A stretch of 40,609 nucleotides of DNA from Bacillota bacterium. GTDB lineage: Bacteria > Bacillota > SHA-98 > Ch115 > JABLXJ01. The stretch spans positions 1-40,609 of the forward strand of contig DUMQ01000008.1 of the NCBI GenBank assembly GCA_012839815.1, read 5' to 3'. Positions within the stretch are counted from its first letter, which is position 1. Every line of letters begins with the position of its first letter. Below are positions 1-40,609 of the stretch, in pieces. The notes beneath the pieces were generated by a model. The model was not told the origin of the DNA. It searched no databases and saw only the letters and a program-made list of their open reading frames with translations. A program made the translations under genes and the position numbers.

Positions 1-109
1 CCGGTGTTGCGTTCCGGGGACGGCGCGCTTGCGGCGCGCCTCCGTTGGAATTTGGCGCGAGGGCCTTGCCAAATTTCAAAAGGCCCCGTCACGCAAGCAC
101 CGGCAACCC
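1..109. repeat. Palindromic dispersed element, left copy (5' tip missing)
   Basis: About 84 bases here match the right end of the window (40526-40609) in the same orientation with only about four differences. The element ends in CGCAAGCACCGGCAACCC (92-109), which is the exact reverse complement of GGGTTGCCGGTGCTTGCG at 40520-40537, so the complete unit has 18-bp terminal inverted repeats and is about 116 bp long. Inside lie two hairpins: GGCGCGC/GCGCGCC, and AAATTTGGC/GCCAAATTT (the left copy has one changed base in the second). Only about 6 bases of its left terminus are cut off by the window edge. No protein is encoded. It resembles a MITE or structured repeat; the family is not one I recognise. 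Confidence 0.75.
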
Positions 110-137
110 CTGGCAAAACGGCGATAATCTTCGAACT

Positions 138-245
138 TACCCTTAGGCTGCGACCTGGGCAGGCTGGCAGGAATGTCACCACCTGGCAGGCCATAGGGCT
201 ATAGATGGATGTAAGTAGCCTGTAGACCACAATTCTTACATACAC
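138..245 (+). repeat. Left arm of a long inverted repeat
   Basis: Positions 201-245 match the reverse complement of 40237-40281 in 44 of 45 bases. Weaker similarity continues outward to about 138, through a shared GGCTGCGA..GGGCAGG motif and interrupted by indels. Within the core, ATGTAAG (209-215) and CTTACAT (235-241) form a 7-bp inverted repeat. The arm sits some 200 bases upstream of the first gene, as the right arm does upstream of the last transporter operon. Confidence 0.75.
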
Positions 246-297
246 CCGTACAACTGAAGATTATTGTAATATAGCTGGAAGTATAGTAGGATTATGT

Positions 298-326
298 TTG
301 ACCTAATTACGTTGCCAGGCTGTAAA
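298..326 (+). promoter_or_regulatory. Putative sigma-A promoter for the two-component operon
   Basis: TTGACC (298-303), a 17-base spacer and TGTAAA (321-326) resemble a sigma-A promoter. It lies about 125 bases before the response-regulator start and just inside the left repeat arm. The leader from 330 to 451 holds nothing else that I can support. Confidence 0.4.
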
Positions 327-451
327 TTCAAATAGAGATGCAAAGGAGAGAGCTTAGAGCCAGCATAACGAAGGCGAATACCATGAAATTCACGGATGAG
401 TACAGTAACAACAAGTCCGAATTACATTGACGGGACGGGGGAAATGGAGCG

Positions 452-1864
452 ATGTATGAAGGCGCTGTGCTCATCGTGGATGACGACGAAGGGATGAGAA
501 AAAGCCTCGCCGTTACATTAAGGCATGACGGATACAAGGTTTACTGCGCCGAGAATGGGATGGCCGCCCTGGAAAAGGTCAAGGATGAGGAAGTTCAAAT
601 TGTGATACTCGATCTCAAGATGCCCGGCCCGGATGGCCTGGAAACCCTGAAAAGGATCAAGGCCTTTCGCAATAATATCCCTGTGATCATGATAACGGGA
701 TTCGGCAGCATCGAAACCGCAGTAGAGGCCATGAAACTCGGCGCCTTCGACTATGTCACCAAACCTTTCGAGACGACACAAATAAAGGCCATCGTCAAAA
801 ATGCCCTCAAGCTTCAAGCCCTTGCTAAAGAAAATGAATACCTGAAGGGCGCCCTCCAGGAAAGGTTTCAGCTCGGCAGCATTATCGGCAAGAGCCCCAA
901 GATGCAGGAAATCTACGATCTAATCGACAAGGTCGCACCGACGGACGCGACCGTGGTGTTACTTGGCGAAAGCGGTACAGGTAAAGAACTTGTAGCAAAG
1001 TGCATCCATTACAACAGTCCGAGAAGGAACGGGCCGTTCATCAAATTGAACTGCGCCGCCCTTCCCGAGGGCGTCCTGGATAGCGAGCTCTTCGGCCACG
1101 AAAAGGGCGCCTTTACAGGGGCTACAGTTCAAAGGCTGGGGCGTTTCGAGCTTGCTCACGGGGGAACGATTTTTCTTGATGAAATAGGAGATATCAGCCC
1201 CGCCACGCAGGTCAGGCTCCTCCGCGTGCTCCAGGAACGCGAATTCGAACGCGTCGGCGGCACCCAGACCATCAAGACTGATGCCCGGATAATAGTTGCT
1301 ACAAATAAAGATTTGGAAAGGGAGATGCTGGCGGGGAGATTCCGTGAGGATCTCTATTACCGCCTCAACGTGATCCGCATATTCATGCCTCCTCTCCGGG
1401 AGCGCATGGAGGATATTCCCCTCCTCGTGGATTATTTTCTGAAGGAATTCTGCGCGCTTCACCAGAAGCATGTTACCCAGGTCGCGCCCGATGCCATGAA
1501 AGCCCTTATGTCATACCGGTGGCCCGGAAACATAAGGGAGCTGAGAAACGTTATAGAGAGGGGCGTCGTCCTTGCCACAGGCGATTTAGTTACAGTCGAC
1601 CTTTTGCCGGAAGAGATAACCACCAGCTGCCCGGATGGCCGCAGGCATCGTTTTGAGCATGGGAAAACCCTCAAGGACGTGGTTGATGAGGTGGTGGAGG
1701 AGGTCGAGCGGGAGGTGATCCTGGATGCCCTGTCTAAATGCGGCTGGAGACAGGCGAAGGTCGCCGGACTCCTGGGGATAAGCGAAAAGACGCTTTACAA
1801 TAAGATGCAAAAATATCATATAAGGCAGGAGAGGGATGAAATTCGATGCCATGGCCCGTCTTAA
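452..1864 (+). CDS. NtrC-family sigma-54-dependent response regulator
   Basis: Cytoplasmic transcription activator that, once phosphorylated, hydrolyses ATP to open sigma-54 promoters. Visible domains: receiver (about 4-120) with acidic pocket DDD 10-12, phospho-acceptor D54 (ILDLKMPG) and K104; a linker coiled coil; AAA+ core with Walker A GESGTGKE (172-179), the sigma-54-contacting loop GAFTGA (219-224), Walker [10 protein letters not shown] (239-247) and RWPGNIREL; and a Fis-type helix-turn-helix at the C-terminus ([20 protein letters not shown]). The length of 470 is normal for the family. The start is preceded by a purine-rich GGGGGAAATGGAG. It overlaps the kinase gene by 19 bases, so the pair is surely co-expressed. 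A good sigma-54 promoter at 4222-4237 suggests the transporter downstream is its target (inference). Confidence 0.95.
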
Positions 1865-4065
1865 AGTTAAGGCCGGTCTTGAAGCTGAAATACCAGCTCG
1901 TCCTGGTTATGACCATTCTTGTCCTGACCCCAATGTTATCGTCCGCCCTGGTCGTAAGCAATCTCGTTAGGAACCAAAACGAAAATAACGCCCGCCAGCG
2001 GATATCGGACGTCGCAAATAAGCTGGCTTACAGTCTAACAACCCTCGAAACTGAATATCTTACAAAGGTCAAAGCCTTCGCTACTACGGAAGAAGTTGTC
2101 TACTCCACTTACGTACTGTTTCAATACGGGGATGTCTTCTCCGACCGAACAAAGTTGAATATAGTCCAGCCCCTCAGGAACTCCCTGCTTTTTTATAAGG
2201 CGAGCCTCGAGGCGGACACCATCGATCTCATAGACGCAAAAGGGCGAATGCTTGCCTCCGTCGGGCCCGGGGATGACATCGAAACCCTGAAGGATCTGGA
2301 GGAGAAGTCAGGCAAGGATATTTTCAGGATCCCGTCAGGGCTCCCGCTAAAGGCGCCGTTTACCATGCCTCGCGAGGCCGGGGTTCGCTTCCAGACTCAG
2401 GGCACCAATCTCCTGCTCATTGCTGAAGCGCCAATTACGCATAAAGCTCGAACTGTTGGAGCTGTCATCTTTCGTAAGAGCTTTGACGGCAACTTCGCAA
2501 CCGAAATGGCAAGGACCACGGGAACCGACCTTGCATTTTTCACGGCGGGTAAGTATGTGATGGGAACTTTGCCTCCTTTCACGATCCCGGCGGGGATCCT
2601 CGCTGACGCGCGGAATAAGTCAGGACTCATCACAACTCAGCTTCGTATCGACAATAACCCCTACAACCTCGCCGTCTATCCCTTGCAACGCGACCGGCCA
2701 CGGAGCCCCATGATAGTAGTGGGGATCTCAAACGTTGATACTATCCAAAACACGCGCCAGACCGTCCGGGCAATCTTTCTAGTGGCATTTCTCGGGATAA
2801 TCATAAGCACCATATTCACATATATTTGGGCCGGAAACGTGACTGAGCCCATAAATATGCTCGTGAAGAGCACAAAGAAAGTGGCGGCTGGCAAGCTCGA
2901 CGAACAAATCGAGACCGGCCGGCGGGATGAGCTGGGCGAATTGGCGACGCAGTTTAACATGATGACGCGCTCCCTGAAGCAAAATACGGATGAACTCTCG
3001 TATCTTAAGGAATTGAATCAAAACATTGTCGAAAGTATAGCCGTGGGGCTCCTGGTCATCGATAGCAGCGCGAGGGTGCTCGCCACCAATGCCGCCCTCG
3101 AACGCCGCTTTAACCTCAGGAAGGACTCCCTGATCGGTAAGGATGTCTCATCGCTGTTCGGGCCGGATGAGGACGCGAGATTTAAAGATATCCTGCTGGA
3201 AATCGCCCGGGCACCCGGGCACAGGGAGATCAATGACGTATCCAGAAAGATCGGCGATGAGGTTCAAATATATAACATCGAAGCCTCCCCGTTGCGCGAC
3301 AGGTTTGGCAAAATATCGGGGAAGATAATCCTTATCGATGACGTTACCGAACGGGCCCAACTGGTCGAGCAGCTCATACGATCGGAGAAGCTAGCCTCGG
3401 TCGGCAAGCTTGCGGCTGGCCTCGCACATGAGATCAATAACCCGCTGGGCACGATAATAAACTACGTCCAAACGCTCCTCCTGGACGAGGACGATGCGGA
3501 AGCGCGTGAGTATCTTAGGAGCGTTGAAACTGAAACGAGACGCATATCCCAGATTGTGAGAGATCTGCTGAATTTTGCAAGGCAGTCGCCGCCGCACTAT
3601 GACGCCGTCGATATTCACAATGTGCTCGATGAGTCGCTGAGGCTCGTCGAATATCAACATCTGCCGGAGACGATTACCATCATTCGCAAGTATTGCGATT
3701 CACCCCTTACCGCACTGGGCGACGCGAATCAATTGAAACAGGCGTTCCTCAACCTTGCCATCAATGCATTTCAAGCGATGCAAAACGGGGGGACTCTCGT
3801 CGTCACAACAAGCCTGAGTGAAGACGACGAGGATCATCGCAAGGTTTGCCACATTGCGTTTAGTGATACCGGCACGGGCATCGCCGACGAGCATCTCAGG
3901 TATATTTTCGACCCGTTTTTCACTACAAAAGAGGTTGGCCAGGGGACAGGCCTCGGCCTCTTTGTAACCTTCGGCATCGTCCAGGCGCATGGCGGCACCA
4001 TAAACGTGAATACACGCGTCGGTCACGGGACAACCTTTACTATAACCTTACCGGTAATCCAGTAA
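1846..4065 (+). CDS. Membrane sensor histidine kinase (HAMP-PAS-HisKA-HATPase)
   Basis: Partner kinase of the preceding regulator. Layout: transmembrane helix about 18-37; extracytoplasmic sensor region of about 270 residues; second helix about 308-330; HAMP about 330-382; PAS about 390-500; HisKA with phospho-acceptor H528 in the motif GLAHEINNPLG; and a HATPase with N box near 628-645, DTGTG near 673 and GQGTGLGLF near 700. The architecture is like AtoS/ZraS-type kinases that work with sigma-54 activators. The ATG at 1846 overlaps the regulator gene; AGGAGAGG lies about 12 bases upstream. The ligand is unknown. Because the next genes encode a sugar importer, a sugar or a related metabolite is likely, but this is inference. 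The external domain lacks any motif that would name the ligand. Confidence 0.92.
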   Translation: MPWPVLKLRPVLKLKYQLVLVMTILVLTPMLSSALVVSNLVRNQNENNARQRISDVANKLAYSLTTLETEYLTKVKAFATTEEVVYSTYVLFQYGDVFSDRTKLNIVQPLRNSLLFYKASLEADTIDLIDAKGRMLASVGPGDDIETLKDLEEKSGKDIFRIPSGLPLKAPFTMPREAGVRFQTQGTNLLLIAEAPITHKARTVGAVIFRKSFDGNFATEMARTTGTDLAFFTAGKYVMGTLPPFTIPAGILADARNKSGLITTQLRIDNNPYNLAVYPLQRDRPRSPMIVVGISNVDTIQNTRQTVRAIFLVAFLGIIISTIFTYIWAGNVTEPINMLVKSTKKVAAGKLDEQIETGRRDELGELATQFNMMTRSLKQNTDELSYLKELNQNIVESIAVGLLVIDSSARVLATNAALERRFNLRKDSLIGKDVSSLFGPDEDARFKDILLEIARAPGHREINDVSRKIGDEVQIYNIEASPLRDRFGKISGKIILIDDVTERAQLVEQLIRSEKLASVGKLAAGLAHEINNPLGTIINYVQTLLLDEDDAEAREYLRSVETETRRISQIVRDLLNFARQSPPHYDAVDIHNVLDESLRLVEYQHLPETITIIRKYCDSPLTALGDANQLKQAFLNLAINAFQAMQNGGTLVVTTSLSEDDEDHRKVCHIAFSDTGTGIADEHLRYIFDPFFTTKEVGQGTGLGLFVTFGIVQAHGGTINVNTRVGHGTTFTITLPVIQ

Positions 4066-4131
4066 CCGATTTCGGAAATGTTTTACCGGAATCCACCTTC
4101 AACTCAGAATAGTCAAAGATAAATTAAATAT

Positions 4132-4192
4132 CCTTATAAGGTCTTGAAGGCTGAATAATCAGGGATTTCTATCCCCGTCGACGCTTGTTGAC
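4132..4192 (+). promoter_or_regulatory. Candidate activator-binding palindromes upstream of the sigma-54 promoter
   Basis: Three short palindromes lie between the kinase gene and the -24 element: CCTTATAAGG (4132-4141), CTGA-ATAA-TCAG (4151-4162) and the near-palindrome GTCGAC-gctt-GTTGAC (4177-4192). NtrC-type activators bind upstream palindromes, so one may be the enhancer site. Which one, if any, cannot be decided from a single sequence. Confidence 0.25.
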
Positions 4193-4221
4193 TCTTGCCG
4201 TGAATCTGATCTCCACTTACC

Positions 4222-4237
4222 CGGCACGAATCTTGCT
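4222..4237 (+). promoter_or_regulatory. Sigma-54 (-24/-12) promoter
   Basis: CGGCACGAATCTTGCT matches the sigma-54 consensus TGGCACG-N4-TTGCW at every defined base but the first, and the spacing between GG and GC is exactly 10. Transcription would begin near 4248, which leaves the RBS GGAGGTG (4258-4264) and the ATG at 4273 inside the message but puts the upstream in-frame ATG (4249) at its very edge. It lies directly behind a gene pair encoding a sigma-54 activator and its kinase. Confidence 0.8.
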
Positions 4238-4272
4238 CTTAAATGTAAATGGTAAATGGAGGTGAAGCCCCT

Positions 4273-5316
4273 ATGGAACTGGCCCGTGCCCAGGCGCCCG
4301 GGAAACAGGCGAGACGCTCATTTAAAATGATAAGGGAGGTAAACGTCCTAATTGCCCTTATCGTTCTGAGCACTATAATAGCCGTCTTAAACCCCAGATT
4401 CCTGTCACCCTACAATATCCAGATCCTCATAAGGCAGATCGCTCTTTTCGCAGTGATAGCCGTCGGTGAAACGTTCGTCATCATCACGGGGGGCATCGAC
4501 CTCTCGCCCGGCTCGATGACGGCCCTTTCCGGGATAATCTGCACGCTTGCGATGGCTAACGGGTGGTCCGTAACCCTTGCCATCATAGCCACCCTCGCGA
4601 TGTCGGCCCTGATCGGATTGGGTCACGGGCTCGCAGTGACTCGCCTCGGAATCCCTCCATTCATAATCACACTCGGCACCTACAGCATAGCACGGGGCGC
4701 GGCCGCCGTCATCACGAAAGGTTGGCCTATCGTCAATATACCGGCATCATTTCTCTTCCTGGGCCAGGGCATCATACTCGGCATCCCCGTCCCCGTCATA
4801 ATAGCTGTGGCCGTGGCCGTCTTTGCCACGTATATCCTCCGCTTCAGCGTTATCGGCAGGCATATTTACGCAATTGGCGGGAATATCGAGGCTGCACGAC
4901 TATCAGGAATAGATGTGAATCGAAGGATCACGTTTTGTTTCATAACAAGCGCGGTCCTGGCCGGCGTCACAGGTATCGTGGTGGCTTCACGCCTTGGCCA
5001 GGGCCAACCGGCTGTAGGCACTGAATACGAGCTGATCGCCATAGCTTCCTCCGTCATCGGAGGGACGAGCCTGCAGGGGGGATCCGGCACGGTCCTCGGC
5101 GCCTTGATAGGCGCCAGCATTCTAAGTGTTTTAAACAACGGCCTCGTCTTGCTCGAGGTTTCGGCGTATTGGCATCAGATCGCCGTAGGCTGCGTGGTTG
5201 TCATAGCCGTGCTATCTGATGTCCTGCAACGAAGGGCGGGGGCGCGAAGGGCCCTAATCGCTAAACTCATAACAGGGAAAAATCCGGGAGGAGGTGTGAG
5301 TGCAGGGTTAAAGTAG
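4273..5316 (+). CDS. CUT2-family sugar ABC transporter permease (RbsC-like)
   Basis: Inner-membrane channel subunit of a ribose/xylose-type importer, 347 residues and strongly hydrophobic, with about 8-10 membrane spans. Family signatures: GGIDLSPGS in the first third, the EAARLSGIDV loop, and GGTSLQGGSGTVLGALIGA near the end. I use the ATG at 4273 rather than the in-frame ATG at 4249, because GGAGGTG (4258-4264) is correctly spaced only for the former and the predicted sigma-54 start point falls at about 4248. It is first in a three-gene operon with the binding protein and the ATPase; having the permease first is not the usual order for this family. The sugar cannot be told from sequence. 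Confidence 0.93.
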   Translation: MELARAQAPGKQARRSFKMIREVNVLIALIVLSTIIAVLNPRFLSPYNIQILIRQIALFAVIAVGETFVIITGGIDLSPGSMTALSGIICTLAMANGWSVTLAIIATLAMSALIGLGHGLAVTRLGIPPFIITLGTYSIARGAAAVITKGWPIVNIPASFLFLGQGIILGIPVPVIIAVAVAVFATYILRFSVIGRHIYAIGGNIEAARLSGIDVNRRITFCFITSAVLAGVTGIVVASRLGQGQPAVGTEYELIAIASSVIGGTSLQGGSGTVLGALIGASILSVLNNGLVLLEVSAYWHQIAVGCVVVIAVLSDVLQRRAGARRALIAKLITGKNPGGGVSAGLK

Positions 5317-5372
5317 GACTGGTACCCAGACCGGGTTTTAAAAACCTTTAATTCCAAGGAGGGCTGGCTTCG

Positions 5373-6344
5373 ATGAAAAGACTGGTTGCTATCTGGTTAT
5401 TCTTGATGCTTTTGGTTGCCCTCGGGGTGCCCACCATGGCTGCAGAGCAGATAAAGCTCGCAGTTTTAGGTAAGTCCGTCCACCCCTACTGGAGCGAGGT
5501 CGAGCTCGGTGTCAAGGCTGCCGCCAAGGCATACGGCATCGACGCCACGTTCTTTGTTCCGCCGCGCGAAGATATAGCTCGACAGGTAACGGCCATGGAG
5601 GGGTTTATAGCTCAGGGCGTCAAGGGAATATCATTTGCGGCTTCCGATCCTGACGCCTTGAAGGCCGTAGCAAAGAAGGCGCTCCAGGAGGGCATACCTC
5701 TGGTTACCCTTGATACGGACTCTCCGGATAGCGGACGCTATATCTATATAGGAACCGATAACTATTCGGCCGGCAAGGAAGCCGGGGAGCAAATGGTAAA
5801 GATCCTCAATGGGAACGGCAAAGTAGCTATCCTCACCGGCTCCCTTACCGCGCGAAACTCTCTCGAACGCATTCAAGGTTTCAAGGATGCCGTTGCGAAG
5901 CATCCGGGGATCAAGATCGTCACGATTCAATCCGATAATGAGGACGCTCAGAAAGCTCTGGCCCTCGCGGAATCAGTCCTCCAAACCTACCCTGATTTAA
6001 ACGCGATCTTCGGTGTGTACGCCTACAACGGCCCCTCGGCTGCGAGCGCTATAAAAACCGCGGGAAAGGCCGGCAAGGTGCATGTGGTTTGTTTTGATAC
6101 CACCCCTGATATTATAAAATGGATCAAGGAAGGGGTAATCGACGCAACCATCGGGCAGAGGCCATACATGATGGGGTACCTGAGCGTCGCGGTTCTATAC
6201 AATATGAACAAAATCGGCGTTAAGAATACGCTCCAGATGCTTCCGAAGACGAACATCGATACCGGCGTGGATGTCGTTACTAGGGCAAACCTCGAGGAAT
6301 ATAAGAAGCTTCTAAAGAACCTGGGTATCCCCGTTAAATGGTAA
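5373..6344 (+). CDS. Sugar ABC transporter substrate-binding protein (RbsB-like)
   Basis: Secreted or lipid-anchored sugar receptor for the adjacent permease, 323 residues. It starts with a signal peptide (MKRL, a hydrophobic stretch, cleavage likely after TMAA) and continues as a type I periplasmic-binding fold: IKLAVLGKSVHPYWSEV, then AASDPDALKAVAKKA, then IGTDNYSAGKEAGEQM, the pattern of ribose/allose-type receptors. No lipobox cysteine is visible at the cleavage site, which is unusual for a Gram-positive receptor, where lipoproteins are expected. AAGGAGGG lies about 10 bases before the ATG. Two hairpins follow the gene and probably protect its message (see 6373-6452). Confidence 0.93.
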   Translation: MKRLVAIWLFLMLLVALGVPTMAAEQIKLAVLGKSVHPYWSEVELGVKAAAKAYGIDATFFVPPREDIARQVTAMEGFIAQGVKGISFAASDPDALKAVAKKALQEGIPLVTLDTDSPDSGRYIYIGTDNYSAGKEAGEQMVKILNGNGKVAILTGSLTARNSLERIQGFKDAVAKHPGIKIVTIQSDNEDAQKALALAESVLQTYPDLNAIFGVYAYNGPSAASAIKTAGKAGKVHVVCFDTTPDIIKWIKEGVIDATIGQRPYMMGYLSVAVLYNMNKIGVKNTLQMLPKTNIDTGVDVVTRANLEEYKKLLKNLGIPVKW

Positions 6345-6372
6345 ATCCACCTACACGCTTCGACAGGTTCCA

Positions 6373-6452
6373 GGCACCGGTGCGGGAATCATACTTGCGG
6401 TCCTGCACCGGTGCCCCGATAGATACAACTTCACGAGCCTCACTACTCGTGA
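6373..6452 (+). promoter_or_regulatory. Two intercistronic hairpins between binding protein and ATPase
   Basis: GGCACCGGTGC (6373-6383) pairs with GCACCGGTGCC (6405-6415); each half also contains the 10-bp palindrome GCACCGGTGC, and the two copies start 31 bp apart. A second hairpin pairs TCACGAG (6431-6437) with CTCGTGA (6446-6452). No T-tract follows, so these are more likely mRNA-stabilising or processing structures, or a paired operator, than terminators. Their presence argues that 6345-6475 is untranslated. Confidence 0.6.
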
Positions 6453-6475
6453 GAGAAGGATGGGTAGATGGCTTT

Positions 6476-7990
6476 ATGATGCAACCGATGCAACCGGGGG
6501 ATGGACTAAAGAAAGAGCCTGTCCTCGTAATGAGAGGAATCTCGAAAGCATTTCCAGGCGTTCAGGCCCTGGATGATGTTGAGTTTGAGGTCTTTCCCGG
6601 GGAAATTCTCTGCCTGGTGGGCGAAAACGGTGCCGGCAAATCGACGTTAATGAAGGTACTATCCGGGGTGCATGCCAGGGATTCCGGAACCATTATTTTC
6701 AAAGGCAGAGAAGTGGATTTTAAAACCCCGCAGCAAGCTATTCAAAGCGGAATCACCATGATATACCAAGAGTTCAATCTAGCGCCCAACCTTACCGTTG
6801 CCGCCAATATATTCCTGGGTAAGGAGCTCACGAAAGGTCGCCTTCATACCATCGATAACGCCTCCATGGCTCAAAAGACCGGGGCGCTCCTATCACGCCT
6901 GGGGGTAAGGGTTAGCCCCGATGCTTTGGTTAAAGATCTGAGCGTCGCTGAACAGCAAATGGTTGAAATAGCAAAGGCTCTATCGCAGGACGCAAAGCTC
7001 ATTATCATGGATGAACCTACAGCGACCCTGACAAGCAGGGAGACAGAAATCCTGTTTCAAACGATACGAAGGCTCAGGGACCAGGGGATCGCCATTGTTT
7101 TCGTCTCCCACCGGCTCGAGGAGGTATTCATGATAGGTGACAGGATCATCGTAATGCGCGATGGCAAACGCGTAGGAGAGTTGATCCCGTCGAAATCGAG
7201 CATAGGAGATGTCGTGAAGCTGATGGTCGGGCGTCCCCTCAAGGAATTCCCGAAACAGGAAGCCAGGATATCCGGCACCGTCCTGGAGGTGAGACATATC
7301 ACAACCGATCGGATCAAAGATGTCAGCTTCACGTTGAGAAAAGGAGAGATACTTGGGTTTGCCGGCCTCGTCGGAGCGGGGCGCACAGAACTCATCCGCG
7401 CGATCTTTGGCATTGACCGCAAGATCGCCGGCGAAATTTATATAGAGGGCCGCAAGGTAGATATCCGTTCCCCAAAGGATGCCGTAGCCTCAGGCTTGGG
7501 GCTCGTCCCTGAAGATAGAAAGTCACAAGGTCTCGTGCTCCAAATGGCTGTCCGGGAGAACATAAGCCTCGCTGGGGTCGAGAGAAATGCGCGCAGCTTT
7601 TCGCGGCTCAACTGGCAATGGGAAAGACAGGCTGCCCGGGAGTTTATCGAGAAGCTCAGGATCCAGACCCCGGGGCCCGAGCAAATAACAGCAAACCTGA
7701 GCGGCGGGAACCAGCAAAAGGTCGTGCTCGCGAAATGGTTGACACTCCATCCCAAGGTCCTGATCCTCGATGAGCCAACCCGTGGAATCGACGTCGGAGC
7801 TAAAACCGAGGTGCATTCCCTGATCAGCCGACTGGCCCAGGAAGGGTTGGGCATAATTCTGATCTCATCTGAACTCCCTGAAATCCTCGGTATGAGCGAT
7901 CGCATTATGGTGATGTCCAATGGACGAATAGTTGCCGAATTTCCCCGGGAAGAAGCGACGCAAGAAAAGATCATGGCCTGCGCGATCTAA
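6476..7990 (+). CDS. CUT2 sugar ABC transporter ATPase (RbsA-like, two ATPase domains)
   Basis: Cytoplasmic motor of the importer: two fused ABC domains in 504 residues, the normal RbsA/XylG length. First domain: Walker A GENGAGKST, signature LSVAEQQMVEIAKAL, Walker B LIIMDEPTATL. Second domain: degenerate Walker A GLVGAGRTE, intact signature LSGGNQQKVVLAKWL, Walker B VLILDEPTRGIDVGAK. The asymmetry is typical of the family. The reading frame is open back to 6338, overlapping the previous gene, but that stretch encodes no family sequence and contains two hairpins, so I start at the ATG at 6476 (6479 is an alternative) behind GAAGGATGG. Confidence 0.9.
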   Translation: MMQPMQPGDGLKKEPVLVMRGISKAFPGVQALDDVEFEVFPGEILCLVGENGAGKSTLMKVLSGVHARDSGTIIFKGREVDFKTPQQAIQSGITMIYQEFNLAPNLTVAANIFLGKELTKGRLHTIDNASMAQKTGALLSRLGVRVSPDALVKDLSVAEQQMVEIAKALSQDAKLIIMDEPTATLTSRETEILFQTIRRLRDQGIAIVFVSHRLEEVFMIGDRIIVMRDGKRVGELIPSKSSIGDVVKLMVGRPLKEFPKQEARISGTVLEVRHITTDRIKDVSFTLRKGEILGFAGLVGAGRTELIRAIFGIDRKIAGEIYIEGRKVDIRSPKDAVASGLGLVPEDRKSQGLVLQMAVRENISLAGVERNARSFSRLNWQWERQAAREFIEKLRIQTPGPEQITANLSGGNQQKVVLAKWLTLHPKVLILDEPTRGIDVGAKTEVHSLISRLAQEGLGIILISSELPEILGMSDRIMVMSNGRIVAEFPREEATQEKIMACAI

Positions 7991-8450
7991 GCCAGGGGGA
8001 GCGCACCCACCCCCGACCCACCCAGGCGAATACTGAACTATTCGGCCCTCTCATGGAGCGATAAGTTGGCCCCGGCCTTGCCGAGCTCGATCTAGGCCCC
8101 TGCGACCTCTGATTCAGCAGCGATTACGTCCAGCCTAAATAGGATATCATTTCCCCGTTGACCACCGACGTTGACACATGCATCCCCTCAACCGAAATTT
8201 AAGACGCCTTTCGAGAGCTTTCCTTATTTCCTCCCGCAGATCGGCATCTCCCTTTTGACATAAAGGGCGCCGGGGTTCTATAATCTCAATGGGAACCATG
8301 GGGACTCGGTTTCCCGCTCTAACCTATCCTTCTGACCAGCTAACTATTAAGGACATGATGATGCTACGATAGATGACTACTATAGATAATGCTATGCTAC
8401 AATAAATGGAAGATTTTAAGAGTATTTAAGAGTAAAGGAGCAGGACTCTT
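7991..8450. other. Gene-free spacer before ychF
   Basis: About 460 bases with no credible coding frame. A weak GGGGG/CCCCC inverted repeat follows the ATPase stop at about 7995-8015, without a T-tract. The right part holds the ychF promoter (8255-8284). A run of short repeated ATGATG/GATAGATG-type words fills 8355-8400. I see nothing else. Confidence 0.6.
8255..8284 (+). promoter_or_regulatory. Consensus sigma-A promoter for ychF
   Basis: A perfect TTGACA (8255-8260), an 18-base spacer and a perfect TATAAT (8279-8284). Transcription would start near 8291, giving a leader of about 160 bases before the ychF ATG. Confidence 0.75.
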
Positions 8451-9596
8451 ATGCAAATCGGAATTGTGGGGCTGCCGATGGCCGGTAAAACTACGGTATT
8501 TAACCTACTTACGGGAATGGGGGCGCCAGCGGGCCCGGGGGCCGATTTCCCGGGAAATAGGGACGAGGGCACCATAGGTATGGCCAAGGTGCCGGATGAG
8601 AGAATCGACTACCTGCATAACATGTTCAAACCCAGGAAAACCACGTACGCCCAGATTCGCGTAACGGACCTTCCCGGCCTCGTGCGCTCGGCTGGCGTAA
8701 AAGGGGATAACGCTCGGGGCCAGGCCAATATGTTTCTCAAATCGATCCAGGGTGTCGATGCTGTAGTTCACGTCATACGGGCTTTCCCTTCACCAGATAT
8801 TCCACACATGGATGGCAGCGTGGACCCGGTCCGGGATTTCGATGCCGTGAATATGGAGCTGATTCTATCCGACCTGGAGATAGTCTACAAGGCCCTCGAA
8901 CGAGTAAATGGTGGAGGGGGTGGCGCCGGGCGCGGAGCTGCCGGCCCGCGGAAAAAGATCAAGCTGGAGCCGGGCCAGCTTGAGGCGCTTGAGAAATGCC
9001 GGGTTGCGCTAGAAGCCGAAAAGCCGGTCCGGGATGCCTCACTCACCGGCGAAGAGTTTCTCTTGCTGAAGGGCTTTGGATTTCTCACGGCAAAGCCCCT
9101 CGTAACCGTAATAAATATGGGCGAGGAACATCTCAAGACGGGCGATTACCCTGGCCGGGCTGAACTCAGACTGCGGGCCGCGAACGCGAGGTCACCACTG
9201 GTGGAGCTCTCGGCGCGGATCGAGGCCGAGATCGCGAGCCTCGACGATGAAGACGACCAGGCCGCCTTTATGCAGGATTTCGGGATAAGTGAGCCCGGTA
9301 TTAGCAAACTCGCGCGAGCCTGTTACGACGCCCTCGGGCTCATATCGTTCTTCACCGTGGGGGAGGATGAGGTTAAGGCATGGACGATAAAGAACGGCAC
9401 GACGGCAAAAGCGGCGGCTGGCAAGATACATTCAGATATTGAAAGGGGCTTCATCAGGGCCGAGGTGGCAGGCTTCGATGACCTGAAACGCCACGGCTCC
9501 ATTGCGGCATTGAAAGAGAAGGGGTTATACCGGCTGGAAGGCAAGGATTATGTAGTAGCCGACGGCGACATCATCAACTTCCGGTTTAACGTGTAG
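8451..9596 (+). CDS. ychF: YchF/OLA1-type P-loop ATPase
   Basis: Translation-associated P-loop protein of the Obg superfamily that prefers ATP over GTP. Seen: P-loop GLPMAGKTT (7-15), the clostridial variant of the family's GxPNxGKS/T; DLPGLV (73-78) as G3; a VINMGEE stretch in place of the NKxD that would confer GTP specificity; and a C-terminal TGS domain ending in DGDIINFRFNV. The length of 381 is slightly above the usual 363 or so because of a Gly-rich insert at about 154-166 in the coiled-coil helical region. AAAGGAGCAGG lies before the ATG. It stands alone behind its own promoter; the genes on either side are sugar-related and unconnected to it. Confidence 0.93.
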   Translation: MQIGIVGLPMAGKTTVFNLLTGMGAPAGPGADFPGNRDEGTIGMAKVPDERIDYLHNMFKPRKTTYAQIRVTDLPGLVRSAGVKGDNARGQANMFLKSIQGVDAVVHVIRAFPSPDIPHMDGSVDPVRDFDAVNMELILSDLEIVYKALERVNGGGGGAGRGAAGPRKKIKLEPGQLEALEKCRVALEAEKPVRDASLTGEEFLLLKGFGFLTAKPLVTVINMGEEHLKTGDYPGRAELRLRAANARSPLVELSARIEAEIASLDDEDDQAAFMQDFGISEPGISKLARACYDALGLISFFTVGEDEVKAWTIKNGTTAKAAAGKIHSDIERGFIRAEVAGFDDLKRHGSIAALKEKGLYRLEGKDYVVADGDIINFRFNV

Positions 9597-9802
9597 CCGC
9601 CTAGCCTCACATCCACTGTCCATATGCCGGGAAACGCGGCAGCCGGGGGCATCCCAAAGGCAACCGGCCGGTGTAGCGGCAACCATGTTGCGGTGATAAG
9701 ATACGGGCCGGTAGGCGAACGCATTAGTGTTAGAGGCGCATCCTCCTTATACACTACGCCATCAGGCCTGGTCCAAACGGCCGTCTGAAAGAAGGAAATA
9801 AC
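9597..9802. other. Convergent spacer between ychF and the sugar locus
   Basis: This 206-base stretch lies between stop codons of opposite strands, where terminators would be expected. I see only modest inverted repeats (ACCGGCCGGT near 9665; GCAAC/GTTGC near 9680) and no stem with a T-tract on either strand. Confidence 0.4.
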
Positions 9803-11080
9803 CTACGCGAGGCGATATAGTTCCTCTGCGTTTACGCGAAGAATTCTCTTCGCAACATCAATGGCGATCTCCAGATCAAAGTACCCGTCTACGACCTTGT
9901 CGGCCAGGGCCTGAGCTATCACATGCTTTGCAGCGATTACCGCCCCGAAGCACTCCTCGACGGTCCAGGTATCGCCGCCCCATGAGATCCTATCTATCGT
10001 CTGAGCGACCTCCAGCCACTCGCTTAACGCCATTCTCGCCGCGCTTGGTGAGATCAGAGGCAACCAAACCAGATCCAGGTAAACGTTCTTGTAATTATGA
10101 GCCAGGCCCCCGCACTCGTGAAACCAGGGATAGCCCCCGTGAAACAGCACAAATCTCGTCTCAGGGTGGCGCTCGATTACGGGAACAAGGTTCATCGGGT
10201 TGGAACCCCATATCTTGCCCAGGCCGGTATGGCACTGCAGCGGGAGTCCATACTCTGCGGCCTTTTCGCAGATAAAATGAAAGATATAATCACCAAAAGC
10301 CTTCTCATCGCAAGGCGAAATGCTTGTGTCATCCATTTCAAACACCTTCGCAGCCCTGTCGCGGGCTACATAGTCGAAGTGCAGACCCCTATCGTAGGCC
10401 AGGGCCGACTTCAATGCGACAGCGCCGCCCTCCCTGGCCTTCCTAATGGCGAAGTCGATGAAGGCCAGGTAGCTTTCGAAATCCGATATCCCGAACCCGT
10501 ACCGTTCGGCCAACCGGAAAGGACTGTTGCCGTTATGATCGACGGCTTTCCTACTATACCCAAACAGGAACATATTGATCCTGAAGGTGGGTGAGAATAT
10601 CTCGGGATGACCGTTGTCGTTCCCCGGGTCCCAGTATGCATCCAGGATGGCCCGCCCTATCCGGCACTTCTCCGTGAGCACCTTGAACTTCCAACCAGGA
10701 TCGGCATGCGCCGCCCTGATGCGGGCGGAGATTTCATCCCAGTTGTCCGCCGTGAGCTCGCCCTCGAATCCGTAGAGCTGCTGGAGCGAGCGGAGGAGCC
10801 AGCGAAAGTATGAATTAACCCGCACCTTCTCGAGAAACTGGGCCCGCGCAGCGCGGTCGCTTCCTTTCAATTCAACTCCACACCAGTCGACATAGCTGTT
10901 TTTCAGGACCTTCTCAAGGTCTATGTCCTGGTAGAAATCATCAGGCCTCAAATGCTCATGCGTATCGGTGATCCTCATAGCTTCAGTTTCAAGACCGGCG
11001 CTTATTTCACTGAAAGCATCATAGACCGCGTTATAATCCTTATAATCACGATCCCTATAATCCAATGGTCCTCCCCCCAC
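9803..11080 (-). CDS. Amidohydrolase-superfamily metal hydrolase or isomerase
   Basis: Metal-dependent TIM-barrel enzyme of the amidohydrolase-2/uronate-isomerase type. The metal site is recognisable: TDTHEHL (HxH at about 41-43), LQCHTGLG, FVLFHGGYPW and the late aspartate in ISWGGDTW. The whole protein is about 425 residues. Its substrate is not evident; proteins of this fold hydrolyse lactones and amides or isomerise uronic acids. As the last gene of the sugar/polyol locus it may act on an aldonolactone or a uronate (inference). The start is uncertain: GTG at 11080, or TTG at 11065 behind GGGGGAGG, or the ATG just before ITDTHEHL. A spacer of about 200 bases with a hairpin separates it from the dehydrogenase upstream. 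Confidence 0.8.
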   Translation of the reverse strand: MGGGPLDYRDRDYKDYNAVYDAFSEISAGLETEAMRITDTHEHLRPDDFYQDIDLEKVLKNSYVDWCGVELKGSDRAARAQFLEKVRVNSYFRWLLRSLQQLYGFEGELTADNWDEISARIRAAHADPGWKFKVLTEKCRIGRAILDAYWDPGNDNGHPEIFSPTFRINMFLFGYSRKAVDHNGNSPFRLAERYGFGISDFESYLAFIDFAIRKAREGGAVALKSALAYDRGLHFDYVARDRAAKVFEMDDTSISPCDEKAFGDYIFHFICEKAAEYGLPLQCHTGLGKIWGSNPMNLVPVIERHPETRFVLFHGGYPWFHECGGLAHNYKNVYLDLVWLPLISPSAARMALSEWLEVAQTIDRISWGGDTWTVEECFGAVIAAKHVIAQALADKVVDGYFDLEIAIDVAKRILRVNAEELYRLA

Positions 11081-11172
11081 CGCGCTTGCCTACTGCTTAC
11101 CTCCAGGCGCCTCCCGGCGCCATGGCCCCCGGCCCATGACTTCCTGCCCTGTGACTCCGGCTCCCCGAAGAA

Positions 11173-11197
11173 GGCCGGCCCTTTCAGGAGGCCGGCC
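11173..11197 (-). promoter_or_regulatory. GC-rich hairpin upstream of the amidohydrolase
   Basis: GGCCGGCC (11173-11180) and GGCCGGCC (11190-11197) flank a 9-base loop. Read on the minus strand this lies between the third dehydrogenase and the amidohydrolase. Without a T-tract it is more likely an intercistronic stem than a terminator. Confidence 0.45.
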
Positions 11198-11221
11198 TCA
11201 TTCAACGGCCTAACTCAACCA

Positions 11222-11284
11222 TCTATGCACATCTATCTATGCGTTATCTATGCGCATCTATCTATCCACATCTATGCCTCTATG
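11222..11284. repeat. Short-period CATCTATCTATGC repeats
   Basis: Reiterated words CATCTAT and CTATGC fill the spacer immediately downstream (minus-strand sense) of the third zinc dehydrogenase and run just into its last codons. The repeat is imperfect with a period of about 13-15 bases. Confidence 0.55.
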
Positions 11285-12290
11285 GAGTCACAATGAGCTT
11301 CATGTCGGCCCGGCCGCTCGCCATGAGCTCTAGAGCCGTCGGGAACTCAGGCAGCGGGAATACGCCGCCAATGAGCGGGTCAACCTTGATGTACCCGCTC
11401 TCCATCATGCGCAGGGCGGCCAGGTATGTCTTCTTGATGGCAAATGAGCCTATTATCTCGAGATCTCGCTTGTAGATCTCAAAGGGGCTTATGCTTATCC
11501 TTCCCTCCGGAGGGCAGACCCCAAAGATCAACAGCTTGCCGCTATTCTTAACGTACTGGATAGCGTTCTCAACCACCTTGGGCACGCCGGTGGCATCGAT
11601 AACGAGATCGTAACCACGGGGCTCCACATCCCGCAGGGCCTTTGTGAGATCAGGATCATCCCCCTTGAAGGTGTTGCGCGCACCAAGCGACCTCGCGATC
11701 TCAAGTCTGCCGGGTTTCAAGTCGACAACGTCCACCGCCGAGGCCCCTGCCTTGAGGGCCACCTGCAAGTGCAACAGGCCTATAGGCCCGGAACCAAATA
11801 TCAAAACCGAATCCCCTATGGACATCCGCGCCCTCTCGTGGCCATAGATCACGCAGGCGAGCGGCTCCACAAAGGCGGCATGTTTTAAGTCCTTGAGCGT
11901 GGTTTTAAACAGGTTGGCCTCGGGGACCGCGACGAATTCGGCGAAGGCGCCCGCCACGGTGTTTCCCAGGCCATTCCAGTTCTCACAGTGATTCTGTTTG
12001 TTCTGAACGCAGAAATAGCAGTTCTCGCAGAATAACGATGGATCCACCGCCACGGCATCGCCGGGCTTCACCCTCGTCACCCCGGCGCCAACCTGCTCCA
12101 CAATGCCCGCAAGCTCGTGCCCGGGGATAATAGGATAGGGGGATATGAATTCCCCCTTAAAAATATGCACATCCGTGCCGCACACCCCGCACGCCTTGAC
12201 CCGCACGAGCGCCTCATTGGGCTTGGGCACCGGAGTCGGGACTTCCTTCATTTCCAGATCGTTAGGTTTATTTATAACTGCCGCCAGCAC
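11280..12290 (-). CDS. Zinc-dependent polyol/alcohol dehydrogenase (MDR family), copy 3
   Basis: Medium-chain NAD(P)-dependent dehydrogenase, 336 residues. Catalytic zinc ligands: GVCGTD and GHE; structural zinc cluster CENCYFCVQNKQNHC; dinucleotide site GSGPIGLLHLQ followed by an acidic residue (VDVVDL), which favours NAD. It resembles the threonine/arabitol/sorbitol dehydrogenase branch. The frame is open upstream to 12374, but GGGGGAG six bases before the GTG at 12290 and the start of family similarity there (LAAVINKPNDLEM) fix the start. It is one of three non-identical dehydrogenases in a row. The substrate is unproven; by context it is a sugar alcohol that yields the ketose used by the kinase. 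Confidence 0.88.
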   Translation of the reverse strand: MLAAVINKPNDLEMKEVPTPVPKPNEALVRVKACGVCGTDVHIFKGEFISPYPIIPGHELAGIVEQVGAGVTRVKPGDAVAVDPSLFCENCYFCVQNKQNHCENWNGLGNTVAGAFAEFVAVPEANLFKTTLKDLKHAAFVEPLACVIYGHERARMSIGDSVLIFGSGPIGLLHLQVALKAGASAVDVVDLKPGRLEIARSLGARNTFKGDDPDLTKALRDVEPRGYDLVIDATGVPKVVENAIQYVKNSGKLLIFGVCPPEGRISISPFEIYKRDLEIIGSFAIKKTYLAALRMMESGYIKVDPLIGGVFPLPEFPTALELMASGRADMKLIVTP

Positions 12291-12471
12291 AACTATCTCC
12301 CCCTGTAATCCTGGTAAAGTATTCATAGCCCGCCCCGGTCCCAATCCCCATACCAATTTCCGGTTTCTGACCACCCGCCGGCACCAAGGGACTACGGGAC
12401 TGCGGGACAGGGTAATGTTTGCCTCGGCAAAGTTATCCGAGCTTATGGTAACGACCCGTTCTAGGGGTTGT

Positions 12472-13503
12472 CTACGGGTTGACTATAACCTTTATGGCCT
12501 CGTTCTTCTTAGTATCCGCCAGATCAAGGGCGTCTTGCGTCCTTTCAAGCGGGAAATGGTGAGTGATCATGCTCTTGAGGTCGATCTTACCCGCTGAGAC
12601 CATGTCTATTGCCTTCCGGTAGACGTTCGCATACCTGAAGATCCCAAGCACGTCAAGCTCCTTACCCGATACCTCCACTACATTATAATCCACCATGTCC
12701 TTTGCGGAAAGCCCTATAAAGACCACCTTACCGCCCCTCTTCGCGATCTTGGTGGTCATTTGTATCGTCGGAACGGCCCCGGCAGCCTCAAAGACCAGGT
12801 CCGCTCCCCCGCCGCCCACAGCGTCGAGCACCTTTTCAAGGGCCTGCGTATCCCTGGAATCTATTACAAAGTCAGCCCCGAGCTTTCTCGCCATGTTGAG
12901 CCTGAAATCGCTTATGTCCAGCACCACCACAGGGCTCGCACCATAGGCCTTCGCCGCCTGCAACGTCACAAGGCCAATGGGTCCGGCTCCCAGCACCACG
13001 GCACTGAGCCCGGGCTTCACCCCTGCTCGCTCGGATGCATATACCCCCACGGCGAGGGGCTCGATCAGGGCTCCCTCATCAAACGATACATTATCGGGCA
13101 GCTTAAATGCAAAGTCCTCGGGGAAGGTAACATACTCCACAAAGGCCCCGTCAACGGGCGGGGTGGCCATGAACACAACATCGGGGCAAAGGTTGTACCT
13201 GCCCGTCTTGCAAAATACACATTTCCTGCAGGGAATGCCGGGCTCCAGGCTCACCCTGTCGCCAACCCTCAGGGAATTCACCCCCTCGCCGACCTCCGCC
13301 ACCTCACCCGATGATTCGTGTCCGAGGATGATCGGCTTCTCGACCACATAGGCGCCTATCCTGCCATGCCTGTAATAGTGGATATCAGACCCGCAAACGC
13401 CTACCGATTTAACCCGTACCAGGATCTCGCCGGGCCCGGGTGAGGGTTTATCAAGCTCCTCAATTTTAATCACTCCTGGCCGCTCGAGCACGGCGGCTTT
13501 CAT
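12472..13503 (-). CDS. Zinc-dependent sorbitol/xylitol-type dehydrogenase, copy 2
   Basis: Polyol dehydrogenase of 343 residues, the one of the three closest to classical sorbitol/xylitol dehydrogenases: GVCGSDIHYYRHGRIG, HESSGEV, structural cluster CRKCVFCKTGRYNLC, then EPLAVGVYASERAG and dinucleotide site GAGPIGLVTLQ with VLDIS. Such enzymes oxidise sorbitol, xylitol, ribitol or L-arabitol to ketoses with NAD. I start at ATG 13503 (MKAAVLERPG) because GGAG lies six bases upstream; GTG 13554 and ATG 13515 have no usable site. A strong orphan ribosome-binding site, AAAGGAGG, sits further upstream at 13588-13595. It shares the strand with the neighbouring dehydrogenases, with spacers of roughly 180-270 bases. 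Confidence 0.9.
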   Translation of the reverse strand: MKAAVLERPGVIKIEELDKPSPGPGEILVRVKSVGVCGSDIHYYRHGRIGAYVVEKPIILGHESSGEVAEVGEGVNSLRVGDRVSLEPGIPCRKCVFCKTGRYNLCPDVVFMATPPVDGAFVEYVTFPEDFAFKLPDNVSFDEGALIEPLAVGVYASERAGVKPGLSAVVLGAGPIGLVTLQAAKAYGASPVVVLDISDFRLNMARKLGADFVIDSRDTQALEKVLDAVGGGGADLVFEAAGAVPTIQMTTKIAKRGGKVVFIGLSAKDMVDYNVVEVSGKELDVLGIFRYANVYRKAIDMVSAGKIDLKSMITHHFPLERTQDALDLADTKKNEAIKVIVNP

Positions 13504-13776
13504 CTTTTGCTCCATAACTACAATAACACCGCAACAGGCATGCCCTGCCCCCACGAAACTGGCGCCGGCACTGCAAGTTGCGGCTTGCCTCCTTTCTCTT
13601 TATAGTATGAAAAGTATTCACTAAGCACTCAACAGGCCAAATAACCAAGACGGGCAGTAGACATGGTGCCGCCCCATGCCCAATCCACCGGGGTATCCGG
13701 GGTATCCGGGCTATCTAAGTTAGCGCGTATAAAATCTCCTGCCGGAAACTCTATCATAGCCTACCACCGCAGGCGA

Positions 13777-14913
13777 CTACCGGGGCACCACAACCACCTT
13801 TATTGCACCAGATTTATCTTTCTCCGTCAACATCTCAAATCCCTTCTCTATTTCATCAAGGGATATCTCATGAGTTATAACATGGCTAAATAGGAGCTTG
13901 TGCGCATCCAGCATCTCGAGGGCGATCTCAAACTCCGGTCTCTGCCTGAAATACCCGTAACTATTGGAGCCTATAATCCGGATCTCCCTGGCCATAACCT
14001 CGAATGCCGGTACCAGCTGCAGATCTGTGGCGATTCCGAGCAGCACCACGCGGCCCAACCTCTCCACGCGCGGGATTAAATCCCTCATGACCTGGGCACC
14101 GCCACCCACACATTGGAAAACTACATCAAACCGCTTCGCACCACGAACATTGCCGCAAGGCCGGGCTCCGCCGCCATTATCATGGCTTCCAGCGTCTGCC
14201 TCACCATAACCTGAGACATCATTAGAAACACCGTCCCGTGAGGAGTCTCTCCTGGAGTTTACCGCGCATACCGCGCCCATGGAGGTAGCCTTCCTCAGAT
14301 TGCGGTCATGGTGCCCGACGATGGAGATATCACGGACCCCCATGACATTGAGAACGCCGATTATGCATAATGCCACCGGGCCATCCCCATATACGAGGAC
14401 CCTATCAGATACTCCGACGTCGGCGACATTTACCGCATGCACAGCAACCGCCAGAGGGTCGAGGAGCGATGCCAGGGTGAAGGCAAGTCCCTCAGGGAGG
14501 CGGTAAAGCTTATTAACCGGGGCCACGGTGTATTCGGCGAAGCCGCCAGGGTAGGCTATACCAACGTGCTTCAATGATTCACACAGGTAATAGTACCCGG
14601 TCCTGCAATAAACGCACTCCCCGCAAGTGGTCAGGGGTTCGATACCAACCCGGTCACCTTCAGCTATAGCCGCCCCGCCCCCGCCCCATCGGCCATCTCC
14701 CGCTATCTCAGTGACAACGCCTGCATTCTCATGCCCGAGGATATGGCCTACAGCGTCCGGGAGAACGGGGTGCTCACCGCGGATAATATGAAGGTCGGAC
14801 CCACAAATCCCGGCCGCGCCCACCTTCACGCGGGCCCATCCCTCAGGAATCTCAGGAAGGGGGACCTCTCTGATTTCAAAGCGCCCGTTACCTGCGAAAA
14901 TAGCTGCTTTCAA
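13777..14913 (-). CDS. Zinc-dependent alcohol/polyol dehydrogenase with low-complexity insert, copy 1
   Basis: Medium-chain zinc dehydrogenase of 378 residues. Catalytic-zinc motif GICGSDLH, GHENAG, structural cluster CGECVYCRTGYYYLC, and a slightly altered dinucleotide site GDGPVALCIIG. Between two Rossmann strands an insert of about 40 residues (approximately 220-260) rich in Gly, Ser, Asp and Arg breaks the fold's usual spacing, and a short Gly-rich insert lies near 72-86. This makes it about 35 residues longer than its neighbours. TTG 14913 is preferred as start, with GAGGGGG eight bases upstream and family similarity beginning there (KAAIFAGNGRFEI); the frame is open to ATG 14952. It is oriented with araD upstream. 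Substrate unknown. Confidence 0.85.
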   Translation of the reverse strand: MKAAIFAGNGRFEIREVPLPEIPEGWARVKVGAAGICGSDLHIIRGEHPVLPDAVGHILGHENAGVVTEIAGDGRWGGGGAAIAEGDRVGIEPLTTCGECVYCRTGYYYLCESLKHVGIAYPGGFAEYTVAPVNKLYRLPEGLAFTLASLLDPLAVAVHAVNVADVGVSDRVLVYGDGPVALCIIGVLNVMGVRDISIVGHHDRNLRKATSMGAVCAVNSRRDSSRDGVSNDVSGYGEADAGSHDNGGGARPCGNVRGAKRFDVVFQCVGGGAQVMRDLIPRVERLGRVVLLGIATDLQLVPAFEVMAREIRIIGSNSYGYFRQRPEFEIALEMLDAHKLLFSHVITHEISLDEIEKGFEMLTEKDKSGAIKVVVVPR

Positions 14914-15036
14914 CTCATATACCCCCTCGTCTATCTCCGGCTTCTGGCTCACTTCTCACTTGATAGCGCCCATGGTGAGCCCTGCGAGCGAATCGACCCG
15001 GGCCGTAGCTGTCATGGGGTCTACCGGCTCATTGGC

Positions 15037-15678
15037 TCATTGTCCATATTTCTCCATATACTGCCGGTGCCCCCGTTCGACCTCCTCAGGAGGTATCTCA
15101 TCCGGCTGGCCGAGCTGGAGGGCCAGGTGGACGGTGCGGGCTACATCCTCAGCCATCACGGCCGCCTTCAGGGCCGCCGCAGGCGTTGGGCCCACCGTGA
15201 AAACACCGTGGTTCTTCATGAGAATCGCCGGGCTCTTGCCGATCGACTCGACGATGACCTGGCCGATCTCCTCGCCACCTATCTTCGCGTAGCGGCCGAC
15301 AGGAATCGGACCGCCGAATTCATCAGCCATCGCCGTAAGATACACGGGAATCGGCCGGCCAAGGGCGGCAAAGGCCGTCGCATACGGCGAATGTGTATGG
15401 ACAATCCCACCAACCTCCGGCATGTGCCTGTATACATAAAGGTGCGTCGACGTGTCGACAGAAGGCTTGAGACGCCCCTCAATCACTTCGCCATCCAGGT
15501 TCACCACAACCATATCCTCCGGTCTCAGGTCCTCATACCTCACCCCGCTCGGTTTGATCACGACATAGCCCGTTTCACGGTCCCGGCCGCTCACGTTGCC
15601 GCTTGTCATAGTAACGAGGCCGTTCTTCGGCAGTTCCAGATTCATCTTCCAAACTTCTTCTCGCAGCTTTTCCAGCAT
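15037..15678 (-). CDS. araD: L-ribulose-5-phosphate 4-epimerase (AraD family)
   Basis: Class II aldolase/epimerase fold of 213 residues; converts L-ribulose 5-phosphate to D-xylulose 5-phosphate. Family marks: NLELPKNGLVTMTSGNVSGRD at the N-terminus, KPSGV, the zinc pair HTHS, TAMADEFGGPIPVGRY, and a further histidine in KNHGVFT. The frame is open to 15756, inside the preceding gene, but the start is the ATG at 15678: GGAGGT, overlapping the stop of the dehydrogenase gene, lies 10 bases upstream, and family members begin MLEELK. The two genes are separated by only 4 bases, so coupling is likely. Fuculose/rhamnulose-phosphate aldolases share the fold, but the N-terminal sequence favours AraD. 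Confidence 0.9.
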   Translation of the reverse strand: MLEKLREEVWKMNLELPKNGLVTMTSGNVSGRDRETGYVVIKPSGVRYEDLRPEDMVVVNLDGEVIEGRLKPSVDTSTHLYVYRHMPEVGGIVHTHSPYATAFAALGRPIPVYLTAMADEFGGPIPVGRYAKIGGEEIGQVIVESIGKSPAILMKNHGVFTVGPTPAAALKAAVMAEDVARTVHLALQLGQPDEIPPEEVERGHRQYMEKYGQ

Positions 15679-15682
15679 CCTG

Positions 15683-17179
15683 CTACGAACCTCCCTGACT
15701 TCTCTTGTATGCTCCGGCACTCGCGATCTCATCCAGGAATCCCAGCAAATCCGCAAAATCCAGAACCGTAAATCTCATCCTCAGGTCTTTCGCATTCGCC
15801 AGGGCCTCCCAGACCCAGTCGCTGCTGAAACCTATAGCCTCCGGCGTGGCGGGCGCGCCTGCCTGCTCCAGGGCATCCCTCACCCGATCAGCACCAGGGA
15901 CGATCCCCCTCAGAGTGTCGCGTATTTCATCCCACCGGGCCACAACTTCTCGCAGCTTCTTCTCCCTCTCCTCCCAGGGGAGATACTTGCCGGCCGTCTC
16001 AATGATAGCCTCCCCGGCCATAGGGCCATAAAAGCGCCGTATCCGCTCCTCTCGCTCCTCCCGCGAGCGGTGTCTCCTTTTCAGGTCGGCAAGATCGATC
16101 CCCCGGGGATCGCGCCCCAGGATATCGGCGTAAACCCCGGCAATGAGGATTGTGGCCACGCCGACCTTAGTGCCGTGGAAGGGCTGGGGCCTCCCCTCAC
16201 GAAGGCTCTTCAGCTCCCAGTAATGTGAAAGATGGTGCTCCGCGCCCGAAGCAGGACGCGAGTTGCCAACCATGAGCATGGCGATCCCCGACCATATCAG
16301 CCCCTCGGTCAAGCTCTTGATCGCACCCTTGGTGCGCGTCCCGATCTCAGAACCCCTCTCCAGGCATTCAAGGGCGATCGACCTGGCAAGCTCCGCTGCG
16401 AGTTCACAGTAATACTCACCATTGACCAGCCTTGCCAGAACCCAATCCGCACCTGCCGTGAGTTTCCCGAGCAGGTCGCCGAATCCGGCCGCCACCATAT
16501 TAGAGGGCGCCCGCGAAAGGACGCCCAGATCGGCAAAAACCGCCAGCGGAGGAGCTGCCGGCAAGGTCCTCTTGAAGCCGCCTAGAAGGAGCGCGGCCAC
16601 CGATGAAGTATAGCCATCCATCGATGGGGCCGTAGGGACGCTGATATACGGGCAGCCGGCTTTGAAGCTGGCATACTTCACGATATCATTGATGGTTCCC
16701 GAACCGACCGCAACGGCAAACGTCTTACGGGCCGCGGCCGATACCGCCACCCCGGCTGCCGGTTCGGGCGACTTAGACAACGCCACGTCAGATTCAGACC
16801 CACAACCCGAAAGCCGGGCGAGGACCCTTCCTATCGCCTCCTCATCCGCCTCGAGTACGCCCTGGACACAACGCCCATTCCCTCCATCTCCACCGAGGAC
16901 GAGGACCTCGACGTCGCAACCGGCGCCCTCGAGGGCGCTCCTTGCGGCATCCCCTGCGGCCGCGTATGTATTCCGGTCCGCCACAAGGATAGCCCTCGCA
17001 CCACCCGCCGTGTTCCCGGGGCCAGGGCGGGCAACAAACTCGTCCCTGGCGAACTCGCCCATGCGGACCATCGCGTCATCCCCTACAACCACCCGGCGTA
17101 TGGGCACGTGATGCTCCCTGCCGCAGGTACATCGGAATGACCTGCCTAAAAGGTCCATGTCTATACGTCCCAGTTCCAT
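15683..17179 (-). CDS. AraM/EgsA-type glycerol-1-phosphate dehydrogenase homologue
   Basis: NAD(P)-dependent metal dehydrogenase of the dehydroquinate-synthase/iron-alcohol-dehydrogenase superfamily. Seen: N-terminal CxCGxxH typical of the AraM branch; nucleotide-binding GSGTINDIVKY (159-169); metal ligands in TAPSMDGYTS, SGAEHHLSH and PFHGTKVG. In Bacillus, AraM makes sn-glycerol 1-phosphate and lies in the arabinose operon, as here between araB and araD. At 498 residues it is about 100 longer than Bacillus AraM; part of the excess is a Gly/Ala/Ser-rich insert at about 126-150 and Gly-rich stretches near 52-61 and 97-103. An alternative start is ATG 17158. A role in reducing or oxidising a sugar of this pathway is equally possible. 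Confidence 0.85.
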   Translation of the reverse strand: MELGRIDMDLLGRSFRCTCGREHHVPIRRVVVGDDAMVRMGEFARDEFVARPGPGNTAGGARAILVADRNTYAAAGDAARSALEGAGCDVEVLVLGGDGGNGRCVQGVLEADEEAIGRVLARLSGCGSESDVALSKSPEPAAGVAVSAAARKTFAVAVGSGTINDIVKYASFKAGCPYISVPTAPSMDGYTSSVAALLLGGFKRTLPAAPPLAVFADLGVLSRAPSNMVAAGFGDLLGKLTAGADWVLARLVNGEYYCELAAELARSIALECLERGSEIGTRTKGAIKSLTEGLIWSGIAMLMVGNSRPASGAEHHLSHYWELKSLREGRPQPFHGTKVGVATILIAGVYADILGRDPRGIDLADLKRRHRSREEREERIRRFYGPMAGEAIIETAGKYLPWEEREKKLREVVARWDEIRDTLRGIVPGADRVRDALEQAGAPATPEAIGFSSDWVWEALANAKDLRMRFTVLDFADLLGFLDEIASAGAYKRSQGGS

Positions 17180-17237
17180 CTATTCGTTTCATACCCCTCA
17201 TGTCTCTGAATCGTGTCGCTGAATCTCCTCTTGAGTC

Positions 17238-18908
17238 TCATCCCCTGACCTCGGTCTTTATTGCCTTGAGGACCTTCATGACATCATTGGCTCCGCGGCC
17301 GAAATAATCATGCAGCTTGCGGTACTCCGCAAAGAGCTTCTTATATACCTCGTGGTTCGCCATGTCAGGCTTGAAGACCTCGTCCTTCAGGTGGGCCATG
17401 TGCCTTGCCGCGTCCACTATATCATCATAACCACCGGCGGCCTTCCCTGCCGCTACGGCTCCAAACATCGCCGAGCCGAGCGCCGGGGTCTGGGATGACG
17501 CGGATACCTTGATCTCCTTGCCCGTAACATCCGCGTAGATGTGCATGAGAAGCTTATTCTTCTCAGGCAACCCGCCACACGCATAGAGCTCCTTTATCGG
17601 CAACCCCTTTTCCTCGAAAGCCCTGATTATCGTCGCCGTCCCAAACGCCGTGGCCTCGATCAGGGCCCGGTATATCTCCTCGGGCTTCGTTGCAAGCGTG
17701 CACCCGATAAGCAGCCCCGTCAGGTCGGCGTCAACGAGGATCGATCTATTCCCATTCCACCAGTCTAGCGCCAGGACCCCGCTCTCGCCGGGCCGGAGCC
17801 CCCTGGCCTTCTCCTCAAACAGCTCGTGGATGTTCATGCCGCGAGCGCGGGCCTCCTGCTCATACCGCTCGGGCACGCAGTTCTCGATGAACCAGGCAAA
17901 GATGTCACCCACCGCCGACTGGCCCGCCTCATACCCGTAAAATCCGGGCAGGATGCCATCCTCGACCACCCCACACATGCCCTCGACGATCTTGAGTTCC
18001 TCCCCCACCACCATATGGCAGATGGAGGTCCCCATGACCATAACCATCTTATTGGGTTCGACCACTGTCGCTGCCGGGACCGCCACATGCGCATCTACGT
18101 TCGCCACCGCAACCGCGGTCCCGGGGATCAGCCCCGTCATCTGGGCCATCTTGGGGGTTATGCCACCGGCCCTCGTCCCCAACGGCAGGATCGTGCGGGA
18201 CATCTTCTCGTCCACAACATGCTCGAGCCTGGGATCCAGCGCCTTGAAGAAATCATCGCCCGGGAACCCTTCCCTCTTGCTCCATATCGCCTTGTATCCC
18301 GCAGTGCACGAGTTGCGGGTCTCAACACCGGTAAGCTGCCAGACCACCCAGTCCGCAGCCTCGATGAAACGGTCCGCAGCCTGGTATATCTCAGGCGCCT
18401 CATCTAATATCTGCCATACCTTCGGGAAGAACCATTCAGAGGATATCTTGCCGCCGTAGCGGGCGAGAAACCCCTCTCCCCGTTCACGGGCTATGGCGTT
18501 CAGCTTGTTGGCCTCTGGCTGGGCCGCATGGTGCTTCCATAGCTTGACCCATGCATGGGGGTTGCTCTTGAACCGCTCGTCAAAGCATAACGGCGTCCCA
18601 TCCTTGTAGGTGGGGAGCATGGTGCACGAGGTGAAGTCAATGCCGACCCCGATAACGTCATGAGGATCGACGCCAGCCTCCTTGAGGACCGCCGGGATAG
18701 TGACCTCAAACGTCCTTAGATAATCCGCGGGGTCCTGAAGCGCGAAATCCGGGGGCAGCTTGGTCTTGCCATCCGGCAGCACCTCATCGATCACGCCGTT
18801 TGAGTATTTGTAAACGGCCGTCGCAACCTCCCGGCCCGTCGCGACATCCACAAGGACCGCCCGGCCCGATTCCGTCCCAAAATCCACGCCAATGGAATAC
18901 TTGCTCAA
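17238..18908 (-). CDS. araB: Ribulokinase (FGGY family, AraB-type)
   Basis: Cytoplasmic sugar kinase; phosphorylates L-ribulose (AraB enzymes also accept other 2-ketopentoses and some pentitols) with ATP. 556 residues, the AraB length. Motifs: phosphate-binding [11 protein letters not shown] at the start; [25 protein letters not shown]; catalytic aspartate in [23 protein letters not shown]; the second FGGY motif [21 protein letters not shown]. The start is TTG 18908 with GGGGTGA seven bases upstream; the frame is open to 18941 but no RBS fits there. Next in the same direction come the AraM-like gene, 58 bases away, and araD. No L-arabinose isomerase gene occurs in the window. Confidence 0.93.
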
Positions 18909-19148
18909 AGCGCTCACCCCATCGTCACAAAATATAATCAAAGTGGCACAATCGAAGTATACTTCGCCATCAGCCGCTCAATTCCTCCAGCCAAAATCTA
19001 TCCTCGCCCGGATGCTCGTACCGTTGGGCCGGTGCGGCCTTACACGTAACTTCCCGTGCCACCAGCATCATTCTATCATATAGCAGGGGTACCCTGAACA
19101 GACGCATGGGCCCCTTGTGCCAGGCGGAATGCAGGGCGCACCAGCCCG

Positions 19149-20021
19149 TCAGGAGAGAAACCGGCCGGCGATCTTCGCCTCCTCCCTCAGGAACCGGAGC
19201 CCATAGGCGAGCTCTGCATCGAGCTTCTCCGCGGGAATCCTGCCCTGCCGCGCATCATACGGTGAAGACCCCCTGGGCAGGGGTTCGCACGATATCCCGC
19301 CTTCGTACCCGATCTCCATGAGCGACCTCAAGATCTCCCTCCAGGGCATGGTCCCCATGCCGGGGGCCTCCCGCGTGTTGTCTGCGACATGGAGATGCTG
19401 CAGCCAGTAGCGACCGGCCCTGCGGATCGCGGCCGGGATCCCATCCCCCTCCTCGATTTGCATGTGGAAGGTGTCCCCCATTACCCTGACTGCGGGTGAA
19501 TCGATCTCCTTTGCCATCCTGATGGCATCATCGATCGAATAAACCACGCCGACTTCATAGCGGTTGATCGGCTCAATTGTAAGCAGTATCCCGGCCTGTT
19601 CGGCGTAAGCACCCGCGCTCGCAAGCGCCTCCACGGCACGCTTCCAGTCCTCTTCCCTCGAGACAAAGTATGCGGGCTGCCCGACGAGCCCGGGGACAAC
19701 TAGAACGCTGCGGCCGCCCACGCCCTTCGCAAGATCGACGCACGCCTTGACGTAGTCCACAGCCTTCGTGCGCTCGGAAGCATCGGGATGGCAGAGGGCC
19801 CTCAGATCTGACGGGTCGGGGCCGGGGTGCATCCCGCATATCGATTGAACCCTCAGTCCCAGATCACCCATGATCTTATTGACCTCATCCACCCGGTAGA
19901 TCGCCGGCTCCCCTACAAGCTCGATGCCATCAAACCCGATCCGGGCCGCCCTCGCCGCAACCTCGCTCAGGCTGCAATTCCCGAATATCCAGTTGTTTAC
20001 ATAGATCCCGATATTCTTCAT
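19149..20021 (-). CDS. D-tagatose/L-ribulose 3-epimerase-family TIM barrel
   Basis: Ketose 3-epimerase fold of 290 residues. The four metal ligands and the catalytic helpers of this family line up almost residue for residue: E150 (TIEPINR), E156, D183 and H186 (GDTFHM), H211 (HLHVAD), R217 (TREAPGMG) and E246 (SCEPLP). These correspond to E152, E158, D185, H188, H211, R217 and E246 of Pseudomonas D-tagatose 3-epimerase as I recall its numbering. Such enzymes invert C3 of free ketohexoses and ketopentoses, for example L-xylulose to L-ribulose. It lies directly upstream of the ribulokinase in the same direction, which fits supplying L-ribulose. Start codon ATG with GGGAGTG upstream. A related inosose or hydroxypyruvate isomerase role is less likely. 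Confidence 0.82.
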   Translation of the reverse strand: MKNIGIYVNNWIFGNCSLSEVAARAARIGFDGIELVGEPAIYRVDEVNKIMGDLGLRVQSICGMHPGPDPSDLRALCHPDASERTKAVDYVKACVDLAKGVGGRSVLVVPGLVGQPAYFVSREEDWKRAVEALASAGAYAEQAGILLTIEPINRYEVGVVYSIDDAIRMAKEIDSPAVRVMGDTFHMQIEEGDGIPAAIRRAGRYWLQHLHVADNTREAPGMGTMPWREILRSLMEIGYEGGISCEPLPRGSSPYDARQGRIPAEKLDAELAYGLRFLREEAKIAGRFLS

Positions 20022-20135
20022 CCGCCCACACTCCCGCTATCAATTTGTCAATGTTATATAAAGGTTATATATGGCCGGCATGGAGCTTAGCCGGTATGCG
20101 GCTGCGGTCGTAGAGTTGTAACTACAGCTGTAGTC

Positions 20136-20178
20136 GTGGCTGCATATCGTAGCTGCATATATAGTAGCTGCATATATA
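20136..20178. repeat. Threefold tandem 15-bp repeat
   Basis: GTAGCTGCATATATA occurs twice without gap (20149-20163, 20164-20178), preceded by a 13-base degenerate copy (20136-20148). The 12-bp palindrome CTACAGCTGTAG lies just to the left (20122-20133). The block sits between the PMI-like gene and the 3-epimerase gene. Confidence 0.85.
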
Positions 20179-20224
20179 AAAGCTGAGCCTGGCAGGTTGT
20201 CAGGCCCAGCAATCACGCCGATTC

Positions 20225-21490
20225 TTACGCTCCGGCCACCAAAGGCATATCAGGGTTGCCAGGGCCGAAATGCTTCAGCATGACCAGCTCCTCGCGGTCG
20301 CTGGCATTTACTATCCTCACCCCTGCCCGAGCGGCCTCGACCGTCACGAAAAGCTCGTCATTGGTAAGCTCCCCGAATCTGATCATGGTGGGAGTCTCAA
20401 CCTTCATCTTGCCCACGGTGCCGTGGCCCTGGAGCATTATGAGGCCGTAGGCCGCGCTATCCCTTATTACAACGCTCCTGCCGGGCAACACGGTCAACTC
20501 CTTAGCGCTGAAGTATTCTGAGCCGTATGAAACCCAATACTCAAGGTAGCCCTCTCCCCTCATCTCCTCAACGGGTTTGACAGGCAGCGGCTCTCTGTAG
20601 TGTTTCCTCGAGAAGTCCGGGTCGACATTGCCCTCCCAGTCGAGCATGCTCACAATATAATCGAGGTCGTGCGCCAGCTCCGGCGGGACGTCCTTAACAA
20701 GAAGGTCCCACGCCACCGGCCTGCCTTCGACAAGGGACTGGAACATGCCGAAGACATCGCTCGCCCGCTGGGGCTCATATGTCACAAGCGAGCCGGGGGC
20801 GTGCAAGATCCCGGCGGGCACGAACCAGCCCGTCCCGGGTTTGAGCTTATATGCCTGGGAGTGATACAGGATCCCGTTGTCCCCTTCATTCCACCGCTTA
20901 AGGCACTTTATTATGTCATCCCTGGTTGTCTCAGGCCGAAGGCCAAAGAATGTATAAGGGAAATTATTCCCGGTGAAGTTAAGCTGCCTCGGGAAATAGT
21001 AAGACTCAGGTTTCCCCTTCCGGCCCACCCTGGCCGCGTGCTCATCCATCTGGTGCATGTGGTGCGGTATGGGCCCCAGATTATCAAAGAACTTGGCCAG
21101 GACCTGCCATCCGCCGTACCTTTCCATGACTTCCTTGCCGAGGAACCGGTCGCCAAGCAGCTCGATGGCCTCCTTCAAGAGGATCTTCCTGGTCGTCCCG
21201 GCAGCACCCTCGACCCCGGCCCCGGCGATGCCATCCCCGGTGACGATGTAACTCAACCCTTCGTCCTCGGGGGTCCCCGGCCCGTTGTCCGCCTTGGTCG
21301 TGGACGCGAGCCATCTCTCATCGATCCCGCCCCTGTGGGCGCCGAGCGCATAGAGGTCCTTCGGGTCCAGCTTGAGCCTTCCACCTGGCATCATAAACGA
21401 GCGCGGCACCCAGGCGGGGGCGAGCCGGACCACCCCGCCGCCCTCATCGAGGGCGTTTTCAAGAAGCTTAACCTTTTCAGTACTACTCAT
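20225..21490 (-). CDS. Phosphomannose-isomerase-like cupin protein
   Basis: Cupin-fold sugar isomerase homologue, 421 residues. Zinc-ligand motifs of type I mannose-6-phosphate isomerases are recognisable: HHMHQ (143-147), KPESYYFP (160-167) and VPAGILHAPG (225-233). A second cupin-like half follows. It is longer and quite divergent from ManA, and its place between a sugar ABC transporter and the 3-epimerase suggests a free pentose or hexose as substrate; some PMI-type enzymes interconvert L-ribose and L-ribulose or D-lyxose and D-xylulose. The reaction here is inference. An excellent AAAGGAGG lies eight bases before the ATG. The upstream spacer carries the strong hairpin at 21655-21678. Confidence 0.75.
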   Translation of the reverse strand: MSSTEKVKLLENALDEGGGVVRLAPAWVPRSFMMPGGRLKLDPKDLYALGAHRGGIDERWLASTTKADNGPGTPEDEGLSYIVTGDGIAGAGVEGAAGTTRKILLKEAIELLGDRFLGKEVMERYGGWQVLAKFFDNLGPIPHHMHQMDEHAARVGRKGKPESYYFPRQLNFTGNNFPYTFFGLRPETTRDDIIKCLKRWNEGDNGILYHSQAYKLKPGTGWFVPAGILHAPGSLVTYEPQRASDVFGMFQSLVEGRPVAWDLLVKDVPPELAHDLDYIVSMLDWEGNVDPDFSRKHYREPLPVKPVEEMRGEGYLEYWVSYGSEYFSAKELTVLPGRSVVIRDSAAYGLIMLQGHGTVGKMKVETPTMIRFGELTNDELFVTVEAARAGVRIVNASDREELVMLKHFGPGNPDMPLVAGA

Positions 21491-21654
21491 AGCTCATTCC
21501 TCCTTTAACGCAGGATTATTGCTGCCAGCCTACAACTAAGTTAGTGCGCAAAAATACCAGACCTTTCGCAGGTAACAGCTACCAGTGCCGCACAGTGGCC
21601 GGGGTGTCTCGCATGTCCAGCCGGCACAGCTGGTACCGGAACTCCAACCATAAC

Positions 21655-21678
21655 GCAGGGCGGGTACGCCCGCCCTGC
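21655..21678 (-). promoter_or_regulatory. Perfect 10-bp hairpin after the second binding-protein gene
   Basis: GCAGGGCGGG (21655-21664), loop TACG, CCCGCCCTGC (21669-21678): a perfect 10-bp stem with a tetraloop. On the minus strand it follows the binding-protein gene and precedes the PMI-like gene. No T-run follows, so 3'-end protection of the binding-protein message or partial attenuation is more likely than full termination. Confidence 0.65.
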
Positions 21679-21812
21679 AACTAAGCACCAATTATTATCC
21701 TGTATTATCTATTCTATTTTGCATTATCTATTTATCCTAGTTTATCTGGTCTGTTATTATCTTGGTCTATCTTGGTATTATCGTTAGTTTCCCAACCAAA
21801 TTTCAGGCGCCT

Positions 21813-22766
21813 TTATTTCAAGCGCTTCTCAGCATCATTGAGGTTGGCCTTGGTTATCACCTTGGGCTCTATCCATATAGCCTTGGAGGAGGGAGCCTTA
21901 CCGGTCCGCAGGTATTCAACCAGGATATCGAGGGCCGTGGCCGCCTGCTTCCCGGGGAACTGCTCGATTGTGCCATTCAACGTCCCTTCCTCGACGGCGT
22001 TGAGCGCATCTTCAATGGCGTCGAACCCCATGGTTATAACCTTTTTGCCACCTGCGCGCGCCTTCAGCGCCTCGAGGGCCCCGAGGATCATATCATCGTT
22101 ATGCGCAAATACGGCATCGAAATCCTTGCCGCTCTGAAGGATGTTCTCCATCAGGTTCATTCCATCCGCCCTGCGGAAGTCTGCAGGCTGCCTAAAGATG
22201 ACCTTGATATTGGGGAATTCCTTCTTGAGTACTTCGTTGAACCCTCTACCGCGGTCCCTGGCCGGTGAAGAGCCGGGCGTACCCTCGATCTCCACAACGT
22301 TACCTTTCCCGTTTAGCAGCTTCCCTATGTACCTTGCCGCCAGGCGCCCGCCCTCAACATTGTCAGCGCCTACGTGCACAAGGATATCGAGCCCGGACCC
22401 CTCGATGCGCCGGTCGACAGTGGCGACGGGTATCTTCGCCCTGTTAAGATCCTCCACAGCGGGGATCAAGGCCTTGACCTCTATCGGGACCAGGAGGACC
22501 CCATCCACCTTCTTGACTATAAGATCCTCGATATCGGACATCTGCTTTGATGTCTTGTTCTCGGCATCCACGGTGATTATCTTCACATTCCCGAGCTTCC
22601 TCGCTTCAGCCTCAACGGCACCCTTCAAGAAGCTAAACCAGGTCATGCTCAGGCTGGGCACTGATAACCCTATTGTGAGCTCCTTGGGAGCGGCTACGCT
22701 CCCGGCACCCAGGAGACCTACAAAGAGAACCCCGACGACGAGGATGAGCATTAGCCTTCTTATCAT
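21813..22766 (-). CDS. Sugar ABC transporter substrate-binding protein (CUT2)
   Basis: Extracytoplasmic sugar receptor of 317 residues for the permease and ATPase encoded just upstream. A signal peptide (MIRRLMLILVV, cleavage after SVAA) is followed by the type I binding fold: LTIGLSVPSLSMTWFSFLKGAVEAEARK, DIEDLIVKKVDGVLLVP, then AHNDDMILGALEALKA. This is the pattern of ribose/xylose/autoinducer-2-type receptors. The ATG at 22766 has GGGAGG nine bases upstream; the frame also opens at TTG 22775, but that lies too close to the ribosome site. No lipobox cysteine is seen. Its gene is last of the three transporter genes, about 200 bases behind the permease, and is followed by a strong hairpin. 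Confidence 0.92.
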   Translation of the reverse strand: MIRRLMLILVVGVLFVGLLGAGSVAAPKELTIGLSVPSLSMTWFSFLKGAVEAEARKLGNVKIITVDAENKTSKQMSDIEDLIVKKVDGVLLVPIEVKALIPAVEDLNRAKIPVATVDRRIEGSGLDILVHVGADNVEGGRLAARYIGKLLNGKGNVVEIEGTPGSSPARDRGRGFNEVLKKEFPNIKVIFRQPADFRRADGMNLMENILQSGKDFDAVFAHNDDMILGALEALKARAGGKKVITMGFDAIEDALNAVEEGTLNGTIEQFPGKQAATALDILVEYLRTGKAPSSKAIWIEPKVITKANLNDAEKRLK

Positions 22767-22782
22767 TGTTGGCAACCTCCCG

Positions 22783-22818
22783 ATAGAAGATTTGATTCAG
22801 ATAGAAGATTTGATTCAG
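22783..22818. repeat. Perfect 18-bp tandem duplication in the binding-protein leader
   Basis: ATAGAAGATTTGATTCAG at 22783-22800 is repeated exactly at 22801-22818, immediately upstream (minus-strand sense) of the ribosome-binding site of the second binding-protein gene. Confidence 0.9.
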
Positions 22819-22965
22819 ACCAGTAAGAATGAGTCGTGCGTATATACCATCGCCCCCATACACTCTCCCGCCTGTTTCTCACCTACCACCCCCTCGCCGG
22901 CCCCGCCGGACCATGTACCGCAAGCGTAGGCCCGTGGCTCGATACTTTGGCTCAATACGGCGCCC

Positions 22966-23985
22966 TTACCTGCGCCTCCGCAATTGATCGAATATCACCG
23001 CAGCAACGATTATAAGGCCTTTCACAATCTGCTGGTAAAATGATGAGACGTTGAGCAGGTTGAGGCCGTTATTGAGAACCCCAATGAGCAGGGAACCCAC
23101 TACCGTCCCGAAGACGCCCCCCTCCCCGCCCATGAGGCTGGTCCCACCGATAACTACTGATGCAATGACGTCAAGCTCCTGCCCTATGCCTGCCACCGGC
23201 TCACCGGAGTTTAACCTCGACGCTAGGATGACCCCGGCGAGCCCTGCCGTAAGGCTTGAAATCCCATACACAATTACCTTGGTCTTTTCGACAAGGACGC
23301 CCGAAAGCCGTGCTGCCTCCTGGTTTCCACCAATAGCGTAAACGTGGCGCCCGAATCTCGTCTGGCTGAGGACAATGCTGCCGGCTATCGCTACAAGCGC
23401 GTAGATTATAACAGGGATGGGTATCTGGCCTATAAGTCCTCCTCCTATGAAACGGAACTCCCTCGTAAGGCCGCTTATGGGATAGCCGTTACTATAAACA
23501 AGCGTCGCCCCCCGCGCCACGCTCATAACACCAAGCGTTACGATGAACGGGGCCACACGACATTTGGTTATAACCAGGCCAACCACAATACCCAGGGCCC
23601 CCGTGACAACGAGGGGAACCAGGACGGATATGAAGACCCCGGCCTGGTGGACAACCTGCATACCGGCTGCAAGGATTCCGGCGAGGGCCAGGACGGATCC
23701 GACGGAGAGGTCGATGCCACCCGTTAGGATCACGAATGTTGCACCGACCGCCATTATCCCCGTAATCGACACCTGGCGCAGCACATTCAGGATATTCGCT
23801 ACTGATAAAAAGCTCGGGCAAAGTATCGCGAGAATGGCGCAGATAACAAGAAACCCTAACAAGATTGCGTATCTCTCTACCATGACGCGCCAGAACGAAA
23901 TCCTGGTTTCGGGGTTCTCGGAAACCGCCAGGCTGTCTTCGGATCTCGCAGCTCCTGCGGTGGTCCTAGCATCCAACGTCATCAA
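22966..23985 (-). CDS. CUT2-family sugar ABC transporter permease (RbsC-like)
   Basis: Membrane channel subunit of the second sugar importer, 339 residues with about 8-10 hydrophobic spans. Family signatures: GGIDLSVGSVLALAG, GGNQEAARLSG, GGTSLMGGEGGVFG and the C-terminal NGLNLLNVSSFYQQIVKG stretch. It starts with tandem ATG codons at 23985/23982 and overlaps the stop of the ATPase gene (4 bases, ATGA), so it is translationally coupled to it. It is distinct from the permease at 4273-5316, showing two independent CUT2 systems in the window. Substrate inferred from context to be a pentose or pentitol. Confidence 0.93.
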   Translation of the reverse strand: MMTLDARTTAGAARSEDSLAVSENPETRISFWRVMVERYAILLGFLVICAILAILCPSFLSVANILNVLRQVSITGIMAVGATFVILTGGIDLSVGSVLALAGILAAGMQVVHQAGVFISVLVPLVVTGALGIVVGLVITKCRVAPFIVTLGVMSVARGATLVYSNGYPISGLTREFRFIGGGLIGQIPIPVIIYALVAIAGSIVLSQTRFGRHVYAIGGNQEAARLSGVLVEKTKVIVYGISSLTAGLAGVILASRLNSGEPVAGIGQELDVIASVVIGGTSLMGGEGGVFGTVVGSLLIGVLNNGLNLLNVSSFYQQIVKGLIIVAAVIFDQLRRRR

Positions 23986-25481
23986 GCAACACCTCCAAAT
24001 GCGAGATTGAGCACCTTCTCCTGGGTAGCTTCCTCGTGCCGGAGCTCGCCCGCGATCCTGCCATGGTGCATAACCAGCAACCTGTCGCTGATGCCCAGTA
24101 CCTCTGGCAAATCTGAAGAAATTACGATAATTCCAACTCCATCCCTTACCAGCTCGTTCATGAGCTTGTATATCTCCAATTTAGCCCCAACATCTATGCC
24201 CCTGGTCGGCTCGTCGAAGATAAAGACCCTGCACCCTCGCAAGAACCATTTAGCGAAGACGACCTTTTGCTGGTTGCCCCCGGATAGGTTCTTGACCTTT
24301 TGTTCCGGGCTTGGCGTCTTTATCCCAAGGCGATCAATTATATCTACCACCGCCCTATATTCAAGGAGCCTGCGGATAAATCCCCATCGCGACAGGCGGT
24401 CCAGGATCGGGAGGGAGATATTACTCCTGACATCGAGCTGGAGAATCAAACCCTGGAGCTTCCGCTCCTCGGGGAGGAGGCCGATCCCGAGACGGATTGC
24501 ATCATGAGGTGATTTTATATCGACCTTTTTGCCAAAGAGATAAACCTCACCTGAATCCTTTTCATCAGCCCCGACGATGGACCTCATGATCTCGCTGCGC
24601 CCCGCGCCCACAAGTCCCGCGATACCTAAGATTTCGCCCGCATGGAGCGAGAAACTCACATCGCGAAAGTAAGGTTCATGGGTAAGACCCTCAACCCGCA
24701 ATATCTCCTCACCACGCGGAACCCTTTCTCTCGGGTACTTCTCCTTCAAGTCCCGGCCGACCATGCACCTTATGATGTGATCGACACCGACCTCGCCAAC
24801 GGGCCAGGTTCCTATGTATTTGCCATCCCGCAGGACGGTGACTCTATCCGCGATCTGGAATATCTCCTCGAGGCGGTGAGATATGTATATGATGGTGACA
24901 CCGCTTGCCTTCAGCTTTTCGATCACCCTGAAAAGAATCTGTATCTCATTCTGTGTGAGGCTTGCCGTTGGTTCATCCATGACGATGATATCTGCGTTGA
25001 GCGAAAGCGCCCTGGCTATCGCCACCATCTGCTGTTGGGCCGCGCTCAGCTTTCGTACGGGGATGTTCAACGGCAAATTCATACCAACAGAAGCCATGAG
25101 CGCTTGCGCCTTCTTCCCCATCTCCCTCCAATCAACAAGCCCCAGAGCCCTGGCTGGCTCACGCCCCACAAAAATGTTCTCGGGTATCGTCATATGCGGG
25201 ATGAGATCAAGCTCCTGGTAGATTACGCTGATCCCGAGCTGTTGGGCTTGCCCGGGGGTGTTGATCTCAACCCTCTGTCCCCGGAGCAGGATCTCGCCCC
25301 CATCAGGACGATAGGCGCCTGAGAGGATTTTTATCAAAGTTGATTTGCCTGCGCCATTCTCTCCCACAAGGGCGTGAACTTCGCCTTTTTGAACCTCAAA
25401 CGTTACGCCGTCTAATGCTTTAACACCCGGGAATGTCTTGGAGATATTCTTCATCACGAGAAAGGCCCCTGATTCACCCAT
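23982..25481 (-). CDS. CUT2 sugar ABC transporter ATPase (RbsA-like, two ATPase domains)
   Basis: Double-domain ATPase, 499 residues. First domain: Walker A GENGAGKST, signature LSAAQQQMVAIARAL, Walker B IIVMDEPTASL. Second domain: GLVGAGRSE in place of a true Walker A, signature LSGGNQQKVVFAKWF, Walker B VFIFDEPTRGIDVGAK. The ATG at 25481 has GGAGGTG five bases upstream and is preferred to the upstream in-frame ATG at 25520. It is the first transporter gene after the LacI-type regulator (about 100 bases) and overlaps the permease start. Confidence 0.93.
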   Translation of the reverse strand: MGESGAFLVMKNISKTFPGVKALDGVTFEVQKGEVHALVGENGAGKSTLIKILSGAYRPDGGEILLRGQRVEINTPGQAQQLGISVIYQELDLIPHMTIPENIFVGREPARALGLVDWREMGKKAQALMASVGMNLPLNIPVRKLSAAQQQMVAIARALSLNADIIVMDEPTASLTQNEIQILFRVIEKLKASGVTIIYISHRLEEIFQIADRVTVLRDGKYIGTWPVGEVGVDHIIRCMVGRDLKEKYPRERVPRGEEILRVEGLTHEPYFRDVSFSLHAGEILGIAGLVGAGRSEIMRSIVGADEKDSGEVYLFGKKVDIKSPHDAIRLGIGLLPEERKLQGLILQLDVRSNISLPILDRLSRWGFIRRLLEYRAVVDIIDRLGIKTPSPEQKVKNLSGGNQQKVVFAKWFLRGCRVFIFDEPTRGIDVGAKLEIYKLMNELVRDGVGIIVISSDLPEVLGISDRLLVMHHGRIAGELRHEEATQEKVLNLAFGGVA

Positions 25482-25523
25482 ATACACACCTCCCCAACCC
25501 TTACTATCTTCCTGGCTCACATC

Positions 25524-25547
25524 GCGGGTGGCCCTGCGGGTGACCCT
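25524..25547. repeat. 12-bp tandem duplication between regulator and transporter
   Basis: GCGGGTGGCCCT (25524-25535) is followed at once by GCGGGTGACCCT (25536-25547), one base different. It lies in the spacer between the LacI-type gene and the ATPase. It could be a doubled operator half or a slippage product. Confidence 0.75.
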
Positions 25548-25580
25548 GGTCGCCCCGATCTCGTACCCCTCTCGACCCTC

Positions 25581-26633
25581 TCAATCCAACTCCCCATTCT
25601 CTCTAAGGAACACCTCGATCTCATCCTCGGCGTTTATATCAGTGGACTTCCTAACAACAAGCTTTGGTGCGAGGACTATATGCTTGCTCCTGGCCCTGGG
25701 ACTCTTGATAGATCGCATTAGCAGCTGCATCGCCTGCGCGCCTATCTCATGAGACGGCTGGGACACCGTAGACAGGCCCGGGGTTATCTGCGAGGCGAGC
25801 GGTATATCATCAAACCCTATCACCGCCACGTCCCCTGGAATATGAAGCTTACGCTTTTTTATGATCCTGATGGCGCCTATCGCCATGAGATCATTGGCCG
25901 CAAAAATGGCGGTTGGCGGGTGCGGTAGCTCCAGCAACCGCATCGTGGCAAGGCACCCACCCTTTATCTTGAGATCGCCACCCTGGATGATATCATTATC
26001 CCTCTCTATACCTGCCTCTTCCAGGGCCCTCAGGTACCCATTCAGGCGATCATTGAAAATCGGTATGCCAGGTGGTCCCCCGATGAATCCTATCCGGCGG
26101 TGGCCGAGGGAGATTAGATGTCTTGTTGCATCGTAGGCCCCGCGAAAATTGTCCACGATGACCGAGCTCAAAGACAGGGCCTCCAGTTTACGGTCGATCA
26201 AAACAACTGGCAGCACCCTTGCAAGCTCGACGATGCGCTTCTCTACCTCCCTGCCCCCGCTCACCGAGGAAAAAATCATGCCGTCTACCCACCTGTTGCT
26301 CAAGGCTTTAATGTATTCAAGTTCCTTCTCCCTATTCTCGTCGGTGTTGCCCAGGATGATATTGTAGCCGTATCCCTTCGCGGTATCTTCCAGCCCGCGG
26401 ACGATCTCGGGGAAAAAGGGGTTGGTTATATCCGGGAGCAACACCGCCACTAGCCGAGTCTTCTTGTTGCGTAGACTCTGCGCCAGGGGGTTTGGGCGGT
26501 AATTTAGCTGCTCAACGGCCCTCAGCACCGCTTCCCGTGTCTCTTGTCTCACCTGGCCCGTACCATTCAAAACCCGGGAAACCGTGCTCGGCGATACCTT
26601 TGCCAGCTCGGCAACTTCCTTGATGACCGGCAT
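25581..26633 (-). CDS. LacI-family transcriptional regulator
   Basis: Sugar-responsive DNA-binding regulator of 350 residues. N-terminal LacI helix-turn-helix: IKEVAELAKVSPSTVSRVLNG, followed by the hinge helix LNYRPNPLAQSLR, which contacts the minor groove. The C-terminal part is a type I periplasmic-binding fold that senses a sugar (GLEDTAKGYGYNIILGNTDEN, FGGP-like IGFIGGPPGIPIFNDRL, AANDLMAIGAIR). It is read in the same direction as, and about 100 bases upstream of, the transporter and polyol-catabolic genes, so it is probably their local repressor and autoregulated. Upstream lies an AT-rich region with palindromes that may hold its operator. Confidence 0.94.
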   Translation of the reverse strand: MPVIKEVAELAKVSPSTVSRVLNGTGQVRQETREAVLRAVEQLNYRPNPLAQSLRNKKTRLVAVLLPDITNPFFPEIVRGLEDTAKGYGYNIILGNTDENREKELEYIKALSNRWVDGMIFSSVSGGREVEKRIVELARVLPVVLIDRKLEALSLSSVIVDNFRGAYDATRHLISLGHRRIGFIGGPPGIPIFNDRLNGYLRALEEAGIERDNDIIQGGDLKIKGGCLATMRLLELPHPPTAIFAANDLMAIGAIRIIKKRKLHIPGDVAVIGFDDIPLASQITPGLSTVSQPSHEIGAQAMQLLMRSIKSPRARSKHIVLAPKLVVRKSTDINAEDEIEVFLRENGELD

Positions 26634-27086
26634 ATTGAGGTTTCCGATCCCTTCGCTTCATTTTTGCTCTATAAATAAATTTATAAGCGATTTATAAGCG
26701 TTATATATAAGTTTATAAACTATTTATTTATAAACTATCTATCTCTCTTATAAACCGTCTCTGGGTTAGAATTTGATATGATTTTTCTGCCTGGCCCGAT
26801 TAATAGGTTTCAATTGAATTAATCAATGAAAGGCAAGATAGTTACTGTGGGGCATCGTTTTATCTAAGAAGATATCGATTTCTGCAATGGATTTCTGAAA
26901 TCGATTGCTTAAATATATATTTCTATATACCCATCAAAAATCCTTCTTTATGGATGCAATAATTTTGGCGGGGCCGGCCCACGCCGGGATCATCGTGGGA
27001 TGCGTATCTTGAGGGACAGGGAGTTATATCAGTTACGCATAGAATCAACACCTGAACGAACGGCGACAGCACCCTACACCGAACGC
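26634..27086. promoter_or_regulatory. AT-rich control region upstream of the LacI regulator
   Basis: No gene is visible. The part next to the regulator (26660-26760) is built from repeated TTTATAA words, including the perfect 12-bp palindrome AGTTTATAAACT (26710-26721). TTCAATTGAA near 26810 is another palindrome. ATCGATTTC (26874-26882) and GAAATCGAT (26897-26905) make a 9-bp inverted repeat with a 14-base gap. Any of these may be an operator, and no single promoter can be chosen. From about 26960 to 27086 I see nothing. Confidence 0.4.
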
Positions 27087-27224
27087 TCACTTAACTGGCT
27101 GCTCTCTAATCAGCGCCTGGCGCACAGTCTCCAATACAAAGCTGGCGTCCCTGATAGCCTCTTCAGCATCAGCGAGGTCGTATTCTTCCGTGGGAATGAA
27201 ATCCTCGGCCCCGCGGAAGTGAGC
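27087..27224 (-). pseudogene. C-terminal remnant of a HEPN-domain protein
   Basis: Directly after the nucleotidyltransferase gene, a stretch of 45 codons ends in a stop and reads AEDFIPTEEYDLADAEEAIR followed by a helix ending RQALIREQPVK. This resembles the last two helices of HEPN proteins that pair with minimal nucleotidyltransferases. Two adjacent TGA codons lie immediately before it in the same frame, and there is no start, no catalytic R-x4-H region and no room for the N-terminal half before 27235. The simplest reading is a deletion that removed the first two-thirds of a HEPN gene. Identification rests on a short segment, so confidence is moderate. Confidence 0.5.
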
Positions 27225-27234
27225 TCATCAATCC

Positions 27235-27750
27235 TCACAATTCTACTCCCCCCAGAAACCGGTTCGTTTGCCACTCCCAGGTATTGTTGCGCCTGACCTT
27301 GCGCGCCCCCGCCTTGCGCAAAAGGGCGGCCATGGCTGTTATGATGTGTCCGATTATACCCTTAGGATCGCTCACCACTATGTGGTGGGCCACCAGGTCA
27401 AAGTAGATGGGTTGGACCTTGAGTGCTTCGGTCTCGGTCAGGATATAGGGTGACAACTCGCAGAGAATATCTTCCTCATCATAGAGGCGCTGGGCTAGGT
27501 CCTCATGTTTCAGCTCGATCCCTTCGATGAATTCCGTCAGGCGTTCCCGACGCCGCGGCGCCTCCTGCAGGATGATCAAAAGGTCGAGATCGGAATTCTT
27601 ACGATTTTCCCCGCGCGCATACGAGCCGAATATTGCGAGGCCGGAAAGATTTTTCCCATAGTAATGCAGGATCTCACTCAGTATCGAATCAATATACTGG
27701 CGATGCATCGGCGAGAAAGTCCGGAGTTGTCTCACAACCTCCAGAGCCAT
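27235..27750 (-). CDS. Minimal nucleotidyltransferase (MNT) family protein
   Basis: Polymerase-beta-fold nucleotidyltransferase of 171 residues. The active-site pattern is intact: FGSYARGENRKNSDLDLLI, i.e. GS followed by DxD. In MNT/HEPN toxin-antitoxin pairs this protein is the antitoxin and modifies the HEPN nuclease with nucleotides. Here the partner survives only as a fragment (27087-27224). GAGGTGG five bases before ATG 27750 gives the preferred start; the frame is open to GTG 27822. The C-terminus ends in an Trp-containing GGVEL tail common in this family. With its partner broken, the gene may be decaying or have another role. Confidence 0.78.
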   Translation of the reverse strand: MALEVVRQLRTFSPMHRQYIDSILSEILHYYGKNLSGLAIFGSYARGENRKNSDLDLLIILQEAPRRRERLTEFIEGIELKHEDLAQRLYDEEDILCELSPYILTETEALKVQPIYFDLVAHHIVVSDPKGIIGHIITAMAALLRKAGARKVRRNNTWEWQTNRFLGGVEL

Positions 27751-27859
27751 TTCAACCACCTCTTGCAACTGCGCGGGGTCCCGGACTTGACGTGCAGGGT
27801 CTGTGACCCCTTCATGGCCCACCCGATATGGGCTATACAGTTAATGCCAGCCCGGCATT

Positions 27860-28327
27860 TTATCCGCCGTGCAGATATCTTTTCAAGATCTGGGCCTTCT
27901 CCGGCCTGCCTAACTTCAGATATGCATGGTACTCATAATCCAAGGACAGGACCGGGATTTGCATCCCGTCAATCTCGATAATACTCCTGTGTAAGTCCAG
28001 ATTCACGGGCTCCCATGTCCCATCATCAAGTCGTTTCTGAATATCACCCATGATCTCGACCCTTATCCCATCTATCATTAATACCCCGAAATCCGAGCGA
28101 ATCCTCTCCGCAGAGGAGAAGGCCACCTTCCTCGTCACAAACTCGGGAAAACGCCTTTCAATTTCATATGCTCCGGCCCTATCGGTTTGGATATCTATAT
28201 CGTTGGGCTTAACGGGTATCCCCTGCAGAGCAAAACTGAGGCTACCCGTAAGTACCCATTTGACCTTATTGTCGCTCAGTCGAGTGCATATCTCACGGAG
28301 GACCTTGAGGTATATCGGGTCAACCAT
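27860..28327 (-). CDS. Nucleotidyltransferase-fold protein
   Basis: Protein of 155 residues with an abbreviated nucleotidyltransferase core: WVLTGSLSFALQGIPVKPNDIDI, giving GS and the DxD pair, then a beta-rich part with VEIMGDIQKRL. Related proteins include AbiEii-like nucleotidyltransferases and stand-alone proteins of unknown function found near toxin-antitoxin genes. GGTGAG lies eight bases before ATG 28327. It is upstream of and co-oriented with the MNT gene (110 bases to its favoured start). No HEPN or AbiEi-type partner is adjacent, so I do not assign a toxin role. Confidence 0.7.
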   Translation of the reverse strand: MVDPIYLKVLREICTRLSDNKVKWVLTGSLSFALQGIPVKPNDIDIQTDRAGAYEIERRFPEFVTRKVAFSSAERIRSDFGVLMIDGIRVEIMGDIQKRLDDGTWEPVNLDLHRSIIEIDGMQIPVLSLDYEYHAYLKLGRPEKAQILKRYLHGG

Positions 28328-28462
28328 CGATGCGTCTCACCAGTCCTTTGAGCCACGCAGACGCCCCCTTCACTTCACACGCCGAGGGGCAAGGCCGGGG
28401 TTCATATGCCGCACAGTGGCCGAGGATATGGGACCGAGATAGATATGAGCATACACTTGAAC

Positions 28463-28585
28463 CTATTTTCCCCCTCCGGGGAATAAGCGCGTTATCATCT
28501 TCGTCAATGCGTAGAATACTATCATGGCAAGAAAGGTCAACGAAATACCACGCACCATGATTTCAAGAGTTTGAGCGACGACCAC
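28463..28585 (-). CDS. Small membrane subunit, OadG/gamma-like, of Na+-pumping decarboxylase
   Basis: A 40-residue peptide starting at GTG 28585 with GGAGGGG six bases upstream, 50 bases behind the beta-subunit gene on the same strand. It begins VVAQTLEIMVRG, has one clear transmembrane helix (about residues 13-29, ISLTFLAMIVFYALTKM) and ends in a charged, Gly-rich tail. Gamma subunits of oxaloacetate and methylmalonyl-CoA decarboxylases are small single-span proteins that hold the complex together and are encoded next to beta. Here the soluble Pro-rich, zinc-binding tail of OadG is missing, so it is among the shortest imaginable versions. Size, position and the membrane helix support the call; sequence similarity is weak. 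Confidence 0.6.
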   Translation of the reverse strand: MVVAQTLEIMVRGISLTFLAMIVFYALTKMITRLFPGGGK

Positions 28586-28635
28586 GACCAACCCCTCCGT
28601 ACCTTAACATAAAGCCTCCCATACTGAGGCCTACC

Positions 28636-29745
28636 CTATGCCATGGGACCTACGAGCGACAGGATAACGCCGCCTGCGACGATGGAACCTATCTGGCCTG
28701 CGACATTGGCCCCAACCGATTGCATGAGGATAAAATTCTGGGGGTCCTCTCTTTGTGCGAGCTTATGGATAACCCTGGCCGACATCGGAAACGCGGATAT
28801 GCCAGCGGCGCCGACCATGGGGTTTATTTTATGCTTCAAAAAGATGTTCAACAGCTTAGCAAATAGCACGCCTCCTGCCGTATCGAGCACAAAGGCAATC
28901 AACCCCATGCCCAGTATCATCAAGGTTGCAGGTGTGAGAAACCTGTCTGCTGTCATTGTCGAACCGATTGTAATACCCAGGACCAAGGTTACGAGGTCTG
29001 CAAGATCATTTTGGGCGGCCCTCGATAGCTTATCCAGCACTCCACACTCCCGGATCAGGTTGCCAAACATAAGGGAGCCGACGAGAGCCACGCTCATAGG
29101 GGCCAGTATACCTGCAACCACTGTCACCATAATCGGAAACAGTATTCTCGCGCGCCTCGACACCCTAACCAGATTCAGGTCCATACGCATCCTGCGCTCT
29201 TCGGGAGTGGTAAGTGCTGTTATAACCGGAGGCTGTATCACCGGGACGAGAGCCATGTAAGAATATGCTGCAACGGATATGGGGCCCAGGAGCTGAGGCG
29301 CAAACAGGTTCGCAACATATATAGATGTTGGTCCATCTGCCGCGCCTATTATTCCTATAGACGCCGCCTCCTTTAGGCTGAATCCTAGCGAGGCTCCCAG
29401 TATCGTCGTCAAGAATATGCCGAGCTGGGCTGCGGCCCCGAAGAAAATCATCGCCGGCTGCTGCAGCAGCGGGCCGAAATCGATCATCGCGCCGACGGCT
29501 ATGAATATCAAAACAGGGAATAGTTCGGTCTTGATCCCGGCGTTATAAAGCAATGTCAGAAAGCCGCCGTTACCAATGGCCGATGACATGGGGATATTGG
29601 CCAAAATTGCACCGAACCCTATCGGCAACAGCAGCATGGGTTCATAATCCTTTTTTATGGCGAGGTATATAAGCACCCCACCAACTACAAACATAATGAG
29701 GTTGCCGGCTGATAGATTACCCAGCGCCTGAAACCATCCTTGCAC
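28636..29745 (-). CDS. Sodium-translocating decarboxylase beta subunit (OadB/MmdB/GcdB type)
   Basis: Integral membrane subunit that couples decarboxylation of a carboxybiotin group to export of Na+. 369 residues with about ten hydrophobic spans. Family marks: KKDYEPMLLLPIGFGAILANIP, FPVLIFIAVGAMIDFGPLL (with the conserved Asp), GAADGPTSIYVANLFAP, and NPMVGAAGISAFPMSARV near the end. It starts at GTG 29745 behind GGGGGT and an excellent promoter (29795-29823). A small gamma-like gene follows. No alpha (carboxyltransferase) or biotin-carrier gene is in the window, so the decarboxylated acid cannot be told; oxaloacetate, methylmalonyl-CoA and glutaconyl-CoA enzymes share this subunit. Confidence 0.93.
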   Translation of the reverse strand: MQGWFQALGNLSAGNLIMFVVGGVLIYLAIKKDYEPMLLLPIGFGAILANIPMSSAIGNGGFLTLLYNAGIKTELFPVLIFIAVGAMIDFGPLLQQPAMIFFGAAAQLGIFLTTILGASLGFSLKEAASIGIIGAADGPTSIYVANLFAPQLLGPISVAAYSYMALVPVIQPPVITALTTPEERRMRMDLNLVRVSRRARILFPIMVTVVAGILAPMSVALVGSLMFGNLIRECGVLDKLSRAAQNDLADLVTLVLGITIGSTMTADRFLTPATLMILGMGLIAFVLDTAGGVLFAKLLNIFLKHKINPMVGAAGISAFPMSARVIHKLAQREDPQNFILMQSVGANVAGQIGSIVAGGVILSLVGPMA

Positions 29746-29794
29746 CAGTGTTACCCCCTGACCCGTACCTCAATAGAGGTTGATTACCTACACA

Positions 29795-29823
29795 AGTATA
29801 TATTCGGGTCTCAGGGGTGTCAA
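29795..29823 (-). promoter_or_regulatory. Sigma-A promoter for the decarboxylase beta/gamma genes
   Basis: On the minus strand: TTGACA (29823-29818), a 17-base spacer and TATACT (29800-29795). Transcription would start near 29788, about 45 bases before the GTG of the beta-subunit gene. Confidence 0.75.
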
Positions 29824-29830
29824 GGTTTTG

Positions 29831-29850
29831 TGTAAATTTATGTAAATTTA
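29831..29850. repeat. Perfect 10-bp tandem duplication
   Basis: TGTAAATTTA is repeated exactly (29831-29840, 29841-29850) in the spacer between the radical SAM gene end and the decarboxylase promoter. Confidence 0.85.
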
Positions 29851-29861
29851 GCCTGCAGGTC

Positions 29862-31268
29862 TCAAGACGGGCGGCTTGCCTGGATATTAAGGTAGCTGGA
29901 TGGTGTGATGAAGCTCCAGCCGCACTCTAAGAGCCTGAGAAGATGCTTCCATGAAATACGCCCTGTTGCAAGGTTCTTGATGAGATGGCCCATGCTCTTG
30001 AGGATATACTCGGGCCTCCGGTAGGCGGAAATGTAAAGCCGGGCCAGCTCCCTGTAAAAATCATCGAGTTTCAGCCGCGTAGGTAAGACAGCGTGCATGA
30101 AATCGTAAAGTTCAAGATTGGCTGTGGTTAGCTTCTCCTTCATCCTGGCGTAGAGCTCCGTTCCTGGCAGCGGGGTCAACACCGAAAATGATGGGGTATA
30201 GATTCTCTTGTCTCTTATGTACTGCCGCAGCCTGGCGAAATCATTGCGATCATATTGGGGATCGACGATGAAGGACGCCACCACGCCGATGTTATGTTTA
30301 TTCAAAATATCCAGGGCCTTTTCGTTATTGGCGACACTATTCCGCTTCTCTACGGATTGAAGTTCGTCCTCGCTTGCCTTTTCGAATCCGATGAAAACCT
30401 TAAATAACCCGGCCTCTTTCCAGAGGGGAATAAGATCCGGGTGTTTCACGATGGTGTCGCTTCGGGCCTGGAATGTAATTTTCTTCTTTATCCGGGCGTT
30501 CCTCAAGCCCATGGCTACCTCCTCAGCCCGCTCAACATTCATCAGGAAGTTGTCATCGGTTATAAGCACATACTCCTCGCCGACCTCCGAAAGCTCTTCC
30601 ACGACGCGCGCCGCGCTCTTGGTGCGGCACCTCCCCTTGTAAAACCTCCAAACGCTGCAAAAGTTGCACCTGTAGGGGCATCCCCGCGCCGTCTCCAGGG
30701 CTGCCGTCGGCTTTTGGAAACCGAGGAAATAGGCGTTTCTATAGCTATGTGTGAGGTCACGGGCTGGCTTTGGCAGCTTGTCCATATCAAGAATACCGTC
30801 CCGGTCGCCGGTGAACACCTGACACCCATCTTTGTTTATCACGAGACCCCTAACCCCTGCGATATCCCCCCCTTGCTCGAGGCAGCGCAGGGCCTCGGCC
30901 GTCGTGGCTTCACCCTCACCCACTACGACGAAATCAATAGAGGGGTCAAGGAAATCAGAAGGGTTCAGGGAGGCATGATGCCCCCCCACAAAAATGTTGA
31001 CTCCTTTGCGGGTATCCTTCACGGCGCGCGCTATAGATATGGTCTGGTAGACATCAATAGTAAATGAACAGCTTATCCCGCAGGCGTCCGGTGAAAACTC
31101 CTTAACCACCGGTATGAGATTCCCCTTATCGAAAAGATCCAGGATCCTTACCTCGTGCTCGGGCTCGAGCGCCCCCGCGACCATCTCGAGCCCCAGGGGC
31201 TCGATAACGGACATGCTCTTGAACCCGACCCCCGCTCCCTGCCTCGGTTGAATGAGCAGAACCTTCAT
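29862..31268 (-). CDS. B12-binding-domain radical SAM protein
   Basis: 468-residue enzyme with an N-terminal cobalamin-binding Rossmann domain (about 1-140; MKVLLIQPRQG, VGGHHASLNP, VVVGEGE) followed by a radical SAM domain with the cluster motif CPYRCNFC, then a helical C-terminal region. Proteins of this layout carry out methylations and carbon-carbon bond chemistry on unreactive carbons in lipids, tetrapyrroles and natural products. The cobalamin domain lacks the DxHxxG histidine that would make it base-off/His-on, as is usual in this class. A strong GGAGGTGATC lies upstream of ATG. It follows the second radical SAM gene by 25 bases in the same direction. The substrate is not evident. Confidence 0.9.
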   Translation of the reverse strand: MKVLLIQPRQGAGVGFKSMSVIEPLGLEMVAGALEPEHEVRILDLFDKGNLIPVVKEFSPDACGISCSFTIDVYQTISIARAVKDTRKGVNIFVGGHHASLNPSDFLDPSIDFVVVGEGEATTAEALRCLEQGGDIAGVRGLVINKDGCQVFTGDRDGILDMDKLPKPARDLTHSYRNAYFLGFQKPTAALETARGCPYRCNFCSVWRFYKGRCRTKSAARVVEELSEVGEEYVLITDDNFLMNVERAEEVAMGLRNARIKKKITFQARSDTIVKHPDLIPLWKEAGLFKVFIGFEKASEDELQSVEKRNSVANNEKALDILNKHNIGVVASFIVDPQYDRNDFARLRQYIRDKRIYTPSFSVLTPLPGTELYARMKEKLTTANLELYDFMHAVLPTRLKLDDFYRELARLYISAYRRPEYILKSMGHLIKNLATGRISWKHLLRLLECGWSFITPSSYLNIQASRPS

Positions 31269-31293
31269 AACCTACCGATCACCTCCCAAATTC

Positions 31294-32691
31294 TTAGCGT
31301 TGGACCGCGACCTCTTCCCGTTCCTGCAAGCCTCGCCGCCTCGCTGCCCTCTGCTCCCAGATGGGGTCAGAAACCTCCTTCCAGCGCTCGGCCCGCTCAT
31401 CAAGGGCGTTCGCCACATCGTCATCAAACACCCCATCCGCACCCGGGTGAGTGGGATGAGCACCCGTCTCTTTAACAATCTCCCGCAAGACCCTGGGCTC
31501 ATCTATTAAAGGACATGGCCGGAGCAGGTTATCGCTCACGGGCTGGTGCCGCTGATAAGACCTGAACAACGGGGATAGGAGGATGTCCCTCAAACTCTTG
31601 TCTTTTATGTTGTCCACAGCAAAATGCACAAATGCGCATGGCTCAACATCGCCTTTTGCTGTTATGTGGAAATAGCGCCTGCCGCCTGCTATGCACCCTC
31701 CGGTCAACTCGCCGTCGTTCCAGAAATCTGCAACCTGGATGGGCTTGGTGCGCCGTATATATGGCACGCGTTCAGCAAGGTATGCTCGCTGTTCTGGTGT
31801 GACCATCAATCTGAGGTCAGGATCCCGGCCGATAGGTATGTAATGAAATGACCACCCGTAGAGGGCTCCCTTTTGGATCATGAGATCTATAAATTCGTCG
31901 CTAAAGGCCTCGTAGGCATTCTCGCTCGTGATCGTTATGCTAAAGCCAAATATGGCGCCATGACGCTTCAAGTTATCCATGGCGCTCATGATTCGATCAA
32001 AAGTCCCCGGTCCACGGCGGGCGTCGGTCCGCTCGCGATTCCCCTCAATGCTGATTGCAGGAGAAATATTGCCGAGTTCAACCATTCTAGCGGCCATCTC
32101 ATCATCGATCAACGTGCCGTTAGTATAAAGCATAAACGCGACATCTCTGTGTTTTTCAGCGATCTCGAACAGGTGAGGGTAAAGCATGGGCTCGCCACCT
32201 GACATGACGATATAATAAATGCCCATCTCTTTAGCCTCTGAGATGATCCGGTCCAGGAGATCGAAGCTCATGGTATCATGCTTCGAATACTCCCCCGCCC
32301 AGCATCCCTTGCATTTCAGGTTGCACGCGCTTGTCGGGTCGATGAGAATGGTCCATGGCACCTGTACGCCCAGCTCGCTGGCTAATTGTCTTTGCCTTGG
32401 AATCCCGAAAAGAATCGCGTTGACAAAGTAGTTCACCAAAAGGCGCCTTATAACATTGGGATTGGTTTGAGCAAAGATTCGCCTTACGTATTCTTTCAAG
32501 GCGGGGTTTAGCTGAATAGCTTGCTTGAGTTCAGCAATCTGGCGCCTGTGGGCCGGGCTTGGAGCGAACTTCCTTCCGAGATCGAACAGCCACATCAGAT
32601 TCCTTTCCGGTGAACGTCCAACGTATTCAACGATATGTTGCAATAGCATCTCGGCGGCGTAGCGTTTGACACTGTTAACATTACCTAGCAC
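31294..32691 (-). CDS. Radical SAM protein with SPASM-like C-terminus
   Basis: 465-residue radical SAM enzyme. A helical N-terminal region of about 100 residues precedes the core: IDPTSACNLKCKGCWAGEYS (CxxxCxxC, binds the 4Fe-4S cluster and SAM), the SAM-contacting YIVMSGGEPML, and SISIEG. The C-terminal part has cysteines in GGCIAGGRRYFHI, VEPCAFVHF and RPCPLID, as expected for an auxiliary cluster. The family is common in clostridia and archaea, mostly uncharacterised. Start: GTG 32691 with GAGGTG six bases upstream; the frame is open to GTG 32724. It is the first gene of a two-gene operon with the B12-type radical SAM protein, suggesting joint action on one product. Confidence 0.88.
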   Translation of the reverse strand: MLGNVNSVKRYAAEMLLQHIVEYVGRSPERNLMWLFDLGRKFAPSPAHRRQIAELKQAIQLNPALKEYVRRIFAQTNPNVIRRLLVNYFVNAILFGIPRQRQLASELGVQVPWTILIDPTSACNLKCKGCWAGEYSKHDTMSFDLLDRIISEAKEMGIYYIVMSGGEPMLYPHLFEIAEKHRDVAFMLYTNGTLIDDEMAARMVELGNISPAISIEGNRERTDARRGPGTFDRIMSAMDNLKRHGAIFGFSITITSENAYEAFSDEFIDLMIQKGALYGWSFHYIPIGRDPDLRLMVTPEQRAYLAERVPYIRRTKPIQVADFWNDGELTGGCIAGGRRYFHITAKGDVEPCAFVHFAVDNIKDKSLRDILLSPLFRSYQRHQPVSDNLLRPCPLIDEPRVLREIVKETGAHPTHPGADGVFDDDVANALDERAERWKEVSDPIWEQRAARRRGLQEREEVAVQR

Positions 32692-33067
32692 AGCTTTCAC
32701 CTCGCTAGAAAGTCTATGCAACACTGATCGTTATATCCATAATCATATCCATATCCACCATATGCATGATATACCGGCCATTGCAAGATATACCATATGG
32801 AAAAGACAAAGAAGATATATCAGATATATCATTAGATGGTGGCAGATATGCCTGATGTAGCTATAGTAATCCCCATTTTCTCCTTACATCATACCAGCAT
32901 CATATTCTACATTATTAATGCCAACTAGATTAATGCCAGCTAGCGTCCACAGCTCATATCAGGACCCTCCTTTTTTATCCGAATTTTGCAAGCCCTGGGG
33001 GTTTGCGATCCTATTACCATTTTACAACTAACCTCGCAGAAAAACAATAAAAGCCGCGGCATTGCCT
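32692..33067. other. AT-rich spacer between galK and the radical SAM operon
   Basis: No gene. The half next to the radical SAM gene is rich in ATATCC/GATATATC words, including the direct repeat GATATATCAGATATATCA near 32813-32830, and presumably holds the promoter of that operon, although no clear hexamer pair is visible. TTAATGCCA(A/G)CTAG occurs twice at about 32917-32943. The half next to galK contains GCCGCGGC followed (minus strand) by TTTTATTGTTTTT; the stem is too short to call a terminator. Confidence 0.4.
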
Positions 33068-34288
33068 TTAAACGAGCAACTCCATGGCTCCATCCTCGGC
33101 CGATGTAACATATATTTTCAGCCTCCCTGCCCTCTCTTCGCCTGCGGCGCGGGCATACGCTTCCGGCATGGCCGCGCAAAAACCATCAACGGCGTCCTCC
33201 TCAACCAGATTTACAGTGCACCCGCCAAACCCCGCACCCGTCATGCGCGCGCCCAGGACACCCCTCAACCCGCGCGCGATGTCCACGAGGGCATCGAGCT
33301 CGGGACAGCTCACCTCGTAGAGGTCGCGCAGGCTTTCATGGGATTCATACATCAACCTCCCAAAGGCGGCGATATCGCCGGCTTTAAGAACCTCAACACT
33401 CCTCTGCACCCTGGTGTTTTCATAAATAACATGGGCGCACCTTTTCCGCACCACTGGCGGCAATTCACCGCCATATTCCTCGAACTCCTCCACGGGCACA
33501 TCGCGCAGGGCTATGATGTCCGGCAGGACGCTTCTAAAATAAGCTACGCCGGCCTCGCATTCCCGCCTCCTGTTGTTATACTCCGAATCAACCAGGCCCC
33601 GGCGCACGCCGCTGTCACAGATAACAATCCTCATGCCCCTTGAAGGGAGCGGAACCTGCTCGTAAGCGCGTGTGCGGCAATCGAGGAAAAGTGCGTGCCC
33701 TTGCCGGGCCATGCGAGAGGCGAACTGATCCATGATACCGCAACTCACCCCGACAAAGTCATTTTCCGCCTGCTGGCAAAGTAAAGCCATTTCAACAGGA
33801 TCCATTGGGAAATCGCTGACCAATTGGGCAGCATAGCAGCTCGCCACCTCAAAAGCAGCCGACGAGCTCAAGCCTGCCCCCTGGGGGACGTCCCCTGTTA
33901 CAAGGGCGTTCATCCCCTTTAACCGGATGCCCCGGTCCTCCAGCATCTTCAGGACCCCCCGGAAATAGTTGGTCCACCGGTGTTCGACATCATACTGGAT
34001 CTGGTCCAGATTAAACTCAACCTGGATATCATATTCGACGGAATAAAGCTTTACAACCCTGTCAGGCCGGGGTTGGGCGGCCACTATGACCTGGCGGTCT
34101 ATTGCCACCGGCAGCACATACCCATCGTTGTAATCAGTATGTTCTCCGATGAGGTTCACGCGGCCCGGCGCTCTCGCGATCCTCACTCCGTCTGCATTGC
34201 CATAGATGCGCGAGAAAACGGCGCGCACAGATCCGGCCGTAACTGGCATCTTCTCTGTGGCTGGCATCTTCTTCTCTATAGCTCGCAT
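33068..34288 (-). CDS. galK: Galactokinase
   Basis: Phosphorylates D-galactose at C1 with ATP, first step of the Leloir pathway. 406 residues of the GHMP kinase fold. The galactokinase signature GRVNLIGEHTDYNDGYVLP (42-60) is complete, as are the ATP loop PQGAGLSSSAAFEVA (about 132-146) and the third motif ARMTGAGFGGCTVNLV near the C-terminus. The extreme N-terminus carries a tandem duplication (EKMPATEKMPV), so it is a few residues longer than usual; translation could start at any of three in-frame ATGs (34288, 34267, 34249). It lies downstream of galT in the same direction with a 240-base repeat-rich spacer. No galE or galactose transporter is next to them. Confidence 0.95.
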   Translation of the reverse strand: MRAIEKKMPATEKMPVTAGSVRAVFSRIYGNADGVRIARAPGRVNLIGEHTDYNDGYVLPVAIDRQVIVAAQPRPDRVVKLYSVEYDIQVEFNLDQIQYDVEHRWTNYFRGVLKMLEDRGIRLKGMNALVTGDVPQGAGLSSSAAFEVASCYAAQLVSDFPMDPVEMALLCQQAENDFVGVSCGIMDQFASRMARQGHALFLDCRTRAYEQVPLPSRGMRIVICDSGVRRGLVDSEYNNRRRECEAGVAYFRSVLPDIIALRDVPVEEFEEYGGELPPVVRKRCAHVIYENTRVQRSVEVLKAGDIAAFGRLMYESHESLRDLYEVSCPELDALVDIARGLRGVLGARMTGAGFGGCTVNLVEEDAVDGFCAAMPEAYARAAGEERAGRLKIYVTSAEDGAMELLV

Positions 34289-34444
34289 CTTCCCGTTCGC
34301 TCCCCTCTACCTTATTTGCTGCCTTCATTTGCTGTCTTCTGTCATCCGTCGTCCCTCATGCCCCTCATCGCCCCCCGTGCGCGCTTATCGTTTCGTGCGC
34401 CTTCATCGCCTCGTGCCCCTCGTCGTGTCCTTGACTTTACACTT

Positions 34445-34470
34445 TACCATACTACTCTACCATACTACTC
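34445..34470. repeat. Perfect 13-bp tandem duplication
   Basis: TACCATACTACTC is repeated exactly (34445-34457, 34458-34470) in the galT-galK spacer, in a pyrimidine-rich low-complexity region (34310-34500). Confidence 0.85.
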
Positions 34471-34528
34471 TTCATAGACCTGCCATATTGCTCTCCATGA
34501 ATAGGGCTTAATTCCCGTCTCAGCTAAG

Positions 34529-35509
34529 TTAAAGCGCAAAAGGCTTGCTTCGCCTCAATTCCTCTGCTTTCTCCTCCGGCAGCGTGTCGTTGATAAACGT
34601 GCCCGCACCAGACTCGCACCCGGCCAGGTACTTAAGTTTCGTGGCAGTCCTGTGGGGCGGGTAGAATTCCACGTGAAAATGATAGTGAGCGTAGTCTCCA
34701 CCATCGGTGGGCGCCTGGTGCATTATCATCATGTAGGGTAGAGAGAATCCAAATAGATTATCGTAAGCCCCCATTATCGTCTTCAGCATAACGGCAAAGG
34801 ATCGTCTCTCAGGTCCTTCAAATTCTAAAAGGCTGGTCCTGTGGCGCCTGGGGAATATGTGAACCTCGTAGGGATAGCGAGCAAAGAACGGGATAAAGGC
34901 GACAAAATCCTCATTCTCATCCACGAGGCGCCTGCCATCTTTTAACTCCTCCTCTATTACATCACAGAAAAGGCAGCGTCCTGTCTCCTTCATGTGCCTG
35001 GCCGATGACTCGAGTTCTTTAGCCGGGCGTGGGGGGATAAAAGGGAAGGCATATATCTGCCCGTGGGGGTGATGCAGGGTAACTCCGATTACATCCCCCT
35101 TGTTTTCAAAGATCATGACGTATTTAACGTATTCCAGGCTCCCAAGCTCCCGGTAACGGTCGGTCCATACCTCCACCAGGTTGGTGATCTTCTCCGTGCT
35201 TTGCTCGGTTAGGGTCGTGCTATGCTCAGGTGTATAGAGCACAACCTCACATACCCCCTGCGCCGGGGCAACCTTGTAGAGGCTGGTGGGCTCCACCGCC
35301 GGGACAGGGGGGTCGGGCTTAAACGAAGGAAACTTGTTCTCGAAGACCACTATATCATAACTCGAAGCCGGGACCTCAGTGGGAAGAGCAGGGTCCCTCG
35401 TGGGGCAAAGCGGGCAGAAATCGGCCGGGGGCTTGTAGGTCCGCTCCTGGCGGTGCGTCGCTGTAACAACCCATTCTTCAAGTATAGGGTTCCATCTAAG
35501 CTCTGACAT
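34529..35509 (-). CDS. galT: Galactose-1-phosphate uridylyltransferase
   Basis: Exchanges UMP between UDP-glucose and galactose 1-phosphate in the Leloir pathway. 326 residues of the HIT superfamily. Active site HHPHGQ (146-151) with catalytic H149; zinc-type cysteines FCPLC (31-35) and CLFCDVI further on; EVHIFPRRH; and the C-terminal histidines YAHYHFHVEFYPP. The ATG at 35509 lies 2 bases after the stop of the preceding 56-residue ORF, with GGAAG nearby, indicating translational coupling; the frame also has an ATG at 35536 inside that ORF. galK follows downstream. Confidence 0.95.
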   Translation of the reverse strand: MSELRWNPILEEWVVTATHRQERTYKPPADFCPLCPTRDPALPTEVPASSYDIVVFENKFPSFKPDPPVPAVEPTSLYKVAPAQGVCEVVLYTPEHSTTLTEQSTEKITNLVEVWTDRYRELGSLEYVKYVMIFENKGDVIGVTLHHPHGQIYAFPFIPPRPAKELESSARHMKETGRCLFCDVIEEELKDGRRLVDENEDFVAFIPFFARYPYEVHIFPRRHRTSLLEFEGPERRSFAVMLKTIMGAYDNLFGFSLPYMMIMHQAPTDGGDYAHYHFHVEFYPPHRTATKLKYLAGCESGAGTFINDTLPEEKAEELRRSKPFAL

Positions 35510-35511
35510 GA

Positions 35512-35682
35512 TTACTTCCGGCCCTCTCCCTTGCATTTTGATTTTTCACCGGCCTGCTCACCGGCCGAGCGCGCCCCGGGAGTTTCAGGGGCTCCGTGGG
35601 ATTCGCTTCCTGGAAACTCATAATAAATCAAATACCGTCCATCGTCCTTGAGAATCCTTTTCTTCTTCATCATAGCAGCCAT
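35512..35682 (-). CDS. Small conserved-looking protein coupled to galT
   Basis: A 56-residue ORF with GAGGTG nine bases before ATG 35682. The N-terminal half, KKKRILKDDGRYLIYYEFP, looks like a folded beta-hairpin core, and short proteins with a KKR-L-DDGRYLIYY motif are familiar from other Bacillota, with no known function. The C-terminal half is Gly/Glu/Lys-rich and probably disordered. Its stop codon is 2 bases before the galT ATG, so the two are co-translated. Function unknown. Confidence 0.6.
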   Translation of the reverse strand: MAAMMKKKRILKDDGRYLIYYEFPGSESHGAPETPGARSAGEQAGEKSKCKGEGRK

Positions 35683-35710
35683 AATTCTCAGCACCTCTAT
35701 CTTGTTAATT

Positions 35711-35736
35711 ATTAGGATCTCATATTAGGATCTCAT
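35711..35736. repeat. Perfect 13-bp tandem duplication
   Basis: ATTAGGATCTCAT is repeated exactly (35711-35723, 35724-35736) between the divergent galT operon and spore-protein gene. The rest of this 294-base spacer is AT-rich, with an imperfect GATGAAATCTA repeat near 35874-35905; promoters for both directions must lie here but none is clear. Confidence 0.85.
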
Positions 35737-35976
35737 TTCAGCATCTCATTGGTATACCCCACCAAAAATTAAATATTTACTTCTCGCTTATATCATGAAT
35801 TCCTGCACGCAACCTGTCTACGGCGCCGCAATCCGGTGCATGTTCCCCCCATGTAAAGGGAATAATAATATCACGATGAAATCTAATCTCGATGATGAAA
35901 TCTACTATCCTAATTAAATTTGAATCTATCCCATTCCGAGGAAACTCGTGAGAAATGCCGAAGGAGGTGAATCGAT

Positions 35977-36207
35977 ATGCCGCCCAGGAAGGATAATGAC
36001 GAGCTTCGAACCAGGAGGTCGCTCGATAAGCTAAAATGGGAAACTGCGGAGCAGCTCGGCCTGGACGACGACCTCAAGAACCCGGATGAGCTGAGCGTCC
36101 GGGAGGCGGGGAAGATAGGCGGTAAGATGGTCCGCAGACTAGTAAAAGCAGGCGAGAAAGCCCTGGCTCGCGAAGGCGCCCGAAAGACCGAGAAGAACCT
36201 AGAGTAA
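35977..36207 (+). CDS. Alpha/beta-type small acid-soluble spore protein (SASP), divergent
   Basis: 76-residue basic/acidic protein. The core LDKLKWETAEQLGL (16-29) matches the SASP helix that contains the GPR protease cleavage region (typical LKxEIAxELGV), and VREAGKIGGKMVRRLVKAGEKAL (41-63) matches the second conserved block (typical RxNGxVGGEMVKRMVxxxE). SASPs coat spore DNA, protecting it from UV and heat, and are degraded at germination. Differences: Asn-Gly is replaced by Ala-Gly, and an acidic linker DDDLKNPDELS replaces the usual LGPD. AAGGAGGTG sits eight bases before ATG. It stands alone, as SASP genes usually do, and is the best evidence that the organism sporulates. Confidence 0.85.
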   Translation: MPPRKDNDELRTRRSLDKLKWETAEQLGLDDDLKNPDELSVREAGKIGGKMVRRLVKAGEKALAREGARKTEKNLE

Positions 36208-36225
36208 GCCGCCCAACTCAACCGC

Positions 36226-36255
36226 CTGGTTGAACTTGACCTGGTTGAACTTGAC
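36226..36255. repeat. Perfect 15-bp tandem duplication between convergent genes
   Basis: CTGGTTGAACTTGAC is repeated exactly (36226-36240, 36241-36255), ending at the stop codon of the EamA gene. Overlapping it, TCAACC-GCCT-GGTTGA (36218-36233) forms a perfect 6-bp hairpin after the spore-protein gene; without a T-tract its status as a terminator is doubtful. Confidence 0.85.
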
Positions 36256-37179
36256 TTAGTCGCCCAACTGCCTGGCGGCCGTGTAATCGGGGTCCCGTTC
36301 TTCAGAGTAACCGCTCTCAATGGATGATAAGATCATCCCCGCAAAGACCAGGAGGGCCGCGATCACGATCTTCCAGGCAAATTCATCCGCACCGACGCCA
36401 ACCGCGATGGCAGCTGCAAGCACCGGCTCAGCAGAGAGGCATATAGCAGTCTCGGTGGAGCTCACTCGCTGCTGCGCCCTGGTCTGAAACAGAAAGGCCG
36501 CTGCCCCGGCGGGAATCCCGCAGTAGAGTATCGAAGCCATAAGCGCGGGAGATGAGATGGCCTGCTTGATATGAAGTCCTGCGGCGCCAAGCCCTTCCAT
36601 GCCCAACGAGATCAATGCCGAAAGGGATGCTATCACTCCGCACTGAATCACGGTGAGCACCGCTGCGCTTCTCCCTTTAGCCAGGCTCTCCGTAGCTACA
36701 ATGTGAAGGGCAAAGAATATGGCACATATCAGCGTCAGGCCGTCGCCCCAGGATATAGTGGGTGCTCCCTTCCAGGTTACCACAAACAACCCCACGGTGG
36801 CGCTTATCACGCCGGCTCCTGTCAGGAGGCCCGGCAGTTTTCTTGTCCACAGTGCTTTAAGAATCGCCACAAAGACCACGTTCATACCGGTTATGAGGCC
36901 TGAGGAGGACGCACTGGTATAGCGCAAGCCTATTGTCTGGAATAGAAACCCCGCCCCAAGCAGGATGCCGAGGATTATACCGCTCTTGAGATGATCCTTC
37001 CACTGCCTCCGTATCTCCCCCCACCATAACACCAGGAGGCAGGCAAAGGATATCACAAATCTTGCGCTCACGAAGGCAAACGGATCGAATGTCGATACCG
37101 CGCCCTTTACGATAACAAAGGTTCCGCCCCAGAACAGGGCTGTAAGTAAAAGCATCAGTATAGCAGTGACTCTTTTCAT
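36256..37179 (-). CDS. EamA/DMT-family drug-metabolite transporter
   Basis: Inner-membrane exporter or permease of 307 residues with ten predicted spans made of two EamA repeats. Marks: MLLLTALFWGGTFVIVKGA at the N-terminus, IGLRYTSASSSGLITGMNVVF closing the first repeat, and CLSAEPVLAAAIAVGVGADE closing the second, each with the conserved (S/T)-x-x-x-E/Pro pattern. Members export amino acids, nucleosides or drugs; the substrate cannot be assigned. It stands alone, convergent with the spore-protein gene. The upstream spacer holds a doubled GGGACAATGA around its start. Confidence 0.92.
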   Translation of the reverse strand: MKRVTAILMLLLTALFWGGTFVIVKGAVSTFDPFAFVSARFVISFACLLVLWWGEIRRQWKDHLKSGIILGILLGAGFLFQTIGLRYTSASSSGLITGMNVVFVAILKALWTRKLPGLLTGAGVISATVGLFVVTWKGAPTISWGDGLTLICAIFFALHIVATESLAKGRSAAVLTVIQCGVIASLSALISLGMEGLGAAGLHIKQAISSPALMASILYCGIPAGAAAFLFQTRAQQRVSSTETAICLSAEPVLAAAIAVGVGADEFAWKIVIAALLVFAGMILSSIESGYSEERDPDYTAARQLGD

Positions 37180-37463
37180 TGTCCCTGATCATTGTCCCCA
37201 ACCACGGATTAGACGTCAGACGCCCATGCCGCCTCGAGCCACACCGGCCGAGAGATGAAAACGCCCGCTCAGGGCGTAAGCATTTCCAGGGCAGCATTTC
37301 CAGGGCAGGGCACCCCCCGTGCCGCGGTGCGGCGCCACAGAGAATGAAAATACACTGGAATTAGCTGGGTCATTCTCGGAATAAACGCCCATGCCGCATA
37401 GGCGGCACCACCAGAGAATGAAAACGGCTTTAGCTGGGGTGATATTCACTTTCGGGGTAGCGT
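37180..37463. repeat. Repeat-rich spacer between ABC ATPase and EamA gene
   Basis: GCATTTCCAGGGCA is perfectly duplicated (37280-37293, 37294-37307). Imperfect copies of CGCCCATGCCGC...GAGA(A)TGAAAAC recur around 37218-37263 and 37386-37427, and AGAGAATGAAAA..TTAGCTGGG occurs twice (about 37339-37371 and 37411-37438). No coding frame is credible here. Confidence 0.6.
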
Positions 37464-38186
37464 TTAGAGAATCTTGCTCAGAAATGACTTCGTCCGCTCA
37501 TTCTTCGGGTTCGAGAATATCTCCTCGGGGCTGCCTTCTTCCACAATGACGCCGTCATCCATGAAGATCACCCGGTCGCCGACTTCCCTGGCAAAACCCA
37601 TCTCATGTGTAACCACGATCATAGTCATGCCCTCTGTGGCGAGGTTCTTCATGACATCGAGCACTTCCTGGATCATCTCCGGGTCCAGGGCGGAAGTAGG
37701 TTCATCAAATAACATGACCTTCGGCTCCATGGCCAGGGCCCTTGCAATGGCCACGCGCTGCTGCTGACCGCCGGATAGCTGGTCGGGGTAGGCGTTGGCC
37801 TTGGATGTGAGTCCTACTCGCTCCAGGAGGGCCATAGCCTTCGCGTAAGCCTTCTCTTTTGACATCCTACGCACGTGAATCGGGGCCATAGCGATGTTAT
37901 CTATAACCTTCCTGTGAGGGAAAAGGTGAAAATGTTGGAACACCATCCCTATCTCGCGCCGTACCTCGTTGACATTGACCGCGTGATCAGTTATCTCCCG
38001 CTCCCCTATAAAGATCCGACCGGCGCTCGGCCTTTCAAGGAGGTTTATACACCGCAGGAGGGTGGACTTTCCCGAACCGCTCGGTCCGATCACGCACACA
38101 ACCTCGCCCTGGCTTACCATGGCGGAGATGCCCCGGAGCACGTGAAGGTGGCCAAATCTCTTATGGATATTCTCAAGCCTGATCAC
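37464..38186 (-). CDS. Polar amino-acid ABC transporter ATPase (GlnQ/HisP type)
   Basis: ATPase subunit of an amino-acid importer, 240 residues. Walker [11 protein letters not shown]-loop [10 protein letters not shown], signature [15 protein letters not shown], Walker [15 protein letters not shown], and switch histidine in [12 protein letters not shown]. This is the PAAT family, by overall similarity to GlnQ/ArtP. It starts at GTG 38186, inside the last codons of the permease gene (14-base overlap), so it is translationally coupled. It is the last gene of the three-gene operon. Confidence 0.94.
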
Positions 38187-39183
38187 CGGTTCTCAATCTC
38201 CTCTCCAGATAGGCGACCAGCCTGGTGAAGGGGAGGGTCATAAACAAGAACACCACTCCCACAGTAAACCATGTATCCTCGGGCCTGTAAGACCTCGTGA
38301 CAATGATCTGGCCCTTTCTCACGAGCTCCTCCATACCGATTATGGACACCAGTGATGAATCCTTGAGCATGGCGATGAACTCGTTTCCAAGGGGAGGGAT
38401 AATCCTCTTCATAGCCTGCGGCAGTATCACGAGGCGCATCGCTTGTCCATAAGTCATGCCCAGGGAACGGGCAGCCTCCATCTGGCCCCTATCTATGGAC
38501 TGAATTCCCGCCCTCACTATCTCTGCAACATAGGCACCGCTATTGATGCTCAGGGCGAGTATCGCCGAAAAGAACGGGTCGAGTGGCACGGGCTCGGGTC
38601 GATTCAGCAGGCGCCCGAGGATCGGCGGCAGGCCGAAATGTATCATGAAGATTTGGACCAGCAACGGCGTACCGCGGAAAAAGTCCACATAGGCGCCACA
38701 GATCGCCCTCGAGATCCGGTTGTGAACAACCCGACCTATCCCTACGAGTGTGCCAATTATGATCCCGTCACCTACGGCTATCACAGTGAGTAGCAAGGTC
38801 ATGAGAGCCCCCGTCAGCAGGGCAGGTATGATTCCCAGGATAAAGATGTGAGAACGGATAGCAGGGTAGAATGATATGGACCTGTCATCGCCAGGATCCA
38901 GGCTTATTGAGCGCGCCTCAGGCCTATAATCCCTCATCCTGACCTCGACCTTATAGGTGCCGGGACGCATGCCATCAAATGTATGAGGGGTTATAAATCC
39001 TGTATTTTCCCCGTTAATCCATACCTCCGCCCCTTCGGGCGTAGATGTCACTGAGAGGCGGGCAGAACCCGCCCCGGCCGCGTTGCTCATTGATGAGCCC
39101 GGGAGCAAGCTAAGGAATAAAACTAAGCTTAAGACTGCAACAACCCGTAATAGGATCGAGCAAATTCTCATCATATGATTCAT
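38173..39183 (-). CDS. Polar amino-acid ABC permease with N-terminal PEGA domain
   Basis: 336 residues in three parts. Residues 1-36: a signal-anchor type hydrophobic segment ([18 protein letters not shown]). Residues about 41-108: a PEGA domain, with the eponymous [16 protein letters not shown], then [16 protein letters not shown] and a closing beta strand. Residues about 112-330: a complete HisM/GlnP-type permease ([23 protein letters not shown], the EAA loop [41 protein letters not shown]). PEGA domains are found in surface-exposed proteins and are thought to bind cell-wall or S-layer components. Placed between a cleavable-looking segment and the first permease helix, it should face outside, next to the binding protein. 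No frameshift separates the parts. Start codon ATG 39183; the RBS is weak. Confidence 0.88.
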
Positions 39184-39261
39184 ACAACCCTAACCTGCGG
39201 TCACATAAAGGGCATGTGCAGCATAGCATAGCATGCATACGTAGCATAGCATGCATCACTA

Positions 39262-39299
39262 CAGCATAGTAAGCATAACTCAGCATAGTAAGCATAACT
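39262..39299. repeat. Perfect 19-bp tandem duplication
   Basis: CAGCATAGTAAGCATAACT is repeated exactly (39262-39280, 39281-39299) between the binding-protein and permease genes. GCATAGCATGCAT words repeat to its left (39215-39255). Confidence 0.9.
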
Positions 39300-39317
39300 A
39301 ACTATACCCGCGGCGCA

Positions 39318-39341
39318 GCTACGCCCTACACGTAGCGTAGC
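39318..39341 (-). promoter_or_regulatory. Intercistronic hairpin after the amino-acid binding-protein gene
   Basis: GCTACGC (39318-39324) and GCGTAGC (39335-39341) form a perfect 7-bp stem with a 10-base loop; a second GCGCAGCTACGCC copy (39345-39357) offers an alternative pairing. There is no T-tract. It lies between the receptor gene and the permease gene. Confidence 0.5.
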
Positions 39342-39387
39342 ACAGCGCAGCTACGCCGCCCATACGCCCGCGTGCCCGCCTTAAAAT

Positions 39388-40137
39388 TCATTTGTCCCTG
39401 CCGAAGTATCTATCATAGAGAGCATCGAGCTTCCCATTCTTCTTGAGTGTAGCCAGGGCCTTATTGATCATTTCCAGGAGCTTGTCATTGCCCTTCCTAA
39501 CGCCTATCCCATAGTACTCGGCGGTGAAAGGCTCATCACTAACAAGCTTCAAATCCGGGTTCCTCTGGGCAGCGCGCCGGGCGACAAAGTCGTCCATAAC
39601 CGCAGCATCAGCTCCACCGTTCTTGAGCTCCAGGATAGCCTCGGGGTTCGTGCCGAACCGTTTAACCCTGGTCCCCTTGATCTTCGAGACTTCCAGGTCA
39701 GCGGTGGTCCCGTTTTGGACGGCTATGGTCTTCCCGGCCAGGTCCTTCGCGCTCTTGATAGTGGTATTTGATCGTCGCACCAAAATGAGCTGGCCGGCCC
39801 TGAAGTAAGGATCGGAGAAGTTGATCATGGCCTGCCTCTCTTTGGTGATGGTCATTGCAGATATCAAACAATCATAGTTCCCGTTTTGCAGTCCGGGGAT
39901 TATGCCATCCCACGATACTGACTGGAAGTGGACCTCCATACCCAGCTCCTCACCTATCATTCTCATCAAATCGATGTCAAAACCATAAAAGTTCCCCTTA
40001 TCATCCTTGTTCTCAAAAGGCTCATAGGTCGGATCCGTCCCCACCCTGAGAACCTGTTTTGCGTAACCTGTCCCAGCCAATAAGAATACCACCAACGCTA
40101 CTGCTATGGTCGCCAGCTTGAAACCCCTCGTTCTCAT
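39388..40137 (-). CDS. Polar amino-acid ABC transporter substrate-binding protein
   Basis: Extracytoplasmic receptor (SBP_bac_3 family) of 249 residues. A signal peptide (MRTRGFKLATIAVALVVFLL, cleavage after GYA) is followed by the type II fold: LRVGTDPTYEPFE, GFDIDLMRMIGEELGMEV, WDGIIPGLQNGNYDCLISAMTIT, and the conserved ligand-binding arginine and aspartate positions (ERQAMINFSDPYF, AAVMDDFVA). The specificity is probably a polar or basic amino acid, not decidable here. GGGGGAAAGGG precedes the ATG. It is the first gene of the operon with the PEGA-permease and the ATPase; no lipobox cysteine is seen. Confidence 0.94.
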   Translation of the reverse strand: MRTRGFKLATIAVALVVFLLAGTGYAKQVLRVGTDPTYEPFENKDDKGNFYGFDIDLMRMIGEELGMEVHFQSVSWDGIIPGLQNGNYDCLISAMTITKERQAMINFSDPYFRAGQLILVRRSNTTIKSAKDLAGKTIAVQNGTTADLEVSKIKGTRVKRFGTNPEAILELKNGGADAAVMDDFVARRAAQRNPDLKLVSDEPFTAEYYGIGVRKGNDKLLEMINKALATLKKNGKLDALYDRYFGRDK

Positions 40138-40191
40138 TACCCTTTCCCCCTTTGCATGCTAGTCCAGGAATTTAATATAAACATCTCCATT

Positions 40192-40197
40192 ATTATA
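40192..40197 (-). promoter_or_regulatory. Putative -10 element of the amino-acid transporter operon
   Basis: On the minus strand a perfect TATAAT (40197-40192) lies about 55 bases before the binding-protein ATG. The matching -35 is poor (TTGCGT at a 15-base spacing), so only the -10 is credible. Confidence 0.3.
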
Positions 40198-40236
40198 GCA
40201 GGAATCTCATAAACGCAACGAATTTGTTATATTGGA

Positions 40237-40281
40237 GTGTATGTAAGAATTATGGTCTACAGGCTACTTACATCCATCTAT
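40237..40281 (-). repeat. Right arm of the long inverted repeat
   Basis: Reverse complement of 201-245 with one mismatch in 45 bases. Outside the core the arm is expanded: ATCTATAAATC is duplicated (40276-40286, 40287-40297) and a GCCA/GCCT microsatellite intervenes, before the similarity to the left arm resumes near 40430-40452. Confidence 0.8.
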
Positions 40282-40344
40282 AAATCATCTATAAATCTTG
40301 TATAGCCTTATGGCTAGCCATAGTCCTATGACCTTCTGATGGGG

Positions 40345-40430
40345 ACGTTCCTGCCAGCCAGTTAGCCTACCTGCCTGCCAGCCAACCAGCCAGCCAGCCT
40401 GCCTGCCTGCCTCTCAGCCTTCCTGCCCGG
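40345..40430. repeat. GCCA/GCCT microsatellite
   Basis: A stretch of GCCAGCC and GCCTGCCT tetranucleotide units lies inside the right repeat arm. The left arm has only two GGCAGG units at the equivalent place (165-190), so the tract expanded in one copy. Confidence 0.8.
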
Positions 40431-40519
40431 ATCGCAGCCTCAGGGCGGTAAGACTCTTGCCACTCCATGCGCCTAAGTGGAGGTTCCTTAATTTGTGCCA
40501 GTCTACGAGCATGTTCCAT

Positions 40520-40609
40520 GGGTTGCCGGTGCTTGCGTTCCGGGGACGGCGCGCTTGCGGCGCGCCTCCGTTGAAATTTGGCGTGAGGGCCCTGCCAAAT
40601 TTCAAAAGG
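40520..40609. repeat. Palindromic dispersed element, right copy (3' part missing)
   Basis: Begins with the full 18-bp terminal repeat GGGTTGCCGGTGCTTGCG (40520-40537), contains both internal hairpins, and is cut by the window end about 26 bases before its own end. It is in the same orientation as the left copy, although the adjoining arm is inverted, so element and arm are independent units. Confidence 0.75.

Follow-up and report, generated by a model that had tools for sequence, protein, structure and literature searches.

A recurrent pairing of a cobalamin-binding radical SAM gene with a SPASM-like radical SAM gene, a candidate module for membrane-spanning lipids

In a contig of a Bacillota bacterium, two radical SAM genes of different classes lie side by side: one encodes a B12-binding protein and the other a SPASM-like protein. 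The whole stretch of 40,609 nucleotides that was analyzed is called the window here. The locus raises the question of whether the two enzymes act on one product and, if they do, on which. An earlier note on this DNA had regarded the genes as an orphan pair and had proposed primary metabolism, such as a membrane lipid, as the source of the substrate. We addressed the question through the layout of the pair, its recurrence in two phyla, the family relationships of both proteins, and the published biochemistry of related enzymes.

Layout of the gene pair

The SPASM-like gene is the upstream and the B12 gene the downstream member of the pair (Table 1). The earlier note had described two codirectional genes 25 bases apart, a B12 radical SAM gene and a SPASM-like radical SAM gene, the second with a ribosome-binding site. 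Gap, strand, and coordinates were all reproduced, including the end at 32691. The stop codon of the SPASM-like gene ends at 31294, the ATG of the B12 gene begins at 31268, a ribosome-binding site precedes that ATG at 31286-31277, and the Pfam domains of both proteins agree with the two classes named. The start at 32691 is favored over the longest open reading frame (ORF) because GAGGTG lies six bases before the GTG; in the same-genus copy (L022) the ORF starts three residues ahead of the corresponding point. The two genes probably form an operon.

The next gene after the pair encodes a sodium-pump decarboxylase beta subunit. A promoter-like site beyond the pair points to separate transcription of this gene from a promoter of its own, which would put the end of the pair at 29862. 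The site is a consensus match only; nine such sites were found, compared with a mean of 5.4 in shuffled sequence.

Table 1. Features of the gene pair and its borders in the window
Feature	Coordinates	Strand	Remarks
SPASM-like radical SAM gene (Mss-like)	31294..32691	minus	465 aa from GTG 32691; upstream gene of the pair
SPASM-like gene, longest ORF	31294-32724	minus	476 aa
B12-binding and radical SAM gene	29862..31268	minus	468 aa; ATG at 31268; downstream gene of the pair
Ribosome-binding site GAGGTG, SPASM-like gene	32698..32703	minus	from sequence; six bases ahead of GTG 32691
Ribosome-binding site GGAGGTGATC, B12 gene	31277..31286	minus	from sequence; within intergenic gap 31269-31293
Promoter-like site TTGACA-17-TATACT	29795..29823	minus	consensus match only; downstream of the pair, ahead of the decarboxylase beta-subunit gene 28636-29745

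Recurrence of the pair in two phyla

The pair is not an orphan. The neighborhood comparison that the earlier note had proposed found it conserved across two phyla, with either gene first. The phylum 1 sample held 398 genomes, the window's own included, and was searched for the B12 gene at E <= 1e-70; the phylum 2 sample, reached through the B12 gene of genome G403, held 297 genomes and was searched at E <= 1e-90. B12 genes were found in 12/398 and 23/297 genomes; close ones, at 45% identity or more, were rare, occurring in ten of the 12 and 17 of the 23. One genome (G091) holds two, giving 11 close B12 genes in phylum 1 and 28 across both phyla.

Genomes with a close B12 gene nearly always encode the SPASM-like family as well. 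At E <= 1e-60 this family was present in 10/10 such genomes of phylum 1, compared with 178/398 overall (Fisher p 3e-4, relatedness ignored), and in 15/17 of phylum 2, compared with 64/297 overall (Fisher p 2e-9, relatedness likewise ignored). Adjacency on the same strand was observed for 12/28 close B12 genes (7/11 in phylum 1 and 5/17 in phylum 2), whereas gene density would predict roughly 0.016 and 0.018 adjacent pairs for the two phyla, about 0.03 in all. Adjacency thus exceeds chance. Without the window's genome and G403, which these counts include, co-occurrence is 9/9 and 14/16 and adjacency is 6/10 and 5/16. All 12 adjacent pairs are codirectional, nine with the SPASM-like gene first and three with the B12 gene first. 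Two pairs overlap by four bases and the remaining gaps are 10 to 274 bases, the upper value being a maximum for L177 because its SPASM-like reading frame continues into the B12 gene.

Sixteen of the 28 close B12 genes are unpaired, two of them (in G254 and G497) truncated where the contig stops. In phylum 2, 20 of the 23 genomes with a B12 gene contributed flanks; adjacency in G515 was taken from search coordinates together with the frame located there, and two loci, L007 with a split reading frame and the distant L008, were excluded. The counts also leave out B12 relatives at about 38-41% identity, found in two genomes of phylum 1 and six of phylum 2. In the flanks fetched for these relatives, two of two in phylum 1 and three of six in phylum 2, none lies beside a SPASM-like gene, and their genomes hold such a gene in 0/2 and 2/6 cases, respectively.

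The paired SPASM-like genes do not form a single clade. In a tree of 42 phylum 1 proteins, the seven paired rows require five label changes, and one clade was rejected (p-AU 1.9e-78, in a test made after an earlier tree had been inspected). In an 89-row tree, a quick one with long branches, the twelve paired rows require eight changes. In G252, the paired copy branches among unpaired copies from the same genus, and in G091 it groups with other copies of that genome. Among the B12 genes, the tree mixes paired with unpaired ones, and the five of eight relatives at about 40% that were included make up a clade of their own with no paired member. The adjacency may have evolved several times, or scattered lineages may have kept an ancient pairing; both alternatives point to a shared function.

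No other gene is recurrent directly beside the pair in the fetched stretches of both phyla, except among close relatives. At a distance of some kilobases, two or three pair loci have a few genes in common. The downstream decarboxylase beta subunit, galK/galT, and the nucleotidyltransferases were rejected as members of the module because they have no cross-genus match in the stretches around other pairs; galK adjoins the pair in a same-genus genome as well. Maturation of a ribosomally produced peptide (RiPP) was set aside, with no short ORF recurrent within 1 kb of most pairs. The short ORFs shared within that distance belong to close relatives (the window and L022; L023 and L024) or to L178 and L183, or are weak and mostly of low complexity. 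The L178 and L183 ORFs are 82% identical over 44 aa and 69% over 32 aa, and a 46-aa ORF lies downstream of both pairs.

In the window's genome, a DUF2229/HGD-D/BadF cassette is present as separate short genes, and neither of the two DUF2229 matches there is a long PlsA/Ger-type reading frame. Searches of viral contigs returned zero relatives, and plasmids yielded distant relatives only.

Family relationships of the two proteins

The B12 protein combines a B12-binding domain (PF02310, 2.6e-19) with a Radical_SAM domain (PF04055, 3.9e-17). Its CxxxCxxC motif at residues 197-204 is present in 37/37 distinct homologues, and the three cysteines of the radical SAM site are the only ones common to all of them. 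The best NCBIfam match is HpnR (TIGR04367, hopanoid C-3 methylase), a lipid C-methylase by family name, which aligns across both domains over residues 1-411 with 287.2 bits; BchE is second with 162 bits. In the NCBIfam comparison of the two proteins of the pair, a match to the radical SAM core of HpnH, the lipid-modifying adenosyl-hopene transferase (TIGR03470), reached 50 bits against a cut-off of 225. A Kozakia gene annotated hpnR is 34.7% identical over 88% of the B12 protein. The predicted structure (pLDDT 49) was too low in confidence for use.

The top family match by name would make the B12 gene hpnR itself, and weak partial cyclase-like matches in 4/12 and 6/17 genomes with the B12 gene (best E 1.8e-15) point the same way. 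However, the score is less than half of the HpnR cut-off of 650 bits, and the genetic partner is different. A hopene cyclase above the TIGR01507 cut-off was found in 0/12 and 0/17 of these genomes (0/29), a search in which 14 control genomes likewise gave none and which thus had no positive control. We rejected this identification and give it almost no credence. Because the score is far under the cut-off and no hopene cyclase exceeds its own cut-off, the B12 protein is, judged by sequence, a class B cobalamin radical SAM protein close to HpnR, yet not HpnR. Class B enzymes methylate sp3 carbons (PMC9692996). Other activities occur among the cobalamin radical SAM enzymes: BchE and OxsB, for example, are not methylases (PMC13331322).

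The SPASM-like protein matches the Pfam Radical_SAM and SPASM domains and falls under the cut-off of each of the 25 listed NCBIfam models among the 69 matched. In the numbering of the 476-aa ORF, its CxxxCxxC motif occupies residues 134-141 and is present in 89/89 distinct homologues. Beyond this motif, exactly three cysteines, C344, C363, and C404, are invariant in the same 89, and none is conserved before residue 134. A full SPASM set has seven cysteines. In searches of solved structures, SkfB and PqqE, enzymes of peptide and cofactor pathways, rank above the archaeal tetraether synthase (7tol), whose match (E 2e-8) covers the radical SAM core only; in a single-sequence search, 7tol was not among the matches at E <= 0.01. 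The predicted structure (pLDDT 44.5) was too low in confidence for comparison with the tetraether synthase fold.

The window's genome holds three SPASM-like copies at 48% identity or more. In one family of genomes (f15), 12/13 in the sample hold two to four, and such copy numbers may be lower bounds, since few first-look candidates were scored per genome. This family looks Moorella-like: the formyl-THF synthetase of one member (G261) matches PDB 4ioj, which we take to be a Moorella thermoacetica protein, along its whole length. The B12 gene is spread patchily within the family, occurring in 3/18 genomes. Around 14 loci that hold other SPASM-like copies, a helix-turn-helix-type regulator family lies near 10 and an ABC1/UbiB kinase family near 5, domain calls that rest on four and two members scanned, respectively. 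A homologue at 35% identity is present on a plasmid of Escherichia and on another of Klebsiella, and a role in membrane-spanning lipids thus need not extend to the wider family.

The SPASM-like protein probably belongs to the family of Mss, the bacterial membrane-spanning lipid synthase, reportedly described by Sahonero-Canavesi et al. in 2022. The assignment draws on the distribution of the family and its conserved residues. A published survey defines Mss by BLASTP E <= 1e-30 and over 30% identity, and finds both Mss and Ger in 54 Bacillota families according to the text, or 56 according to the caption of Table 2, Moorellaceae and the iso-diabolic acid producer M. thermoacetica included (PMC13274423). 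Matches in Desulfobacterota and many further phyla are reported elsewhere (PMC11868695). The spread of the SPASM-like family is consistent with these accounts. In Mss, SAM is predicted in the active site and the architecture is described as resembling that of tetraether synthase (PMC13274423). The main text of that survey contains neither "B12" nor "methyltransferase" and therefore describes no B12 partner of Mss.

Tetraether synthase (Tes, or GDGT-MAS) has, like the SPASM-like family, a radical SAM core and a similar length (526 aa) (7tol; PMC9433317). Its C-terminal auxiliary cluster lies near both lipid sites and has one iron without a fixed Cys ligand, bound instead by a labile Met (Met439). 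The authors argue that an FeS cluster is used in Csp3-Csp3 bond formation. Activity persists in the M439A variant, which makes the labile ligand dispensable there (PMC9433317). The other three ligands are presumably cysteines, and C344, C363, and C404 are compatible with a predicted cluster of this kind, with one free iron. In contrast with Tes, the SPASM-like family, having no conserved Cys before residue 134, lacks both the rubredoxin and the N-terminal cluster, and the sequence match is confined to the core.

Proposed function and alternatives

We propose that the pair combines a chain-coupling enzyme with a C-methylase acting on the same membrane-spanning lipid, a proposal whose chances we regard as even. 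In this scheme, the Mss-like enzyme would join two membrane phospholipids tail to tail, giving a single long chain of the diabolic or iso-diabolic type. A 5'-deoxyadenosyl radical would take a hydrogen from one chain, whose carbon would then sit on an auxiliary [4Fe-4S] cluster with the three cysteines as ligands, and a second radical would close the sp3-sp3 carbon-carbon bond, in the manner proposed for the archaeal tetraether synthase. The B12 enzyme, using cobalamin (methylcobalamin), would add a methyl group to an unactivated carbon of the chain before or after coupling. Methylation of the same lipid by the B12 enzyme is plausible, though held with somewhat less confidence than the Mss assignment. 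A membrane lipid, the substrate suggested by the earlier note, is still the best-supported candidate and remains conditional. The same note had seen no known lipid synthesis gene adjacent to the pair, which may be wrong because the SPASM-like gene itself probably belongs to the Mss family.

Other readings accept or reject different parts of this proposal. If the SPASM-like gene is Mss and its B12 partner is not a methylase, the partner could close a ring, form a cross-link, or rearrange the spanning chain. BchE, the second NCBIfam match, forms a ring with cobalamin, cobalamin radical SAM enzymes that are not methylases exist (PMC13331322), and rings are present in bacterial tetraethers (PMC10087280). 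We nevertheless find a nonmethylating enzyme unlikely, given the much higher score of HpnR, a methylase, and the similarity to the Kozakia hpnR-annotated gene. The SPASM-like family might instead have another target, such as a quinone-type lipid, a cofactor, or a peptide, on which the B12 enzyme would also act. That its nearest solved relatives are of the SkfB and PqqE types is consistent with such a target, as are the regulator and kinase families near other copies, the homologues on enterobacterial plasmids, and the 46-aa ORF downstream of the L178 and L183 pairs. The nonrecurrence of short ORFs around most pairs speaks against it, as do three auxiliary cysteines in place of the full SPASM set and a prevalence and range of phyla that agree with the published Mss surveys (PMC13274423, PMC11868695). 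We regard a target of this kind as possible, though rather doubtful.

Finally, the two enzymes may have unrelated substrates and be neighbors through common regulation or shared transfer. The patchy spread of the B12 gene in family f15 suggests mobility and would suit this explanation. It is difficult to reconcile, however, with a partner carried by different Mss-like lineages in both gene orders, or with strong co-occurrence even when the genes are not adjacent (15/17), and we judge it quite improbable.

A coupling enzyme with a methylating partner, the reading that we prefer, would bear on the branched glycerol dialkyl glycerol tetraethers (brGDGTs). Acidobacteria are known to have iso-diabolic acid and brGDGTs with extra methyls at C5 or C6 (PMC13274423), and cultured Solibacter changes the extra methyl branches of its brGDGTs with growth temperature (PMC10087280). 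The pathway in the latter paper is drawn "excluding C5/C6 methylations." The spanning lipids of seven Bacillota strains in Table 1 of PMC13274423 include no 5- or 6-methyl chain. Our literature search, thin on subscription journals, returned no article naming an enzyme for the extra brGDGT methyl branches. We tentatively suggest that bacterial membrane-spanning lipids have their chains C-methylated by the B12 enzyme, which would be of the type that makes extra branches such as 5- or 6-methyl and would accompany Mss from phylum to phylum as a portable partner. These extra branches are read as records of past temperature, as palaeothermometers. The two-gene module, a probable coupling enzyme with a probable cobalamin C-methylase, offers a concrete and testable candidate for the methyl-branching step and predicts which bacteria should produce methylated spanning lipids.

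Neighbors of the Mss-like copies

Two protein families recur close to other copies of the Mss-like (membrane-spanning lipid synthase-like) gene. A family of ~230 to 265 aa lies near such copies in 10 of 14 loci (examples are in the table); helix-turn-helix regulator models were matched by three of its four scanned members, two of them above the cut-off. A kinase family is also found close by, in 5/14 loci, and both members scanned were assigned to the ABC1/UbiB type. Homologues of the Mss-like protein are also carried by a conjugative Escherichia albertii plasmid and by a Klebsiella plasmid.

B12-family genes and their surroundings

At L025, the B12-family gene adjoins an aldehyde:ferredoxin oxidoreductase gene and has no Mss neighbor. 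In seven genomes of the second phylum surveyed (loci L167 to L173), one large protein family (755 to 845 aa; 491 aa where cut) is convergent with the B12 gene, in place of an adjoining Mss gene. Genes for ClpX and trigger factor are close by at some of these loci (L168, L170, and L172). Domain assignments for the neighbors at L167 to L173 were taken from the L006 copies. L178 and L183, which both bear the Mss-like/B12 pair, share a 46-aa ORF (82% over 44 aa).

Other genes in the window and its genome

The three-gene cassette at L069 is a split PlsA/Ger-like set without the full-length enzyme. The window itself holds two side-by-side nucleotidyltransferase-fold genes.

Locations of the features described
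Feature	Location	Details
DUF2229+HGD-D, DUF2229-like, and BadF ATPase cassette	L069 6538-9696	G000:C56, window's own genome
Other Mss-like copies (example loci)	L034 9412-13917	G000:C71, window's own genome
	L096; L098; L103	
Aldehyde:ferredoxin oxidoreductase and B12-family genes	L025 5494-8867	
46-aa ORF	L178, L183	3′ of B12 gene, opposite strand
35% homologue of Mss-like protein	NZ_CP117576.1 2254-3633 (L105)	E. albertii plasmid
Nucleotidyltransferase-fold genes	window 27235-28327	NTP_transf_2; PF10706 Aminoglyc_resit
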